NCBI RefSeq assembly: GCF_030053155.1
Contig: NZ_CP125640.1
Location: 1,364,001 to 1,428,000, forward strand
DNA length: 64,000 nucleotides
Source of the DNA: Rhizobium sp. BT03
Lineage (GTDB): Bacteria; Pseudomonadota; Alphaproteobacteria; Rhizobiales; Rhizobiaceae
Direction of reading: 5' to 3'
Notes under the pieces: generated by a model
Databases searched by the model: none
Seen by the model: the letters and a program-made list of their open reading frames with translations, nothing else
What the model was told of the DNA's origin: nothing
Position numbers and translations under genes: made by a program
Part shown: positions 1-64,000 of the stretch, in pieces
Layout: every line of letters begins with the position of its first letter
How positions within the stretch are numbered: position 1 is the first letter of the stretch

Positions 1-299
1 TCATCACGCTCATCCCCGAGCCCGAGCGGGCGCTCGATGAATGCGCCCGGGTGCTGCGGCCGGGCGGCGAGATCATCCTCGCCAGCAAGCTTGGCGACGG
101 CGCCGGCCTGCAGGGCGCAATCGAGGCGGCGGTGGCGCCGCTCGTGCGTCACATCGGCTGGTCCTCCGCCTTCCGCATCCACCGCATCATTGCCTGGGCC
201 GAGCGTCGCGGCGATTTTTCCGCTGCCGAGATTCTGCCGGTCTTTCCGAACGGCTTCTTCAAGATCGTCCGGCTGAAGCAGCGCGGACTTTCCGCCTGA
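1..299 (+). CDS. SAM-dependent methyltransferase, PmtA-like (3' part only)
   Basis: About 98 C-terminal codons are visible; the gene runs off the left edge of the window. The frame reads through a typical class I methyltransferase post-motif region, with proline-rich PEPE, then RVLRPGGEIIL, and ends at a TGA. The spacing and the tail (FFKIVRLKQ) resemble rhizobial phosphatidylethanolamine N-methyltransferase PmtA, which makes phosphatidylcholine by SAM-dependent methylation at the inner membrane. The SAM-binding glycine motif lies outside the window, so the family is fairly safe but the substrate is an inference from general resemblance. Confidence 0.7.
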   Translation, partial: ITLIPEPERALDECARVLRPGGEIILASKLGDGAGLQGAIEAAVAPLVRHIGWSSAFRIHRIIAWAERRGDFSAAEILPVFPNGFFKIVRLKQRGLSA

Positions 300-357
300 C
301 ATCAGAATTTTTCCCGCATCGCGGATTCTGATGCTACCGTTCGTCTGAGGGGACCGT

Positions 358-1089
358 ATGACATCGGACATCTTCTTTTTCATCGTGGTGGGCTTCTGTG
401 CGCAGATCGTCGATGGCGCACTCGGCATGGCCTTCGGCGTGCTGTCGACGACGAGCCTTCTCGCCTTCGGCGTGCCGGCGGCCAATGCCAGCGCCATGAC
501 GCATGTGACGGAGATGTTCACGACCGCCGCATCGGGGATCTCGCATGCCTATCATCGCAATGTCGACTGGCGGCTGGTGGCGCGGCTCGCACCGGCCGGC
601 ATGATCGGCGGGGCGATCGGCGCCTATCTGCTGGCCAATATCGACGGCAAGGTGATCGCGCCCTTCGTGTCGGCCTATCTGATCGCCATCGGCTTGTTGA
701 TTCTCTACAAGGCCTTTCGGCCGCCAGGCAAGCGCGAGGTGCGTGACTGGGCCGTGCCGCCCGTCGGCTTTTGCGGCGGCATTCTCGATGCGATCGGCGG
801 CGGCGGATGGGGACCTGTCGTCACCAGCACGCTGGTCGGGCGCGGCCACGATCTGAAACGGGTGATCGGCTCGACCAATTTCACCGAATTCGCGGTGACG
901 CTGACGATTTCGCTGACCTTCATCCTGACGCTCGGCTGGTCGGAGCTCAATTCGGCGATCGGCCTGATCATCGGCGGCGTCATCGCCGCCCCTTTCGGCG
1001 CCATCCTGGTCAAGCGGCTGCCGGTGCGGGCGCTGATGGTGGCTGTCTCGATGGTCATCATCGCGACATCGGCGATACGGCTCTTCTAA
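358..1089 (+). CDS. TauE/SafE-family sulfite/organosulfonate exporter-like permease
   Basis: 243 residues, almost entirely hydrophobic, with about seven or eight predicted membrane helices. Two related glycine-rich segments (GFCAQIVDGALGMAFG near residue 12 and GFCGGILDAIGGGGWG near residue 138) show the internal duplication typical of TauE/SafE (DUF81) permeases. The family moves small sulfur-containing or other organic anions across the inner membrane. The ATG has a GAGGGG ribosome site a few bases upstream. No sulfur-metabolism genes adjoin it, so the substrate is unknown. Length matches the family norm of about 250 residues. Confidence 0.85.
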   Translation: MTSDIFFFIVVGFCAQIVDGALGMAFGVLSTTSLLAFGVPAANASAMTHVTEMFTTAASGISHAYHRNVDWRLVARLAPAGMIGGAIGAYLLANIDGKVIAPFVSAYLIAIGLLILYKAFRPPGKREVRDWAVPPVGFCGGILDAIGGGGWGPVVTSTLVGRGHDLKRVIGSTNFTEFAVTLTISLTFILTLGWSELNSAIGLIIGGVIAAPFGAILVKRLPVRALMVAVSMVIIATSAIRLF

Positions 1090-1104
1090 GCAGCACCGCC
1101 CGGA

Positions 1105-1455
1105 CTACAGATTGCGGCCGAAATAAACCTCTACGGAGGCGATCTTCTCATCCCGGAAGCGCAGGCTCTCCATGTTGGCGAAACTGCCGCCCTCCAATTT
1201 TTCGGCGCGGTAACGCACGGCTGCCTCGTCGCCATCGACTGCCAGGAATTCGATATGGATGGCGCGGAAGACCGGCTCCTTCGGCCAGCAGCGCTCGAAA
1301 TAGGCCGCCCGGTCGATATGGTCGTCACGCGGACTGGAGAAGGTGAAATCCTCCGTCAGCATGGCGCCGACTTTATCCTTGCGGTCAGCCAGATAGGCGG
1401 CGTAGAGATCGCGGACGGTCTGCTGCCTCGTGCGCATATCGTTCATGTCGTTCAT
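1105..1455 (-). CDS. SnoaL/NTF2-like domain protein
   Basis: 116 residues, the size of a single cone-shaped alpha+beta NTF2-like domain. Features that fit are the N-terminal helix (VRDLYAAYLADRKDKVGAML), the LTEDFTFSSPRDD segment, the DRAAYFERCWP helix and the strands ending VEVYFGRNL. Such proteins are small-molecule isomerases, hydrolases or binding proteins of undetermined role. The chosen start at 1455 has a GGAGG about eight bases upstream; the Met four codons in is the alternative. It is transcribed away from the MFS gene at 1566. No catalytic assignment is possible. Confidence 0.75.
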   Translation of the reverse strand: MNDMNDMRTRQQTVRDLYAAYLADRKDKVGAMLTEDFTFSSPRDDHIDRAAYFERCWPKEPVFRAIHIEFLAVDGDEAAVRYRAEKLEGGSFANMESLRFRDEKIASVEVYFGRNL

Positions 1456-1476
1456 AGCAATATCCTCCGATTAACC

Positions 1477-1493
1477 GATTGCATCACGCAATC
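1477..1493. promoter_or_regulatory. Short inverted repeat between divergent genes
   Basis: GATTGC and GCAATC arms with a five-base spacer sit in the 110-bp region between the divergent SnoaL-like and MFS genes, about 22 bp ahead of the SnoaL-like start. It has the size and position of a regulator site, but with only six-base arms it could be chance. Confidence 0.3.
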
Positions 1494-1565
1494 AGTTTAG
1501 CCCATTTACCTCAAATGATCCAGTTTCGGCGCAATTGCGCCTCGTGATCGACGCCGAGGCAAGGA

Positions 1566-2840
1566 ATGACCGATACGCAATTGGACGCGGCGAGCGTCAA
1601 GGCAGGCTCGATCCACTGGAAGCGCAACCTCGCCGTCTCGCTGATCGGCTCCTTCACCACCATCGTGGCGATGACGCTGCTGCTGCCTTTCCTGCCGCTC
1701 TATGTCGAGGAGCTCGGGGTGGCCGACCATGCGGCGATCGTGCAATGGTCGGGCATCGCCTATGGCGCCACCTTCCTGGCCGCCGCCCTCGTGGCGCCGC
1801 TCTGGGGGCGGCTCGGCGACATTTACGGCCGCAAGCTGATGCTGGTGCGCGCCAGCCTCGGCATGACGCTGGCGATCTCGCTGATGGGCATGGCTGGCAA
1901 TGTCTGGCAGCTGGTGGCGCTGCGCCTCTTCGTCGGGCTTGCCGGCGGTTATTCCTCCGGCTCGATGGTGCTGGTGGCGACGCAGACGCCGAAGGAGCGC
2001 TCGGCCTGGGCGCTCGGCGTGCTTTCTTGCGGCATCATGGCCGGCAATCTTGTCGGGCCGCTGGTCGGCGGGGTGCTGCCGCCTGTTATCGGCATCCGCG
2101 GCACGTTTCTCGCTGCCGGGGCGATGATCTTCCTCGCCTTTCTCGCCACCGCCCTGCTGATCAAGGAGGAGAAGTCGCCAGCCCGCAAACAGGCGGCCAA
2201 GGCAAGCGGCGGCTGGAAATCCATTCCCGATAAACGGCCCGTCGTCGCCATGCTGGCGACGGGCATGCTGTTGATGTTCGCCAATATGTCGATCGAGCCG
2301 ATCATCACCGTCTATGTCGCGCAGATCGTGCCGGTCGCAACGCAAGTGACGAAGATCTCGGGGCTCGTCATGTCGGCCGCCGCGCTCGGCAGCATTCTTT
2401 CCGCCTCATGGCTCGGCAGGCTCGCCGACAGGATCGGCCACTGGCCGGTCATATCCGGCGCGCTCGCCCTCGCCGGGCTGCTTTTGATCCCGCAGGCCTT
2501 TGTCACCAGTTCCTGGCAGCTGATCATCCTGCGCTTCCTGATGGGGGCCGCCCTCGGCGGGCTCCTGCCCTGCATTACCGCCGTCATCCGCCACAGCGTG
2601 CCGGACAGCGCGGCCGGCGGCATTCTCGGCCTGTCCGTCTCCTCGCAATATATCGGCCAGGTGGCCGGCCCTATTCTCGGCGGCTTCGTCGGCGGCCATA
2701 TCGGCATGCGGGCGGTTTTCCTCGGCACCTCGGTGCTGCTTCTTACCGGCGCCGCCTATGCCTGGATGGTGCGGCCCAGGACGACTGAGGCCGGATCGGG
2801 ATCAACTGCGCGCGCTGCCGCAGATCAGCTCGACGCCTGA
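1566..2840 (+). CDS. MFS multidrug efflux transporter (DHA1/TetA-like)
   Basis: 424 residues with 12 predicted helices. The loop between helices 2 and 3 carries a good MFS motif A (WGRLGDIYGRKLML, near residues 80-93), and a degenerate repeat of it (WLGRLADRIG) follows the central loop, as in DHA1 drug:proton antiporters. The central loop (residues about 200-220) is lysine-rich and cytoplasmic. It probably exports hydrophobic drugs at the inner membrane. The 3' end overlaps the converging tetR gene by 39 bp, an unusually deep tail-to-tail overlap, so the two transcripts are antisense to each other at their ends. Confidence 0.85.
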   Translation: MTDTQLDAASVKAGSIHWKRNLAVSLIGSFTTIVAMTLLLPFLPLYVEELGVADHAAIVQWSGIAYGATFLAAALVAPLWGRLGDIYGRKLMLVRASLGMTLAISLMGMAGNVWQLVALRLFVGLAGGYSSGSMVLVATQTPKERSAWALGVLSCGIMAGNLVGPLVGGVLPPVIGIRGTFLAAGAMIFLAFLATALLIKEEKSPARKQAAKASGGWKSIPDKRPVVAMLATGMLLMFANMSIEPIITVYVAQIVPVATQVTKISGLVMSAAALGSILSASWLGRLADRIGHWPVISGALALAGLLLIPQAFVTSSWQLIILRFLMGAALGGLLPCITAVIRHSVPDSAAGGILGLSVSSQYIGQVAGPILGGFVGGHIGMRAVFLGTSVLLLTGAAYAWMVRPRTTEAGSGSTARAAADQLDA

Positions 2841-3419
2841 GCGGGCGATCGCCTCCAGCGTCTCGCGGCTGTCGCCGGCGCGGGCGCGCACGGCGAGCGA
2901 ATGCATGACGGCGGAAGCGAGCCTTGCCAGCGTCTGCGGATCGGCGCTCTCGGGAAGCTCGCCGCGTTCGACGGCGAGGCGCATGCGCTTTTCGATCTCG
3001 CCGTCGAAATCGCTGAGGCTGCGGCCGAGCACCTCGCGGACCCGCTCGCGCTCGACCGCCTCGACGGTCGCCGTGCCGATCAGCAGACAGCCGCGGGCAG
3101 CGGTTGCACCATGCAGATAGACCGCCAATGCGCCGGCATAGACGCGGGCGAGATTGTCACGCAGTGGCAGCGACGGATCGAGCGCTTCGGCGAGCGCATC
3201 CATGCCGTCCTGCCGATAACCTTCCAGCGTATCGAGATAGAGATCCTCCTTGTCGCCGAAGGCGCCGTAGAGGCTCGGGCGGTTGAGGTTGGTCGCAGCA
3301 CTCAGATTATCGAGCGAGGCGGCGGCAAAGCCCCGGTCCCAGAAGACGTCCCGCGCCTTGCCAAGTGCGGCCTTGGCGTCGAAGCCCCTCGGGCGGCCGC
3401 GCTTCTTCTCATCCTTCAT
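2802..3419 (-). CDS. TetR/AcrR-family transcriptional repressor
   Basis: 205 residues. The N-terminal helix-turn-helix (about residues 13-60: ALGKARDVFWDRGF, then LDNLSAATNLNRPSLYGAFGDKEDLY) is a standard TetR DNA-binding domain; the rest is a helical ligand-binding domain with TetR_C-like regions. A basic leader (KKRGRPRGFD) precedes it. It is divergent from the GST at 3536, and a 20-bp inverted repeat lies immediately upstream of its own start, so it probably represses itself and the GST. The convergent MFS gene may be a further target. Confidence 0.88.
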   Translation of the reverse strand: MKDEKKRGRPRGFDAKAALGKARDVFWDRGFAAASLDNLSAATNLNRPSLYGAFGDKEDLYLDTLEGYRQDGMDALAEALDPSLPLRDNLARVYAGALAVYLHGATAARGCLLIGTATVEAVERERVREVLGRSLSDFDGEIEKRMRLAVERGELPESADPQTLARLASAVMHSLAVRARAGDSRETLEAIARSGVELICGSARS

Positions 3420-3422
3420 ATT

Positions 3423-3478
3423 CTGTACCGTTTCGCATTAAATTCTTGACGAAGCCCATTTTATGCGAAACAGTACAG
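3423..3478. promoter_or_regulatory. Candidate TetR operator: two 20-bp inverted arms
   Basis: The arms at 3423-3442 and 3459-3478 are inverted copies (CTGTACYGTTTCGCATWAAA) differing at only two positions, separated by 16 bp. They fill most of the 116-bp divergent tetR/GST intergenic region, and the left arm begins four bases from the tetR start codon. A TTGACG -35-like hexamer at 3446-3451 lies between the arms. The placement suits a repressor that occludes both promoters. Confidence 0.6.
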
Positions 3479-3535
3479 ATGTTCAATGATATCGAACAGG
3501 CGGCGTCGACTGCCTGCATGAGAGAGGAAATTGCC

Positions 3536-4219
3536 ATGAAACTCTATATGAACGCCGCGGCCTGCTCGCTTTCACCGCATATCGTCTGCCGGGAGCTGGG
3601 GCTCGATATCGAGCTCGTCGAGGTCAACAGGGAAAACCACCGGACGAGCGACGGCAAGGACTATCTCGCCATCAACGGCAACGGCTATGTGCCGGCGCTG
3701 ATGCTCGACGACGGCAAGGTGCTGACCGAGGGACCGGCGATCGCGCAGTTCCTCGCCGACAGCGTGCCGCAAGGTGCGGCGATGCTGCCCGAGGTCGGCA
3801 ATATCAGCCGCAACGAGGTGCAATCCTATCTGAATTTCATCTCCGCCGAACTGCACAAGCCGATGGTGCTGCTGTTCGAGCCGGCTTATGCCAGCGTGCA
3901 TGCGCAGATCCGCGCCCAGGTCGCAAAGCGGCTTGCCTGGCTGAGCGGCCGTTTTGCCGGACCCTATCTGACCGGCGAGGCCTTCACCGTGGCGGACGCC
4001 TATCTCTTCGTCTGCCTGAACTGGACGCCCTGGACCCAGATCAATCTCAAGCAATGGCCGGCGCTGCACGCTTTCATGGCCCGTGTGGCGGCCCGCCCGA
4101 AGGTGCGCGAAGCGCTGCGGGCCGAAGATCTCCAGGCCTTCGACGTCGACGGCGTCTATTTCGCGCCGAATGTCTATCTCGCCTCGTCGGACTGGACGGG
4201 TTCGCCGGTACAGCCCTGA
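3536..4219 (+). CDS. Glutathione S-transferase
   Basis: 227 residues with the two-domain GST plan. The N-terminal thioredoxin-like domain begins MKLYMNAAACSLSPHIV, where the Ser/Cys near the end of strand 1 is the usual catalytic position of beta-class enzymes, and contains the VPALMLDDGKVLTEGPAIAQFL glutathione-binding segment. The C-terminal helical domain contains FTVADAYLFVCLNW. The start chosen is the ATG after GAGAGGAAATTGCC; in-frame codons further upstream would run into the operator. It probably conjugates glutathione to electrophiles in the cytoplasm. It is the divergent partner of tetR, so likely inducible by its substrate. Confidence 0.88.
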   Translation: MKLYMNAAACSLSPHIVCRELGLDIELVEVNRENHRTSDGKDYLAINGNGYVPALMLDDGKVLTEGPAIAQFLADSVPQGAAMLPEVGNISRNEVQSYLNFISAELHKPMVLLFEPAYASVHAQIRAQVAKRLAWLSGRFAGPYLTGEAFTVADAYLFVCLNWTPWTQINLKQWPALHAFMARVAARPKVREALRAEDLQAFDVDGVYFAPNVYLASSDWTGSPVQP

Positions 4220-4228
4220 GCGCGCCCC

Positions 4229-5062
4229 TCAGAGCGCGTTGACGGCCACCGGCAGAGCGCGCTTATGGGCGGTCGCCCGATAGGCGGCGAGGATGCGGCG
4301 GCGGGCGATCTCGCCGACCGGCCTGCCTTCGAGGAAATCGTCGATCTCGTCATAACTGACGCCATAGGCCTCCTCGTCAGGGCGCAGCGGCCGCTGGTCT
4401 TCGAGATCGGCGGTCGGGACCTTGAAGATCAGCTCATCAGGCGCACCGAGCCGCTTTGCCAGCAGGCGCACGCGGCGCTTGTTGAGGCCGGCGAGCGGCA
4501 GGATATCGGCGGCGCCATCGCCGAATTTGGTGAAGAAGCCCATGACCGCCTCGGCGGCATGATCGGTGCCGATGACGAGGCCGCCGAGCGCGCCGGCAAG
4601 GGCGAACTGGGCGATCATGCGCTGGCGCGCCTTGATGTTGCCGAGGATGAAATCCTGCCGGCCGGCATCGGCAAAGGCAAGGCCGCCATCTTGAGCGGCG
4701 GCCAGCATCGCATCCGCCGCCGCCTTGATGTTGACCACCATCGAGCGGTCGGGACCGATCGTTGCAAGCGCCCTATCCGCATCGGCCTCGTCCGCCTGGA
4801 CACCATAGGGAAGGCGTACGGCGATAAATTCGGCCGCATGGCCGCTGTCACGCAGCTCGCGCACGGCCTTCTGAGCCAGCAAAGCCGCCGTCAGCGAATC
4901 GACGCCGCCGCTGATGCCGAGGACGTAGCCGCGCATGCCCGAGCCGACGAGATAATCCTTGAGGAAAGCAGTTCGCCGTTCGATCTCCCGCTCGGGATCG
5001 ATCTCGGCGGCGACACCCAGTTCGCGAATGATCTCGCCTTGTTCGTCGAACAGCACAGTCAT
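4229..5062 (-). CDS. nadE: NAD+ synthetase, ammonia-dependent type
   Basis: 277 residues, the size of single-domain NadE. The PP-loop SGGVDS (residues 51-56) binds ATP. GTDHAAE (around 166), the FTKFGDGAADILPLAGLNKRRVR stretch and the late KVPTADLEDQRPLRPDE segment are diagnostic of NAD synthetase. It amidates deamido-NAD with ATP and ammonia in the last step of NAD synthesis. It lacks the N-terminal nitrilase (glutaminase) domain found in the long form of the enzyme, so free ammonia is the expected nitrogen donor. It is transcribed alone, with the GST converging from the left. Confidence 0.95.
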   Translation of the reverse strand: MTVLFDEQGEIIRELGVAAEIDPEREIERRTAFLKDYLVGSGMRGYVLGISGGVDSLTAALLAQKAVRELRDSGHAAEFIAVRLPYGVQADEADADRALATIGPDRSMVVNIKAAADAMLAAAQDGGLAFADAGRQDFILGNIKARQRMIAQFALAGALGGLVIGTDHAAEAVMGFFTKFGDGAADILPLAGLNKRRVRLLAKRLGAPDELIFKVPTADLEDQRPLRPDEEAYGVSYDEIDDFLEGRPVGEIARRRILAAYRATAHKRALPVAVNAL

Positions 5063-5193
5063 AAGCTCCTCCTCCCGGCTTACGGAATTCCGGCGCCACT
5101 ATGGCGAAAAGATGGGGGAAGACGAAGCCGTTTCGGGCAGACCTGCCATGCATTTTATGCAAGTGGGGGTTTGGTATCTCGGCGGGTGCAGCA

Positions 5194-5246
5194 CCCCTCT
5201 GCCCTGCCGGGCCCGGGCGAGCCGCGGGCCCGGCAGGGCAGAGGGG
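5194..5246. repeat. Perfect 22-bp stem-loop between nadE and cyclase genes
   Basis: Arms 5194-5215 and 5225-5246 are perfect inverted copies (CCCCTCTGCCCTGCCGGGCCCG) around a nine-base loop. It lies 14 bp past the cyclase stop and about 130 bp before the nadE start, both genes being on the minus strand. No T-run follows, so it is either a factor-dependent stop, an mRNA-stabilising hairpin or a small repetitive element. Confidence 0.7.
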
Positions 5247-5260
5247 GTGGGCGCTTACAC

Positions 5261-6451
5261 CTACCGCATGATCGTAAACAGCTCCGCCGGATCGGCAAAC
5301 CCCTTCAGCCCATGCGGCCCGACCGACACCACATCCCCTGCCCCGGCTTTCTCGCGGAACGGCGCAGACATCAGCAAGACCGCGCCCAATTCACTGCAGG
5401 CGGTCTGGATGCGGCTGACCAGATTGACGTCGCGGCCGATCAGGGTGAAGTCGAGACGCCGGCCGGAGCCGATATTGCCGTAGCTGACCTCGCCGTAGTG
5501 CAGGGCGATGCCGGCCTTCACGCCGATGCCGTCGTACTGGAAGCGGTCGATCTCATCGAGGATGGCGCGGGCCGATGCCAGGGCTGCGCCGCAGGCATGG
5601 GCCGCAGCGTAGCCGGGAAAGAAGGCAAGCACGGCGTCGCCCATGAATTTCAGCACTTCGCCGCCTTCCCGGGTAATGGCCGGGACGACCCGGTCGAAAT
5701 AGGCGTTGAGCAGCCCAAGCACGGTGCTGCCGGGGAGTTTATTCGACAGCTCGGTGAAGCCGCGCAGATCGCAGAGCAGCAGGGCGGCCTCCATCGATTC
5801 GATTTCGCCCTGGCGGATGCGGCCGGCCAGAATCCGGCTTGCGGTCAGCGGGCCGACATAGGTATCGAGCAGGCTGAGCTCGACCTGACGAAGAATACGC
5901 AGCTCGCTGGTGTTGCGCAGCGCCGGCAGAATGCGCTCGATCACCTGACGTTCGGAGGCTGTGAAGCCGACCGGCCGCCTCGTGGCGAAGACGGCGGCGC
6001 CGACCGGCCCGTCGATGTTGCAGAGCGGCGCGATGACAAGCTGCATCAGCCCGCGATCGGCGAAGACGTCGATATGCTGCCAGCGGCCGTGCACGCTTTC
6101 GCCAGGGCCGACGACCAGCGGTTCCCGGGTTTCCATGACCTTGCGCAGCGGCGTGTTTGCTATCGCGGCCCGCGCGCCATGTTCGCGGTCGTGGATCTCG
6201 ACCGGTTCGCCCGGCGCCCAGGCAATGGTGCGGCCGACGAGCTCGGGATGCAGCGTCATCAGATGCAGGGTCAGCCGATCGACCGGCAGACCGAGCGCCT
6301 GAAGCCGGCGGCCGAGGCCGGAGACGAGGCCTGCTTCGTCGAGCGCATGGCATTCGTCGCCGGAGAGCCATTCGATGATGGCAAGCAGCGCGCGGGTGCC
6401 GACGGCATCGGTCTGCCGTTCGGCGGTTGGAGCATAGATCGCGGTTGTCAT
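5261..6451 (-). CDS. Class III adenylate/guanylate cyclase
   Basis: 396 residues. The C-terminal catalytic domain (about residues 215-375) has both metal-binding aspartates (LCDLRGFTELS and FMGDAVLAFFPG), the substrate lysine (EVLKFMGD) and the transition-state Asn/Arg pair (LIGRDVNLVSRI), so it should be active. The N-terminal 200 residues form a soluble sensor-like region, with a histidine/tryptophan-rich stretch around WQHIDVFADRGL, that I cannot name. No membrane segments are seen, so it is probably cytosolic. Rhizobia usually carry many such cyclases. It is preceded by emrAB on the same strand, 27 bp away, and could be transcribed with it. Confidence 0.88.
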   Translation of the reverse strand: MTTAIYAPTAERQTDAVGTRALLAIIEWLSGDECHALDEAGLVSGLGRRLQALGLPVDRLTLHLMTLHPELVGRTIAWAPGEPVEIHDREHGARAAIANTPLRKVMETREPLVVGPGESVHGRWQHIDVFADRGLMQLVIAPLCNIDGPVGAAVFATRRPVGFTASERQVIERILPALRNTSELRILRQVELSLLDTYVGPLTASRILAGRIRQGEIESMEAALLLCDLRGFTELSNKLPGSTVLGLLNAYFDRVVPAITREGGEVLKFMGDAVLAFFPGYAAAHACGAALASARAILDEIDRFQYDGIGVKAGIALHYGEVSYGNIGSGRRLDFTLIGRDVNLVSRIQTACSELGAVLLMSAPFREKAGAGDVVSVGPHGLKGFADPAELFTIMR

Positions 6452-6478
6452 GGCTTCTTCTCCTTGAGCCAGGCGGCG

Positions 6479-8098
6479 CTAGTGGGCGCCGCCGCCCGCG
6501 AGTTGACCGGGTTTCTTCAGAAGCAGGATCGCAAGCAGAGCGACGACGAGGGCGACGCCGAGCAGGAAGAACGCGTCGCTGAAGGCCATGATATTGGCCT
6601 GCCGGCGTATTTTGAGAGCGATGGCGACGACGGCCTTGTGGCCGGCGAGCGCCTGATCGCTGACGCCGTGGTTCATGAAATAGGCCGTCAGCTTCGCGAC
6701 ACGATCGCGGGTGGCCTCCTCGAAGACGGAGACCGAATTGGTCAGGATGTTCGAGTGGAACTGTTCGCGCTTCGACAGGAAAGTCTGCAGTGAGGCAATG
6801 CCGACCGCGCCGCCGAGATTGCGCATCATGTTGAAGAGTGATGACGCCGAGCCGGCATTTTCCGGCTCGATGCCTGATGTGGCGATCGCCGAAAGGGGCG
6901 TGAAGACGAGCGCCTGGCCAATGGCCCGCACGATATTCGGCCAGAACAGCTGGTCGCTGGCATAATCGCCGGTCATATGCACGTTCATGAAGTTCGAGAC
7001 GGCAAACAGGGCAAAGCCGACGACGATGAGCAGGCGGACGTCGAAACGCTTCATCAGGCGCGGCACCAGCGGGATCAGCAGTAGCTGCGGGATGCCTGTC
7101 CATGCGAGCACCATGCCGATCTGCTCGGAATTATAGCCCTGGATACGGGCGAGATAGATCGGCAGCACGAAGACCGAACCATAAAGCGCGATGCCGAGCA
7201 GGAAATTGGCGACGATGCCGAAGCCGAAATTGCGGCGCAGCAGCAGACGCAGGTTCAGCAGCGGCTGGGCCGTCTTCAGCTCGATGACCAAGAACAGCGT
7301 CAGCGAGACGGCTGATATAACCGACAGGCGCAGGATGAAGTCGGAGCCGAACCAGTCTTCCTTGTTGCCCTCTTCCAGCACGGTCTGCAGGGCGGCCAGA
7401 CCGATCGCCATGGTGACGATACCGGGCCAGTCGCCCTTGGAAAGCAGCTTCAGGTTCATCGGCGCCCGGTCGAGCGAGGCAAAGAGCAGGCCGATCATCA
7501 GCACGCCGGGCACCAGATTGACATAGAAAATATATTCCCAGCCCCAGTTCTCGGTGAGATATCCGCCGATGGTCGGGCCGATGGCCGGTGCGAAGGTGGC
7601 CGAAAGGGCAAAAAGCGCCAGGCCGATCGGCTGCTTCGCCTTGGGCAGCAGGGTGATGATGATGGTGAAGGCCATCGGGATCAGCACCCCGCCGGAAAAA
7701 CCCTGAATAGCGCGCAGGACGATCATCTGCTGCAGATTGGCCGCAAAGGCGCAGGCGACGGAGAAGATCAGGAAGAGGATGGCGTTGACGAGCAGGTAAT
7801 TGCGCAGCGAGAAGACCCGGGTCAGCCAGCCGCTCAAGGGGATGACGACGATCTCGGCGATCAGATAGGAGGTCGAGATCCAGCCGCCGTCATCCGTGCC
7901 GGCGCCGATAGCGCCCTGGATATCGGCAAGCGAGGCGTTGACGATCTGGATGTTGAGGACCGCCATGAAGGCGCCGAGCGTCGAGCCGACGACGGCCATC
8001 CACATGCGGACCGGGCTGATGGCGGCGGATTGGGCGGGCGCCGCCGCGGCGGGGCGCGTGAGCGAATTGCTGTTTGCGGCGATCTGAAGGGTGGCCAT
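6479..8098 (-). CDS. emrB: DHA2-family MFS multidrug efflux permease, EmrB-like
   Basis: 539 residues from the ATG at 8098, which has an AAAGAGA ribosome site. A longer frame to 8158 lacks one and would run into the palindromic repeats. Fourteen predicted helices are the DHA2 number, and the family signature around GAFMAVLNIQIVNASLADIQ is clear near residues 40-60. With the EmrA adaptor encoded just upstream it should form an inner-membrane pump that hands hydrophobic drugs to a TolC-type outer-membrane channel; no tolC is present here. The C-terminus is short and basic. Confidence 0.9.
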   Translation of the reverse strand: MATLQIAANSNSLTRPAAAAPAQSAAISPVRMWMAVVGSTLGAFMAVLNIQIVNASLADIQGAIGAGTDDGGWISTSYLIAEIVVIPLSGWLTRVFSLRNYLLVNAILFLIFSVACAFAANLQQMIVLRAIQGFSGGVLIPMAFTIIITLLPKAKQPIGLALFALSATFAPAIGPTIGGYLTENWGWEYIFYVNLVPGVLMIGLLFASLDRAPMNLKLLSKGDWPGIVTMAIGLAALQTVLEEGNKEDWFGSDFILRLSVISAVSLTLFLVIELKTAQPLLNLRLLLRRNFGFGIVANFLLGIALYGSVFVLPIYLARIQGYNSEQIGMVLAWTGIPQLLLIPLVPRLMKRFDVRLLIVVGFALFAVSNFMNVHMTGDYASDQLFWPNIVRAIGQALVFTPLSAIATSGIEPENAGSASSLFNMMRNLGGAVGIASLQTFLSKREQFHSNILTNSVSVFEEATRDRVAKLTAYFMNHGVSDQALAGHKAVVAIALKIRRQANIMAFSDAFFLLGVALVVALLAILLLKKPGQLAGGGAH

Positions 8099-8150
8099 GG
8101 CTGATCTCTTTCCGGTTCTCACGGAAAACCTTCTCATGACGGGGGTTCGG

Positions 8151-8210
8151 GTGATCATTCCGGAATGATCGTGATCATTTGGGAATGATGGTGATCATTC
8201 GGGAAAAGGC
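8151..8210. repeat. Three tandem 20-bp palindromic repeats between emrA and emrB
   Basis: Units at 8151-8170, 8171-8190 and 8191-8210 all begin GTGATCATT and share GGAA. The first contains a perfect 18-bp palindrome, GATCATTCCGGAATGATC (8153-8170); the second is nearly palindromic and the third decays at its end. They lie in the 119-bp gap after the emrA stop (8218) and before the emrB ribosome site. Possible roles are an internal operator, an mRNA processing or stability element uncoupling emrA from emrB, or a small repeat. Confidence 0.75.
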
Positions 8211-8217
8211 GGAAGAA

Positions 8218-9444
8218 TTATCCGGCGTGGCGGGATAATCCCTCCTCGGCCGCAGAGGTCTGCGCAGCCTTGGTATCGATTTCGGGTTCGACCGACATGC
8301 CGGAGCGCAACAGGCCGCTCAGCGCCTCGTCGTCGATGACGATCTTGACCGGGATGCGCTGGACGATCTTGGTGAAGTTGCCGGTGGCGTTGTCAGGCGG
8401 CAGCAGCGAGAATTCCAGGCCGCTCGCCGGCGAAACACTGTCGACATGGCCTCTGATCGCCATGTCGGGAAAGCTGTCGACCTTGATCTCGACCGGCTGG
8501 CCGGGGCGGACATGGGTCAGTTGCGTCTCCTTGAAATTGGCGACGACATAGACGGCATGCAGCGGCACGACGGCCATCAGCTGCGTGCCCGAGGTGACAT
8601 ATTGGCCGACGCGGATCGAACGGGCGCCGACCGTGCCGTCAACGGCGGCGACGATATCAGTATAGGACAGGTTGAGTTCGGCCTGATGCGCGGCTGCGGC
8701 CGCCCGGTCGCGCTCGGCAGCAGCCTGCTGACGCTGGCTGTTGAGCACCGGCACCTTGTTCTCGGCCGCAACGAGAGCCGCCCGGTCGCGCTCGACGGCG
8801 GCGGCAGCCTGGTCGCGGGCCGACTGGCTCTGTTCGGCGCGCGATTGCGTGCCGGCGCCGCTGCTGATCAGCCGGGCCGAGCGGGCGGCATCGGAAACGG
8901 CAAAATCCAGCGACGCCTGCGATGCATCGATCGTCGCCTTGGCCTGGCCGATGACCGACTGCTGCAGGGCGATCTGGGCGTCGATATTGGCGATCGCAGC
9001 ATCGGCCGCCTTCACGGCGGCCCTCGCCTGCGACAGCGCGGCCTGGAAGTCGCGGTCGTCGATGCGGGCGAGAACCTGGCCTGATTTGACCGGGTCGTTG
9101 TCGTTGACCAGCACCTGCCTGATATAGCCGGCGACCTTCGGGGCAACGGTGGTGTAATCGGCCTTCACATAGGCATCGTCAGTGGATTCGATGAAGCGGC
9201 CGACCGTCCAATAGCGGTAGCCGAAATCGCCTGATAGGGCGACGCCGGCAAGCAGTGCCGCGGCGATGACCACGCGCTTGACGATCCTGCGGCCGGTCCT
9301 CGCCGGCGCTTGCGCAACCGGGGCTTCGGCGAGCGGCACAGGAGGCGCCTCGGCGGCCGGCGCCCTGGCGGCTTCTTCAGCCACGATCAACTCGGCCTCT
9401 TTGGCGCTTTCGAAAACATCCTTGCGCGGTAACTCAACCATCAT
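8218..9444 (-). CDS. emrA: HlyD/EmrA-type membrane fusion protein
   Basis: 408 residues. A proline/alanine-rich cytoplasmic head (1-50) is followed by one membrane helix (about 55-75), then a barrel-sandwich segment (TTVAPKVAGYIRQVLVNDNDPVKSGQVLARID). Next come a long alanine/glutamine-rich coiled coil (about 125-230) and the returning lipoyl half with LSYTDIVAAVDGTVGARSI. This is the periplasmic adaptor that joins an EmrB pump to an outer-membrane channel. A GGAG lies just before the paired ATGs at 9444/9441. It is first in the emrAB operon and divergent from a LysR gene. Confidence 0.9.
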   Translation of the reverse strand: MMVELPRKDVFESAKEAELIVAEEAARAPAAEAPPVPLAEAPVAQAPARTGRRIVKRVVIAAALLAGVALSGDFGYRYWTVGRFIESTDDAYVKADYTTVAPKVAGYIRQVLVNDNDPVKSGQVLARIDDRDFQAALSQARAAVKAADAAIANIDAQIALQQSVIGQAKATIDASQASLDFAVSDAARSARLISSGAGTQSRAEQSQSARDQAAAAVERDRAALVAAENKVPVLNSQRQQAAAERDRAAAAAHQAELNLSYTDIVAAVDGTVGARSIRVGQYVTSGTQLMAVVPLHAVYVVANFKETQLTHVRPGQPVEIKVDSFPDMAIRGHVDSVSPASGLEFSLLPPDNATGNFTKIVQRIPVKIVIDDEALSGLLRSGMSVEPEIDTKAAQTSAAEEGLSRHAG

Positions 9445-9575
9445 GTTTCTCCTTCAATGCCGGCCCCGTTGAGAGGCCTGTTCGATTGAAGGGACAATGC
9501 ACCCTGCCGTTCATTGTGATAATCTGCTTAAATCGGGAAGGATCATCAACTCTCAGCGGATAATCCGAGGGCAAT

Positions 9576-10478
9576 ATGGATCGGCTGACAAGCCTCACAG
9601 TCTTTGGCCGCGTGGTGGAATGCGGCGGTTTTTCCGCCGCCGCGCGCCGGCTCAACATGTCGGTCACCATGGTCGGCAATCACGTGCAATCGCTGGAGGA
9701 TCGGCTCGGCGTCAGGCTCCTCAACCGCACGACGCGCAAGGTCAGCCTGACGGAAACCGGCAAATATTACTACGAACGCTCCTCGCAGATCCTTGCAGAA
9801 CTCGACGAGGCCGACCGGACGGCGGGCGCACTCAGCACCACGCCGCGCGGCACGCTGAAGGTCTATACCAGCAGCGCCATCGTGCGCTTCCTGCTGCCCG
9901 TCGTCAGCGAATATATGGAGCTTTATCCGTCGATCGCGCTCGATTTCAGCATCGGCGAGCGGATGGTCGACATGATCGAGGACGGCTACGATCTGGTGAT
10001 CCGCACCGTGCCGCCACCGGATTCATCGCTCGTCGCGCGCAAGCTGACGCCCTGGCGTCATGTGCTCGTCTGCTCGCCGGTCTATTTCGAAAGCCATCCG
10101 ATGCCGCAAAAACCGGCCGAGGTCGCCGATCACAATTGCCTGCAATATGCCTATTACCCCTATGGCGAGGAATGGCGCTTCGAGGATGGCGAAGGCCGGC
10201 AGGAAAGTGTCAAGATCGGCGGTAACGCCGTCTCCAACAGCGCCGAGATGCTGCGTTTCCTGACGCTGAACGGAAAAGGCATCTTCCTGGCGCCGAGCTT
10301 CGTGGTCTTCGACGACATCGCCGAAGGACGGCTGGTGAAGATCATGCCGGACTACCGCCCGGTCGAATTCAGCATCAACGCCGTCTATCCCAACCGTAGC
10401 CATCTGGCGACCAAGGTAAGGCTGTTCATCGACTTGCTTGCGGAGAGATTTGCGGAGCATCGGAAGTGGATGACGTGA
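9576..10478 (+). CDS. LysR-family transcriptional regulator
   Basis: 300 residues. The N-terminal winged HTH (MDRLTSLTVFGRVVECGGFSAAARRLNMSVTMVGNHVQSLEDRLGVRLLNRTTRKVSLTETG) is textbook LysR, of the subgroup with the RLLNRTTR motif. The C-terminal periplasmic-binding-protein-like effector domain spans about 90-295. GAGGG precedes the ATG. It starts 131 bp from the divergent emrA gene, the usual LysR arrangement, so emrAB is the likeliest target. The inducer is unknown. Confidence 0.9.
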   Translation: MDRLTSLTVFGRVVECGGFSAAARRLNMSVTMVGNHVQSLEDRLGVRLLNRTTRKVSLTETGKYYYERSSQILAELDEADRTAGALSTTPRGTLKVYTSSAIVRFLLPVVSEYMELYPSIALDFSIGERMVDMIEDGYDLVIRTVPPPDSSLVARKLTPWRHVLVCSPVYFESHPMPQKPAEVADHNCLQYAYYPYGEEWRFEDGEGRQESVKIGGNAVSNSAEMLRFLTLNGKGIFLAPSFVVFDDIAEGRLVKIMPDYRPVEFSINAVYPNRSHLATKVRLFIDLLAERFAEHRKWMT

Positions 10479-10581
10479 GGGGCAATTCAACACAGCAGAG
10501 CTCGGCAGCAATGCCGATCGGACATCAAAATGCCTCGACTTCGCTGGACATCATTCGACGTTAAAAAACAACGAGGTGACT

Positions 10582-11172
10582 GTGTCGGTTGAGCACATAG
10601 ACATTTGGAATGTTCGGCGAATGGTCATCGCCGCTTTTCTTGGCACCGCATATGCCGCCTACGATCGCGCCTTGGATTTTTGGCCGCTTGGTTTTGCCGA
10701 TGGGCTACGAGGTGTCTTTGATCTGTTGGGAGGTCTGCTGCTCGCTCTTTTGATCGTGGGCATACTGCTCGTTTGGTTTGTCAGCGCCATTGCTGCCCAA
10801 TATAGTCGTCGTTTCCGTGGGATGGCGAGTAGCTTCATCGCCATCATCATTGTTCCGGTTTGCTTTGGAACGATCGTCACCGTGCCACTCTTCGATCCTT
10901 GGCTGTGGTACGCCATTTTCAATAAATCGAGTTTCGAAGCCGCTGCCACGAGCGGTTCTTCACAGAACAGTCCAAAGTTTGCCATCATCGATGCGCGCGA
11001 CGTTTCGACGGGAATCGCCGGCGTGGGTCTCAATCATTTCGTCGCTCTCATTTACAGCGAAGGCGATCCACACAAACATGTTTATAGCGACAGCGATGAA
11101 GATAAACTGGCATCCAATTCGGTGCTGACGCACCTCTACGGCAATTTCTACAGGCGAGATGAGTACCGGTGA
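10582..11172 (+). CDS. Hypothetical membrane protein
   Basis: 196 residues from a GTG start. The GTG at 10582 is preferred over one at 10576 because ACGAGG lies five bases ahead of it. Three hydrophobic segments are visible (about 14-30, 45-75 and 90-115), followed by a soluble tail of about 85 residues rich in Ser, Asp and His. I do not recognise a family. Its base composition is visibly less GC-rich than the neighbours, which suggests recent acquisition. It stands alone between the LysR gene and the aminotransferase. Confidence 0.6.
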   Translation: MSVEHIDIWNVRRMVIAAFLGTAYAAYDRALDFWPLGFADGLRGVFDLLGGLLLALLIVGILLVWFVSAIAAQYSRRFRGMASSFIAIIIVPVCFGTIVTVPLFDPWLWYAIFNKSSFEAAATSGSSQNSPKFAIIDARDVSTGIAGVGLNHFVALIYSEGDPHKHVYSDSDEDKLASNSVLTHLYGNFYRRDEYR

Positions 11173-11314
11173 CGCCCCATCGGTTTGAAGTTGTCATTGG
11201 TGGCTTTGCAGATGGCTCCAAGGGGAACGACCGCGCCAGCCCTGCGCTTGCGCTCCGAGCGTTCGCCACTGCAAATTCACTGGATCGATTGCTCCCGCTG
11301 CGCGGGACCATTCC

Positions 11315-12202
11315 TCACTCTTCGCTCTCGCTTCTGCCGTGGGCCCAGTTCATGTAGAGCTCCAGCGCCTTGCGGGTGACCGGGCCTTCCGGGAGGTTGC
11401 GGTCGTCGAGGCGGGTGACGCCGACGACTTTGGAGTAGTTGCCGGTGGTGAAGATTTCGTCGGCGGCGAGGAAATCCTCGACGGAGAGGGTTGCTTCGAC
11501 GACGTCGAAACCGGCCTTGCGCAACAGGCCGATGACGCGGGCGCGGGTGATGCCGGCGAGGAAGGTGCGGTTGGCGGCCGGAGTCATCACCACGCCGTCG
11601 CGCACCAGGAAGACATTCGATGAGGCGGTCTCGACGACGTTGCCGTTGAGATCGCGCACCAAGGCATTGTCGAAGCCGCGGCTGCGGGCCTCGGCGATCA
11701 TGCGGCCGCTGTTCGGATAGAGCGAGCCGGTCTTCGCCTCGGTCATCGCCGTCTCAGGCGACGGCCGACGATAGGGCGAGACGGTGAGGCTGGTGCCGCC
11801 ATGGCCGCCCATCGGCGCCTCGAACAGGCAGAGCGCAAAGCGGGTCGATTCAGCATCGACGGAAACGATGCTGCCGGGCGAACCATGTTCGCCCCAATAC
11901 ATCGGCTTGATGTAGATTGCCGTCGCGCCATCGAATTTCGCAACGCCTTCCCAAGCGAGTGCCGCGATCTCCTCGGCCGATTTCACTGGCTTCAACCCCA
12001 TGGCAAGCGCCGAGCGATTGATGCGCTGGCAATGCAGGTCGAGATCCGGGGCGATGCCGTCGAACCAGCGGGCGCCGTCGAAAACCGTGGAGCCGAGCCA
12101 CATCGCATGCGAGGTCGGCCCGATCAGCGGCGGATTGCCGGGGAGCCACTCCCCGTCGACATGAGTCCAGGTGGTTGAACGCGGTGATGTATCGACGGCC
12201 AT
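11315..12202 (-). CDS. Branched-chain amino acid aminotransferase (PLP fold type IV)
   Basis: 295 residues from the ATG at 12202, which follows a GGGAGGG site; ten more in-frame codons upstream are not needed. Fold-type IV features include HAMWLGSTVFDGARWFDG, the likely PLP lysine in AMTEAKTGSLYPNSG (about residue 178) and NALVRDLNGNVVETASSNVFLV, the PLP-phosphate/carboxylate-binding stretch. LAGITRARVI and EIFTTGNYSKV complete the family pattern. It interconverts Leu/Ile/Val with their keto acids using glutamate/2-oxoglutarate in the cytosol. A D-amino-acid or 4-amino-4-deoxychorismate activity cannot be excluded from sequence alone. It is monocistronic. Confidence 0.85.
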   Translation of the reverse strand: MAVDTSPRSTTWTHVDGEWLPGNPPLIGPTSHAMWLGSTVFDGARWFDGIAPDLDLHCQRINRSALAMGLKPVKSAEEIAALAWEGVAKFDGATAIYIKPMYWGEHGSPGSIVSVDAESTRFALCLFEAPMGGHGGTSLTVSPYRRPSPETAMTEAKTGSLYPNSGRMIAEARSRGFDNALVRDLNGNVVETASSNVFLVRDGVVMTPAANRTFLAGITRARVIGLLRKAGFDVVEATLSVEDFLAADEIFTTGNYSKVVGVTRLDDRNLPEGPVTRKALELYMNWAHGRSESEE

Positions 12203-12451
12203 GCTGCCCTCCCCTGTAAAGCTCGGAAGCAAAAACCGCCGCAGCGAGCGGGGTCAAGGACAAATCCGGATGGGAAATGCGGAAGCAAGAAAATGCCGGA
12301 GGACGGGTCCGGCCCGCAATATTCGTGCGCGACGCCCACGCCTTCAGCGATGGGTGCATCAGCAAAAATGATGGAATGGGATGTTGGAACGGCGGCCTGC
12401 CGCGTGCGATCATAAGGAAAAATCGCGGGACAGCAGCAAAGGAAGACGCCG

Positions 12452-13495
12452 ATGAAAGCCATGTATTACGAAGCCTTCGAACAGGCGCCCGAGATCCGCA
12501 CCCTGCCCGATCCGACGCCTTCCGAGGACGGTGTCGTCATATCGGTCGGCGCCAGCGGGCTTTGCCGCAGCGACTGGCACGGCTGGATGGGACATGATCC
12601 CGATATCCGCCTGCCGCATGTGCCGGGACACGAGCTTGCCGGGCAGGTCGTCGCCACCGGCCGCGGCGTGGTGCGTTTCAAGGTCGGCGACCGGGTGACC
12701 GTGCCCTTCGTCTCCGGCTGCGGCCATTGCGGGGAGTGCCATTCCGGCAACCAGCAGGTTTGCCCGAACCAGTTTCAGCCGGGCTTCACCCATTGGGGTT
12801 CTTTCGCCGAATATGTGGCGATCGATTATGCCGACACCAATCTGGTGCACCTCCCCGACACGATCGACGATGCGACGGCAGCAAGCCTCGGCTGCCGCTT
12901 CGCCACCTCGTTCCGCGCGGTTGCCGATCAGGCGCGCACCGGGCCAGGCGAATGGATTGCCGTGCATGGCTGCGGCGGGGTCGGCCTGTCGGCGATCATG
13001 ATCGCCACGGCGCTCGGCGCCAACGCGATCGGCATCGACATATCGGAGGAGAAACTCGCCTTCGCCAGGGAATGCGGCGCGGTGGCGACGGTCAATGCCT
13101 CAAGGGTTGCCGACGTGGCCGAGGCGGTGCGCGAGATCACCAAGGGCGGCGCGCATGTCTCGATCGACGCGCTCGGCCACCCCGCCACCTGCTTCAACTC
13201 GATCAAGAATCTGCGCCGCCGCGGCCGGCATGTGCAGGTGGGGCTGATGCTCGGCGAATACGCGACGCCGCAGATCCCGATGGCCCAAGTGATCAGCAAC
13301 GAACTGGAGATCTACGGCAGCCACGGCATGCAGGCCTGGCGTTACGACGCCATGCTGTCGATGCTGGCAGCCGGCAAGATCGCCCCGCAGAAGCTGATCG
13401 GCCGCCGCGTCAGCCTCGAGGAGGCCGTGCCGGCGCTGATGGCACTCGACAAGGCGGAGGCCACGGGGATCAGCGTGATTACGCGGTTTTCGTGA
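12452..13495 (+). CDS. Zinc-dependent alcohol dehydrogenase (MDR superfamily)
   Basis: 347 residues. Catalytic zinc ligands are Cys in [10 protein letters not shown] and the GHE of VPGHELAG; the structural zinc site is [15 protein letters not shown] (about 90-104). The Rossmann NAD(P) motif is [13 protein letters not shown] (about 172-184), and the ID-I-SEEKL strand suggests NAD preference. It oxidises primary or secondary alcohols or polyols; the substrate is not readable. GGAAG precedes the ATG. It is divergent from the aminotransferase over about 250 bp that I find otherwise unremarkable. Confidence 0.88.
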
Positions 13496-13558
13496 GGGAG
13501 TTCTGCCCTCTCGCCTGTGACAAGCGTGAGAGGGAACCAAGGCGCTGCCACGATTCCG

Positions 13559-13636
13559 CTTCTCCCCAGCGGGGGTCCGAAGGACGGGTCGAGCCACAGG
13601 TCTCGACCCGTCCTTCGGACCCCCGCTGGGGAGAAG
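13559..13636. repeat. 35-bp perfect palindrome, RIME-like element
   Basis: Arms 13559-13593 and 13602-13636 are perfect inverted copies over 35 bp, with an eight-base loop. The arm core GGGGGTCCGAAGGA recurs, slightly changed, inside the larger repeat at 22746-22916, so this is a mobile or modular intergenic element rather than a simple terminator. It occupies the 388-bp gap between the alcohol dehydrogenase and cupin genes; the rest of that gap (13637-13883) holds no convincing gene. It could act incidentally as a transcription stop for the dehydrogenase. Confidence 0.8.
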
Positions 13637-13883
13637 ACGGAGCCAAGCTGTAACGTAGCCAATCCCTCTCGGGCTTCCCGCTTTGGCACGAACGCATGGT
13701 AAGGGCAGGCGGAGCGAACAACCAGCCCTTGCCACCGCCTGGCAGGTCTTGCGAAAACGTCCCGCCGCACCGATATCGGGGCCATTGGTTTCCCGACGTG
13801 CATATTGCGATGGTTGCCAAAGACGGCGCAAAGGCCTAACGGCTGCGTCCGCAAGAAAAAGCCAACAAGAAGAAGAAAGAGAC

Positions 13884-14351
13884 ATGATGTCCAACTCATT
13901 TGTGAAAACGCATGCCAGCGACGACGCGAAGCGCTTCTTCGTCCTCGGCGACCGGGTCGAGCGACGGGTTCGTATCCGCGGAAACTGGCTCAGCATTTTC
14001 GACGTCACCGTACCATCAGGCAGCCGGACGCCGAAACATTCGCATGCGAGCCCCGAGGTGTTCCGCATCCTTCAGGGGCGGCTAACGATCTGGCGGCTGA
14101 CCGACAACGGCCCTGAAGAGATCGAGGCCCATGCCGGCGACATCGTCAGCATCCCGCCTTTCGTGGTGCACGGCTATTCCAATCGCGGGACCGCCCCGGC
14201 AATCTTTTCCGCGATCGTCGATCGCGACATGGCCGAATTCATCGAAGCGGAAGGCGCGACGGAGCCTCCGAAGGCCAGCCCTTCGGCGGAGACCATCGCC
14301 CGCATGACGGCGGCCGCCAATGCCTACGGGATTACCATCCTGGCGGCTTGA
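13884..14351 (+). CDS. Cupin-domain protein
   Basis: 155 residues. The start is set at the ATG pair 13884/13887 after an AGAAAGAG site; a much longer upstream in-frame extension has no domain and overlaps the repeat region. One RmlC-like cupin barrel is seen: motif 1 is GSRTPKHSHASPEVFRILQGRLTIW, with metal-ligand His-His and Glu, and motif 2 is HAGDIVSIPPFVVHGYSNRG with the final His. It may be a dioxygenase, isomerase or sensor of a small molecule; the fold does not say which. A 15-bp stem-loop follows the stop. Confidence 0.8.
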   Translation: MMSNSFVKTHASDDAKRFFVLGDRVERRVRIRGNWLSIFDVTVPSGSRTPKHSHASPEVFRILQGRLTIWRLTDNGPEEIEAHAGDIVSIPPFVVHGYSNRGTAPAIFSAIVDRDMAEFIEAEGATEPPKASPSAETIARMTAAANAYGITILAA

Positions 14352-14361
14352 TGCGCAGATA

Positions 14362-14398
14362 CATGATGCCGGACCGTTTCGAGCGGTTCGGTATCATG
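14362..14398 (+). terminator. Stem-loop after the cupin gene
   Basis: A 15-bp stem (14362-14376 with 14384-14398, including two G-U pairs) and a seven-base loop begin ten bases after the cupin stop. No T-run follows, so termination would be atypical or the hairpin protects the 3' end. Confidence 0.5.
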
Positions 14399-14887
14399 CA
14401 GAAATGCGAAAAACTCCCCTGAGATTGCCAGCCGAAATGTGGGCCCGCCGTCCTTTTCGAAACTGTCACATCAATGCGGTAGAATGAATTTTGCCCGGTG
14501 CCTCTTGCGCCGGCACCGTTTCACCGCCAAAATTGCGACATGCCCGACAGCGACCCGTCCAGTACAAGCTCTGCCCGTTCCAGCCGGGATTTCCCGACCG
14601 AGGAAGGTGGCGACCGCTGTAGACGGCGCGATGACCTCCGCCTCGCCTTGGGTATATCCCGAAGGGAGCAGCCTTCTTCCAGATCATTGCGAATGACGGG
14701 CCGCCAGAAGCGTGTCGCGATCCTTCATGTCTTTATCGCAAAACCGCAGCACAGTTTTGCGAGACATGCTCCAGATGTTACCGCGATGATGGAACGACGA
14801 TGGGCGATGCTGATATAGCGCCTCTTCGAACGCCGCGCCGCGTTGCCTCGTCGACGTGGCATTGAAACCTCAACGAATAGGGTCCCT
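14399..14887. other. Gene-free stretch with two further hairpins
   Basis: I find no convincing gene here; the open frames start at weak codons and show no domain. Two structures stand out. One is a 7-bp stem followed by TTT (14496-14518). The other is a two-part stem (14726-14731 with 14763-14768, enclosing 14736-14744 with 14754-14762). The latter could belong to a small RNA or to the leader of the downstream CNNM/CorC-type gene. Confidence 0.4.
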
Positions 14888-16162
14888 GTGTTTCTGGAAA
14901 TTGGAATTGTGGCGTTTCTCACCATCCTCAATGGTGTGCTCGCCATGTCTGAGTTGGCTGTCGTGTCTTCTCGGACAGCCCGCCTGAAGGTTCTCTCCGA
15001 CAATGGCAGCAAGGGGGCGGCGCAAGCCATCAAACTTGCCGAAAACCCCGGCCGCTTTCTCTCCACGGTTCAGATCGGCATCACGCTGGTCGGTGTTCTC
15101 TCGGGCGCTTTCTCAGGGGCCACGCTCGGGGGCCGCCTGGCGGGCTGGCTGGTGACGCAGGGGATGTCGTCGACGGCCGCGGACGCGGTCGGCGTCGGTT
15201 CGGTCGTCGTCGCCATCACCTATCTTTCCCTGATCGTCGGCGAACTTGTTCCCAAGCAGATCGCGCTGCGGGAACCCGAAGCCGTTGCGGCGAAGGTCGC
15301 GCCGGCGATGGCGGTGCTTTCCAAAATTGCGCTGCCGCTCGTCTGGCTGCTGAACGCCTCCGGAAATCTTGTGCTGAAGCTGCTGGGCCAAACAGGCAAA
15401 GTCGGCGACAACGTCTCCGACGAAGAGATCAAAACCGTTCTCGCCGAAGCGCAGTCGGCCGGCGTGATCGAAAGCGAAGAGTCGGCGATGATATCAGGCG
15501 TGATGCGGCTGGCGGACCGCACCGCCCGGGCGCTGATGACGCCCCGGCGCGACGTCGAAATTATCGATATCGACGACAGCCTCGATGAAATCCGCGCGCA
15601 GCTGCACCGGACGAAACGGTCCCGGCTGCCCGTTCGCAAGGGCAGTTCGGACGAGGTGATCGGCATCCTGCCGGTCAAGGACTTTTACGACTCGATGTCC
15701 GAACACGGCAGTGCCGATATCAAGGCTCTGACGCAGGACGTGCCTGTCGTTTCAGACCTTGCCACCGCCATCAACGTGATTGAAGCCATCCGGAGATCGC
15801 CGGTCCACATGGTGCTGGTTTTTGACGAGTACGGCCATTTCGAAGGGATCGTTTCCTCAGGCGACATTCTGGAAGCGATCATGGGCGCTCTCCAGGAGGG
15901 GCCGGTCGACGAGCAGGCCATCGCGCGCCGCGACGACGGTTCCTACCTGGTGTCCGGCTGGACGCCGATCGACGAATTTGCCGAGTTCCTGAACCTCAAG
16001 CTCGATGACGATCTCGAATATCAGACTGTGGCCGGCCTGGTGCTGGAAGAGCTGAAACATCTGCCGGAGTTGGGCGAGAGTTTCACCAGAGATGGATGGC
16101 GCTTCGAAGTCATCGATCTCGACGGCAGGCGTGTGGACAAGATACTTGTGTCTGCGGAGTGA
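14888..16162 (+). CDS. CNNM/CorC-type transporter-associated protein (DUF21-CBS-CorC)
   Basis: 424 residues from GTG 14888 (VFLEIGIVAFL), the position where homologues begin; a TTG 45 bases upstream is less likely. The N-terminal DUF21/CNNM membrane domain (about 1-190) contains NGVLAMSELAVVSSR and GIVGELVPKQIALREPE-type motifs. Paired CBS domains (about 210-330, MTPRRDVEIIDID and FDEYGHFEGIVSSGDILEAI) and a C-terminal CorC_HlyC domain (about 345-420) follow. The family, often labelled hemolysin, is linked to Mg2+/Co2+ efflux and binds ATP-Mg via CBS. All modules look intact. Confidence 0.9.
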   Translation: MFLEIGIVAFLTILNGVLAMSELAVVSSRTARLKVLSDNGSKGAAQAIKLAENPGRFLSTVQIGITLVGVLSGAFSGATLGGRLAGWLVTQGMSSTAADAVGVGSVVVAITYLSLIVGELVPKQIALREPEAVAAKVAPAMAVLSKIALPLVWLLNASGNLVLKLLGQTGKVGDNVSDEEIKTVLAEAQSAGVIESEESAMISGVMRLADRTARALMTPRRDVEIIDIDDSLDEIRAQLHRTKRSRLPVRKGSSDEVIGILPVKDFYDSMSEHGSADIKALTQDVPVVSDLATAINVIEAIRRSPVHMVLVFDEYGHFEGIVSSGDILEAIMGALQEGPVDEQAIARRDDGSYLVSGWTPIDEFAEFLNLKLDDDLEYQTVAGLVLEELKHLPELGESFTRDGWRFEVIDLDGRRVDKILVSAE

Positions 16163-16271
16163 CGGTTGCGTCGCCTGCTTCGCCTGAGATCATCGAGCCC
16201 CCACGGCCGCAAATCGACAAGATCCGTATCCGCCACAGGGAAGATGTGGCCTGACCTCAGGAGGTACCGCC

Positions 16272-17042
16272 ATGGCATGGTCCGCCAGCCAATATGTGAA
16301 ATTCGAGGACGAACGCACGCGACCGGCACGCGACCTTCTGGCGCAGGTGCCGCTGCAGAGCATCCGCCGCGCCGTCGATCTCGGTTGCGGGCCGGGCAAT
16401 TCGACCGAGCTCATCATCGAGCGTTATGGTGCGCAAGGCGTCTCGGGCCTCGACAGCGATCTCAACATGCTGGAGGCAGCCCGCAAGCGGCTTCCGGGCA
16501 CCGCCTTTGTCGAGGCTGATCTCGGCAGCTGGCAGCCGACCGAGCCCGCCGATCTGCTCTTTGCCAATGCCGTCTTCCAATGGCTGCCCGATCATCTCGA
16601 CATTTTCGACCGGCTGATGGACGGGCTTTCCCCGGGCGGCGTGCTGGCGGTGCAGATGCCCGACAATCTCGGCGAACCCACGCATCTCCTGATGGAGGAA
16701 GCGGCGAATAGCGGCCCCTGGAAGAGCGCCTTCGAGGGAAAGAGCGTGCGCCGCAAGGGCTTGCCTGCGCCGTCCGCCTATTATTCCAGGCTGATCGCCA
16801 AGGCCGCGCGCGTCGATATCTGGCACACCATCTACAATCACCCGATGGCGGATGCGGCAGCGATCGTCGAATGGGTGAAGGGAACCGGGCTGATGCCCTA
16901 TCTCACCCGGGCCGGCGAGGAATATCGCGAGGCCTTTCTGGCGGATTATCTCGCGCGGGTGGAAAAGGCTTATCCGAAGATGTCGGACGGGCGGGTGCTG
17001 CTGCGGTTTCCCAGGATTTTCATGGTGGCGGTGAAGGGGTAA
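16272..17042 (+). CDS. tam: Trans-aconitate 2-methyltransferase
   Basis: 256 residues. The SAM site [14 protein letters not shown] lies near residues 38-51 and motif II is [13 protein letters not shown]. The family-specific segments are [28 protein letters not shown], and a C-terminal [13 protein letters not shown]...F..Y stretch. Tam methylates trans-aconitate, a spontaneous isomer of cis-aconitate that inhibits aconitase. GGAGG lies about five bases ahead of the ATG. The N-terminus [19 protein letters not shown] matches the conserved W-x-x-x-x-Y-x-x-F-x-x-x-R-x-R-P pattern. Confidence 0.93.
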
Positions 17043-17079
17043 GCGGCTGCCTCCGACATGCTCGGCTTGTGCAATGGCT

Positions 17080-17219
17080 GCCCCTCACCCTAACCCTCTC
17101 CCCGTTTTGACGGGGAGAGGGGACGTGCCAAACGCAGCATCGAGATTTGGGCAAGCGGGTGCAACATGTCCCCTTCGCCCCGCAAGCGGGGAGAAGGTGC
17201 CGGCAGGCGGATGAGGGGC
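17080..17219. repeat. RIME-type intergenic repeat (copy 1)
   Basis: About 140 bp bounded by GCCCCTCA and TGAGGGGC, containing two internal hairpins: CTCTCCCCGTTTTGACGGGGAGAG near 17095-17119, and CCTTCGCCCCGCAAGCGGGGAGAAGG near 17172-17197. The same mosaic recurs at 28541, 31517 and 59834, and in altered form at 22746. It resembles the Rhizobium-specific intergenic mosaic elements described in the literature. It lies between tam and zwf. Confidence 0.85.
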
Positions 17220-17322
17220 AGGCCCCGCATGCTGTCAAATGCCTGTTATCCCTCGCTCTCATATGTTGCGGCGAAACCGGCGCGCATTATAGTCGGCCGG
17301 AAAAGTATCGGAGATGACACAT

Positions 17323-18840
17323 ATGGACGCTACCCCTACCCCGCCGGTCACCCTCGTCATCTTCGGCGCCACCGGCGACCTGACGCGCCGGCTGCTGGTG
17401 CCGGCGATCATCAACCTGACGCGCGGCCGTCTTGTCGGTGAAGATCTCCACATTCTCGGCATCGGCATCGAGCCGGGCGACGACGAATTTTTGCGCGGAC
17501 GGCTCGACGAATTCCTAAAGCATCTAAGCGGCGCGGAACAGACGCAAAAGGACGAAGCCTGGGAGAGCCTGCGCCGGCGCATTTCCTATATGGCGGGGGA
17601 TTTCACCAAGGACGATATTTTCCTCGAGATCGGCAGGCGGCTGGGGCCGGATGCCAATGCCGCCTTCTATCTCGCGGTGCCGCCGTCCTTCTTCGGCTCG
17701 ATCGTCGAGAAACTCGCCGCGCATGGGCTGACCGATGAAAAGGACGGCACATTCCGCCGCGTCGCCATCGAAAAACCGTTCGGCACCGATCTCGCCTCGG
17801 CGCGGGCACTCAACACGCAGATTCTCGCCCAGATCGGCGAAAGCCAAGTCTACCGGCTCGATCATTTCCTCGGCAAGGAGACGGTGCAGAACCTGATGAC
17901 GGCGCGTTTTGCCAATATGATCATCGAGTCGCTGTGGAACAGCCGCTATATCGACCATGTGCAGATCACTGCCGCCGAGATCGTCGATGTCGGCAGCCGC
18001 GGCAAATTCTACGATGCGACAGGCGCGCTACGCGACATGGTGCCGAACCATCTCTTCCAGCTGCTGGCGATGATTGCCATGGAGCCGCCGAACAGTTTCG
18101 ACGCCGAGGCGATCCGCAACGAGAAGAGCAAGGTGCTGAAGGCGCTGCGTATCTATACGCCCGAGGAGGCGAAGACGCATGGCGTGCGCGGCGCCTATGG
18201 CGCAGGCCCGCTCAACGGTGCCGAGCTTCCGGCCTATCGCGACAGCAAGGACGTTTCGCCCGACAGCCGGACGGAAACCTATGTGGCGCTGAAGCTCTAC
18301 GCCGATACCTGGCGCTGGGCGGGCGTGCCCTTCTACCTGAGGACCGGCAAGGCGCTGACGGCGCGCGACACCGAGATCGTCATCACCTTCCAGCCGGTGC
18401 CCTTCGCGCAGTTCCGCGAGACCGAGGTCAACCGCCGCCTGCCGCCGAACCGGCTGGTGATCCAGGTGCAGCCGGACGAGGGCATGAGCATGGAAATCTC
18501 GATCAAGTCGCCGGGGCTTTCGGTCGATACCACGCCGGTTTCACTCGATTTCCGCTATGCCGACAAATTCGATATCGGCAAGACCACCGGTTATGAATCG
18601 CTGCTCTACGATCTCTTCATCGGCGACCAGACGCTGTTCCAGCGCGCCGACGGCATCGAGGCCGGCTGGGCGGCGGTGCAGCCCTTCCTGGATGTCTGGG
18701 CGAAGGACCCGAGCACGCCCGACGCTTACACCCCGGGCAGCATGGGACCAGCCTGCGCCGATCGCCTCATCGAGCGCGACGGGCGGCAATGGCATGAACT
18801 TGGCGTCCTGCTGCATCGCAACGGCAAGGACGGCAAATAG
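17323..18840 (+). CDS. zwf: Glucose-6-phosphate 1-dehydrogenase
   Basis: 505 residues from ATG 17323; the ATG at 17314 abuts its GGAG too closely. The N-terminal NADP motif is VIFGATGDLTRRLL. The active-site signature is YRLDHFLGKETVQNL (residues about 183-197, with the catalytic His) and the substrate loop is EKPFGTDL. Long C-terminal motifs include FYLRTGKAL and PDEGMSM. It oxidises glucose 6-phosphate to 6-phosphogluconolactone in the Entner-Doudoroff/pentose phosphate routes. No pgl or edd follows, so this may be a second, solitary zwf copy rather than the operonic one. Confidence 0.93.
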   Translation: MDATPTPPVTLVIFGATGDLTRRLLVPAIINLTRGRLVGEDLHILGIGIEPGDDEFLRGRLDEFLKHLSGAEQTQKDEAWESLRRRISYMAGDFTKDDIFLEIGRRLGPDANAAFYLAVPPSFFGSIVEKLAAHGLTDEKDGTFRRVAIEKPFGTDLASARALNTQILAQIGESQVYRLDHFLGKETVQNLMTARFANMIIESLWNSRYIDHVQITAAEIVDVGSRGKFYDATGALRDMVPNHLFQLLAMIAMEPPNSFDAEAIRNEKSKVLKALRIYTPEEAKTHGVRGAYGAGPLNGAELPAYRDSKDVSPDSRTETYVALKLYADTWRWAGVPFYLRTGKALTARDTEIVITFQPVPFAQFRETEVNRRLPPNRLVIQVQPDEGMSMEISIKSPGLSVDTTPVSLDFRYADKFDIGKTTGYESLLYDLFIGDQTLFQRADGIEAGWAAVQPFLDVWAKDPSTPDAYTPGSMGPACADRLIERDGRQWHELGVLLHRNGKDGK

Positions 18841-18852
18841 AACGCTCCAGTA

Positions 18853-19167
18853 TTATCGATCGCGGCAGGCCGCGCTGACGGAGGCGCCGCTATTGCCGCC
18901 TTCGGGGGCAAGCGCGCCACGGGCCTTGCGCGGCGGGCAGCGCGCCCAATCGACCCGTCCGCTCGGGGCGCCGTTGTCGACGCTGCCGGTTTCGATCGAG
19001 TCGAGGGGAATGACCAGCCCGCTTTGGGTTTCGACGCCTGGTGCTGTGCCAAGCGGCGGCGTGCCGTCGATCCGGCCGCTGGCATCCATGCCCATATTCG
19101 ACTGGGCAAGAACCGGGGCGGAGAGGCTGAGGAGAGCGATCGTCGCTGCTGCAATAAACCTGCGCAT
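18853..19167 (-). CDS. Small secreted protein of unknown function
   Basis: 104 residues from ATG 19167, preceded by GAAGGAA. A cleavable signal peptide is clear (MRRFIAAATIALLSLSAPVLA, cleavage near AQS). The mature part is low-complexity and acidic/Gly-rich with two cysteines (WARCPPRKARG and SAACRDR). I recognise no domain. It converges on zwf, with only 12 bp between the stops. Confidence 0.65.
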   Translation of the reverse strand: MRRFIAAATIALLSLSAPVLAQSNMGMDASGRIDGTPPLGTAPGVETQSGLVIPLDSIETGSVDNGAPSGRVDWARCPPRKARGALAPEGGNSGASVSAACRDR

Positions 19168-19299
19168 GATGCTATTCCTTCTGATTTCAGCGATGCGATG
19201 ATAACAGCAATCCGGCATTGCTTGTTCCCTATGGCGGGGGAACCGGCGATCAAAGTTTGGCGAGCAGAAAATCAGCTTCGCGAAAACGCCTTCTCGGGC

Positions 19300-19671
19300 T
19301 CAATCGCGCCAGCGTGACAGCACCTTTTCCAGCCCTGTCGGATAGAGATCGATGTCGGCATCGCGCACCATGTCACGGCCGAACCAGCGTGCCGTCGTCC
19401 CCGTCTCGTCGAGTTCGGAATAGCGGATTTCATCGCGCTCATAGAGCGATGCATCGGCCAGTTCGATATCGGCGGCAAAGATATATTCATGACCGGTTGC
19501 GCCATGATGTTCGAAGATGTTTTCGAGGAGATGCCAGGGGCCGACGATGCGGATCGCCGTCTCGAGCTCCTCCCGGAATTCGCGCTGCAGGGCCTCTTCG
19601 CGCGTCTCGCCGAATTCGATCGAGCCGCCGAGCGGGCGAATGCCCTTGATGCGGCCGCCGTCATCCTCCAC
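19300..19671 (-). CDS. NUDIX hydrolase (5' end displaced by a frameshift)
   Basis: 123 residues if translation begins at GTG 19671. The NUDIX box is intact: GGSIEFGETREEALQREFREELETAI fits G-x5-E-x7-REUXEEXGU except for the final Gly. Such enzymes hydrolyse nucleoside diphosphate derivatives with Mg2+. The usual first beta strand is missing from this frame. The well-placed start, with a strong AAGGAG site, lies at 19753 in a different frame (MTVWRPPQQIRVKV), and the two frames would join near 19705-19715 to give a normal N-terminus. Either the gene is damaged, the read has an indel, or a shortened protein starts at the GTG. Confidence 0.7.
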   Translation of the reverse strand: MEDDGGRIKGIRPLGGSIEFGETREEALQREFREELETAIRIVGPWHLLENIFEHHGATGHEYIFAADIELADASLYERDEIRYSELDETGTTARWFGRDMVRDADIDLYPTGLEKVLSRWRD

Positions 19672-19710
19672 TTCCGCGGCGAGCAGCCGGTCTTGCCTCC
19701 ATACAAGGCA

Positions 19711-19753
19711 TCACCTTCACCCTGATCTGCTGCGGTGGGCGCCAGACAGTCAT
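19711..19753 (-). pseudogene. Orphaned 5' coding segment of the NUDIX gene
   Basis: Beginning at ATG 19753 with AGAAGGAGA upstream, the frame reads MTVWRPPQQIRVKVM and then leaves the NUDIX frame. The NUDIX frame itself shows CLVWRQDRLLAAEVEDDGG upstream of its GTG and meets an in-frame TGA at 19711-19713. A single added base near here would explain both halves. Confidence 0.6.
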
Positions 19754-19912
19754 GCGGCTCTCCTTCTATTCGCCGGAAATCCCTACTTAACCGACAAAGG
19801 TTGCAAGGCAAGGGCGACCGGGAATTATCACGCGCGTATTCTTAGGCTAAGATTGATATCTATTGTCACAACGGAACGACTACCCCATACTGATGATAAC
19901 GAAAGGAAAGCC

Positions 19913-20179
19913 ATGCCCAACGTTGCGCTTGGAAGCCACTACGAGGAGTTTGTCAGGAAGCAGCTGGAATCCGGCCGCTACAACAACGCCAGCGAGGTCG
20001 TCCGTGCAGGCCTACGGCTGTTGGAGGATCATGAGGCGGCCCGCGAGCGCTGGCTCAATGAGGAGATCCCGGCGCGCTACGACGAGCTGATGAACAAGCC
20101 GAGCCTTGGCATCCCGGCCGAGACGGTGCGCTCTCGCTTTGAAACCAAAAGTCGGAATGATGCGGCGAAAGCCAAGTAG
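19913..20179 (+). CDS. parD: ParD-family antitoxin (type II toxin-antitoxin)
   Basis: 88 residues. The N-terminal ribbon-helix-helix (about 1-45: LGSHYEEFVRKQLESGRYNNASEVVRAGLRLLEDHE) is typical of ParD/CopG antitoxins, and the charged C-terminal tail (about 50-88) should wrap the toxin. GAAAGGAAAG precedes the ATG at 19913. It stops two bases before parE, so the pair is translated together; as in the family it should bind the toxin and repress its own promoter. Confidence 0.9.
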   Translation: MPNVALGSHYEEFVRKQLESGRYNNASEVVRAGLRLLEDHEAARERWLNEEIPARYDELMNKPSLGIPAETVRSRFETKSRNDAAKAK

Positions 20180-20181
20180 GG

Positions 20182-20496
20182 ATGCCCTATCGCATTATTT
20201 ACCATCCCAAGGCAGAAGCAGAACTAGACAAGCTCTATGACAATATCGCCGTTGAGGCCGGAACTTCTATCGCTGGCGACTTCGTTGACGCGGTGATCAC
20301 CTTCATCGAAGCTCTGGCGACGTTTCCGGAACGGGGCACGGTGCGGGAAGGCCGGATCCCCGGCTTGCGGATTATCGGCTATCGGCGCAGTGTCAGTGTA
20401 GCGTTCTCGGTTAGTGGCGATAACGTCATCATACTGGGTGTGTTTGCGCGGGGACGTAATATTACCGACGAGATTCTGGAAGAGCGACAACGGTGA
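20182..20496 (+). CDS. parE: ParE/RelE-family toxin
   Basis: 104 residues with the compact RelE/ParE fold: MPYRIIYHPKAEAELDKLYDNIA helix pair, then FPERGTVREGRIPGLRIIGYRRSVSVAFSVSGDNVIILGVFARGRN. The conserved arginines and the final strands fit ParE, which poisons DNA gyrase, rather than ribosome-cutting RelE. No frameshift is seen, so the system looks functional. It begins two bases after parD. Confidence 0.9.
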   Translation: MPYRIIYHPKAEAELDKLYDNIAVEAGTSIAGDFVDAVITFIEALATFPERGTVREGRIPGLRIIGYRRSVSVAFSVSGDNVIILGVFARGRNITDEILEERQR

Positions 20497-20540
20497 ACCT
20501 CCGCGGCAAGGCCGCGAAGGCTTATTTTGGCGGTTGTCGC

Positions 20541-20933
20541 TCAGACGAACTGGCTGAGCCCCGGAACCGAAGCGACGACTTCGTCGACGACCTCTTCGCC
20601 GGCATATTGCTTGGCGATGGCGATGGTTTCCCTGGCGAGCGAGGTGATCTCGCCCATGCCGAGGCCTTCGCCCATCAGCTGCTCGCCGAGGCCCATGATG
20701 CCGCCGCCGCCGAGCGAGCTCATCAGCCCGCCGAGCAGACCGCCGCCGCCGGCGCTCTCGCCGTTGAACTGGGCGACGAGATCGGCGCCGCCGGGGATCG
20801 CTTCGATCATCCGTGCAACCGGGCCGTCGGCCGCCTCGCGCTGCAGGAAGCCGAGCATCATGCCGAGCGCCTTTTCGGCCAAATCAGGCGCAATACCCAC
20901 ACGATCGGCAATCTGGGTCACAATTTCATTCAT
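20541..20933 (-). CDS. Conserved hypothetical protein with glycine-rich centre
   Basis: 130 residues. It has an N-terminal helical part (MNEIVTQIADRVGIAPDLAEKALGMMLGFLQ), a Gly/Met-rich flexible middle (about 60-90), and a C-terminal helix (EVVDEVVASVPGLSQFV). The layout recalls small rhizobial proteins filed under uncharacterised DUF families (DUF2267/DUF2780-like), but I cannot fix which. It converges on parDE. A perfect 16-bp palindrome lies 19 bp upstream of its start. Confidence 0.7.
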   Translation of the reverse strand: MNEIVTQIADRVGIAPDLAEKALGMMLGFLQREAADGPVARMIEAIPGGADLVAQFNGESAGGGGLLGGLMSSLGGGGIMGLGEQLMGEGLGMGEITSLARETIAIAKQYAGEEVVDEVVASVPGLSQFV

Positions 20934-20951
20934 CGTCAGCCTCCTGTTATT

Positions 20952-20967
20952 TTGACGTTAACGTCAA
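20952..20967. promoter_or_regulatory. Perfect 16-bp palindrome TTGACGTTAACGTCAA
   Basis: It lies 19 bp upstream of the minus-strand start at 20933, and an overlapping partial copy (ACGTCAACGTTAA) continues to its right. The shape resembles operators of MerR-type LiuR regulators of branched-chain/fatty acid catabolism in proteobacteria; that match is from memory and untested. Confidence 0.5.
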
Positions 20968-21157
20968 CGTTAATCGAGATTCCAGTGCAACTCAAGTCCA
21001 TGCCGCCCGATGGGCACTGCGTGGGGTTTTGCTTTCGATGCAAACAGTTGTCGGCATCCGCATGCCTGCTTATAACAGGGAAACGATGGTTCGATGAAGG
21101 CGTTGAAAGCCAAGCCTTCTCGACAAATGGCGGCAAAGCCCGAAGGGAGCATTGGGG

Positions 21158-22720
21158 ATGATCGAGGATGGCAAGATTTTCATCGGCGCAAGCCGCAATC
21201 CCGATGACAGCATCAACAAGCCGGAATATCTCGACCTGAAATTCGGCAACCGCCACGGCCTCGTCACCGGCGCCACCGGCACCGGCAAGACGGTGACGCT
21301 GCAGGTGCTGGCCGAAGGTTTTTCGCGGGCCGGCGTTCCGGTGTTTGCGGCCGATATCAAGGGCGATCTTTCCGGCATCGCCGCCAGGGGCGAGGCCAAG
21401 GATTTTCTCACCAAGCGGGCCGAGCAGATCGGTTTCACCGACTATGAATTCGACCAGTTCCCGGTGATTTTCTGGGACCTGTTCGGCGAAAAGGGCCATC
21501 GGGTGCGCACCACCGTTGCCGAGATCGGGCCGCTGCTGCTTGCCCGGCTGATGGACGCTTCCGAACCGCAGGAAGGCGTCATCAACATCGCCTTCAAACT
21601 CGCCGACCAGGCCGGGCTGCCGCTGCTCGACCTCAAGGATTTCACCTCGCTGCTCAACTATATGGGCGAGAATGCCACCGAGCTTTCCAACCAGTACGGG
21701 CTGATCTCCAAGGCCTCGGTCGGCTCGATCCAGCGGGCGCTGCTCGTTCTCGAACAGCAGGGTGCGGAGCATTTCTTCGGCGAACCGGCGCTGAAGATCT
21801 CCGACATCATGCGCACCAGCAACAATGGCTACGGCCAGATCTCCGTGCTTGCCGCCGACAAGCTGATGATGAACCCGCGCCTTTACGCCACCTTCCTGCT
21901 CTGGCTGCTGTCGGAGCTGTTCGAGGAATTGCCTGAAGTGGGCGACCCTGACAAGCCGAAGCTGGTCTTCTTCTTCGACGAAGCCCATCTGCTCTTCAAC
22001 GATGCGCCGAAGGTGCTGGTCGAACGCGTCGAGCAGGTGGTGCGGCTGATCCGCTCCAAGGGTGTCGGCGTCTATTTCGTGACGCAGAACCCACTCGACG
22101 TACCGGAAACGGTACTCGCTCAGCTCGGCAACCGGGCGCAGCACGCGCTTCGCGCCTATTCGCCGCGCGAGCAGAAGGCGGTGAAGACGGCGGCCGAGAC
22201 CTTCCGCCCCAACCCGGCCTTCGATTGTGCCACCGTCATCACCAATCTCGGCACCGGTGAGGCGCTGGTCTCGACGCTGGAGGTCAAGGGCGCGCCCTCG
22301 ATCGTCGAGCGCACGCTGATCCGCCCGCCCTCCGGCCGCGTCGGCCCGGTGACGGATGCCGAGCGCCAGCAGATCATGGACAGGAGCCCGGTTCTCGGCG
22401 TCTATGACGAGGACATCGACCGCGAATCCGCCTTCGAGCTGCTGGCGGCGCGCGCCAAGAAGGCGGCCGATGCCGAAGCCGCCAAGCGGGCGCAGGAGGA
22501 AGCGGCCGAGCAGCCGGGCAGCACCTCCGGCTGGAACCTGCCGGGCTTCGGCGGCAGCAATGACGACAACCAGCAGAGCCGCGGCCAGTCGCGCGGCAGG
22601 ACCTCCGGCTACCAGCGCGAAACGGTGGTGGAAGCAGCGATGAAAAGCGTGGCGCGCACGGTGGCCACCCAGGTCGGCCGGGCGCTGGTGCGCGGGATAT
22701 TGGGGAGCTTGAAGCGGTAG
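21158..22720 (+). CDS. DUF853/HerA-type P-loop ATPase (YjgR family)
   Basis: 520 residues. Walker [12 protein letters not shown] (near 38-48) and Walker [14 protein letters not shown] (about 266-278) belong to the HerA/FtsK-like ATPase clade, and the sensor segment [17 protein letters not shown] follows. The C-terminal tail (about 430-500) is Lys/Ala-rich, then Gly/Gln/Ser-rich and likely disordered, ending in a short hydrophobic helix. The family's function is not settled; it is thought to move DNA or proteins. The start ATG at 21158 is preferred over TTG 21152. It is divergent from the gene at 20541. Confidence 0.88.
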
Positions 22721-22745
22721 TTATTTCGCAGGCGGCGCGCTGTAA

Positions 22746-22916
22746 GCCCCTCATCCGCCTGCCGGCACCTTCTCCCCGCAAACGGGGCGAAGGAGGCTTG
22801 CCGCGACCTCTCCGTTTCTCACCAGCGTCTCGCAGGGCACGTCCCCTCGCCCCGTTTGCGGGGGTCCGAAGGATGGGTCGAGACGAGTGGCTCGACCCCG
22901 GCAGGGTTAGGGTGGC
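22746..22916. repeat. Hybrid RIME-type repeat
   Basis: The left part (GCCCCTCATCCGCCTGCCGGC..., hairpin with ACGGGGCGAAGG) matches the common repeat. The right part carries the GGGGGTCCGAAGGATGGGTCGAG module with its inverted partner GGCTCGACCCC, seen alone at 13559-13636. It thus looks like one element inserted into or recombined with another. It fills most of the 357-bp gap between the DUF853 and ABC-F genes, which holds no convincing gene. Confidence 0.75.
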
Positions 22917-23077
22917 GGGTGGCTTTCTGGAAGAAAGCGTGATCGTTCCCGCCTTGAACCACAAGCCTCGCTTCCCTAAATTATCCGCCATCGACCATTT
23001 CAACAGGATGTGTGCCGCAATGGATTTCAACCCGATCGCAATGCCAGTTCGCCTTGCCAACGGGGAAATCCACATCC

Positions 23078-24670
23078 ATGCCTGCATCCATCACTCTCTC
23101 GCAAATTTCATGGGCCACGCCTGACGGGCGGCCGCTTTTTTCCGATCTCGACCTGAGTTTCGGGGCAGAGCGTATCGGCCTGGTCGGGCGCAACGGCGTC
23201 GGCAAGACGACGCTGCTGAAGCTTATCTCCGGCGGCATCCGGCCGCAGTCGGGGACGCTGTCCGTCAGCGGCAGCCTTGGCATCCTGCGCCAGAGCGTGC
23301 AGGTGGCACCCCATGAAACCGTCGCCGATCTGTTCGGCGCGACCGATGCGCTCGCCGTCCTCCATCGGGCCGAAACCGGCACGGCAACGGCCGACGAACT
23401 TTTATCCGCGGACTGGACGCTGGAGGCGCGCATGGCCGCTGCACTTGGCCGCACGAGGCTCGACGCCGAGCCGCAGACGCCGCTTGCCGCGCTCTCCGGC
23501 GGGCAGCGGACCCGGGCCGGGCTTGCCGCGCTGGTTTTCACCGAACCGGATTTTCTGCTGCTCGACGAACCGACGAACAATCTCGACCGCGACGGCCGCG
23601 AGGCGGTGATCGGGCTGATATCGGGTTGGCGGGCCGGCGCGATCATCGTCAGCCATGACCGGGAATTGCTCGAAAGCATGGATGCGATCGTCGAACTGAC
23701 CTCGCTCGGCGCCACCCGCTATGGCGGCAACTGGAGCCATTACCGCGAGCGCAAGGCGCTGGAGCTTGCCGCAGCCCAACACGATCTCGCCGATGCCGAA
23801 AAGCGCATTTCCGAGGTGGCGCGCAAGACGCAGGCGACGGTGGAACGTCAGGCACGGCGGGACAGCGCCGGGCGGAAAATGGCGGCCAAGGGCGGCATCC
23901 CGCGCATCCTGCTCGGCGGCATGAAGGAGCGGAGCGAAACCACCGGCGGCGACAATGCCCGGTTGGCCGAACGACGGCGCACCCAGGCGCTGGAGGAGGC
24001 AAAAGCGGCACGCGAAAAGATCGAGATCCTCCAGCCCCTGTCGGTCAACCTGCCGTCGACCGGGCTTTCGGCCAGCAAGATCGTGCTGAAAATGGAGGCC
24101 GTAACAGCGGGCTATCGGCCGGGAGATGCCGTCATCCGAGATCTCTCCTTCGCCGTGACGGGGCCGGAACGGATCGCCCTCACCGGCCGCAACGGTTCGG
24201 GCAAGACGACGCTGCTGGCGCTTGTAACCGGCGCGTTGAAACCCTGGGCCGGCACGATCGCCGTGATGACCGGCTTTGCAATACTCGACCAGAAGGTCAG
24301 CCTCCTCGATCCGTCGGCCTCGATCCGCGATAATTTTCGCCGGATCAATCCGCTTTCCGATGAAAACACCTGCCGCGCCGCGCTTGCCCGCTTCATGTTC
24401 CGGGCCGATGCTGCGCTGCAGACCGTCTCGACGTTGAGCGGCGGACAATTGCTGCGCGCCGGCCTTGCCTGCACCCTCGGCTCCGCGCCGCCGCCGCTGC
24501 TCATTCTCGACGAGCCGACCAACCATCTCGACATAGACTCGATATCGGCAGTCGAGGCGGGTCTCAGCGCCTATGACGGAGCGCTCATCGTCGTCAGCCA
24601 CGACGAGACGTTTCTCGAAAATATCGGCATCAGGCGGCGGCTGGAATTGCCGGGCGATGCGGGTGGGTGA
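23078..24670 (+). CDS. ABC-F family ATPase (first copy)
   Basis: 530 residues from ATG 23078 (MPASITLSQISWA), where ABC-F homology begins. Two ABC domains are present. The first has Walker A GRNGVGKTTLL, signature LSGGQRTRAGL and Walker B FLLLDEPTNNLD. The second has GRNGSGKTTLL, LSGGQLLRAGL and LLILDEPTNHLD. The long charged inter-domain linker (about 220-335) and absence of membrane segments mark it as ABC-F, a ribosome-acting group that includes antibiotic-resistance and translation-rescue factors. Its 3' end is duplicated about 1.1 kb downstream. Confidence 0.9.
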   Translation: MPASITLSQISWATPDGRPLFSDLDLSFGAERIGLVGRNGVGKTTLLKLISGGIRPQSGTLSVSGSLGILRQSVQVAPHETVADLFGATDALAVLHRAETGTATADELLSADWTLEARMAAALGRTRLDAEPQTPLAALSGGQRTRAGLAALVFTEPDFLLLDEPTNNLDRDGREAVIGLISGWRAGAIIVSHDRELLESMDAIVELTSLGATRYGGNWSHYRERKALELAAAQHDLADAEKRISEVARKTQATVERQARRDSAGRKMAAKGGIPRILLGGMKERSETTGGDNARLAERRRTQALEEAKAAREKIEILQPLSVNLPSTGLSASKIVLKMEAVTAGYRPGDAVIRDLSFAVTGPERIALTGRNGSGKTTLLALVTGALKPWAGTIAVMTGFAILDQKVSLLDPSASIRDNFRRINPLSDENTCRAALARFMFRADAALQTVSTLSGGQLLRAGLACTLGSAPPPLLILDEPTNHLDIDSISAVEAGLSAYDGALIVVSHDETFLENIGIRRRLELPGDAGG

Positions 24671-25052
24671 TTTCAGGAGAGCAGCAGCGCCCTCCACCAC
24701 CGGCACCTACCATTCCCTAACTGCCTATAAGAGCGCGGCCTCCCCCAACCGAAGCCCGAGAGGGCGTGGCCTCGAAGCACGCCGCAACATTGCTTCCTGC
24801 ATCCCTCTGACGCCGCCTCCCTCGCCTCATTTTTCCGGCAACGGTATTTCCATCCTGCAACCCTTTCGAGAAAGGCCCCGGTGTATTTGCCTTTCGGCCT
24901 GCCATTAAGTCTTCGCTCAATCTCGATTGCTCCACTAGCCCGTTTCGTCGTGAAAAGGCTTGAGGTCGCTAGTTCGAAAGCGATGCCATACTTGCAAGAT
25001 ATAACGCATTCAACCTATTGATAACCACCGCGGCAGCTTGGAGGAGAAGGGC
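24671..25052. other. Spacer with a segment duplicated downstream
   Basis: No gene is seen in these 382 bp. The stretch 24820-24875 is closely repeated at 25913-25968, ending in the same CCCTTTCGAGAAAGG. Both copies lie 100-150 bp after an ABC-F 3' end, which shows that the region was duplicated before something was inserted. The last 50 bp carry the AGGAGAAGG ribosome site of the next gene. Confidence 0.65.
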
Positions 25053-25654
25053 ATGACTATGGAAGAGGCGATCGGGCATCGTGCAGCCCAAAAGTGGAGC
25101 CTCTGGAGAAGCGCCAATATTGGCATTAGCGTTAGCGCTGCCATCTTGTTGCTTCAGGTCGCGAACGGTCGAGGCTTTGAACTAGCAAACTACGCCCACA
25201 CTCGGAGTGCGGAAACGATTAGCGCTTTAGGTGGGCAGGTTCTCGCCGCACCACTATTATTTGTGGTGATTGCAGCCATACGAAACGTTTTCAGAAGGGG
25301 TCAAGCTAAGTCGAACGCAAGTGCCATCCGGGGGCAATCACGTTTGCGGCGCTCTTTGTCACAATTTTCGTCGGCCTTCTTGCCTACGGAGAGTTTGTGT
25401 TCTCTCGCGACGAAGCAATCGGTGGCGAAGCTCGAAAATCATTCATAGCCGACACCCAGTTTGCTTGCGTTCGAAAGCAGGCCTCACTCAACCAAGCTAT
25501 TACCCAGCAGCAAATCCAAACCTATTGCACCTGTTTCACCGAGAAGATGGCCGACATCACGACGTACAAACAATTGGGCACTGAACTGGCTGCCAAAGAC
25601 CTCGCGGACCTGCAGCAAAAGGTTGGAGAAATAGGCAACCTTTGCCGCCAATGA
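25053..25654 (+). pseudogene. Membrane protein gene broken at a G-run
   Basis: Starting at ATG 25053 after AGGAGAAGG, the first frame gives an N-terminal part with two hydrophobic stretches (about residues 23-42 and 68-80). A different frame then gives a third helix (ITFAALFVTIFVGLLAYGEF) and a soluble tail with four cysteines, ending at 25654. The frames join if the G-run at 25330-25334 has six Gs instead of five, restoring a protein of about 200 residues. I recognise no family. Lower GC than its neighbours and its position between duplicated ABC-F pieces suggest insertion. A sequencing error or phase variation are alternatives to true loss. Confidence 0.65.
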
Positions 25655-25667
25655 CTTCTGAACGGCG

Positions 25668-25812
25668 CATCGACTCGATATCAGCGGTCGAGGCCGGGCT
25701 GCGTGCTTATGACGAGGCGCTCATCGTCGTCAGCCATGACGAGACGTTTCTCGAGAGCATCGGGATAGAGGGGCGGCTGGAATTGGCTGGCGGTGTGCGG
25801 CGGGTTGATTGA
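25668..25812 (+). pseudogene. 3' remnant of an ABC-F gene
   Basis: Forty-seven codons (IDSISAVEAGLRAYDEALIVVSHDETFLE... to a TGA) repeat the last part of the first ABC-F gene (from about 24532), with roughly 80% identity in DNA by eye. They start immediately after the inserted membrane gene. The upstream ATPase domains are gone and no start or ribosome site exists, so this is debris of a tandem duplicate. Confidence 0.85.
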
Positions 25813-25979
25813 TGGATGCTCCTTGCATCCATCAACCACCAACGCACCTGCCTCGCCCTTCGAGGCCCCTGCCGGGCACCTCAGGACGAGGCTCTCGTGG
25901 GCTCCGCGGTTCCCTTGCCTCATTTTGCCGGCAATGGTATTTCACTCCTGCAACCCTTTCGAGAAAGGAGGATCACGCT

Positions 25980-26051
25980 ATGCAAACTTACTTCCGGCAT
26001 CATCGCCAGCGTGGTCCCGTCGACGCCCTGCAAATGCGTTTGCAGGGCTGA
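25980..26051 (+). CDS. Candidate leader peptide for ABC-F attenuation
   Basis: A 23-residue frame, MQTYFRHHRQRGPVDALQMR then LQG and TGA, has the best Shine-Dalgarno sequence in this part of the window (AAAGGAGGATCAC) nine to eleven bases ahead. It is basic and His/Arg/Gln-rich. A 10-bp hairpin overlaps its last eight codons and stop, so a ribosome stalled early would leave the hairpin free to form and a ribosome at the end would open it. It ends 168 bp before the ABC-F start. That it is translated is an inference. Confidence 0.5.
   Translation: MQTYFRHHRQRGPVDALQMRLQG
26025..26048 (+). promoter_or_regulatory. 10-bp hairpin over the end of the leader peptide
   Basis: GCCCTGCAAA (26025-26034) pairs perfectly with TTTGCAGGGC (26039-26048) around a TGCG tetraloop. 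No T-run follows, so it is more likely an anti-/pause structure than a terminator by itself. Confidence 0.65.
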
Positions 26052-26219
26052 CCAGAGACCGTTCCCGACATCTCTTCCTGGTCTGCCCTTCGTGGCCAAT
26101 GCGGCGCCGTAACCCATGGTTGGCTCCCGCATTCCTGTAACTTCCCGGGCCCGATAGGCGCAATTCCGTGATGGCTGAACGCCCCGGATCGCCTCCCCGG
26201 TCAAGACCAGAGAACGATC

Positions 26220-27746
26220 ATGACCCTCATCAATATCCGCAATCTCGGCGTGACGCTGAGCAATCCGCTGTTTTCGAAACTCAATCTCGTCGTCAATTCA
26301 GGCGACCGCATCGGCCTCGTCGCGGCCAACGGACGGGGGAAATCGACTCTGCTTGCCTGCATCACCGGCGCGTTGGAGCCGAGCGAAGGCGAGATCACCA
26401 AGGCCCGCGGGCTGACCGTCGGCCATGTCGCGCAGAACGTGCCGGCCGCCCTCTTCGACACGCCGTTTTACGATGCTGTGCTGCAGGCGCTGCCGGCCGA
26501 TCAGGCCGAAAGCGAAAGCTGGCGGGTCGATGTGGTGCTGGACTCGCTCGAGGTGCCGGAGGTGATGCGTTCCCGGCCGCTGCAGCAGTTGAGCGGCGGA
26601 TGGCAGCGGCTTGCCATGCTGGCCCGCACGTGGGTGAGCGAACCCGACGTGCTGTTGCTCGACGAGCCGACCAACCATCTCGACCTCGAAAAAATCGCGC
26701 AGCTGGAGGGCTGGCTCAATGCGCTGCCGCGCGACGTGCCGGTCATCCTCTCCAGCCATGACCGCGCCTTCCTCGATGCGACGACCAACCGGACGCTGTT
26801 CCTGCGGCCGGAGCAATCGCCGGTCTTCGCCCTGCCCTATAGCAGGGCGCGCGCCGCCCTCGACGAGGTCGACGCCTCCGATGCCCGGCGTTACGAGCGC
26901 GACATGAAGACAGCCGAGCAATTGCGCAAGCAGGCGGCCAAGCTCAACAATATCGGCGTCAATTCCGGCAGCGACCTGCTCGTCGTCAAGACGAAGCAAT
27001 TGAAGCAGCGGGCGGAGAAGCTGGAGGATGCGGCAAAACCCGCGCATCTCGAACGCTCGGCCGGCGCCATCCGGCTTTCCAACCGCGGCACCCATGCCAA
27101 GGTGCTGGTGACGCTGGAGGATGCGGCGGTGACGACGCCGGATGGCACGCTGCTGTTCAAGACCGGCCGGCAGTTCATCTGCCAGGGCGACCGGATCGTG
27201 CTGCTCGGCCTTAACGGCGCGGGCAAATCGCGGCTGGTCTTGATGCTGAAGCAGGCGATCGAAAGACCGGAGACAGCTCGGGATGGTATCAAGGCGACGC
27301 CGTCCGTTGTTCTCGGCTATGGCGATCAGGCGCTTGCCGATCTTGCCGATACCGACACGCCGATCGGCACGATCATCCGCCGCTTCGATGTCGGCGATCA
27401 GCGGGCACGCGCCCTGCTGGCCGGTGCCGGCATGACGATCGACATGCAGGCAAAGCCGATCGGCCAGCTTTCCGGCGGCCAGAAGGCGCGGCTCGGCATG
27501 CTGGTGCTCAGGCTGACCGAGCCGAATTTCTATCTGCTCGACGAGCCGACCAACCATCTCGACATCGAGGGACAGGAAGCGCTGGAGAGCGAGTTGATGG
27601 CGCATGAGGCGAGCTGCCTGCTGGTCTCGCACGACCGCAGCTTCGTGCGGGCGGTGGGAAACCGGTTCTGGCTGATCGAGAAGAAGAAGCTGGTGGAGGT
27701 GGAGAGCCCGGAAGGGTTCTTCACTTCGGTGGGATCAGAGGGGTGA
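26220..27746 (+). CDS. ABC-F family ATPase (second copy)
   Basis: 508 residues. The first ABC domain has AANGRGKSTLL, LSGGWQRLAML and VLLLDEPTNHLD. The second has GLNGAGKSRLV, LSGGQKARLGML and FYLLDEPTNHLD. The basic linker (about 225-290, many Lys/Arg/Gln) suits a ribosome-E-site arm, and no membrane helices occur. It differs clearly from the first ABC-F protein, so they are paralogues, not a recent copy. The second Walker A lacks the usual T/S-T (KSRLV), a mild departure. The long structured leader suggests inducible expression, as in antibiotic-resistance ABC-F genes. Confidence 0.9.
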   Translation: MTLINIRNLGVTLSNPLFSKLNLVVNSGDRIGLVAANGRGKSTLLACITGALEPSEGEITKARGLTVGHVAQNVPAALFDTPFYDAVLQALPADQAESESWRVDVVLDSLEVPEVMRSRPLQQLSGGWQRLAMLARTWVSEPDVLLLDEPTNHLDLEKIAQLEGWLNALPRDVPVILSSHDRAFLDATTNRTLFLRPEQSPVFALPYSRARAALDEVDASDARRYERDMKTAEQLRKQAAKLNNIGVNSGSDLLVVKTKQLKQRAEKLEDAAKPAHLERSAGAIRLSNRGTHAKVLVTLEDAAVTTPDGTLLFKTGRQFICQGDRIVLLGLNGAGKSRLVLMLKQAIERPETARDGIKATPSVVLGYGDQALADLADTDTPIGTIIRRFDVGDQRARALLAGAGMTIDMQAKPIGQLSGGQKARLGMLVLRLTEPNFYLLDEPTNHLDIEGQEALESELMAHEASCLLVSHDRSFVRAVGNRFWLIEKKKLVEVESPEGFFTSVGSEG

Positions 27747-27756
27747 GGGGTTATAG

Positions 27757-27776
27757 GGGGCGTGCCGTGACGCCCC
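27757..27776 (+). terminator. GC hairpin after the second ABC-F gene
   Basis: GGGGCGT (27757-27763) pairs with ACGCCCC (27770-27776) around a six-base loop, ten bases after the stop. There is no T-run, so it is a weak candidate. Confidence 0.4.
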
Positions 27777-27909
27777 TCCTCCGCCATCGGGCTCGCAACA
27801 AATCTCAACGTTAAAAGACACTCCGCAATATCGGCATGGCGCATGTTCCTGAGAGCCGGGCGGTGTCGCGACCGCCCTTTTTCGCTCCCAATGAACACGA
27901 GGCATTTTC

Positions 27910-28524
27910 ATGCATATCAGATTTATCGCCTGCGCCGCTCTGGCGCTTGCGGCCGCCGTTCCGGCCGTTGCCGCCGACCTCACCTACGAAACGCCGGCTC
28001 CCGCCGCCGGGCAGGTATCTTCGGCTTATGATTGGTCGGGCTTCTATCTCGGCGGCCAGGGCGGATATTCCTGGAGCCAGACGAAGATCCTCGGCTCGGA
28101 TCAGAATAGCGACGGCGGCACGGCAGGCCTCTATGCCGGCTATAATTTCCAATCCGGAAATATCGTCTACGGCATCGAGAACGACTTCAATTACAACTTC
28201 GAGAAAAAGGGCGATGCGAACCTCGAATGGGATGCATCCGGCCGCGCGCGGGTCGGTTACGCCCTGGATCGAACCCTGTTCTTCGCAACGGCGGGTGTGG
28301 CGGCCGGCGGCGGCAAGGTCGACATTCCCGCCGCCGGGAAGAAGGATGGCATCCTGATCGGCTGGACGGCCGGCGGCGGCATCGAACACGCCGTCACCAA
28401 CCATATTCTGGTGCGCGGCGAGTATCGCCATTCCGATTTCGGCAACAAGGACTTCGGCTCGGCCATCGGCGATGTCGGCGCCACGCAGGACAAGGTTCTC
28501 TTCGGGACGAGCTATAAGTTCTGA
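27910..28524 (+). CDS. Outer-membrane beta-barrel protein, Omp25/RopB family
   Basis: 204 residues. The signal peptide (residues 1-22, cleavage after AVAA) is followed by a short Pro/Ala linker and an eight-stranded barrel that begins DWSGFYLGGQGGYSW and ends in the aromatic C-terminal signature (DKVLFGTSYKF) recognised by the Bam machinery. Repeated GxxAGYNF and ARVGYAL strands match the rhizobial RopB / Brucella Omp25-Omp31 group, which gives the outer membrane stability and host-interaction properties. It is monocistronic. Confidence 0.9.
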   Translation: MHIRFIACAALALAAAVPAVAADLTYETPAPAAGQVSSAYDWSGFYLGGQGGYSWSQTKILGSDQNSDGGTAGLYAGYNFQSGNIVYGIENDFNYNFEKKGDANLEWDASGRARVGYALDRTLFFATAGVAAGGGKVDIPAAGKKDGILIGWTAGGGIEHAVTNHILVRGEYRHSDFGNKDFGSAIGDVGATQDKVLFGTSYKF

Positions 28525-28540
28525 GGGCCGCGCTGCGCCT

Positions 28541-28681
28541 GCCCCTCACCCTAGCCCTCTCCCCGTAAAAAACGGGGAGAGGGGACGTGCCCTGCGAGGC
28601 GTGAGTGAGGGACGGAGAGGTTGCAACATATTCCCTTCTCCCCGCGCGCGGGGAGAAGGTGCCGGCAGGCGGATGAGGGGC
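28541..28681. repeat. RIME-type intergenic repeat (copy 2)
   Basis: It has the same boundary and internal hairpins as the 17080 copy (GCCCCTCACCCTAGCCCTCT ... GGCGGATGAGGGGC). It lies between the tail-to-tail Omp and VOC genes, beginning 17 bp after the Omp stop. Confidence 0.85.
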
Positions 28682-28700
28682 TACGGTTGACGTCAACAGC

Positions 28701-29480
28701 CTACCGCTTCGGCGCCACCAGGCAGAAGAAGGCGCCTTGCGGGTCCGTCGCCTGGATGATCCAGCTGCCGCCGGGGACTTCCATCGGGCCGTTGACGACC
28801 TTGCCGCCGCCTGAGGTGAGGCGTTCGATTGCGGCATCAAGCGCCGGCACGATGAAATAATAGCACCAGAAGGGCATCGGCATATTGTCCGGCTTGGTCA
28901 TCATGCCGCCGATCTGCCGGCCATTGCGGGCGAAGAGGTAGTAGACGCCCATCGGACCCATGTCCATTTCGCTGTCCTTCGTCCAGCCGAACAGCTTGGA
29001 ATAGAAGGCGACGGCGTCCTTGCCGTTGCCGGCGTAGAGTTCGTGCCAGCCGATATTGCCTGGCGCATCGGGGGCCAGTTCCGGCCAGGTTTTGTCCATC
29101 GGCGCCGGCGTCATGATGCAGAGCACTGCGCCATGCGGATCGGCGACGACGGCGAAGCGGCCGATGCCCGGGATGTCGTCCGGCGGACGGCGGACCGATC
29201 CGCCATTGGCGGCGAAATCCTTCGCCGACTGGTCGACGTCGTCGACATCGACATAACCCGTCCAGTTCGGCGGGATGCCCTGGCCTTCGAGTTCGGCCGG
29301 AAACTCCATCAGGCCGGCAACGCCGATGCCGTTCGCCTCGAAGATCGTATAGGTCGGCATGCCCTCCACTTTCATCTCGGAGGTGGTCCAGCCGACCACC
29401 GAGCTGTAGAATTTCGCGGCAGCCGATGTGTCGGGGGTCATCAATTCGCACCAGATGAACTTTCCATGCGTCTCAGACAT
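28701..29480 (-). CDS. VOC-family protein with two glyoxalase-like domains
   Basis: 259 residues made of two vicinal-oxygen-chelate domains. The first spans about 5-120 (GKFIWCELMTPDTSAAAKFYSSVVGWTTSEM) and the second about 130-255 (GNIGWHELYAGNGKDAVAFYSKLFGWTKDSEMD). The paired start motifs with F/WxE-L and FY-x3-x-GW are characteristic of the family that includes hydroxylase CFP30B-like proteins. The metal ligands are partly present; the substrate is unknown. It is close to the DUF1579 and DUF899 genes on the same strand, 54 bp away, and could form an operon with them. Confidence 0.85.
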   Translation of the reverse strand: MSETHGKFIWCELMTPDTSAAAKFYSSVVGWTTSEMKVEGMPTYTIFEANGIGVAGLMEFPAELEGQGIPPNWTGYVDVDDVDQSAKDFAANGGSVRRPPDDIPGIGRFAVVADPHGAVLCIMTPAPMDKTWPELAPDAPGNIGWHELYAGNGKDAVAFYSKLFGWTKDSEMDMGPMGVYYLFARNGRQIGGMMTKPDNMPMPFWCYYFIVPALDAAIERLTSGGGKVVNGPMEVPGGSWIIQATDPQGAFFCLVAPKR

Positions 29481-29533
29481 CGTACTCTCCCTTTAGAGGC
29501 GCCCCTTTTTCCGAGGCTCGAGCGCCGTGATTG

Positions 29534-29998
29534 TCAGATCTTGCGGGCGTAATGCGCTTCCATGAACTGTTTCCAGGCGCCATCCGGCTGCCTGGCGCTG
29601 GAGATGAAGGTGCGGTGATCGGCGTCGACAAAGGCGATCTGCTCGCGATAATCGGCAAGACCTTCGCCGTTGAAGTCTGGCCCTGTCGTATAGAGGTCCA
29701 AGACGTTGCCGGAGGCGTCGAGCTCGCCCTCATAGACCCACATAAAGTCCATCATGCTGCCGATCCAGCTGCCGACATATTTGCCCTTGGCGGCGTTGTA
29801 GCCGAGCGTCAGGATGCTGGTGGCCTGCTTGCCATCCGGCATGCTGCCGGTGCCCTCGGCGACGAACCAGATGCCGTGCAGCGAGCGAACGGTCTCCGTC
29901 CAGGGCTCGCCGCCGGACATTTCGGGCGCGGTGACGGTCCAGTCGCCGACCAGTCTTTCAAGAAAGGAATGTTCCTTCAGCACTTCCGCGGTCTTCAT
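29534..29998 (-). CDS. DUF1579-family protein
   Basis: 154 residues from the second of two adjacent ATGs, which has the better spacing to AAGGGAG. The sequence LVGDWTVTAPEMSGGEPWTETVRSLHGIWFVAEGTG, then ILTLGYNAAKGKYVGSWIGSMMDFMWVYEGELDASG, is the lipocalin-like DUF1579 pattern (G-x-W near the N-terminus, W-x-D/E strands). It probably binds a small hydrophobic ligand; function unknown. It sits between VOC and DUF899 genes, all minus strand. Confidence 0.8.
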   Translation of the reverse strand: MKTAEVLKEHSFLERLVGDWTVTAPEMSGGEPWTETVRSLHGIWFVAEGTGSMPDGKQATSILTLGYNAAKGKYVGSWIGSMMDFMWVYEGELDASGNVLDLYTTGPDFNGEGLADYREQIAFVDADHRTFISSARQPDGAWKQFMEAHYARKI

Positions 29999-30170
29999 CA
30001 TCCTTCTCCCTTGCGTGATATTGGCCAATGGCTTTGTCGGCGCAATTCCGGGAAGCCGTTTCGCGACTTTCCCGGCAGAACCGCTGCGTAGGTCTGCTGG
30101 AATTTGCGCTGGCGAGTTAGGCATGATGCCGGTCGAAAACCGCCCGGGCTTTTCGCCATCATGCTCCGGC

Positions 30171-30899
30171 TCAGTGACAGCAGGATGGCGCCTTGGGGGC
30201 CTCCTCGTATTCGTCATGACGGCGCACGAAATTCATCGTGCTGTCCTCATTGCGGCCCTTCGGGGCGCGGTCGAGGATCATCAGGGTGCCGATCAGTTCC
30301 TCCGGCCCGCGGGCATAACTCGAATAGGTATGGAAGACCTCGCCCTTGTCGTTGCGGTAGAAGGCGCTCAGCCCCGGCAGTTCGTCATGGGCCTCGGCCG
30401 GCTCGATAGCAGTGAAATTGTAGAGGACCTTGTCTTTGGCAAGGTCCTCTGGGCTGAAAGAGACGTGATAATCGAAATTGAAATCGCTGCCGAAGGACGA
30501 GACCCAGGGGAATTTCCAGCCCATGCGGCTTTTGTAGGCGGTGATCTTGTCGAGCGGCGCACGTGAGACGGCGACCCAGGTGACGTCGTGATGGTTGAGA
30601 TGAGGCAGCGCACCGTCCACATGATCGCACAGGAAGGAGCAGCCGGGGCAGCCGGCATCCCAATCCGGTCCGAGCATGAAATGGTAGATCAGCAGCTGGC
30701 TGCGGCCATCGAAAAGATCGGCGAGCGACTTCCTGCCCTCGGGCGTGTCGAAGATGTAATCCTTGTCGACCCTCACCCAGGGCAGCGCCAGGCGGGCGGC
30801 ATTGACGCTGTCGCGCAGCCGCGTCGCCTCTTTTTCCTTCAAGAGCAGGGCACGGCGGGCCTCAAGCCATTGCTCACGGGACACAACCTCGTTCTGCAT
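30171..30899 (-). CDS. DUF899 thioredoxin-like protein
   Basis: 242 residues from ATG 30899. The thioredoxin-like core has a CPGCSFLCDH motif (about 89-98) in a context typical of DUF899 (FMLGPDWDAGCPGCSFLCDHVDGALPHLNHHDVTWVAVSRAPL). The C-terminus ends in CCH after a Pro/Ala stretch. The family is thought to be redox-active, and is often found beside MarR or AraC regulators. Here it is divergent from a MarR gene across an 86-bp region with a 12-bp palindrome, so redox- or ligand-responsive control is likely. Confidence 0.85.
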   Translation of the reverse strand: MQNEVVSREQWLEARRALLLKEKEATRLRDSVNAARLALPWVRVDKDYIFDTPEGRKSLADLFDGRSQLLIYHFMLGPDWDAGCPGCSFLCDHVDGALPHLNHHDVTWVAVSRAPLDKITAYKSRMGWKFPWVSSFGSDFNFDYHVSFSPEDLAKDKVLYNFTAIEPAEAHDELPGLSAFYRNDKGEVFHTYSSYARGPEELIGTLMILDRAPKGRNEDSTMNFVRRHDEYEEAPKAPSCCH

Positions 30900-30950
30900 G
30901 GGATGCGCCCTCCTCCGGCGCCACCGGCGAGCCGGCACATCTCCTTCTCC

Positions 30951-30979
30951 TTGACTAAATACATTGATATCAATAGAAA
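30951..30979 (+). promoter_or_regulatory. Promoter with embedded MarR-type palindrome
   Basis: TTGACT (30951-30956) and TAGAAA (30974-30979) are 17 bp apart and could be the -35 and -10 of the marR gene. The perfect palindrome ATTGATATCAAT (30963-30974) fills the spacer, the usual place for a repressor site. It may control the divergent DUF899 gene as well. Confidence 0.5.
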
Positions 30980-30985
30980 TGAAGC

Positions 30986-31507
30986 ATGTCAAATTCGGTT
31001 GAAATTCCTTTCTCTACAACGCTGCTGGTGCGCGATACCTGCCTCTGCCTGCATGCGCAGCGGGCGGCCCGGGCGCTCGCCCGGCTGTTCGACGACGCAC
31101 TGCGGCCGGCCGGGCTGACCAATGGGCAGTTTTCGCTGATGATGTCGCTGAACCGGCCGGAACCGCCGCCGATGGGACCGGTCGCCGCGCTGCTTGCCAT
31201 GGACCAGACGACGCTGACGGCGGCGCTGAAGCCGCTGCAGCGCAAAGGCTGGGTGATGGTGGTGGAAAATCCGGAGGACCGGCGCCGCCGGTTGCTTGTT
31301 CTCACGCCCGAAGGCAAGGCGGTGCTCGCAAGGGCGCTGCCGATCTGGAAAGAGACGCATGCGATGCTTGACGGCAGGTTGCCGGATGGCGGTTCGGCGC
31401 GGCTACGGCAGGAGTTGCTCGCGGTGTCCTGGATGGCGGTTGAGACGCCGAAATCGGCTGGGTCGCTGCGCCGGCCGCGTCACAACGGACGGGCGATGGG
31501 CGAGTAG
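30986..31507 (+). CDS. MarR-family transcriptional regulator
   Basis: 173 residues. The MarR winged helix is clear (LTNGQFSLMMSLNRPEPPPMGPVAALLAMDQTTLTAALKPLQRKGWVMVVENPEDRRRRLLVLTPEGKAVL, about 45-115), with the DRR wing. Two cysteines near the N-terminus (DTCLCLH) could sense oxidants. An extra basic C-terminal tail of about 25 residues is unusual. It is divergent from the DUF899 gene and probably represses it. Confidence 0.87.
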   Translation: MSNSVEIPFSTTLLVRDTCLCLHAQRAARALARLFDDALRPAGLTNGQFSLMMSLNRPEPPPMGPVAALLAMDQTTLTAALKPLQRKGWVMVVENPEDRRRRLLVLTPEGKAVLARALPIWKETHAMLDGRLPDGGSARLRQELLAVSWMAVETPKSAGSLRRPRHNGRAMGE

Positions 31508-31516
31508 GGCTGGCCT

Positions 31517-31656
31517 GCCCCTCATCCGCCTGCCGGCACCTTCGCCACGCTCGCGGGGCGAAGGGGGCAAGCCGCGACCTCTCCGTTCCCCACCAACCTC
31601 TCGCAGGGCACGTCCCCTCTCCCCGTTTTTACGGGGAGAGGGTTAGGGTGAGGGGC
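31517..31656. repeat. RIME-type intergenic repeat (copy 3, opposite orientation)
   Basis: The same element as at 17080 and 28541, but inverted (it begins GCCCCTCATCCGCCTGCCGGC and ends GGTTAGGGTGAGGGGC). It lies between the marR and ohr 3' ends. Confidence 0.85.
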
Positions 31657-31778
31657 TGCCATCGCGGATCGACGGCAATCCATACGCCGAGCACTGCGCT
31701 CATGTCAGCAGCAAGAAGGCGGCGGCATCCGCCCGAAGCAGGAAGCCGTCGCCCGCATTTTTTACTGGAAGCGCTTTA

Positions 31779-32201
31779 TCAGGCGACCGTGACCGGAACT
31801 TCGGTCGAGGTGCGCATGGCGTGGCTATAGGGGCAGACGATGTGGGCTGCGGCGGCGAGCTTTTCGGCGGTTTCGCGGTCGAGGCCGGGGATGTCGACCG
31901 TCAGGGCCACTTCGATGCCGAAGCCGGTGCCGTCTTCGCGCGGGCCGATGCCGACCTTGGCGGAGACCGTCGTTTCCTCGGGAATCTTGACCTTCTGCTG
32001 GCCTGCGACAAATTTCAGGGCACCGAGGAAGCAGGCGGAGTAGCCGGCGGCGAAGAGCTGCTCGGGATTGGTGCCGGTTGCGCCGTCGCCGCCGAGTTCC
32101 TTCGGAACGGTCAGCGTCACGTCCAGAACGCCGTTTTCAGAAACGGCGCGGCCGGCGCGGCCGCCGGTGGCAGAGGCTTTGGTCGTATAGAGAATAGGCA
32201 T
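31779..32201 (-). CDS. ohr: Organic hydroperoxide resistance protein
   Basis: 140 residues, the normal Ohr length. Both redox cysteines are present: YSACFLGAL (Cys near 56) and AAHIVCPYSHA (Cys near 121), with the catalytic Arg in the N-terminal GGRAGRA...LGGDGATGTNPEQLFAAGYSACF context. It reduces organic hydroperoxides with lipoyl-type thiols in the cytosol. The terminal domain and family motifs are complete. It is divergent from ohrR, with an OhrR box between. Confidence 0.95.
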   Translation of the reverse strand: MPILYTTKASATGGRAGRAVSENGVLDVTLTVPKELGGDGATGTNPEQLFAAGYSACFLGALKFVAGQQKVKIPEETTVSAKVGIGPREDGTGFGIEVALTVDIPGLDRETAEKLAAAAHIVCPYSHAMRTSTEVPVTVA

Positions 32202-32250
32202 GACGATCTCCTTTGGTTGGCCCTTCGATCGGGTTGATTTTAATTATCGC

Positions 32251-32263
32251 ACAATTAAATTGT
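32251..32263. promoter_or_regulatory. OhrR operator (ohr box)
   Basis: ACAATTAAATTGT, a perfect inverted repeat extended to GCACAATTAAATTGTACGC, matches the TACAATT-AAATTGTA box known for OhrR in related alphaproteobacteria. It lies about 50 bp upstream of ohr and 70 bp upstream of ohrR, able to control both. Confidence 0.8.
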
Positions 32264-32334
32264 ACGCAAGTGAATTTTGCAAATTGCATTTCGGCATGTA
32301 AAAGAAGACAATCGCAGGCTCAGGGATGTTGGAT

Positions 32335-32814
32335 ATGAAAGCGCAAACGGTAAAGACGATGGAGATACCGCAGGAGGAGAAACGGCTGGAAAAGCAGTTG
32401 TGCTTCGCGGTCTACGCGACGGCGCATGCCTTCACCCGCGCCTACAAGCCGATCCTCGACAGGGTGGGTCTCACCTATCCGCAATATCTGGTGATGCTGG
32501 TGCTGTGGGAACGCGGCGAACTGCCGGTAAAGACGATCGGCGAGCAGCTCGATCTCGATTCCGGCACGCTGTCGCCGCTGTTGAAACGGCTGGAGCAGAG
32601 CGGGCTGATCAAGCGCCTGCGTGACCTGCGCGACGAACGCCAGGTGATCGTGTCGCTGACCCCGAAAGGTGAGGCGATGAAAGGGGAGATCGATACGATC
32701 ATGACGGCGATCGGCCAAGCCGCCGGCTGCACGCTCGAGGAACTGGCAGCGATGCGTGACATGCTGCATCGGCTGCGGGGCAATCTCGGCCGGGCCGCCA
32801 CGAGCGGCGGCTGA
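32335..32814 (+). CDS. ohrR: OhrR, MarR-family organic peroxide sensor
   Basis: 159 residues from ATG 32335; the ATG nine bases upstream abuts the AGGG. The sensing cysteine is in KQLCFAVYATAHAF (about residue 20), followed by the conserved Tyr pair (AYKPIL, TYPQYLVMLVLWE). The winged helix is LPVKTIGEQLDLDSGTLSPLLKRLEQSGLIKRLRDLRDERQVIVSLT. It represses ohr and itself until the cysteine is oxidised by organic peroxide. An extra C-terminal Cys (TLEELAA region preceded by GCT) may give it a two-cysteine switch. Confidence 0.93.
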   Translation: MKAQTVKTMEIPQEEKRLEKQLCFAVYATAHAFTRAYKPILDRVGLTYPQYLVMLVLWERGELPVKTIGEQLDLDSGTLSPLLKRLEQSGLIKRLRDLRDERQVIVSLTPKGEAMKGEIDTIMTAIGQAAGCTLEELAAMRDMLHRLRGNLGRAATSGG

Positions 32815-32858
32815 CCGCATCCGCCGGGCCAGTCCAAAAACGGGTGTAGGCCTGAGGA

Positions 32859-33092
32859 TCAGGCCCGCTTCACAGCCGCCTTGGCCGGCGACCGGCGTTT
32901 CTTGGCAGGCGCCGCTTCAGGTGCTGCCTCGGCCTCCTGCTGCAGACGCAGGGCCTTCAGCTTTTCCGTCTTCTTGTCTCGGGCCGACGCCTCGGCCGCG
33001 ATGATGGCGCGCGCCGTGTGATCGGTCGCTTCCGCCTTGTCGCGAGACGAAAGCTTGGCGGGATTGAAGAATTCTCCCTTGGTGGCGGTCAT
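32859..33092 (-). CDS. Small basic Lys/Ala-rich protein
   Basis: 77 residues: an N-terminal half with KGEFFNPAKLSSRDKAEATDHTARAIIAAEASARDKKTEKLKALR helices and a C-terminal low-complexity Ala/Pro/Lys tail ending AKKRRSPAKAAVKRA. GAAAGGGG precedes the ATG. The tail resembles histone-H1-like or nucleic-acid-binding tails; no family assigned. It converges on ohrR. Confidence 0.6.
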   Translation of the reverse strand: MTATKGEFFNPAKLSSRDKAEATDHTARAIIAAEASARDKKTEKLKALRLQQEAEAAPEAAPAKKRRSPAKAAVKRA

Positions 33093-33198
33093 GTGCCCCT
33101 TTCTCAGGTGATGACGGAGGCTTTAGCCATGGCTAAGAGCCGTGATCCGCGGCCGGGCCGGCTGGCCGCGATGCCGCGGTTGGGCCGCGATGCCGGGA

Positions 33199-33435
33199 TT
33201 AGCGGGCGCGGAGAACCTTTTTCGGCGCCGGCAGCAGGCCTTCGCGCTGCAGCTTCTTGCGGGCAAGCTTGCGCTGGCGGCGAATGGCTTCGGCCTTTTC
33301 GCGGGCGCGCTTCTCGGACGGCTTTTCGAAAGCGCTGCGCGCCTTCATTTCCCGGAACAGGCCTTCCCGCTGCATCTTCTTCTTGAGCACGCGGAGCGCC
33401 TGATCGACGTTGTTATCCCTGACGAGAACCTGCAA
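33199..33435 (-). CDS. rpsU: 30S ribosomal protein S21
   Basis: 78 residues starting at a TTG (33435), giving [25 protein letters not shown], the exact N-terminus of alphaproteobacterial S21. AGGAAGGA lies nine bases ahead. Longer in-frame starts up to 33528 would add about 30 residues absent from the family. The basic helices ([37 protein letters not shown]) are typical. S21 helps the 30S subunit initiate by contacting the Shine-Dalgarno helix. This copy may be a paralogue, since rhizobia can carry more than one. It lies near cspA, suggesting cold or stress control. Confidence 0.93.
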
Positions 33436-33491
33436 AACGATATCCTTCCTGTCGGCGGCCGGGCCGCGCTGTGATGGTAAAAACGGCGGGA

Positions 33492-33776
33492 CTACTTGCC
33501 CGTCCGAATGCTCGAAAACTTCAGCCAAGGCTCGGCGCCATCAGACTTGGCCACTGCCTCGGGGGAAGCCCTGGAGGGCGATTCCCCGGTATCGATGTCG
33601 GCCTCGGTGATGCGGCGCTCGAAATTCTCCGCGTCGAACCGGACGCGATATTGCACATGCCCGTGGTCGTTGGGCAGAATGCTGGCGATCCGGCACCGCT
33701 TATCGGCTTTCGCCGTACGAGTGAGGCCCGATTTCAGCACGATCATATCGCCGATTTGATAGTTTAGTCTGCCCAT
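33492..33776 (-). CDS. Conserved hypothetical protein (KOW/SH3-like)
   Basis: 94 residues from ATG 33776 ([18 protein letters not shown]), preceded by AAGGGA. The first 60 residues read as a small beta-barrel ([56 protein letters not shown]). Its pattern of charged turns resembles SH3/KOW-like folds, but I cannot name a family. The tail is Ser/Ala-rich. It lies between rpsU and cspA on the same strand and could be co-transcribed with rpsU. Confidence 0.65.
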
Positions 33777-33858
33777 TTCAGCGTCCCTTGAACTCTTCGG
33801 CTGCTCGCCGGTCAATCAGAATAACCGCGGTCAATTCGGACATGCCAGCGATCAAAGC

Positions 33859-33883
33859 AAAAAGGCCGGGTTGGCACCCGACC
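33859..33883 (-). terminator. Rho-independent terminator for cspA
   Basis: Read on the minus strand: GGTCGGGT, loop GCCA, ACCCGGCC (one G-U pair), then TTTTT (33863-33859). It is a classic intrinsic terminator about 105 bp after the cspA stop. Confidence 0.8.
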
Positions 33884-33987
33884 TCTTCCAGCCACTCAGC
33901 CATTTCTCCGCCAGTCGGTCAGCTCGCTGCCAGTACATCCGTGGTCAGCGCGCCGCCAGCATCTGGACAGCATAGGCGAATGACAAA

Positions 33988-34197
33988 TCATGCGGCCTGA
34001 AGGTTGTCGGCTGCATTCTTGCCCGACTTCTTGTCGCGGACGAGATCATAGCGGATCTTCTGGCCTTCAACGAGTTCGCGCATGCCGGCGCGTTCGACCG
34101 CTGAAATGTGGACAAAAACATCCGTAGAACCATCATCGGGCTGAATGAAGCCAAAACCCTTGGTGCCATTGAACCATTTGACGACGCCTGAATTCAT
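33988..34197 (-). CDS. cspA: Cold-shock protein, CspA family
   Basis: 69 residues. RNP1 is KGFGFIQ and RNP2 is VFVHI, both on the five-stranded cold-shock barrel that binds single-stranded RNA/DNA. The start ATG 34197 has GGAGATCGTT upstream; longer in-frame extensions carry no fold. A leader of about 150-200 bp before the start, AT-rich at its far end, is consistent with the long untranslated regions that regulate cspA genes by temperature, though I did not fold it. Confidence 0.95.
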
Positions 34198-34458
34198 AAC
34201 GATCTCCTTTTCAACCGTTGTGTTCGCCTGCGGAAGAATGTCCGACAAGCCGTATCGATGTTGAGAGGATATCTGACGGAGCGCTTCAGCGCGTGGACAA
34301 AGGTCGCAAGCAATTCGATACGCACCATGTAGGTTATTTAGCGAATTAAGCAATGGTTTTTTGAAAATAAACCTTTTCCGGCGCCGGAAAGCGGAGGCTT
34401 TTAGCCCGCCTGGATCAGGCAAGATCGGGCGACCGGACCGCGGCCGCCCGGATTGATA

Positions 34459-35193
34459 TCACTGCCAGACGACGATCGGCGCCTTGGTCGGAACGCGGTC
34501 GTAGAGATCGATGATATCCTGGTTCATCAGCCTGACGCAGCCCGAGGAGACGGCCTTGCCGATCGAGCGCCAGTCGGGATTGCCGTGCAGGCGGTAGAGC
34601 GTATCTTCGCCGTTCGAGAAGATATAGAGCGCGCGGGCACCGAGCGGGTTCTTCAGGCCCGGCTCCATGCCGCCGTTGTCGATCGAATATTTGACGAGTT
34701 CCGGCTGGCGGGCGACCATCTCGTTCGGCGGCTTCCAGCGCGGCCATTTCTGACGCCACTGAATGACGCCCGAACCCTGCCAGGCGAAACCCTCGCGGCC
34801 GATGCCGACGCCGTAGCGCATCGCCATGCCGTCGCCCTGGACGAGATAGAGGAAACGCGACGGCGTATCGACGACGATCGTGCCGGGCGGCTGACCGGTG
34901 GGATCGAGGACGCGCTGGCGATAATAGCGCGGGTCGATCTGCTCGTAGGGAACGGCCGGGATGAGAAAGCCGCCGTCTTCGACGGGGCCATACATGACGG
35001 CAAGCTCGGCCCCGCTCGGCACACTCGACGCTCCGGGGGACTGGAACAGGCGCATCGGCGAACGGTACGTGATCATCGTATCGCCCGATGTGACCGTATT
35101 GGCCGAAGAGGCGCAGCCGGTGAGCGCGGAGGCTGCGGTCAATGCCGAAAAGGAAAGAAAGCTGCGGCGGGAAAGATGTCTATCGAAGCTCAT
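34459..35193 (-). CDS. L,D-transpeptidase (YkuD), copy 1
   Basis: 244 residues. The N-terminus (RRSFLSFSALTAASALTGCASSA) combines a Tat-like RR with a lipobox LTGC, so it is probably a lipoprotein. The catalytic YkuD domain (about 95-240) ends with HGNPDWRSIGKAVSSGCVRLMNQD: the HG-x(n)-SGCVR core with His and Cys is intact. Such enzymes form 3-3 cross-links or attach proteins to peptidoglycan in the periplasm. It is followed by a close paralogue at 35368, about 175 bp away and in the same direction. Confidence 0.92.
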   Translation of the reverse strand: MSFDRHLSRRSFLSFSALTAASALTGCASSANTVTSGDTMITYRSPMRLFQSPGASSVPSGAELAVMYGPVEDGGFLIPAVPYEQIDPRYYRQRVLDPTGQPPGTIVVDTPSRFLYLVQGDGMAMRYGVGIGREGFAWQGSGVIQWRQKWPRWKPPNEMVARQPELVKYSIDNGGMEPGLKNPLGARALYIFSNGEDTLYRLHGNPDWRSIGKAVSSGCVRLMNQDIIDLYDRVPTKAPIVVWQ

Positions 35194-35367
35194 GACGCGG
35201 GACTGATTTCCTCTGATGCGGGAGCCGGACGAGACCGCGCGTGAGCGGCGATTCGTCCGATGCCGAGAACAACATCAGAAGATCTATCGGCTTGCGCCAA
35301 ATAAACCATAGCTTCACGCAGACGTGTCCGGCCTTGAGCGGACGATATCAGCAGCGCTGTTGCAGCG

Positions 35368-36174
35368 CTACATCACAACGATCTCCGCCTTGGCGGGAAG
35401 GCGGTCATAGAGATCGACGACGTCCTGGTTCAGCATGCGCACGCAGCCCGACGAGGTGGCCTTGCCGATCGACTGCCAGTCCGGCGTGCCGTGGATGCGA
35501 TAGAGCGTATCCTGCCCGTCCTTGAAGATATACATGGCGCGGGCGCCGAGCGGGTTCTGGAGCCCCGGATTCATACCGCCGTTTTCGGCCGAAAAAGCGC
35601 GGACATCGGGCTGGCGCGAGACCATTTCGACCGGCGGCGTCCAGCGCGGCCATTTCTGCTTCCACTGGATGACGCCGCGGCCGGACCAGGCGTAACCCTC
35701 GCGGCCGAGGCCGACGCCGTAGCGCATCGCCTTGCCGTTAGCCTCGACGAAATAGAGGAAATGCGCCTTGGTATCGACGATGACCGTGCCGGGGCGCTCG
35801 GTCGTCTGGTAATCGACTTCCTGGCGCAGGAACTGCGGCTGCACCCGGCTGACCGGGATCGCCGGCAGGGTGAAATCCTCGTCGCGCAGCGCGCCATACA
35901 TCGCCATGTGCACGGGATTGCTGACCGGCAGGCCGTAGGTCTGATGGAACTGGGTCTTGTAGAGCTCGCGCGTCTGCGGCACCGGCTGGTCGGGTATCGG
36001 CCGCACCCGGCGCGGATCGACGCCCGGCGGCTGATAGAAGACCGGCGAGGTTTCCTGGACGAAGCGGGCGGGCGAATCGGCGGCGACGTCGGGAATGAGG
36101 ATGTTGCAGCCGCTCAGCGACACGGCTGCGATGACGAGCCCGGCAATCGGGAAAACCCGGTGCAGAAAATTCAT
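35368..36174 (-). CDS. L,D-transpeptidase (YkuD), copy 2
   Basis: 268 residues, closely similar to copy 1 over the catalytic domain (RYGVGLGREGYAWSGRGVIQWKQKWPRW, IHGTPDWQSIGKATSSGCVRMLNQD, with catalytic His/Cys intact). The N-terminus is a lipoprotein signal (AAVSLSGC), and a longer Pro-rich linker precedes the domain. The pair arose by tandem duplication, with divergence concentrated in the linkers. It probably acts at the outer-membrane-facing side of the cell wall. Confidence 0.92.
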   Translation of the reverse strand: MNFLHRVFPIAGLVIAAVSLSGCNILIPDVAADSPARFVQETSPVFYQPPGVDPRRVRPIPDQPVPQTRELYKTQFHQTYGLPVSNPVHMAMYGALRDEDFTLPAIPVSRVQPQFLRQEVDYQTTERPGTVIVDTKAHFLYFVEANGKAMRYGVGLGREGYAWSGRGVIQWKQKWPRWTPPVEMVSRQPDVRAFSAENGGMNPGLQNPLGARAMYIFKDGQDTLYRIHGTPDWQSIGKATSSGCVRMLNQDVVDLYDRLPAKAEIVVM

Positions 36175-36308
36175 GGAACCACCCTTATCAACGATCGGCG
36201 AGACAGCGATATCTGGCGCGACGATGGCATCCGCGGCTGGCGCGAGGCTGGCGTTGGGGTGAGAAATCAGGAAACGAGCAGGACGCCGTTTCTATAAGCG
36301 GCGACACC

Positions 36309-36518
36309 TCAAGGCCAGCCCCACTGCCCAGCCAGGCTTCCAACGGTGGAAAACGCGGCAAACAGGAGCATCAACGGAAAAATCCGCTTTGCATACCAGC
36401 CGTGTTCGGCCGGAGTCATTTTCATCAAGTCGCGACGACTCGCGATGGCCGGAAGCATTAGCCAGAGCACAACGAAAAGGGTCGCGGCTGCTGCGCCGAA
36501 GAATATGTTGCCAATCAT
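36309..36518 (-). CDS. Small two-helix membrane protein
   Basis: 69 residues: helix 1 (IFFGAAAATLFVVLWLMLPAIA), a charged middle (SRRDLMKMTPAEHGWYAKR) and helix 2 (IFPLMLLFAAFSTVGSLAGQ). Its hairpin topology is clear. No strong ribosome site is seen before the ATG, so the call rests on composition and fit in the gap. Confidence 0.55.
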   Translation of the reverse strand: MIGNIFFGAAAATLFVVLWLMLPAIASRRDLMKMTPAEHGWYAKRIFPLMLLFAAFSTVGSLAGQWGWP

Positions 36519-36585
36519 GATTAGAGATTACAACTTCCGCGAAATTCATCAATGCGGCAATGGACTTTAAGACGCCAGCCGAAAC

Positions 36586-37506
36586 TCAGGCCGCCACTCC
36601 GTGAAAGAATCGAATGCTCTGTTCGATCTCGGCCGGCAGCGCCGAGGTATGATTGCCGGCGACGGTTTCGGTCTCGATATGGATGCCGGCGGCGCGGGCG
36701 CGGCGGGCGAGCAGATCGGCCCGGTCGTTGAAATGGGCCTCTTCCGTGCCGTGGACGACCCGAACCGGGCACTTGAAGCTGTGGGCGTAGCAGAGCGCCG
36801 AGCGCACCTCGAACTCATGCGTATTGCTGTCGTCGAAGCGGATATCCTGGGGATAGCGGTTGAAGAAGCGGAAGGCATTGGGATTGCCCGAGATCGGCGC
36901 GGCGGCGCGGAATTTATGCGTGCTCATCGCCGTCAGCATGGTCAGCGTGCCGCCGATGCTGTGGCCGGCGATGAACAGGCGCCCGGGATCGACGCCCGGC
37001 AGATGCGCCATGCGCTCGGCGGCGGCGAGAACGTCGTCGACCTCATCGTAGAAGCCGGAGAAATTGCCCATCTGGCCGTTTTCCCCGCGCAGCGACGGCA
37101 TCATCACGACATAGCCGGCATCCATATAGGGCTTCATCAGTTGCCAGTGGCCGATGCCCATGGCATTGCCGCCGTGCAGAAAGAGCACGGCCGGCTTGGC
37201 GGCGCGCTCGCGCTTGTACTTCGAGACCCAGGCGGCGAGTTCCAGCTCGCCGTAGCCGGAGCGGTAGAAGATCTTGTCGGCGTCGGCAGGCGCCGTCAGC
37301 GGCTCGTATTTGTCTGGCGCCGGCCCCTTCTGCAACAGCTTCGTGCGGAAATGGCTGCGGACCTTGGCGTAATCATGCTTGGCAAGGCGCGGTTCATCAG
37401 GGACATCGAAAGCGGCCGCCATTTGCGGCAGGACGAGTGCGCCGGCAAGGCCCGCCAGCACGGCACGGCGTTGGCGGAAAAAGGAATTTCGTTCATGCGA
37501 GCTCAT
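36586..37506 (-). CDS. Exported alpha/beta hydrolase
   Basis: 306 residues. An RR-containing signal (FFRQRRAVLAGLAGALVLPQMAAA) suggests Tat or Sec export. The hydrolase core has VLFLHGGNAMG (oxyanion loop), the nucleophile in AGHSIGG (about residue 168) and a late VVHGTEEAHFNDRADLLARRA with the Asp/His acid-base region, like dienelactone hydrolase / prolyl oligopeptidase-type enzymes. The substrate is unknown; an ester or peptide in the periplasm is likely. Confidence 0.82.
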   Translation of the reverse strand: MSSHERNSFFRQRRAVLAGLAGALVLPQMAAAFDVPDEPRLAKHDYAKVRSHFRTKLLQKGPAPDKYEPLTAPADADKIFYRSGYGELELAAWVSKYKRERAAKPAVLFLHGGNAMGIGHWQLMKPYMDAGYVVMMPSLRGENGQMGNFSGFYDEVDDVLAAAERMAHLPGVDPGRLFIAGHSIGGTLTMLTAMSTHKFRAAAPISGNPNAFRFFNRYPQDIRFDDSNTHEFEVRSALCYAHSFKCPVRVVHGTEEAHFNDRADLLARRARAAGIHIETETVAGNHTSALPAEIEQSIRFFHGVAA

Positions 37507-37626
37507 AACGCAGCACCCAAATCATTTTCCCGGCACACAAGATTTGCACCGGAAGATCGTTGCCGCCAATACACATCCTGTTGAAATTTCGGGACTGCGT
37601 CATTGTTGCGCAGGAGGGATCGGAGA

Positions 37627-39252
37627 TTATTCCGGCTTGGCATCGATCATGGCGATCAGCGTGCGCAGCCGGTCGGCCTCGTAAGGCGGTTTATCCGGAC
37701 GAAGGCGGGCGATGCGGGGAAAGCGCATGGCGACACCCGATTTGTGCCGCGTCGAGCGATTAATGCCTTCGAAGGCAACCTCGACGACAAAGCCGAAATC
37801 CTTGTCGGCGCGCACGGCGCGCACCGGCCCGAAGCGCTCGGTGGTGTTGTTGCGCACGAATTTGTCGAGCACTTCGAGCTCGGCATCAGTGAAGCCGAAA
37901 TAGGCCTTGCCGACCGGCACCAGCTGCTCGCCATCCTCATCGTCGGCCCAGACGCCGAAGGTGAAATCGGAATAGTAGCTGGAGCGTTTGCCGTGGCCGC
38001 GCTGGGCATACATCAGCACCGCATCGACATTATAGGGATTGCGCTTCCACTTGAACCAGGGACCCTTCATCCGGCCGGCCTGGTAGATACTGTCGCGGCG
38101 TTTGATCATCACCCCTTCGATGACCGGATCGGGCGGGGCGGCACGCAGACGGTCGAGCTCGTCCCAGGAGGAGAAAGGCACGAGTGGCGAGAGGTCGAAC
38201 CGGTCGTGGGGGGCGCGATCGATGATCTCGGTCAGACGGTCGCGGCGGTCGGCATAGCTCCGGCCGCGAACATCCTCGTCATCGTCGAAGAGCAGGTCAT
38301 AAGTGCGGATGAAGGCCGGGTAATCGGCCAGCATCTTTGCCGTCACCGTCTTGCGGTTCAGGCGCTGCTGCAGGTCGGAGAAGGTGCGGGTCGGGCTGTT
38401 GGAGCGGGCGGTGCCGCCGACCAGCAGCTCGCCGTCGACGACGCCGGAAAAACTGATGGCGTCGAGAATATCGGGAAAGGCGCCTGAAATATCGTCGCCA
38501 GAGCGCGAATAGATCTTGCGCCGGTCGCCGGAACGGGAGAGCTGGACACGGATGCCGTCCCATTTCCATTCGGCGGCGTAATCGGCCGGATCGAGGCCGG
38601 TGAGATCCCCCTCCTCCACCGCATTGGCGAGCATGACCGAATGGAAGATCGCCGGTGTCGCCAGCACCGGCTTTTCGCCGCCCGCCGCCAGCCATTCGAA
38701 CAGCGTCTCATAAGGCGGCTGCAGGCCGTGCCAGAGCGTTTCGATCTCGGTGACGTCCTTGCCGCCGAGATCGGCCAGCGCCTGTTTGGCCAGACGGGCG
38801 GAAACACCGATGCGCATGGCGCCGGTCGCCAGCTTGATGAAGGCGAACCGGCCTGAGGAATCCAGCCGGTCGAGCAGGTCGCGGACGAAGCTGCGCACTT
38901 CGGTGCGGCCGAGCGCATTCATGCCGGAAACGACCTCGCCGAGGCGCGGCTGGGAAAGTGCGGAGCGGTCAATATCGCGCTCATTGTCCCAGACGAGCGA
39001 GATGGTTTCGGCGAGATCGCCGACATAGTCGTAGGAATAGCGGAACAACACCTCATCCATGCGCTCCAGCACCAGTTCGCGCAGCATGGCGGGCTTGACA
39101 TTGCGCACCTCCAGCGTGCCGGCAATGGCGGCAAGGCCGTAACCGCGGTCGGGATCGGGCGTATCGCGGAAATAGTCGGTGAGCAGCTTCAGCTTGCCGT
39201 TGCGGCTGGGGGTCAGGACGAGGCGGTCGAGCAGGTCGGCGAAGGCTTTCAT
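37627..39252 (-). CDS. ATP-dependent DNA ligase
   Basis: 541 residues from ATG 39252. The adenylation lysine motif is EWKWDGIRVQL (about residue 211-221, motif I KWDG), with motifs IV/V around EGVMIKRRDSIYQAGR and WFKWKR. N-terminal helical and C-terminal OB-fold regions complete the archaeal/eukaryotic-type ligase layout. It seals nicks using ATP. Immediately upstream is the exonuclease at 39454, the pair known from ligase-associated DNA-repair operons (often with a helicase and phosphoesterase, absent here). Confidence 0.9.
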   Translation of the reverse strand: MKAFADLLDRLVLTPSRNGKLKLLTDYFRDTPDPDRGYGLAAIAGTLEVRNVKPAMLRELVLERMDEVLFRYSYDYVGDLAETISLVWDNERDIDRSALSQPRLGEVVSGMNALGRTEVRSFVRDLLDRLDSSGRFAFIKLATGAMRIGVSARLAKQALADLGGKDVTEIETLWHGLQPPYETLFEWLAAGGEKPVLATPAIFHSVMLANAVEEGDLTGLDPADYAAEWKWDGIRVQLSRSGDRRKIYSRSGDDISGAFPDILDAISFSGVVDGELLVGGTARSNSPTRTFSDLQQRLNRKTVTAKMLADYPAFIRTYDLLFDDDEDVRGRSYADRRDRLTEIIDRAPHDRFDLSPLVPFSSWDELDRLRAAPPDPVIEGVMIKRRDSIYQAGRMKGPWFKWKRNPYNVDAVLMYAQRGHGKRSSYYSDFTFGVWADDEDGEQLVPVGKAYFGFTDAELEVLDKFVRNNTTERFGPVRAVRADKDFGFVVEVAFEGINRSTRHKSGVAMRFPRIARLRPDKPPYEADRLRTLIAMIDAKPE

Positions 39253-39277
39253 GTCGGCCGCCTCATTCCGGGGAAAG

Positions 39278-39430
39278 ACCCCTCCCCAACCCCTCCCCAC
39301 AGGTGGGAGGGGCTAACTCGTGGCACCGGCCTTCCCTCTTTCGACGTCAGCGTACTCGGCGGTGATTTTGTCGCGAGACGATGCGGCAGGTTAAGCCCCT
39401 CCCCCTTGTGGGGAGGGGTTGGGGAGGGGT
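39278..39430. repeat. Palindromic repeat between exonuclease and ligase genes
   Basis: Outer arms 39278-39300 and 39408-39430 are perfect inverted copies over 23 bp (ACCCCTCCCCAACCCC...). Inner segments also pair locally (CCTCCCCACAGGTGGGAGG and CCCCTCCCCCTTGTGGGGAGG), giving a cloverleaf-like fold. It is a different sequence family from the RIME-type copies. It lies inside an apparent two-gene operon, so it may alter ligase expression. Confidence 0.8.
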
Positions 39431-39453
39431 TTTCACGCAGCACGCAGCTCATC

Positions 39454-40464
39454 TCAATCCGCCTCATCCTCATAACCCACCAGATGCAGCGGTTTGGCCT
39501 TGATGCCCTGCAGCTGGCACCAGCGCACCAGGGCCTCCTCGCGGCCGTGGGTCACCCAGACTTCGGCCGGGTGCAGCCCTCGGATGGTTTCGGTCAGTTC
39601 CGGCCAGTCGCAATGATCGGAGATGACGAGCGGCAGTTCGACGCCGTGCTGTTTGGCGCGCTGGCGCACCATCATCCAGCCGGAGGCGAAGGCCGGCAGC
39701 GGTTCGTTGAAGCGCCGCGCCCAGCGGTCGGCGAAGGCCGAGGACGGGCCGATGACGACCGCACCCTTGAACGCGGATTTGTCGCGGCTCTCGATCGTCG
39801 CCGGCAGCAGCTCGCCAAGTTCGATGCCCTCGCCGACATAATAGTCGCAGAGCCTTTCCATGGCCCCGTGAATATAGATCGGCTCGCTGTAACCGGCATC
39901 GCGCAGCAGCCTGATGACGCGCTGGGCCTTTCCCAGCGCATAGGCGCCGACGAGATGGGTGCGCTCGGGAAATTGGCGGAGCGAGGCCAGCAGCTTGCCG
40001 GTCTCATCCATCGGATCGGGATGATGGAAGACCGGCAGGCCGAAGGTTGCCTCTGTGATGAAGACATCGCAGGGAACCGGCACATAGGCGGCGCAGGTCG
40101 GGTCGGGGCGGCGCTTGTAATCGCCGGAGACGACGATGCGGGTGCCGTTCTTCTCGATGGCGATCTGGGCCGAACCGAGCACATGGCCGGCTGGATGAAA
40201 GCTGACCTTGACGCCGTTGACCACGAGTTCCTCGCCGAAGGCGGCAGCCTGCTCGCTGGCACAAAAGCCCTCGCCGTAACGCAGGCGCATGATATCGAGC
40301 GTCTGGCGGGTGGCGAGAACGTTCACATGGCCCGGCCGGGCGTGATCGGAATGGCCGTGGGTGACGAGCGCCCGCTCCACCGGCCGCACAGGATCGACAT
40401 AGAATCCGCCTTCGGGGCAATAAAGTCCTTCCGGGGCGGGATAGAGCAGCGCATCAGGTCTCAT
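39454..40464 (-). CDS. Ligase-associated DNA exonuclease (metallo-beta-lactamase fold)
   Basis: 336 residues from ATG 40464; longer extensions lack homology. The metal-binding THGHSDHARPGH (about 35-46) is complete. GHVLGSAQI, SGDYKRRPDP, and the late ISDHCDWPELTETI with WVTHGREEALV complete the beta-CASP-like nuclease pattern of this family. It is encoded just before the ATP-dependent DNA ligase and probably trims DNA ends for ligation. Confidence 0.9.
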   Translation of the reverse strand: MRPDALLYPAPEGLYCPEGGFYVDPVRPVERALVTHGHSDHARPGHVNVLATRQTLDIMRLRYGEGFCASEQAAAFGEELVVNGVKVSFHPAGHVLGSAQIAIEKNGTRIVVSGDYKRRPDPTCAAYVPVPCDVFITEATFGLPVFHHPDPMDETGKLLASLRQFPERTHLVGAYALGKAQRVIRLLRDAGYSEPIYIHGAMERLCDYYVGEGIELGELLPATIESRDKSAFKGAVVIGPSSAFADRWARRFNEPLPAFASGWMMVRQRAKQHGVELPLVISDHCDWPELTETIRGLHPAEVWVTHGREEALVRWCQLQGIKAKPLHLVGYEDEAD

Positions 40465-40510
40465 GCAGCAAGAGATAGCGGCAAATGGGCGCGAGGCCAG
40501 AGGGAGCGAT

Positions 40511-41317
40511 TCAAGATGGGAGCCCGTCGAGGAAGGATAGCACTGCGACGTTGAACTCGGCCGGCCGCTGCAGCGGCGCAAAATGGCTGACGCCCTTGAG
40601 AGTGATCATCTGCGCGTCCGGAATGCTGCGGGCGAGATATTCGGCATGTTCCGGTTTGATGAACTCGTCATGTTCGCCGAGCACGATCGCAACCGGCACG
40701 CCGATGCGGCCCAGGTCTTCGGCCCGATAATTCGGCTCCGTCCGCATCACCAGGCTCACCGCCTCGACGAAGCCATTGAAATCGTCCGGCGTGGCGGACA
40801 AGGCCGCATAATCCTTGGCGTGACGGCTGAAGCATCGGTCGATGACCGGGGTCGCAACGAATTCCAGCGTGCCGCTCGGATCCATGTTGCAGGCGAAGAA
40901 GAAGACGCCCGCGACACGCGACGGCGCCGTCGCAGCGAGGATCAGCGCGATGCAGGCGCCGTCGCTCCAGCCGACAAAGGCCGCTTTCTCAAGAGCGAGT
41001 TCGTCCATGACCGCAAGCACGTCTGATGCCATCAGCTCATAACTATAGGGACGGGCATCGCGGCTGCTGCGGCCATGGCCGCGGCTGTCGATCAGCACGA
41101 CGCGACGGCCGCTTTGGAGCAGCGCCGGGACCTGATAGCCCCAGTTGCCGCTGTGGCCGAGGCCGCCATGCAGCAGGATGACGGCAGGCCCGGCGCCGTA
41201 GCTCGCATACCAGATGCGGGCGCCGGCACGTCCGACATGGCCCTCGACAGATGCCGGCGGCAAGGGCGCGGCGCCATGGGCTTCGAAACGGATGAGTTCG
41301 TCGTCCTGCTGTTCCAT
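40511..41317 (-). CDS. Alpha/beta hydrolase
   Basis: 268 residues from ATG 41317, after GGAGAGG. HGGLGHSGNW is the oxyanion region, the nucleophile is in VGWSDGACI (GWSDG, about residue 112), GEHDEFIKPEHA holds the Asp and KGVSHFAPLQRP the catalytic His. The fold matches haloperoxidase/lactone-hydrolase types, cytosolic. It is divergent from the GDPD gene and 46 bp upstream of the exonuclease on the same strand. Confidence 0.85.
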   Translation of the reverse strand: MEQQDDELIRFEAHGAAPLPPASVEGHVGRAGARIWYASYGAGPAVILLHGGLGHSGNWGYQVPALLQSGRRVVLIDSRGHGRSSRDARPYSYELMASDVLAVMDELALEKAAFVGWSDGACIALILAATAPSRVAGVFFFACNMDPSGTLEFVATPVIDRCFSRHAKDYAALSATPDDFNGFVEAVSLVMRTEPNYRAEDLGRIGVPVAIVLGEHDEFIKPEHAEYLARSIPDAQMITLKGVSHFAPLQRPAEFNVAVLSFLDGLPS

Positions 41318-41433
41318 TGTTATGCCAATCCTCTCCTGAGATAACCGCGCATAGAAAAGCCGGAAAACAGCCCAAGAACAACCAGAATCGCTTTCTAGCT
41401 GTTGTCTTCTTCGATGCAATCAGAGGGAGCAAT

Positions 41434-42405
41434 ATGGGCAGGAAGCTTTTCTATGGCGCGGCGGCGATCGCGTTCGCCGCGGCCGGCATCTATCTCAACA
41501 ATACCAGCCTGCTTGCCGCGCATCGGCCGGGAAAGCCGGTGCTGCTCGCCCATCGCGGCATCGCCCAGCGGTTCGACGAGACCGATCTCAAGAACGACAC
41601 CTGCACGGCGAGCCGCATGCTGCCGCCGAAACATGATTATCTCGAAAATACCATCGGCTCGATGCAGGCGGGTTTTGCCGCCGGCGCCGATATCGTCGAG
41701 ATTGATGTACACCCGACGACGGACGGGCAATTCGCCGTCTTCCACGACTGGACGCTCGACTGCCGTACCGACGGCCACGGCGTCACGCGCGAGCATTCGA
41801 TGGCGGAGATGCGGAAGCTCGACATCGGCTACGGCTATACCGCCGATGGCGGCAAGACCTTTCCCTTTCGCGGCCGCGGCATCGGCATGATGCCGACGCT
41901 GGCGCAAGTGCTTTCGACCTTTCCGGATCGGCGCTTCCTGATCAACGTCAAGAGCAACGACCCCTCCGAGGGCGAAAAGCTCGCCGCCTTGCTCAATGGG
42001 CTTTCGGCCGCGCGGCGGGCTGACATCATCGTCTATGGCGGCGACGAGCCGATCGATGTCCTGCGCCGGCTGGTGCCCGATATCAAGACCGCCTCGCGCA
42101 AAAGCCTGAAGAGCTGCCTTTTCGGCTACATCGGCTATGGCTGGACCGGCGTGCTGCCGGATGCCTGCAAACACGCGATGATGCTGGTGCCGATCAATAT
42201 CGCGCCATGGCTCTGGGGCTGGCCGGATCGTTTCCTCAACCGGATGCAGGATGCCGGAACTGAGGTCTTCGTGCTCGGCCCCTATCGCGGCAGCGATTTT
42301 TCCACCGGCATCGACGACCCGGCGCTACTGGCGCGGCTGCCGCCAAATTTTGCAGCGGGCATTTGGACGAACGAGATCGAGGCGATCGGCAAGCTGGAAA
42401 AATAA
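41434..42405 (+). CDS. Glycerophosphodiester phosphodiesterase family protein
   Basis: 323 residues, start after GAGGGAGC. An N-terminal membrane anchor (LFYGAAAIAFAAAGIYL) is followed by the GDPD TIM-barrel: LLAHRGIAQRF (catalytic His), ADIVEIDVHPTTDGQFAVFHDWTLD (metal-binding Glu/Asp and second His), MPTLAQVLSTFPDRRFLINVKSND. The C-terminal part contains an unusual Trp-rich stretch (IAPWLWGWPDRF). It likely cleaves glycerophosphodiesters to glycerol phosphate at the membrane's outer face. It converges on the GGDEF/EAL gene with three bases between stops. Confidence 0.87.
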   Translation: MGRKLFYGAAAIAFAAAGIYLNNTSLLAAHRPGKPVLLAHRGIAQRFDETDLKNDTCTASRMLPPKHDYLENTIGSMQAGFAAGADIVEIDVHPTTDGQFAVFHDWTLDCRTDGHGVTREHSMAEMRKLDIGYGYTADGGKTFPFRGRGIGMMPTLAQVLSTFPDRRFLINVKSNDPSEGEKLAALLNGLSAARRADIIVYGGDEPIDVLRRLVPDIKTASRKSLKSCLFGYIGYGWTGVLPDACKHAMMLVPINIAPWLWGWPDRFLNRMQDAGTEVFVLGPYRGSDFSTGIDDPALLARLPPNFAAGIWTNEIEAIGKLEK

Positions 42406-42408
42406 ACG

Positions 42409-44706
42409 TCAGAGGTCGCGCGCCCGCAGCAATGGGGGGATTTCCTCCGGGGAGACGGGCTTGGAGAAACGGTAGCCCTGCGCCTCCTCGCAGCGCGCGT
42501 GACGCAGGAAATCCATCTGGGCGTCGGTTTCCACACCTTCGGCGAGAACCGAAAGCTTCAGTGTCTGCGCCAGCGAAATCACCGCCGAGGCGATGGCGAC
42601 GGCGGTTTTGTCGCCCGGCAGAGCCTCGACCAGTGAACGGTCCATCTTCAGCCGGTCGAAGGGGAAGGTCTTCAGCGCCGCGAGACTGGAATAGCCGGAG
42701 CCGAAATCGTCGATCGACAGGCGCACACCGAGCGCCCGCAGCGATTCCATCATGGCGAGCGCCCGCTCGACATCCTGCATCACCACGCTTTCGGTGACTT
42801 CCAGCTCCAGCCAGCGCGACTGCAGGCGATGACGCTCCAGCGCCTCGGCGACATGACTTGCGAAATCCGGATCGGCGAACTGCTTGGCCGAGACGTTGAC
42901 GGCGATGGTCAGCGGCGCCAAGCCCATATCCTGCCAGTGGCGCGCCTGGCGGCAGGCCTCGTTCAGCACCCAGAGACCGAGGGGAACGATCAGGCCGGTC
43001 TCTTCGGCGAGCGGGATGAAATTGACCGGCGGCACCCTGCCCTTGGCCGGATGGTTCCAGCGCACCAGCGCCTCGATGCCGGTGATGCGGCCGGTGGCGA
43101 CATCGACCTGCGGCTGATATTGCAGGAACAGCTGGTCGCCGGTGATCGCCTGGTGCAGCTCCTCCTGCTCGCCGAGCGGCATGCCCACAGGCGCGCCGCC
43201 GCCATCGTGATGCTGCAAGGTGTTGCGGCCGAGTTCCTTGGCGCGGTACATGGCGCGGTCGGCATTGGCGAGAAGCTCTTCCGAGGTTGCGCCATCGAAG
43301 GGGAAGGCGGCGACACCGATGCTCGAAGTGACGGTGATCTCGCCGCCGTCGCCGGGGATCGGCCGGTTGATCGCCTTCTGCAGCTCACGCAGGCGGCGTG
43401 TGATGCCGGCGTCGTGGCTCGACTGGTGAACGAGCACCACGAGGAATTCGTCGCCGCCGAGACGCACCACCATATCCGAAGCCCGGACGCTGTTGGCCAT
43501 GCGGGCGGCGGTTTCCTTCAGCACCTCGTCGCCGGCGGCGTGGCCGCGGCCGTCGTTGATGTCCTTGAAATTATCGAGATCGATATAGGCGACTGTGACC
43601 TTGCGGGTGTTGCGCCGGGCCTGATCGAGGATATTGGCCAGCCGCTCCTTGAGGAAAGCGCGGTTCGGCAGGCCGGTGAGATCGTCGTGATGGGCCATGA
43701 AATGGATGCGGTCGTCGACACGCTTGCGCTCGATCGCAATGCCGGCGATGTGCGTGGCGAGCGCCACCAGCTGCGTCTCTTGCTCCGTCGGACGGCGGAC
43801 TTCCCTGGAATAGAGGGCGAAGGTACCGAGCACATTGTTCTGCGAGGTGGCGATCGGCGTCGACCAGCAGGAGCGGAAGCCGAAGGGCGCGACCAGTGCG
43901 CGAAAATCCTCCCAGAGCGGGTCGCTCATCACGTCCTCGACGATCACGGTCTGGCCGCGCCAGGCGGCGGTGCCGCAGGAGCCGACCTTGGGACCGATGG
44001 TGACGCCGTCGATCAGGCGGCTGTAGCCGCCGGGCAGATTGGGGGCGGCGCCGTGATAGAGCCTGGTGCCCTCGCCGTTCAGCAGCAGCACCGACCCGTC
44101 GATGCCGGTCAGCTGCGCCTCGATCATCAGCACCAGCGCCTCGAGGATCATCGGCAGCGGCTCGTTGCGGGCGATCATTTCGAGCAGGTTCGCCTGCTCG
44201 CGATGGAGATCCTCCTGGCGCTTGCGTTCGGTGATATCACGGGAAACGCCGATCAGGCCGACGACCTCGCCGCGGTCGTTGCGCAGCGGTATCTTCGAGG
44301 TCAGCCGGCATATCGGCCTTTTGCCGCCGGGCAGGACGTAGCTTTCCTCCATGTCGATGCGGGCTTGCCCCGTCGCCATGATCTGCTGCTCGATATCGAA
44401 ATGGCGCCGCGCCGTCTCGAAATCGAACAGGTCGAAATCGCGCTTGCCGGTAATCAGATCGGCGCTCTCCAGGCCGAGGCTGCTGGCGGTGACGGCGTTG
44501 GCGAAGACGAAGCGGCTGTCGCGATCCTTGACATAGAGGAAATCCGGAAGCTCGTGGACGATCGCCTTCAGGCGCAGGTTCTCGATGCCGTCGGAGAGGT
44601 GATGGGCGGTCGAGGCCATCATCGCCTCCGTCGCGGCGACAATGCGCCGCGTTTCGGCCGACAGAGCATCGGTCGATTCCCATCGCCTGGCACTCGGTTC
44701 CTGCAT
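42409..44706 (-). CDS. PAS-GAF-GGDEF-EAL protein (c-di-GMP turnover)
   Basis: 765 residues from ATG 44706, which follows GGGGAGA; an ATG 42 bases upstream is possible. Order: PAS (about 40-155, FLYVKDRDSRFVFAN), GAF (about 165-320), GGDEF (about 340-500, VRLGGDEFLVVL intact), EAL (about 515-760, ITGIEALVRWNHP, LELEVTESV, DDFGSGYSSL intact). Both signature sites are complete, so it could make and degrade cyclic-di-GMP; the net activity cannot be read. No membrane segments: a cytosolic sensor. Confidence 0.92.
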   Translation of the reverse strand: MQEPSARRWESTDALSAETRRIVAATEAMMASTAHHLSDGIENLRLKAIVHELPDFLYVKDRDSRFVFANAVTASSLGLESADLITGKRDFDLFDFETARRHFDIEQQIMATGQARIDMEESYVLPGGKRPICRLTSKIPLRNDRGEVVGLIGVSRDITERKRQEDLHREQANLLEMIARNEPLPMILEALVLMIEAQLTGIDGSVLLLNGEGTRLYHGAAPNLPGGYSRLIDGVTIGPKVGSCGTAAWRGQTVIVEDVMSDPLWEDFRALVAPFGFRSCWSTPIATSQNNVLGTFALYSREVRRPTEQETQLVALATHIAGIAIERKRVDDRIHFMAHHDDLTGLPNRAFLKERLANILDQARRNTRKVTVAYIDLDNFKDINDGRGHAAGDEVLKETAARMANSVRASDMVVRLGGDEFLVVLVHQSSHDAGITRRLRELQKAINRPIPGDGGEITVTSSIGVAAFPFDGATSEELLANADRAMYRAKELGRNTLQHHDGGGAPVGMPLGEQEELHQAITGDQLFLQYQPQVDVATGRITGIEALVRWNHPAKGRVPPVNFIPLAEETGLIVPLGLWVLNEACRQARHWQDMGLAPLTIAVNVSAKQFADPDFASHVAEALERHRLQSRWLELEVTESVVMQDVERALAMMESLRALGVRLSIDDFGSGYSSLAALKTFPFDRLKMDRSLVEALPGDKTAVAIASAVISLAQTLKLSVLAEGVETDAQMDFLRHARCEEAQGYRFSKPVSPEEIPPLLRARDL

Positions 44707-44952
44707 GCCGCCATTCTCCCCGTCGGGCCGAAGGCCCACATCCCGCATTATCGCCCCGCAAATTTCCCTCCAAAGTAGTCCTCATTCCCTTCGGCTTGCT
44801 TAAATGAAAGGGTGAACAAGAGGACAAAATCGGCGGCGATATCCTGCCCTTATCAGGGGCCACAACCGCAATTTCGCCCGCCCGTCCCAAAAGGAGACAG
44901 GCCCGTCTGGCATGTTTCCTGCTATAGGCGCCGTATGACTGGAGAATCCGGA

Positions 44953-46323
44953 ATGCCTTCACGCCGCGACATGCTGTTCTTTCTCGCCGCCGCGGCGGTT
45001 GCGGGAGGTACGGCGCCGCGCGCATCGGCCGCGACGCTTGCGGCGGCCGGACAGCCCGATCTGCGCGGCGCGATCGACGCGGCGGAATATCGCGCCATTC
45101 CCGAAAGCGGCGACCGCAAGACCCGCAACCTGCAGCAGATGATCGAACAGGCGGCGGCCGAGAACGTGCCGGTCTTCCTGCCGCCCGGCACCTATCGGAT
45201 TTCCAACCTCAACCTGCCCGACAATACGCGCCTCACCGGCGTACCGGGCGCCTCGCGGCTCGTCTATACCGGCGAAGGCCACCTGTTGGCGGCGGCAAAT
45301 GTGCGGCGCATCGAACTTTCCAACCTCGTCATCGACGGCGGCAACCGCTGGCTCGGCGACTATGCCGGCGGTCTCGTCCAATTTACCGGCGTCGACGAGG
45401 TGCTGATCGACAATTGCGAGATCGGCAGCAGCCGCAAACACGGGCTGCAGCTGGAACGCTGCGGCGGGCGGATCGAGCGCAGCCGTATTTCGGGCGCGGC
45501 CCAGGCGGGGCTCTATGCGGTCGATTCCGCCAATCTTTCGATCACCGGAAATACGATCGCCGATTGCGGCAATGGCGGCATCCTGGTGCACCGCTGGAAC
45601 AAGGCGGAGGATGGCACGGTTGTATCCGGCAACCGCATCTCCAACATCCGCGCCAATGACGGCGGCACCGGCCAGAACGGCAACGGCATCAACATCTTCC
45701 GCGCCGACGGCGTGATGGTGACGAATAACCACATTTCCGACTGCGCCTTTACGGCGATCCGCGCCAATTCGGCCTCGGATATCCAGATCAGCAGCAACCA
45801 GTGCCGGCGATCCGGCGAGACTGCGATCTATGTCGAATTCGCCTTCGAGGGTGCGGTCGTTTCCGCCAATATGATCGACGGGGCGGCGAACGGCATCTCG
45901 ATTGCCAATTTCGATGAGGGCGGCAGGCTGGCGAGCGTCACCGGCAATGTCGTGCGCAACCTGACGCTGAAGGGCCCCTATCAGCACGAAGTCGGCTTCG
46001 GCATCGGCATTGCGGCAGAGGCCGATACGCTGATCTCAGGCAATGTGATCGAGGGCGCGCCGCGCTGGGGCCTGCAGATCGGCTGGGGTCCTTATCTGCG
46101 CAATGTCGTCGTCAGCGGCAATGTGGTGCGCAAGACGCCGGTGGGGTGCGCCGTCTCGGTCGCCGATGGCGCCGGCACCGCCATCATCACCGACAACGTC
46201 TTTCAGGAAACCACGGAAGGCGCGGTCCTCGGCTTCCAATGGGAGAAGAAAGTGTCCGCCGAGATGGCCGGCGGCGGCGCGTCCTACAAGCAGCTGACGG
46301 TCGAGCGAAACCGCGTTTCGTGA
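44953..46323 (+). CDS. Tat-exported repeat protein (TIGR03808-like)
   Basis: 456 residues from ATG 44953, after GGAGAATCC. A twin-arginine signal (SRRDMLFFLAAAAVAGGTA) exports it. The mature protein is a right-handed beta-helix of pectate-lyase/parallel-repeat type: repeated NxI/VSGNxIxxx rungs (ITGNTIADCGNGG, VVSGNRISNIRAND, VVSANMIDG). The length and start fit the family described as twin-arginine-translocated repetitive proteins. It is perhaps a polysaccharide-binding or -acting protein. It has no visible operon partners; the gene is divergent from the GGDEF/EAL gene. Confidence 0.85.
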   Translation: MPSRRDMLFFLAAAAVAGGTAPRASAATLAAAGQPDLRGAIDAAEYRAIPESGDRKTRNLQQMIEQAAAENVPVFLPPGTYRISNLNLPDNTRLTGVPGASRLVYTGEGHLLAAANVRRIELSNLVIDGGNRWLGDYAGGLVQFTGVDEVLIDNCEIGSSRKHGLQLERCGGRIERSRISGAAQAGLYAVDSANLSITGNTIADCGNGGILVHRWNKAEDGTVVSGNRISNIRANDGGTGQNGNGINIFRADGVMVTNNHISDCAFTAIRANSASDIQISSNQCRRSGETAIYVEFAFEGAVVSANMIDGAANGISIANFDEGGRLASVTGNVVRNLTLKGPYQHEVGFGIGIAAEADTLISGNVIEGAPRWGLQIGWGPYLRNVVVSGNVVRKTPVGCAVSVADGAGTAIITDNVFQETTEGAVLGFQWEKKVSAEMAGGGASYKQLTVERNRVS

Positions 46324-46459
46324 CGAGAGCTTTGCTTCCCCGACTCATGGAAGTCCTTTATCTCTTTGTTTTCACATAATGCCCGTGAAAGCCGCTGCCC
46401 GGTTCGCGCAATGAAGGCATTTAGGAGTCGCGTTGAACAAGCGATATGCAGACTAAATT

Positions 46460-46476
46460 TTACCCTGAGAGGGTAA
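46460..46476. promoter_or_regulatory. Inverted repeat ahead of mqsRA
   Basis: TTACCCT (46460-46466) and AGGGTAA (46470-46476), spaced by GAG, lie eight bases before the mqsR ATG. MqsA-type antitoxins bind palindromes upstream of their operon, so this is the likely autoregulatory site. Confidence 0.6.
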
Positions 46477-46483
46477 TCTAGTC

Positions 46484-46785
46484 ATGGAGAAGCGGAAAGC
46501 CCATTACAGCCTTGTTGCGGTCATCGCCATCGTCAGGGAGCGAAAGGCGGCGGCCTTCACCAAAAGCGCCATCGATGGCGGGAGATCAATGGGACTGACC
46601 ACTTCGGAGATGATCGACGTCGTCTCCGCGCTGAGGAGTAGCCACCTTTATAAGTGATGACAACGTATAGCGACAATACGATCTGGCAGGATGTCTATCA
46701 CGCCGATACGCCGGCCGGGAAGGCTTATGTCAAAGTCACGCTGAGGGAAGACGGTGCACCCGTCATCCAGTTCACGGAGTTGTAA
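46484..46785 (+). pseudogene. mqsR: MqsR-family toxin, frameshifted
   Basis: The first frame gives 57 residues, MEKRKAHYSLVAVIAIVRER... to LRSSHLYK, the N-terminal half of MqsR. It hits TGA at 46655. The remaining half (MTTYSDNTIWQDVYHADTPAGKAYVKVTLREDGAPVIQF) continues from 46657 in another frame and stops at 46785. Adding one base at about 46655 restores a 100-residue protein, close to the E. coli toxin length of 98. MqsR is a GCU-cutting mRNA interferase. As written it should be inactive, while the antitoxin is intact. Confidence 0.8.
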
Positions 46786-46787
46786 CA

Positions 46788-47195
46788 ATGGCCAGGATTT
46801 GTGTTTGCTGTGACGCAAAGTCCGAAATGACACCATTCTTCAACGAAACTCACCACGTTACGTTTCGCAATCTGAAAGCTGATGTCGAAGGTTTATCCGG
46901 TTTTCGCTGCGGCGCATGCGGCGAGATCGAGTATGACCAGATCAGTGCCGAGCGTTATGCCCGGGCTAGTGATGCGCTCATCCTGCAGGATCGGCGAGCC
47001 GTCGGCGAGGATCTGCGTCGAATTCGCAAGAAACTGCGCCTCAATCAGACTGAAGCCTCTGCACTGACCGGTGGGGGGCACAATGCCTTCTCTCGCTATG
47101 AGACGGGAAAAGTCAGTCCGTCACCTGCCGTCGTCAATCTTTTCCGTCTGCTCGAGCGGCATCCCGACGACATAGAGGAATTGCGACGCGCGTAA
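46788..47195 (+). CDS. mqsA: MqsA-family antitoxin
   Basis: 135 residues, starting two bases after the mqsR stop. The N-terminal zinc region has Cys at CVCC and CGAC (RICVCC near 5-8, RCGACGE near 40-45). The C-terminal HTH (about 66-130, VGEDLRRIRKKLRLNQTEASALTGGGHNAFSRYETGKVSPSPAVVNLFRLL) is a typical Xre-like DNA-binding domain of MqsA. It neutralises MqsR and represses the operon; here it may have become a free-standing regulator. Confidence 0.9.
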   Translation: MARICVCCDAKSEMTPFFNETHHVTFRNLKADVEGLSGFRCGACGEIEYDQISAERYARASDALILQDRRAVGEDLRRIRKKLRLNQTEASALTGGGHNAFSRYETGKVSPSPAVVNLFRLLERHPDDIEELRRA

Positions 47196-47338
47196 CTTGC
47201 TGGATCGATCTTCGCTGACGCGATGCTGGGAAGTGCCGAGGAACATCAAAAGCATTCATCGTCCCATCAGCGCGACGGACTTTTCCAGAGTCAATCACCC
47301 ATCTACGGTCTCGCGGACAATATCCAGGGGAGATCATC

Positions 47339-48004
47339 ATGCTGACAATCTACGGGGTTTATCGATCGAGGGCGTCACGCGTCTACTGGATTGCGGAGGA
47401 GCTGGGGCTCGAATTCCGCTCGGTGCCGGTGCTGCAGGCCAGGCGGCTGGCGGAGCCCCTATCCGAGGGAGCGCCGCTCAACACGCACTCGCCCGATTTC
47501 GCCGCCGTCAACCCGATGGCGCAGATCCCCAGCATCAGGGACGGCGAACTCGTCATGCACGAGTCGCTGGCGATCAATCTCTACCTCGCGCGCAAACATG
47601 GCGGGCCGCTTGCCGGACAAACCGTCGAAGAAGACGGATTGCTGACGATGTGGACCATCTGGGCCGCCTCGCAGGTCGAGCCGCATTCGGTCAGGATCGT
47701 GCTGACCTATGATAACGGCCTCGAAAACAGCGAAGAGGGCAAGCAGACGATCGCCGCCGCTTGCCAGGCGCTGCGCCGGCCGCTGGCCGCTCTCGAAGGC
47801 CAGCTTGCCGGCCGGCAGTGGATCGTCGGCGACCGCTTCACCGTCGCCGACCTCAACATTGCCGAAGTGCTGCGCTACGCCCAGAGCGAGGAGGCGCTGT
47901 TCGATGCGCATCCCAACGTCAAGGCCTGGATCGGACGCTGCCAGTCGCGCGCCGCCTACAAGAAAATGCAGGAGACGCGCGGCAAAGAGCCGATCGAGGT
48001 CTGA
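47339..48004 (+). CDS. Glutathione S-transferase
   Basis: 221 residues. N-terminal domain: [30 protein letters not shown] and [24 protein letters not shown], which includes the glutathione-binding ES pair. The C-terminal helical domain carries the [19 protein letters not shown]-capping-box region. It detoxifies electrophiles in the cytosol; subclass not resolvable. GGGGAG precedes the ATG. Hairpins follow the gene at 48063-48131. Confidence 0.88.
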
Positions 48005-48113
48005 GAGCAACTCCAGCAAAAGTGCGCAGTGTGTTTACGTCCGGAATTGCGCAGAACAGAAGATAGAAGCCTTTCCGTGACTCGGAGAAGGACCGAAAGG
48101 CTCTATATTGCCA

Positions 48114-48131
48114 CGCGTCTTTTCAGACGCG
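48114..48131 (+). terminator. Hairpin after the GST gene
   Basis: CGCGTCT (48114-48120), TTTC loop, AGACGCG (48125-48131); a second imperfect stem (about 48063-48074 with 48094-48106) precedes it. The pair sits in a 244-bp non-coding gap and may end transcription, though no T-run follows. Confidence 0.45.
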
Positions 48132-48248
48132 CAGGGACGCCGTCACATTTTGAATTGCTGTAAAGATTTGGCTACCGCCTATTCTTGATCGTCTTGCATT
48201 CTCTGTTAAGTAGCTTATTGGAAATACAAAACTCAAGATGGAACTAAA

Positions 48249-48695
48249 ATGCAGAACCAGACCGAGATCAGCAAATTTGCAGCATCCAGCCCCAAGAGCG
48301 GAGCGCCTTCAAACTATGCTATTTTGCTCTTCGGTATGTTAATGTTCCCCATTATCTTCCTCGTGTTTTTTGAGGCACGGAAACGCAGAACAACTGCCCA
48401 AGAATGGGAGAAATCACATTATGAACTCCAATATCGGAGCTCCAAGGTTTTCTTGCTTGGCATATTAGCGACGATCCTTGCGGCATTCGCAATCTTTTTG
48501 ACTGGTGGCAATCAACGCCAAGCTGAACATACAATGATGCTGATCGGGCTGGCTGCAAAACTTAATTACCTTTTGGTCGGTTGGGTCGCGGTGCGCAGTA
48601 TTCGCGGTCTGTTTCTGGCAGGAGGCCAGCGAGCAATCGGGAACCCCAAAAGCTACTGGATGTGGCCGTCTGCTGCAGTGCCAGCACCAATTTAG
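48249..48695 (+). CDS. Hypothetical membrane protein with three helices
   Basis: 148 residues. Helices at about 23-42 (AILLFGMLMFPIIFLVFFEA), 67-87 (VFLLGILATILAAFAIFLTGG) and 94-118 (TMMLIGLAAKLNYLLVGWVAVRSIRG) are separated by a charged loop (RKRRTTAQEWEKSHYELQYRSSKV). I do not recognise a family; loop plus helix order recalls DUF4870-type proteins but is not a clear match. Composition is less GC-rich than the flanks, suggesting acquisition. Confidence 0.65.
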   Translation: MQNQTEISKFAASSPKSGAPSNYAILLFGMLMFPIIFLVFFEARKRRTTAQEWEKSHYELQYRSSKVFLLGILATILAAFAIFLTGGNQRQAEHTMMLIGLAAKLNYLLVGWVAVRSIRGLFLAGGQRAIGNPKSYWMWPSAAVPAPI

Positions 48696-48728
48696 ATAGG
48701 CGCTTTGTCAACCTGGCCGAGATCTGAG

Positions 48729-49625
48729 TTATCGGAACAGCGCGAGCGTGCCGGCCATTTCCTCGCGGATCCAGGCCTTGAAATCCTTGACCTTCTTCGG
48801 CTCGCGCGTGCCTTCGGCGGTGACGAAATAATGGCCGAAGCCGGTGCGCGCGCGAATGCCGAAGGGCGCGACCAGCCGGCCTTCGGCAAGCGCGAAGGCG
48901 GCAAGGGTCTGCCAGGCGAGCATGACGCCCTGCCCGGCAATCGCCGCATCGAGGCAAAGCGAGGCATCGTTGAAAACGTGGCGCGTCACAGGTGTCGCGC
49001 CTGACAGGCCCGCCTCGCGCATCCAGACCTCCCAGGAGAACATGGCGCGGCCATCGATGATGGCAGGCAGCGTCAGGATGTCGGCAGGCTCTTTCAATTT
49101 CGCCGCCATCTCGGGCGAGCAGACCGGAAAGACCTCCTGCTGCAACAGCAGTTCGGCCTTCACGTCAGCCCATTTGCCGGTGCCGACGCGGATGCCGATA
49201 TCGACGTCGCAGAGTGCGGGATTGACGAGATTGGTCGTCGCATCAAGCCGCAGCTTGATCTCGGGGTGGCGCTCGGCGAAACGGTCGAGCCGGCAGACGA
49301 GCCAGCGGGCGGCAAAAACCGGCGCCACCGAGATGGTCAGGATCGTATCGTCCTTGCGCCCTGCGATCGACACGGCGGCCGAAAGGCGGGCAAAACCCTC
49401 ATCGAGCGCCAGAAGCACCGGCCGGCTTGCTTCGGTCGGGATCATTCCGCGGGCGGTGCGTTCGAAGATCACAAGGCCAAGCTGCGCCTCGGCCTTGATC
49501 ACCTGCTGACTGACGGCGCCGACCGAGACACCAAGTTCGTCGGCGGCGGCCTGCAGCGAGCCGAGGCGACCGACGGCGTCGAGCGCCCTCAGGCCGTTGA
49601 GATGGACGGAATTCAGGTTCTTCAT
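48729..49625 (-). CDS. LysR-family transcriptional regulator, GcvA-like
   Basis: 298 residues. The winged HTH (VHLNGLRALDAVGRLGSLQAAADELGVSVGAVSQQVIKAEAQLGLVIFERTARGMIPTE) is of the GcvA/LysR type with QxxxAExxLG. The effector domain (about 90-290) has the GxGVMLAWQTLA hinge. The target is unknown; the neighbouring hypothetical gene is convergent, and a 49-kb small gene lies beyond the start. Confidence 0.88.
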   Translation of the reverse strand: MKNLNSVHLNGLRALDAVGRLGSLQAAADELGVSVGAVSQQVIKAEAQLGLVIFERTARGMIPTEASRPVLLALDEGFARLSAAVSIAGRKDDTILTISVAPVFAARWLVCRLDRFAERHPEIKLRLDATTNLVNPALCDVDIGIRVGTGKWADVKAELLLQQEVFPVCSPEMAAKLKEPADILTLPAIIDGRAMFSWEVWMREAGLSGATPVTRHVFNDASLCLDAAIAGQGVMLAWQTLAAFALAEGRLVAPFGIRARTGFGHYFVTAEGTREPKKVKDFKAWIREEMAGTLALFR

Positions 49626-49803
49626 ATAGTTTTTCTATAGCAGAGCCGCCGTAATCTCAATTGAAAATCCGGCTGTCCGCGCCGACATTGGAAGCATAGG
49701 CAATCCCGCTCGAAGACTGATCGTCCGGGGGCCGGGATAACGCATCAGACGCCGGCGGCCGTGCGGTCACCATCCCGCACCGCCGGAGAACGCGAGGCAT
49801 GCC

Positions 49804-50001
49804 ATGTCGCTCATAAAGTTTTTCTTGAAGCCCATGCTTGATATGAACAGCGTAGAATGTGCGGACGCCGTCTGGAAGAACGATCCGCTGCGGCATCCCG
49901 AGGTCGAGCGCATGTCGCTGCGCGAAATCGCCGATCTGCCGCTTGGAACGGAGATCGGCTCCGACGCGAAGGCCAGACCGCCGCTGGCGAAATGCGCATA
50001 A
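49804..50001 (+). CDS. Possible small protein
   Basis: 65 residues: MSLIKFFLKPMLDMNSVECADAVWKNDPLRHPEVERMSLREIADLP..., an amphipathic N-terminal helix and a charged remainder. GCGAGG lies ten bases ahead of the ATG. Its start, length and the SLREIADLP segment look like small proteins common in rhizobia, but no family is recognised, so it could be a spurious frame. Confidence 0.45.
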   Translation: MSLIKFFLKPMLDMNSVECADAVWKNDPLRHPEVERMSLREIADLPLGTEIGSDAKARPPLAKCA

Positions 50002-50175
50002 AACTGCCAGCTCCGCCTCATTCACATTCCTTTTTATTGGCATATAATTCATATTCCTGCGGCCCCGAATTTCGGACAGCCAGTGGCAGAGGTTGCCTGG
50101 CGGGCTATGGAAACGCCGGGCGATGTCGCTTAGATGGGATGACGCAGTCAGAATAGAGCGAAAGCGGTTCGGCGA

Positions 50176-51060
50176 ATGGCAAGGAACAGTCTGGTCCCTC
50201 AGATCAGCAGAAACATCATCGATTACCTCAGGGCCAACCGCATGCAGCAGGGCCAGCATCTGCCGCTTCAGATATTGGCCGATACATTCCGGGTATCGAG
50301 GGCTCCCGTTATGAGCGCGCTCCAAAGCCTGGAGGGACAGGGGATCGTGCGCGCGGAGCCGAACCGCGGTTATTTTCTCGCTGTTGACGCGGAGAGCATC
50401 GATTCCGGCACGGCGGAGGAGAGGAAGGACGCGGCCGGCGACGAGGATATCTATTTCAGGATGGCCGAGGACCGTCTCTCCGGCAAGCTCGATGAGCGGG
50501 TCAGCGAAGCGGAGCTGATGCGTTTCTACGATGTTCCGAGAAGCCGGCTGCTGAAGGTGCTGCACCGCATTGCCGACGAAGGCTGGATCGAGCGCCTGCC
50601 GGGAAACGGCTGGGCCTTCCGGGAAACGCTGACATCGAGAAAAGGCTATGAGGACGGCTACGCCTTCCGTGCGGTGATCGAACAGCAGGCCATGCTGCTG
50701 CCGAGCTTCGAGCCCGATCCGGAGGGCTTCAAGCGCGCGCGGGAAATCCAGACGGAACTTGCCAATGGCGGCTATGAAAGCTGGTCGCGCGCCGAGATCT
50801 TCAAGGCGAACAACGAATTTCACGAGATGCTGGTGGCCTGCTCCCGCAACGAGTTTTTCCTCGACTCGATCAAGCGCATCAACAGGCTTCGCCGCCTGAT
50901 CGAATACCACATCACGATCGACAGAAGCCGTCTGCCGCGGCAGGCGGCCGAGCATCTTCAGATCCTGGATCTGATCGAGGATGGGCGACGCAACGAGGCG
51001 GCCGCCTTTCTCTACACCCACATCATGGGCGCCGGCAGGATCAAGTCGCCAAAGGTCTGA
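50176..51060 (+). CDS. GntR-family regulator with two winged-helix domains and FCD
   Basis: 294 residues. Two DNA-binding-like domains: residues about 8-70 (IDYLRANRMQQGQHLPLQILADTFRVSRAPVMSALQSLEGQGIVRAEPNRGYFLAV) and about 90-155 (AEDRLSGKLDERVSEAELMRFYDVPRSRLLKVLHRIADEGWIERLPGNGWAF). Each has the LxxxGWIER/GIVRAE wing pattern. An all-helical FCD effector domain follows (about 160-290), with NNEFHEML and the AAEHLQILDLI motif. FCD GntR proteins usually bind organic acids. Usual members have one HTH, so the tandem pair is notable. It is head of a likely catabolic cluster. Confidence 0.85.
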   Translation: MARNSLVPQISRNIIDYLRANRMQQGQHLPLQILADTFRVSRAPVMSALQSLEGQGIVRAEPNRGYFLAVDAESIDSGTAEERKDAAGDEDIYFRMAEDRLSGKLDERVSEAELMRFYDVPRSRLLKVLHRIADEGWIERLPGNGWAFRETLTSRKGYEDGYAFRAVIEQQAMLLPSFEPDPEGFKRAREIQTELANGGYESWSRAEIFKANNEFHEMLVACSRNEFFLDSIKRINRLRRLIEYHITIDRSRLPRQAAEHLQILDLIEDGRRNEAAAFLYTHIMGAGRIKSPKV

Positions 51061-52119
51061 TCATCGCAATTCCTTGACGAGGATGCAGACCGGGCTGCCG
51101 ACGGAAAGCGTGGCCCTCTTCGCAACCAGGCTGCCCGAGGCAGCGTCAATGTCGAATGCCGTGATCGTATCGGAATCCTCATTGGCAGCGAGCAGCACCC
51201 CGTCTTCGAGCAAGGTGAAAAACCGCGGCGTTCTTCCGGCCGTCGGCCAGCTTCCGATGCGTTTCAACGCGCCGGCATCGTCGATGGCGAAGGCGGCAAT
51301 CGTGTCGCTGCCGCGGTTCGAGGCATAGACGAAGCGGCCGTCCGGGCTGACGGCGATTTCCGCCGCGCGGCTGTTGCCGGTGAAGCTTTCGTCGAGCGCC
51401 GAGACGATCTGGAACGGTGTCAGCCTCCCCGAGCGGGCATCGAAGCGATAGGCGGCGACGGTCGAATCCAGCTCGTTGACGACATAGGCGAGATCGCCGG
51501 CCGGATGAAAGGCCACATGCCGCGGCCCGGCGCCTTCGCGCGCGGGACAGGTGCTCACCGCCTTCAGCGCGCCCGCATCGATTTCATAGACGAGGATCTG
51601 ATCGATGCCCTTGTCCGGCACGACGATCCACCGGCCGCTCGGATCGAACTCGACCTGATGCGGCTTGGGAAAGGGCTGCTCGGCGCGGTGCGGCCCGACC
51701 TCGCCGACGATCCCGGCGAGATCGCAGAGCGCACCGATCGTTCCGTCTTCGTTTCGAGGCATTAGCGCAAGCGACGAGGTGACGTGATTTGCAACGACCA
51801 GAAAGCGGTTCGCCGGATCGAAGGAGAGATGGACGGGATTGCGCCCGCCCGTCGACTGTTCATTGAGCAAAACCAGCTCTCCCGATGCCCGGTCGACGGC
51901 AAAGGCGCTGACCCGGTCGGCGTCTCCATGAACGGTGTAGAGGAAGCAGCCGCTCCTGTCGAAAGCGAGGAAGGACGGATTCTCCATCTCGAGGAGCTGA
52001 ACATGCGTCCATTCGGCAACCGGCCCGAGACGATAGACGTTCAGACCGTTGCCGCGCGCATTGCGCGTGCGGGTCGTTCGCGCGCCGACATAGGCGACCA
52101 ATCCGGAACGAAGTTTCAT
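51061..52119 (-). CDS. Lactonase family protein, seven-bladed beta-propeller
   Basis: 352 residues with about seven repeats of the propeller blade (e.g. NPSFLAFDRSGCFLYTVHGDADRVSAFAVDRASGELVLLNEQSTGGRNPVHLSFDPANRFLVVANH; DGRFVYASNRGSDTIAAFAID). The blade consensus S/D-P-x-G-R-F-L-Y-V-x-N matches the YbhE/6-phosphogluconolactonase and muconate cycloisomerase-like propellers. The substrate is probably a sugar-acid or carboxylic lactone. It converges on the GntR gene (stops adjoin) and is divergent from the MFS/aconitase pair across 129 bp. Confidence 0.85.
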   Translation of the reverse strand: MKLRSGLVAYVGARTTRTRNARGNGLNVYRLGPVAEWTHVQLLEMENPSFLAFDRSGCFLYTVHGDADRVSAFAVDRASGELVLLNEQSTGGRNPVHLSFDPANRFLVVANHVTSSLALMPRNEDGTIGALCDLAGIVGEVGPHRAEQPFPKPHQVEFDPSGRWIVVPDKGIDQILVYEIDAGALKAVSTCPAREGAGPRHVAFHPAGDLAYVVNELDSTVAAYRFDARSGRLTPFQIVSALDESFTGNSRAAEIAVSPDGRFVYASNRGSDTIAAFAIDDAGALKRIGSWPTAGRTPRFFTLLEDGVLLAANEDSDTITAFDIDAASGSLVAKRATLSVGSPVCILVKELR

Positions 52120-52248
52120 CTGCTCTCCTCCATGTCAGATCCATTACCGCGGCGACGTGTAATTGGCAATTGCATTTTATAATCATATTATGTAAAAAGA
52201 CCCTGGCCGATGGGAGGCTTTGCGAAATCGATCAGGGAGGTACCAGTC
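52120..52248. promoter_or_regulatory. Divergent promoter region, AT-rich
   Basis: This 129-bp gap between the lactonase (minus) and MFS (plus) genes contains a marked AT-rich core near 52170-52196 (TATAAT within TTTTATAATCATATTATG, partly palindromic), against very GC-rich surroundings. It is the natural site for a GntR-type operator, but I cannot define the hexamers with certainty. Confidence 0.45.
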
Positions 52249-53592
52249 ATGCTGGCCGAGACAAATTCTATTGAGAAGACGACGATGCGGAAGGTCTTCT
52301 GGCGGATCGTCCCCTACACGTTCCTGCTTTACGTCATCTCGTATCTCGACCGGGCGAACCTCGGTTACGCCGCTCTGCAGATGAACAAGGATCTGGCGCT
52401 TTCCGCCGAGGCCTTCGGCTTTGCCGGCGGCATCTTCTTCATCGGCTACTTCCTGTTCGAAGTGCCGAGCAACGTCGCCCTGCAGAAATACGGCTCGCGG
52501 ATCTGGATCTCACGCATCCTTCTGACCTGGGGTGCGGTGGCCGTGCTGACCGGCTTTGCCCAGACTGCGATGCAGCTCTATGTGCTGCGCTTCCTTCTCG
52601 GCGTCGCGGAAGCGGGATTCTTTCCAGGCATCATCATCTATCTGACTTACTGGTTCCGCTCGAAGGAACAGGCGACGACGGTTGCCTTCTTCACCGCCGC
52701 CATTCCGGTGTCCTATCTGCTCGGCGCGCCGCTCAGCACCTGGATCATGGACAATGTCAGCGGCTTCGGCCTGACGGGCTGGCGTTGGATGCTGATCATC
52801 GAAGGCGTGCCGGCGATCGCCGCCGGCGTGTTCAATTATTTCTACATGACCGACCGGCCGGAAAAGGCGAAGTGGCTGACGACGGAGCAGCGCGACTGGC
52901 TGGTCGCAGAGCTTGCCGCCGACCACGCCAAGCGCCCGCATGTGGAGCATCTTGGCCTGTGGCAGGCGATCTCCAATCCGAAGGTCTTGTTCCTGTCGGC
53001 CATCTATTTCATCTACCAGGTCGGCAATCTCGGCATCGGCCTGTGGATGCCGCAGATCATCCAGAGTTTCGGCCAATCCCTCACCCACTTCCAGATCGGC
53101 CTCGTCGCGATGATCCCCTATGCGATCGCGACGGTGGCGATGATCGTCTGGTCGAAGCGTTCGGACAGAACAGGCGAGCGGCAGAAACACAGCGCAGTTC
53201 CGCTGCTGATCGGCGGGCTGGCTCTCGCCGCCACCGGCCTGACGCATAATCCTTACGTCGCCGTGGCACTGATCTCGGTGGCGCTTGCAGGCATCTACGC
53301 CTTCAAATCGCCGTTCTGGTCGCTGCCGGGCCTCTTCCTCACACGCTCGACGGCGGCAGTGTCGATCGCCGCGATCAATTCCATCGGCAATCTGGGCGGC
53401 TTCGTCGGCCCCTATGCCATGGGCGCGGCGAAGACATGGACGGGAAGCGCGCTCGGAGGGCTGCTCTTCCTCGCGGTGCTGCTCGTGATCTCGTTCCTGA
53501 TGACGTGGTTCATGCGGCTGCCGAACGCAGAAGCCGACACCAGCCCGACGGGGCAGTTCCACGCCGGCCAGTTCACGACGCGCAAGGTTTGA
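52249..53592 (+). CDS. ACS-family MFS organic-anion transporter
   Basis: 447 residues from ATG 52249, after GGGAGG. Twelve helices with the anion:cation symporter start (WRIVPYTFLLYVISYLDRANLGYAALQMNKDL) and GIFFIGYFLFEVPSNVALQKYGSRIWISRILLTWG, both hallmarks of this MFS branch (4-hydroxyphenylacetate, phthalate, tartrate, glucarate carriers). It imports an aromatic or carboxylic acid. Its coupling with an aconitase paralogue 14 bp downstream suggests a tri- or dicarboxylate substrate. Confidence 0.87.
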   Translation: MLAETNSIEKTTMRKVFWRIVPYTFLLYVISYLDRANLGYAALQMNKDLALSAEAFGFAGGIFFIGYFLFEVPSNVALQKYGSRIWISRILLTWGAVAVLTGFAQTAMQLYVLRFLLGVAEAGFFPGIIIYLTYWFRSKEQATTVAFFTAAIPVSYLLGAPLSTWIMDNVSGFGLTGWRWMLIIEGVPAIAAGVFNYFYMTDRPEKAKWLTTEQRDWLVAELAADHAKRPHVEHLGLWQAISNPKVLFLSAIYFIYQVGNLGIGLWMPQIIQSFGQSLTHFQIGLVAMIPYAIATVAMIVWSKRSDRTGERQKHSAVPLLIGGLALAATGLTHNPYVAVALISVALAGIYAFKSPFWSLPGLFLTRSTAAVSIAAINSIGNLGGFVGPYAMGAAKTWTGSALGGLLFLAVLLVISFLMTWFMRLPNAEADTSPTGQFHAGQFTTRKV

Positions 53593-53606
53593 GGCGGATA
53601 AACAGC

Positions 53607-56231
<2,625 letters not shown>

Positions 56232-56237
56232 TGAAAC

Positions 56238-56273
56238 AAAGCCTGCGGCATCAGGCTCGATGCGGCAGGCTTT
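56238..56273. terminator. Bidirectional hairpin between aconitase and GNAT genes
   Basis: The AAAGCCTGC...GCAT arm (56238-56251) pairs with ATGC...GCAGGCTTT (56260-56273), 14 bp with one mismatch and an eight-base loop. It starts seven bases after the aconitase stop and overlaps the tail of the minus-strand GNAT gene, suiting a two-way terminator. Confidence 0.65.
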
Positions 56274-56742
56274 AAAGAACGGATGTCTGCCAGCAGATCA
56301 CCAGACCGTCTTCGGGATCGATGCGTTCGCCGGTGCGGATAAATCCGTTGCGCTCGAGGACACGCTGCGAGGCGATGTTTTCCACACCGGTATCGGCCGA
56401 AACGAGCGCCACGCGCGGGTCCTTCCGCGCCCATTCGAGCAATTCTCCGATCGCGCGGGTGACGTATCCACGCCGCTCGCGGCTCGGCGCCACGCCATAG
56501 CCGATATGGATTGCGCCGTTCTCTGGCGCACGGATGATGGAGCACAGTCCAACGATTTCGTCCTCCTCGACCATCATCCAGGCGGACGGCGCAAACGCCG
56601 CGCCGACCTCGGCTGCAATCCTCGCCAGCATCTCCAGAACCTCAGGCGGGGCGATGGCGCTATCGGGAACCAGCCGCAGATTTTGCGGGGCGAAGCCTTT
56701 CAGCAAGGTGGCGAAATCATCGGCGGTCAGTTCGACGATCAT
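56272..56742 (-). CDS. GNAT-family N-acetyltransferase
   Basis: 156 residues. The acetyl-CoA site is the V/I-APSRERRGYVTRAIGELLEWA segment (about 84-104), with the Q/RxxGxG/A variant and the C-terminal GVENIASQRVLERNGFIRTGER. The fold and length fit RimJ/L-type acetyltransferases. Substrate unknown. It converges on the aconitase gene. Confidence 0.85.
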   Translation of the reverse strand: MIVELTADDFATLLKGFAPQNLRLVPDSAIAPPEVLEMLARIAAEVGAAFAPSAWMMVEEDEIVGLCSIIRAPENGAIHIGYGVAPSRERRGYVTRAIGELLEWARKDPRVALVSADTGVENIASQRVLERNGFIRTGERIDPEDGLVICWQTSVL

Positions 56743-56892
56743 GTTTTTCTCGCGGTTCGGGACGTGCGTCGGCTTTGGCAGGCGAGCGTGTTTGCGGGCG
56801 GTCGTAGAAAAACCGCACTTGGCACTTGCATTCGCGCGACGTCACGTCAACCCGGCGTCGCGAACCTACCCATTTGAGCAAAGAGATTTTCA

Positions 56893-57870
56893 ATGTCAGC
56901 AATTCGAAAGAGCCTATTCGCACTCATCGCAATTTTAACGGTCGCGGTTGTCGTCGGTGCCGGCTGGCTCTGGCAGGTCGCGGGTGCTTACGGTTTCAAC
57001 ACTGTCTTGCGGCGCGGCGGGACCTATTGGACCACTATGAAACCTGACGACGAGCGCCTTTCCACCTCCATGCGATTGGCGTTGAGCCCCGTGATCCCGG
57101 CGGTTCAGCCGGGGCCGCTGACCTGGCAAGAGCCGGAGACGGGCTTCGAGGTGGCGGAACTGCCGGTTCTTGCCGATGGCCGCGAAGTCGATCGCATTTT
57201 TCTCAGCAGAATTGACCCGGCCCGCTTTCGATTCGTCACCCGCAATGCCTCTGCCGGCGATACCGGCATCGACGAATGGGAAAAGGCTTTGCCGAACGCC
57301 GTGCTCATCGTGAACGGCAGCTATTTCGACAAACATGGCCTGCCCGATACACCTTTCATCAGCGAAGGCGTTGCGATGGGCCCCCAGCAATATGACGCGA
57401 GGGCTGGCGCCTTCACTGCCGATCAAGACACTGCCGATATCCACGACCTGACGCATCAAGATTGGCAGACAGCCTTTACCGGCGCGTCGAACGCCATGGT
57501 CTCCTATCCGCTCCTGATCGGCGATGACGGGCAGACGCATGTGAATGTGAAAAGCCGCTGGCTCGCCAACCGTACGTTTGTCGCCAAAGACGATTTGGGG
57601 CGTGTCGTCATCGGGACGACAAAGGAAGCATTCTTTTCCCTCGACCGGCTGGCAGAGTTTCTCAAGACCTCGCCGCTCAATCTCAAGGTCGCGCTCAATC
57701 TTGACGGCGGTCCCGTCGCCTGCCGGAGCGTTCGGCTGAATGGCTATCGGCAAAAATTCTACGCAAGATGGGAGTCTCAGGCGGACGGCAACAACATAAG
57801 CCTTCTCCGCTGGCCGATTTCCGAGGCCAACTGGGCCATGCCGATGGTGCTGACGGTCGAGCGGAAGTGA
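56893..57870 (+). CDS. Phosphodiester glycosidase (NAGPA) domain protein
   Basis: 325 residues. An N-terminal membrane anchor or uncleaved signal (LFALIAILTVAVVVGAGWLW) precedes a NAGPA/DUF2233 domain (about 95-300): VNGSYFDKHGLPDTPFISEG, MVSYPLLIGDDG and LNLDGGPVACRSVRLNG are typical. Members cleave sugar phosphodiesters on cell-surface polymers; the substrate is unknown. GAGCAAAGAGA lies upstream of the ATG. It is monocistronic. Confidence 0.85.
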   Translation: MSAIRKSLFALIAILTVAVVVGAGWLWQVAGAYGFNTVLRRGGTYWTTMKPDDERLSTSMRLALSPVIPAVQPGPLTWQEPETGFEVAELPVLADGREVDRIFLSRIDPARFRFVTRNASAGDTGIDEWEKALPNAVLIVNGSYFDKHGLPDTPFISEGVAMGPQQYDARAGAFTADQDTADIHDLTHQDWQTAFTGASNAMVSYPLLIGDDGQTHVNVKSRWLANRTFVAKDDLGRVVIGTTKEAFFSLDRLAEFLKTSPLNLKVALNLDGGPVACRSVRLNGYRQKFYARWESQADGNNISLLRWPISEANWAMPMVLTVERK

Positions 57871-57984
57871 ATGGGCCTCATGACATCCGCGGAAACGAAG
57901 CCGCGCGGCTTGCCGCGCTGCACATTATCGCAAGCATCGATGTCGGAATCCCGTTTCGCCGGCCGTCTTCAAGCCATGGCATAA

Positions 57985-58013
57985 ATCCCTGGATCGGGCA
58001 TCGATCCAGGGAT
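57985..58013 (+). terminator. Perfect 11-bp hairpin before a GST gene
   Basis: ATCCCTGGATC (57985-57995) pairs with GATCCAGGGAT (58003-58013) around GGGCATC. It lies 115 bp after the NAGPA gene and 20 bp before the GST start, so it could end the former or shape the latter's leader. Confidence 0.55.
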
Positions 58014-58033
58014 AAAATCACATGGAGGAAGCG

Positions 58034-58684
58034 ATGACGATTACCATTACCGCCTTTGAACGCTCGCCCGATCGCGGCCGGGGCCTGGCGCGCGACATGC
58101 GCGTTCGCTGGGCGCTCGAGGAAGTGGGTGAGCCTTACGAGGTTCGGCTCGTTTCGTTCAAGGCGATGAAGGAACCCGCGCATCTCACGCTTCATCCTTT
58201 CGGGCAGATTCCGACCTATGAAGACGGCGATCTCGCTCTGTTCGAGTCCGGCGCGATCGTGTTCCATATCGCCGAACGCCATGCGGGTCTGCTGCCGGCG
58301 GATGCGAATGCCCGGGCGCGCGCGATCGCGTGGATGTTTGCCGCGCTCGACACGGTGGAGCCGCCGATCTTCGAGCGCAGCCTCGCCACGATCCTCGAGC
58401 GCGACGAGCCCTGGTACGAGCAGCGCCTGCGGCGCCTCGAAGACAGCATCCGCAAACGGCTGGGCGGCCTTTCCGTTCGCCTCGGCGACGCCGACTGGCT
58501 CGATGGTGCGTTCAGCGCCGGCGACTTGCTGATGGTGACGGTGCTGCGCAGGGCGCAAGGATCGGGTCTCTTGGAGGAATATCCGAACCTTGCCGCCTAT
58601 GTCGCCCGCGGGGAAGCGCGGCCGGCCTACAAACGGGCCTTCGCCGCCCAGCTGGCGGTATTCACCGCCGCATCGGGTGGCTGA
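58034..58684 (+). CDS. Glutathione S-transferase
   Basis: 216 residues from ATG 58034, preceded by GGAGGAAGCG; the ATG 12 bases earlier lies on that ribosome site. MTITITAFERSPDRGRGLARDMRVRWALEEVGEPYEVRLVSF and FGQIPTYEDGDLALFESGAIVFHIAER form the thioredoxin-like half with glutathione contacts; DWLDGAFSAGDLLMVTVLRR is the C-terminal helix signature. Detoxification is likely. YjbR and a third nearby GST follow. Confidence 0.88.
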   Translation: MTITITAFERSPDRGRGLARDMRVRWALEEVGEPYEVRLVSFKAMKEPAHLTLHPFGQIPTYEDGDLALFESGAIVFHIAERHAGLLPADANARARAIAWMFAALDTVEPPIFERSLATILERDEPWYEQRLRRLEDSIRKRLGGLSVRLGDADWLDGAFSAGDLLMVTVLRRAQGSGLLEEYPNLAAYVARGEARPAYKRAFAAQLAVFTAASGG

Positions 58685-58741
58685 CAAAGGTCGGGCTTCC
58701 GTCCGCAGTTTCATATTTCGGATCAATATGAAGGGAAGGCA

Positions 58742-59107
58742 ATGGCCGGCGACGTCGATGCAATATTTGAGCGCCTCAAGCGGCTGGCTGCGGAAGCAGG
58801 CCTGCCCGATGTCGAGGAAAGCACCTCCTATGGCAACCCGGCGCTGAAGGTCGCCGGAAGGAGCTTCGTCGCGGTGAAGGACGCCGAGACGATCGTGATC
58901 TCGATAGGTCTGGACGACAAGGATCATCTGCTCGAAATGGCGCCCGATATCTATTTCCAGACTGCGCATTATATCGGCTGGCCGCATCTGCCGGTGCGTG
59001 CCTCCGTGATCGGCGACGAGGAATTACGGTTACGGCTCATCGGCGCCTGGCTGTTCCGGGCGCCGAGAAAGCTTGCTGCCGGTTTCGGATATCAGCCCCG
59101 ATCATAG
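58742..59107 (+). CDS. MmcQ/YjbR-family protein
   Basis: 121 residues. The motif STSYGNPALKVAGRSFVAVKD (about 28-48) and the late HYIGWPHLPVRASVIGDEELRLRLIGAWLFRAPRK match the CyaY-like DNA-binding MmcQ/YjbR family of unknown function. The ATG follows AAGGGAAGGC. Its end overlaps the converging GST gene by 16 bp. Confidence 0.85.
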   Translation: MAGDVDAIFERLKRLAAEAGLPDVEESTSYGNPALKVAGRSFVAVKDAETIVISIGLDDKDHLLEMAPDIYFQTAHYIGWPHLPVRASVIGDEELRLRLIGAWLFRAPRKLAAGFGYQPRS

Positions 59108-59712
59108 GCCAGCGCCCGCTGGACAGCGGGGCGCTGCAGCATGCGGGCGTGGTGGTCGCTGACTTTTGCGAAGCGGGCGGGATCGACGCCGTCAGACGGC
59201 AGCCAGCCGGTCATGACGAAGAGATAGGGATCGGCGAGCGAATAGGTCTCACCCATCACCCACGGGCCCTCGAACATCGTCTCTTCGATCAGGGTGAAAC
59301 AATCTGCCATGTTTTGCGGCACCTTCGCCTTCATCGCCTCGATCGCCGCCGGATCGTCGGACCAGCGGGAGCCGCGCGGGCGATGGGCATGGTTCACATG
59401 CACGGTCGAGCAGAGATAGCTGCTGAAGGACTGCAGCCGTGCCATTTCGAAGACATCACCGATCGGCGCCAGTTTGGCAGCCGGCGCGCTTTCCGCGATA
59501 AAGCCGAGGATCGCCGGCGTTTCCGTCAGCACGCCGCGCTCGGTGACAAGTGCGGGCACTCGGCCCTTCGGGTTGATCTTCAGATAATCCGGCGAGCGCT
59601 GTTCGCCATTGGCGAAGCTGAGCTTCCTCGTTTCGAAGGCCAGGCCCGATTCTTCAAGGGCAATAAGGCTTGCGAGCGCGCAGGTTCCCGGCGCGTAGTA
59701 CAATGTCAGCAT
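59092..59712 (-). CDS. Glutathione S-transferase
   Basis: 206 residues. N-terminal MLTLYYAPGTCALASLIALEESGLAFETRKLSF has the beta-class Cys (GTCALAS) near residue 11 and RVPALVTERGVLTETPAILGFIAE, while the C-terminal half includes PWVMGETYSLADPYLFVMTGWLP. It is a bacterial beta-type GST. It converges on yjbR with a 16-bp overlap. With the two flanking GST genes it marks a local cluster of detoxification enzymes. Confidence 0.9.
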   Translation of the reverse strand: MLTLYYAPGTCALASLIALEESGLAFETRKLSFANGEQRSPDYLKINPKGRVPALVTERGVLTETPAILGFIAESAPAAKLAPIGDVFEMARLQSFSSYLCSTVHVNHAHRPRGSRWSDDPAAIEAMKAKVPQNMADCFTLIEETMFEGPWVMGETYSLADPYLFVMTGWLPSDGVDPARFAKVSDHHARMLQRPAVQRALAYDRG

Positions 59713-59833
59713 GGTTCTCGTCTCCCTTTCGGCCGCTGGTATAGCGCAGGGATGGGTGCGCCGGAACTGGGGAGATGGCGTTTTGTCTCTGCGTGGCGGG
59801 GACGAGGAGCAATGATCGGCGTGTCGTGCGGCC

Positions 59834-59975
59834 GCCCCTCATCCGGCTGCCGCCACCTTCTCCCCGTTCTGACGGGGAGAAGGGGATATGCCGCAACCTC
59901 TCCGTCTCTCGCAACCCTCTCGCTAGGCACGTCCCCTCTCCCCGTCAAAACGGGGAGAGGGTTACGGTGAGGGGC
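59834..59975. repeat. RIME-type intergenic repeat (copy 4, inverted)
   Basis: GCCCCTCATCCGGCTGCCGCC ... GGTTACGGTGAGGGGC, with internal CTTCTCCCCGTTCTGACGGGGAGAAG and CTCTCCCCGTCAAAACGGGGAGAG hairpins. It lies between the upstream end of the GST gene and the 3' end of the DUF4406-like gene. Confidence 0.85.
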
Positions 59976-59996
59976 ATCTTGCTGGCACTCACCCGC

Positions 59997-60356
59997 TTAA
60001 CCGCAGCCCGGCACATCCTCCAGCCGGTGCCAGACCGGGATGCCGCGTTCCCTGGCGATGCGCACATCATTGTCCGCCCCCTTGGAATCGCCGGCCAAGC
60101 GCAGCACGCCCTCGCAGAGCTGCAGCAGCCGGCCGGCGACCGGATGGAAGATCTCTTCGTAAAGCGCATCGCCAACCGATCTGCCGCCGGCGGCGTGCCA
60201 GATCGGCAGAGCCACCCATTCGCCGATCATCGGCACGTGGCCGGCCGCAAACAGCGCGTGCGAGGGCTGTTCCAGCCGCTTCAGGTTGGCGGCCATCTTT
60301 TCCGGGTCGTCGCCCGTTCCCGACCTGTAAGGCCCGGCAATCAATATCAACATCAT
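59997..60356 (-). CDS. DUF4406/nucleoside-deoxyribosyltransferase-like protein
   Basis: 119 residues from one of two adjacent ATGs (60356/60353). MMLILIAGPYRSGTGDDPEKMAANLKRLEQPSHALFAAGHVPMIGEWVALPIW, followed by LLQLCEGVLRLAGDSKGADNDVRIARERGIPVW, is the compact Rossmann-like pattern of the DUF4406 family, related to nucleoside 2-deoxyribosyltransferases. The catalytic Asp/Glu residues cannot be verified here. It is divergent from the DeoR gene. Confidence 0.7.
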   Translation of the reverse strand: MMLILIAGPYRSGTGDDPEKMAANLKRLEQPSHALFAAGHVPMIGEWVALPIWHAAGGRSVGDALYEEIFHPVAGRLLQLCEGVLRLAGDSKGADNDVRIARERGIPVWHRLEDVPGCG

Positions 60357-60407
60357 CCACTCCATCGCGTGAGCACTCCCGGCGTCATGCACGGGATCTC
60401 GCGAAAA

Positions 60408-60474
60408 TGCACGATATTTCTTGAATGTCGAGTCTATTCGTGCAATATCGGGTCTCTACGTTTAATTTCGTGCA
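60408..60474. promoter_or_regulatory. Three CGTGCA motifs ahead of deoR-type gene
   Basis: The motif WTTCGTGCA recurs at 60435-60444 and 60465-60474 in plus orientation and, as an inverted copy (TGCACGATAT), at 60408-60417. The last lies nine bases before the start codon. Repeated asymmetric motifs flanking a start suit autoregulation by a DeoR-type protein. Confidence 0.5.
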
Positions 60475-60482
60475 GAGAACCT

Positions 60483-61238
60483 ATGCTGACGTCCCAACGA
60501 AAAACCCTCATCCTCGACATATTGCGCCGTGACGGCCAGGTGATCGCCAAGCGCGTCGCCGAGGATTTTTCGCTTTCGGAGGACACGATCCGGCGCGACT
60601 TGAGAGAATTGGCGGCGGAGGGGCTGTTGAAACGGGTGCATGGCGGGGCGATGCCGCTGTCTCCCGATCTGCCCGATTTCACCCAGCGCCGCAGCGTCTC
60701 GTCCGAGATCAAGGCGCGGCTCGGGGCGGCGGCGGCGGCGATGGTCAGGCCGGGGCAGATGATCTTTCTCGACGGCGGCACGACGACGGCGGAAATCGCC
60801 CGGCATCTGCCACGCGACATGCCGCTGACGGTGGCGACCCACAGCCCGACGATCGCCGCCGAGCTGGAGCGCCATCCGACGGCCGAGGTGATCCTGACCG
60901 GCGGGCGGCTCTACAAACATTCGATGGTGGCGACGGGTGCCGCGGCGATGGCGGCGATCTCGCAGCTGCGTCCCGACCTGTTCTTCCTCGGCGTCACCGC
61001 GGCCCATCCCGTGCACGGGCTTTCCACCGGCGATTTCGAGGAAGCGGCGATCAAGCGGCATATCGCCCGCTGTTCGGCCGAAACCCGTGTGCTGCTGACG
61101 GAGGAGAAGTTCGACCTCGTCTCGCCCTGCCCGGTGCTTGCAATTTCCGAGGCGGCGGGACTGATCGTGCCGGCAGAAATGCCTGCAGAACGGCTGAAAC
61201 CCTATCGTGATCTCAATGTCGCGATCGCCGCAGCATAG
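60483..61238 (+). CDS. DeoR/GlpR-family transcriptional regulator
   Basis: 251 residues. N-terminal HTH (MLTSQRKTLILDILRRDGQVIAKRVAEDFSLSEDTIRRDLRELAAEGLLKRVHGGA) is textbook DeoR. The C-terminal sugar-phosphate-sensing domain (about 75-235) has IFLDGGTTTAEIARHLP, TGGRLYKHS and LGVTAAHPVHGLSTGDFEEAAIKR. The effector is probably a phosphorylated sugar. The gene's stop adjoins that of the asparaginase gene. Longer in-frame extensions upstream lack homology. Confidence 0.9.
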   Translation: MLTSQRKTLILDILRRDGQVIAKRVAEDFSLSEDTIRRDLRELAAEGLLKRVHGGAMPLSPDLPDFTQRRSVSSEIKARLGAAAAAMVRPGQMIFLDGGTTTAEIARHLPRDMPLTVATHSPTIAAELERHPTAEVILTGGRLYKHSMVATGAAAMAAISQLRPDLFFLGVTAAHPVHGLSTGDFEEAAIKRHIARCSAETRVLLTEEKFDLVSPCPVLAISEAAGLIVPAEMPAERLKPYRDLNVAIAAA

Positions 61239-62246
61239 TCACTCAGTCAGGGCCGAGGTGACCCTGATATCGCCGACATGGATGCCATTCCAATTGCGCA
61301 TCGAGGTTGCGGCAAAGGCCGTCAGGGCGGCATACACCTCGCTCTCCGTCTCGAAGAAACGGGCAAGTGTCGCCGCCACCATGGCTTCGGCGGCGCGGGT
61401 CGTGCCGTCCTCGCATTTCAGCGCGATGGCGATGCCCTTTTCCGGGATCGCGGCGCAGAAGACACCCTCGGCGCCTGTCTTGACGAAGATGCGGTCGGGG
61501 GCGATCTGCATCAGTTTCGTGCAGGCGCGGCCGGAGCCGGCGACATAGAAGGGCTCGGCCATGCAGGCCTCGATCAGCCGGCGGGATGCCTTGGCGCGCA
61601 AGGGCTCCAGGCCGGTGCCGGTCGCCATTTTGGCAAAACCGTGGGCAAGGCTCCGGAGCGGCACGGCATAGGTCGGGATCGAGCAGCCGTCGGTGCCGCA
61701 GCTCTCGGCGCCAAGCACGGCGCCGGTCAGGCTTTCCATCGCCGCGCGGATTTCGACCTGCAGCGGGTGCCCATAGCCGACATAACCCTTCGGATCGATA
61801 TCCTGATGGCAGCAGGCGCAGATGAAGCCGGCGTGTTTTCCCGAGCAATTGTTGTGCAGCGCGGTCGGCGCCTCCAGCGCGCGGGCCTGCTGGATCAGGA
61901 CCTTCTGGCTCATCGACCAATGAGCGCCGCATTCCAGCGCCTCGGCATTCCGACCGGCGCGCGCCAGCATCGAAGCAGCGAGCGCCACATGCTCGTCCTC
62001 GCCATTATGCGAGGCGCAGGCGAGCGCCAGCTCCTTGTCGCCGAAACCATAGGCGTCGGCCGCACCGCTTTCGATAAGCGGCAGCGCCTGCATCGCCTTG
62101 CAGGCAGAACGCGGGAAAACGGCGGCGTCGATATCGCCGAGCGAGAAAACGAGCTTGCCGTCGCCGTCGACGACCGCCACCGCGCCACGATGGCGGCTTT
62201 CGACGAGCAGGCCACGGGTAACTTCAACGGTGACGGGATTGGTCAT
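61239..62246 (-). CDS. L-asparaginase, Rhizobium etli type (class 3)
   Basis: 335 residues, matching the rhizobial asparaginase family of beta-lactamase-like serine hydrolases. Candidate catalytic residues are Ser47 and Lys50 in FPRSACKAMQ, with the Cys and Lys of NNCSGKHAGFICACCHQ and the second Cys in ESCGTDGCSIP near 190 forming the zinc/active-site set. R. etli has two such enzymes; this cannot be assigned to the constitutive or induced one by sequence. It hydrolyses asparagine to aspartate and ammonia. Confidence 0.87.
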   Translation of the reverse strand: MTNPVTVEVTRGLLVESRHRGAVAVVDGDGKLVFSLGDIDAAVFPRSACKAMQALPLIESGAADAYGFGDKELALACASHNGEDEHVALAASMLARAGRNAEALECGAHWSMSQKVLIQQARALEAPTALHNNCSGKHAGFICACCHQDIDPKGYVGYGHPLQVEIRAAMESLTGAVLGAESCGTDGCSIPTYAVPLRSLAHGFAKMATGTGLEPLRAKASRRLIEACMAEPFYVAGSGRACTKLMQIAPDRIFVKTGAEGVFCAAIPEKGIAIALKCEDGTTRAAEAMVAATLARFFETESEVYAALTAFAATSMRNWNGIHVGDIRVTSALTE

Positions 62247-62612
62247 GGGCTCTCATCCTGATGCTGCGGGATGCATAACGCGTCCGGCGGCTAAAGCCAA
62301 CGGGGCTTTGCTGCTAGATGGCGGCGCGGATAGCTGGTGATGAGGCGGTCAACGGGATGTTTGGCAGAAACGTCACCCCACACTCCGTCCTCCCAGGCCT
62401 TGAGCCGAGGACCCATGCCTGTTGCCGGTAGAGGCCAGCATGGATCCTCGGGTCAAGCCCGAGGAGGACGGAGGGCGGGGTGGACTTCTGGAGCAAGTAC
62501 CGCGACGGACGGTGGAATGGGAGATTAGTTTCGTCCCCGCCGCGCTCAGACCGGCCTTGAAGTTGGATGCCTTGAGACGATATCCTGCAACCCAGCATTT
62601 GAAGGAATTGTT
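62247..62612. repeat. Intergenic region with repeat-like hairpin
   Basis: These 366 bp hold no gene I can support. CCTCGGG (62446-62452), TCAAG loop, CCCGAGG (62458-62464) is part of a GGCCAGCATGGATCCTCGGG-type stretch that looks like a scattered rhizobial intergenic repeat. It may be a remnant. Confidence 0.5.
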
Positions 62613-62852
62613 TTGCAATCAGGCCCATCCATTTCAGAGTTCATATTGTGGCTATTTTTCACGGTCGTCTCTCTCAGCCTGGCGTGCTGGTTGGCGCGCC
62701 GACCCAAAAGGACAAGCGTTGGAATCATCCTTGGAGCACTTCTGGGGTTGACCTTGATGTCCATCGCCTCAGCTCTGGTCGGTTTCCTGGGAAACGTTCT
62801 TCCCTTCGGGCAAATCGACTTCTGGCTCTCCAGTTTGACAGCGCAGATCTGA
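62613..62852 (+). CDS. Possible small membrane protein
   Basis: 79 residues from a TTG with GAAGGA ahead. Two hydrophobic stretches ([22 protein letters not shown] and [29 protein letters not shown]) flank a short RRPKRT loop. No family recognised; a real but weakly supported gene. Confidence 0.5.
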
Positions 62853-62949
62853 AGCAAACATTCATCACAGGAATTGACCGAAGCGATCGAAAACTATCGT
62901 TTCTCTGATGCGTCCGATGCAGTTAAAAGTGGTGCGTCAGGAACCGCCC

Positions 62950-64000
62950 ATGTCATCCACCTTCTCCTTGATCCTGCGCGACAATAGGATCCGCATTCCT
63001 GCGGTGACGCTCGTCGCGCTCGCCTTTACCTATGCCTCGACCGCGCCCTATCAGTCGATCATCGGGATCAACGAACTGGGCTTGAGCAACGGCGCCTATT
63101 CGGCGCTGATCTTCTTCTCGGCAATCGTCAACGTCACCACCAGCCTGACGCTCGGCATCTGGTCCGACAGGCTGAAAGAGCGGCGGCCGCTGGTGCTGGG
63201 GCTTTCTGTCGCCGGCATGCTCGGCTTCGGGTCGATCGCGATCTTTCACAGCCCCGCCATCTTCATCGTCTCGACGCTGTTGCTGGTGCCGATGAGCAAC
63301 TCCACCTATTCGCTGCTGTTTGCCAGCCTGCGCGCCCGGACCAACCAGATGGATCGCGGCCAGGCGGCGGGGATCACGGCAACAGTGCGGGCGCTGTTTT
63401 CAGGCTCCTGGGCGCTGGCGCCGGGGATGATCGGTCTTTATCTCGTCAATTCGCCGTCGATGACGCCGGCCTACGGGATCGCCGCGCTGGCAAGCTGCAC
63501 CTGTTTCTGTCTGTATTTCTTCTTCGCGCCCGGAAACGGCACAGCTGGCCCGGCCCCCGATCACGTCGGCTTCCTGGCGTCGCTGAAGCGGATCTTCATG
63601 CCCTATGTGCTGGTGCGCGTCATCGTCATGGCGATGCTGTTCGGGCTGCAGCGGCTGAATGCCATGCTCCTGCCGCTGATCATCACCCATGCGGCTGACG
63701 GAAGTGTCGTCGATGTCGGCTTCATCGCCGGGCTGACCGCCTTTCTCGAAATGCCGTTCATGGTGATGTGGGGTATGGCGCAGCGACGGTTCCGCACCGC
63801 GCATGTGCTCGCCTTCGGCGCGCTGATCTACTGCTGCTATCTGCTGCTGCTCGGCTTTGCCGCCGCACCCTGGCACATCTATGCGCTGCTCCTCCTCAAC
63901 GCCTGCGGGGCGGCGGCAATCCTCAGCGTGCCGATCACCTATCTGCAGGACCTGATCGCAGACCGGCCGGGGCTCGGAACCTCGCTGATCTCGCTCAACA
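62950..64000 (+). CDS. MFS transporter, Set-like sugar/drug efflux (5' part)
   Basis: About 350 residues are visible to the right edge, with no stop reached. About ten or eleven helices are present. The motif-A-like loop is LGIWSDRLKERRPLVLG. The N-terminal PYQSIIGINELGLSNGAYSALIFFSAIVNVT and FALRARTNQ-type later segments resemble SetA/SetB sugar efflux transporters. AGGAACCGCCC precedes the ATG. The substrate is unknown. Confidence 0.82.
   Translation, partial: MSSTFSLILRDNRIRIPAVTLVALAFTYASTAPYQSIIGINELGLSNGAYSALIFFSAIVNVTTSLTLGIWSDRLKERRPLVLGLSVAGMLGFGSIAIFHSPAIFIVSTLLLVPMSNSTYSLLFASLRARTNQMDRGQAAGITATVRALFSGSWALAPGMIGLYLVNSPSMTPAYGIAALASCTCFCLYFFFAPGNGTAGPAPDHVGFLASLKRIFMPYVLVRVIVMAMLFGLQRLNAMLLPLIITHAADGSVVDVGFIAGLTAFLEMPFMVMWGMAQRRFRTAHVLAFGALIYCCYLLLLGFAAAPWHIYALLLLNACGAAAILSVPITYLQDLIADRPGLGTSLISLN

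Follow-up and report, generated by a model that had tools for sequence, protein, structure and literature searches.

In Rhizobium sp. BT03 a chromosomal gene for an ABC-F ATPase, a member of a protein family whose target is the ribosome, is preceded by a very short open reading frame that runs into a hairpin, and the question that this arrangement raises is whether translation of the small frame governs production of the protein encoded downstream. The window that we have analysed is a stretch of 64,000 nucleotides from contig NZ_CP125640.1 (forward strand, positions 1,364,001 to 1,428,000), and all coordinates are those of the window. According to the original prediction the gene may be induced by ribosome stalling on a leader peptide, in the manner of several antibiotic-resistance ABC-F genes in Firmicutes; the elements on which it was built, a 23-codon frame with a strong Shine-Dalgarno (SD) site, a perfect 10-bp hairpin, a gap of 168 nt between the leader stop codon and the ABC-F ATG (26220) and a weak ABC-F ribosome site, are all confirmed in the sequence. 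The features of the locus are as follows, with RNA segments numbered according to the four-segment scheme of ermC/ErmCL.

25915-25943, + strand: promoter-like TTGCCT-17 nt-TATTTC, a possible promoter judged from the letters.
25964-25971, + strand: strong Shine-Dalgarno site of the leader, AAAGGAGG.
25980-26051, + strand: leader peptide ORF, MQTYFRHHRQRGPVDALQMRLQG and stop, 23 codons from ATG 25980 to TGA 26049-26051, frame conserved.
26007-26018, + strand: codons for Gln-Arg-Gly-Pro, proposed pause site (P site Gly12, A site Pro13).
26025-26034, + strand: region 1, the 5' arm of the 1:2 hairpin, GCCCTGCAAA, from pairing in the alignment.
26039-26048, + strand: 3' arm of the 1:2 hairpin, TTTGCAGGGC, of which GGGC (26045-26048) is common to region 2.
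26045-26055, + strand: region 2, GGGCTGACCAG, spanning the leader stop; partner region 1 or region 3.
26078-26088, + strand: region 3, CTGGTCTGCCC; partner region 2 or region 4.
26204-26210, + strand: region 4, AGACCAG, at the ABC-F ribosome-binding site and overlapped by the weak SD AGAGAA (26209-26214).
26220-27746, + strand: ABC-F ATPase of 508 aa, the proposed regulated gene, assigned from NCBIfam, Pfam and comparison with PDB sequences and folds.

The leader hairpin (10 of 10 base pairs, 4-nt loop) is made by the last eight sense codons, and AGAGAA is the only possible SD for the ABC-F gene. RNA from the promoter-like element would begin ∼30 nt 5' of the leader ATG; 32 of the 78 leader loci have a loose match to TTGnnn-N15-19-nATnny 5' of their SD, and a stricter consensus scan returned no promoter at the leader locus. 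The encoded protein scores 288 bits against NF000355, the NCBI model for ribosomal-protection ABC-F proteins, which is under the cut-off of 380. Its nearest solved structure by both sequence and fold is VmlR2 (8buu), with PoxtA second by fold and PoxtA, YbiT, YheS, Uup and EttA close behind, the fold comparison having been made from an AlphaFold2 model of mean pLDDT 88. Residues 244-264, which form the interdomain tip, include many that are invariant among 17 sequences (NIGxNSxSDLLxxKxxQLxxR).

Orthologs of the ABC-F gene were collected from 25 of 41 genomes, comprising the genome itself, 23 of the 24 further genomes of the genus and one of the 16 from other families, and the leader ORF precedes the gene in all 25, with the TGA at the hairpin end 138-198 nt 5' of the ABC-F start and an earlier stop inside the hairpin in one case (L006). 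Alignment of 23 of these loci (A1; L013 and L020 dropped) was used to build a covariance model, R1, that matches 63 of 397 genomes drawn from the order at E ≤ 0.1. The 57 matches with E ≤ 5e-8 are full length and every one is upstream of an ABC-F gene, at a distance of 77-225 nt with a single exception of 1560 nt (L057); weak matches occur in six genomes of the draw, and no ABC-F gene adjoins the four that were examined (L083-L086, with G072 and G053 left out). An independent search with the ABC-F protein matches 62 of the 397 genomes at E ≤ 1e-120, 56 of which are among the 57; in the other six a leader-like ORF could be found in the right place by inspection, one of them degenerate (L237), and in the 57th leader genome (G328) the ABC-F gene is split into two tblastn pieces.

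A DNA pattern for the leader only retrieved at least 118 stretches from named genomes. Among the 118 matches listed, 117 are followed closely by an ABC-F ortholog, whose start is 59-226 nt away in the 116 that tblastn delimits (L167 is partial), and the one remaining stretch (L105) ends after 86 nt. These listed matches belong to Rhizobium, Ensifer, Mesorhizobium, Aminobacter, Bradyrhizobium, Bosea, Labrys, Devosia, Phyllobacterium and Shinella and further to Sulfitobacter, Yoonia, Loktanella, Roseobacter, Tateyamaria, Pelagimonas, Marivivens, Roseomonas and Nisaea, so that soil as well as marine alphaproteobacteria are represented; a taxonomy look-up places Devosia in Hyphomicrobiales, Sulfitobacter in Rhodobacterales, Roseomonas in Acetobacterales and Nisaea in Rhodospirillales. 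In 385 genomes of the class a second model, R2, gives 13 strong matches (E ≤ 4e-10, window included), and 40 of 53 genomes have only weak matches (E > 1e-5), taken as chance. The ABC-F gene is present in 14 genomes of the class draw (E ≤ 1e-110, window included) and the leader in 12 of these. No leader was recognisable by inspection in G673 (L270), where the ABC-F protein is 64% identical and the context AT-rich, a possible loss of the leader, and none was found in G706 (ABC-F identity 44%); G690 has the leader and a partial ABC-F gene. Among 388 genomes drawn from the phylum, whose share from other classes is unstated, all 23 matches at E ≤ 1e-5 fall in the window's own class. Absence of the frame from related strains had been set beforehand as one of the findings that would refute the original prediction, and this is clearly not what is seen: the frame persists throughout the order and extends to further orders within the class. 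At one locus (L057/L238, genome G177) 1560 nt separate a leader that looks intact from the ABC-F start, a spacer longer than normal by ∼1.4 kb, and the switch considered below would be uncoupled there.

An erm-type attenuator has a translated leader ORF just 5' of the main gene, and what we observe at the sequence level is the ORF itself, its SD, with a G-rich SD at the matching place in most rows of an alignment of 70 leaders, and conservation at the level of codons. Leaders are mostly 15-28 codons long. In Rhodobacterales leaders, such as L122 and L183, the best-spaced start after the SD resembles CTG (CTGAACATGCGT...), two codons before the in-frame ATG.

The part of the peptide that is kept is not the one first suggested. 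A His/Arg/Gln-rich sensor had been envisaged, but His is not conserved and the near-invariant part is Gly-Pro, whose codon pair GGN CCN is located exactly six nt 5' of the hairpin-opening GCC in 78 of 78 full-length R1 matches. Third codon positions vary (pairwise difference 0.458 for the Gly codon and 0.621 for the Pro codon, in a set collected with a pattern that contains GGN CCN), so that it is the amino acids that are kept and not the letters. The Gly-Pro codons are similarly built into the patterns behind the 118 stretches (GGY CC for this leader-only scan) and behind the sets of 161 distinct cores and 251 or 175 loci considered below; counts free of this bias are those from the 78 R1 matches, the six order-draw loci that were inspected and the class-draw loci, the last with two exceptions, Gly-Ser (L274) and Gln-Pro (L279). 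Residues directly before Gly-Pro are mostly [R/L][Q/T/S][R/H/F/Y]. Beyond the core the constraint looks like one on RNA, not on peptide, since C-terminal residues are recoded together with the hairpin or cut off. Thus QMRLQG was rejected as a peptide signal, because it becomes AP...RG in L232-L235 or is removed by a stop codon in arm 1. Such stops occur in 8 of 161 distinct cores. Loci with a stop of this kind are L006, L067, L132, L139, L147, L167, L183 and L269, the leaders ending at ...GPxxAL; the codon is TAA, with U-G replacing C-G in the hairpin, in all except L067, which has TAG.

Hairpin 1:2 was evaluated in an alignment of 70 diverse leaders (A3; 75 loci chosen less L034, L077 and L080-L082, which failed the extraction pattern, L237 not having been chosen). 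In this set 98.0% of cells are paired and 36 contain double changes, compared with 10.7 ± 2.7 in shuffles, none of 500 reaching 36. The hairpin has been rewritten as GCCCCGCG/CGCGGGGC in L232-L235 and as CCCCACGA/TCGTGGGG in L251, L273 and L274. Further downstream GGGCUGACCAG (region 2, at the leader stop) and AGACCAG (region 4) compete for CUGGUCUGCCC (region 3), the bare duplexes in the window amounting to -19.1 kcal/mol for 2:3 and -15.9 kcal/mol for 3:4. Folding of the leader region, which had been proposed as a check, gives a mixed picture: the minimum free energy structure does pair CUGGUC (26078-26083) with GACCAG (26205-26210) just 5' of the ABC-F start, but by itself this sequence folds only modestly better than its shuffled versions (z = -2.06, with 5 of 200 as good). 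The pairings beyond the hairpin that are best supported here (26045-26055, 26078-26088 and 26204-26210) were absent from those listed originally. The pair that was listed, AATGCGG (26098-26104) with CCGCATT (26127-26133), is present as described; it was rejected as a switch element and is probably incidental, because in the alignment it is retained by no more than some of the closest relatives.

Support for the two alternative helices differs. In A1 the 2:3 helix is paired in 99.6% of cells, six of its ten pairs are invariant and there is no double change, and the alignment says little about 2:3 because region 2 hardly varies. More distant loci provide examples with changed letters. In L079 regions 2, 3 and 4 read GATCG, CGATC and GATCG and both pairings form (-14.9 and -15.0); in L232 GGCTGAC is opposite GTCAGCC for 2:3 (-15.2) and GTCTCATCGTCAG is opposite CTGACTCAATGAGAC before the start codon for 3:4 (-15.8); in L080 the 3:4 pairing consists of 12 bp of unrelated sequence. 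Changed 2:3 pairings are also seen by eye in L233-L235, L272 and L275. For 3:4, in 61 of the 77 loci covered by a window scan (L057, with its long gap, being excluded here, from the group permutation test and from the ribosome-position folding), region 3 pairs best with a segment between -24 and -10 relative to the ABC-F start. Among 175 non-redundant loci, obtained from 251 (some sharing one genome) by removal of near-identical spacers, the best partner is at -27 to -8 in 144 and elsewhere in 31; with shuffled ribosome sites it is at the ribosome site in 171 of 525, ∼22% being expected if uniform. Native 3:4 combinations beat those permuted among 14 groups, defined by hand-assigned family or genus labels, with 5 of 2000 permutations as good; against this, the native pairing is weaker than the swapped one in groups f6 (13 loci), f44 and f37 (1 each). 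These narrower 3:4 tests were used because a wide swap test among groups labelled in the same way, with a 64-nt region 3, is too noisy: native was better in 2903 of 4988 comparisons for 3:4 and in 2031 of 4988 for 2:3, where native is slightly worse than swapped, and we regard the test as uninformative. Taken with the energies, the comparison points to mutually exclusive states, 1:2 and 3:4 as opposed to 2:3, with region 4 predicted to lie over the main ribosome site; of the switch pairings 2:3 has the weakest statistical support.

How the ABC-F start would respond to a translating ribosome was calculated as the cost of opening its ribosome site with a ribosome at each leader codon, the leading edge being taken at P-site +16. 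Averaged over the 77 loci the cost is 10.57 kcal/mol with no ribosome, 8.62 kcal/mol with Gly in the P site and 12.20 kcal/mol at termination, meaning the last sense codon in the P site; absolute values are rough and the result is the contrast with shuffled spacers (154 controls), for which termination minus stall is 0.19 as against 3.57 and no-ribosome minus stall is 0.53 as against 1.94. The drop starts at Gly and persists to five codons after it, and from the eighth codon past Gly onward opening is dearer than without a ribosome. When Pro occupies the P site, opening is cheaper than without a ribosome by more than 0.5 in 57 of the 77 loci and cheaper than at termination by more than 0.5 in 61. 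Calculations of this sort predict that the start is easiest to open with the ribosome at Gly-Pro and hardest after termination; against them, the predicted stall gain is only ∼2 kcal/mol and is absent or below 0.5 in 20 of the 77 loci.

Control by a leader peptide through a change in RNA structure, as originally proposed, fits the comparative and folding evidence in the way known for erm and Firmicutes ABC-F leaders, and we consider it likely that the element is an erm-type translation attenuator before a chromosomal ABC-F gene, opened by a ribosome halted at Gly-Pro. At rest hairpin 1:2 would be formed and region 3 would pair with region 4, hiding the ABC-F ribosome site; after normal termination of the leader the ribosome would cover region 2, and regions 3 and 4 would again pair and hide the site. 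A ribosome halted while Gly12 occupies its P site and Pro13 its A site would open region 1 with its leading edge, region 2 would then capture region 3, region 4 would be set free and ABC-F would be made. Comparison of sequences supports the conserved leader, the fixed-distance Gly-Pro core and pairings 1:2 and 3:4, and 2:3 less strongly, and we infer that ribosomes stall at Gly-Pro. Somewhat more probably than otherwise the usual cause of the stall would be an antibiotic that targets the ribosome in the tunnel or the peptidyl-transferase centre, a trigger that fits because the nascent chain is short and the target is an ABC-F gene. Termination of the leader inside arm 1 might also open region 1, because some leader ORFs stop there.

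The likeness to ermC is that of a short leader ORF, competing RNA segments and a main ribosome site hidden until the ribosome pauses on the leader, as described in the uORF4u paper (PMC10219788). The present peptide and RNA are different, the main gene encodes an ABC-F protein and not a methyltransferase, and hairpin 1:2 reaches the leader's own stop codon. Upstream ORFs also precede the Firmicutes ABC-F genes cplR, vmlR, vmlR2 and lsaA (PMC10201436) and msrD (PMC10314930), and where these sources state the peptides they are very short (MR[I/M], MIN, MK[L/Q], MAGN, MYLIFM), with intrinsic terminators for cplR and msrD; the alphaproteobacterial leaders, in contrast, are longer, have an internal Gly-Pro core and come with no intrinsic terminator that we could find. 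Genes named in the same two papers as leader-controlled, msrD, vmlR, vgaA, lmo0919, lmrC and cplR, come from Gram-positive bacteria. The toiL leader of E. coli topAI (PMC12121999) and the S. meliloti DUF1127 uORF (PMC12218461), as described there, are from Gram-negative bacteria and sense inhibition of translation, but their target genes and RNA logic differ. EttA and MgtL are treated in PMC11282234, and the term ABC-F is absent from the main text of the S. meliloti Ribo-seq paper PMC10117765. By analogy the switch would work like that of ermC, and we found no earlier description of it, nor of any alphaproteobacterial ABC-F leader, among the open-access papers listed by our searches or in Rfam, whose covariance models gave no match in the leader when run over 25000-27000 at E ≤ 1, the sole match (E 0.51) being on the minus strand inside the ABC-F gene.

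What halts the ribosome could be something other than a drug. Gly-Pro might itself arrest or slow the ribosome, the ABC-F protein might resolve the arrest, and the leader would then report missing ABC-F activity. RAGP, RAPP and RGPP arrest has been described (PMC12992588), and the conserved feature of our leaders is, like the end of SecM RAGP, in which Pro enters after Gly where arrest is presumed to occur, Gly-Pro and no known drug motif; moreover MsrD represses its own leader-dependent expression (PMC10314930), a kind of feedback that would be joined here to SecM-like logic, and the ABC-F interdomain tip is rich in invariant residues. The basic motif [RK]-X-[RK] directly before Gly-Pro is found in only 105 of 161 distinct cores, so that the macrolide +X+ motif was rejected as the conserved element, but a RAGP- or RAPP-like core was rejected as well, since Arg occupies the SecM position two residues before Gly in 6 of the 161; the leader is, besides, much shorter than SecM or the RAPP/RGPP peptides and its downstream gene encodes no protein-localisation factor. 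The drug-free arrest peptides known to us use a longer upstream sequence. Here Gly is residue 10-13 in 234 of 251 loci, a length typical of drug-dependent leaders. We regard a trigger without drug as unlikely, if worth keeping in mind, and consider with equal reserve that the leader may encode a novel arrest peptide shared by several alphaproteobacterial orders, with the Gly-Pro core stalling alone or with a natural inhibitor and relieved by its own ABC-F protein. No more than tentatively, the same arrest peptide could form a loop by which the cell monitors its own capacity for ribosome rescue, built on an erm-like switch, in which the letters have been replaced more than once and the pairings kept.

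Slightly less probable again is a general sensor of translation stress, in which any slow-down on the leader, from shortage of aminoacyl-tRNA or from several classes of drug, opens the switch. The predicted opening does extend over a broad stretch, starting at Gly and lasting for about five codons, and toiL responds to several antibiotic classes (PMC12121999), but a near-invariant Gly-Pro at fixed distance from region 1 would then be needless. The probabilities of both these alternatives overlap with that of the antibiotic-triggered attenuator because the RNA switch is shared and only the trigger differs. Transcription attenuation, where translation of the leader would set termination against read-through by an intrinsic or a Rho-dependent route, has precedents in the intrinsic terminators of the cplR and msrD leaders (PMC10201436, PMC10314930) and in uORF-dependent premature termination at the S. 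meliloti DUF1127 gene (PMC12218461). We find it improbable: the hairpins lack a U run, no site resembling an intrinsic terminator (hairpin plus U run) is present in 25800-26300, on which ground a Rho-independent attenuator was rejected, and the target of the conserved 3:4 pairing is the ribosome site. That the ORF and hairpin are a chance occurrence without function, for which only the modest z score speaks, is ruled out for practical purposes by conservation and association with ABC-F across the order and class.

If an attenuator opened at Gly-Pro does operate here, rhizobia, Mesorhizobium, Bradyrhizobium, Devosia, Bosea, roseobacters and Roseomonas would possess a built-in sensor of stuck ribosomes, and a new nascent-peptide stalling motif would be on offer. 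The switch could also point to a natural inhibitor that is countered by the uncharacterised ABC-F protein, one speculative candidate being phazolicin, described as a rhizobial tunnel blocker (PMC6783444).

The leader has a second ABC-F gene in its neighbourhood (23012-24670). Segments 24532-24875 and 25668-25968 repeat the 3' end of this neighbouring gene together with a promoter-like stretch (82-91%), which leaves behind a fragment of the ABC-F tail, 56 aa long (25642-25812), and another copy of the promoter-like stretch without a leader; the copies flank an insert of ∼0.8 kb and the repeat stops just 5' of the leader SD. In L002, L006 and L152 the neighbouring ABC-F gene is only 191-315 nt from the leader hairpin, and the gene or its tail is present at 15 of 197 loci tested.
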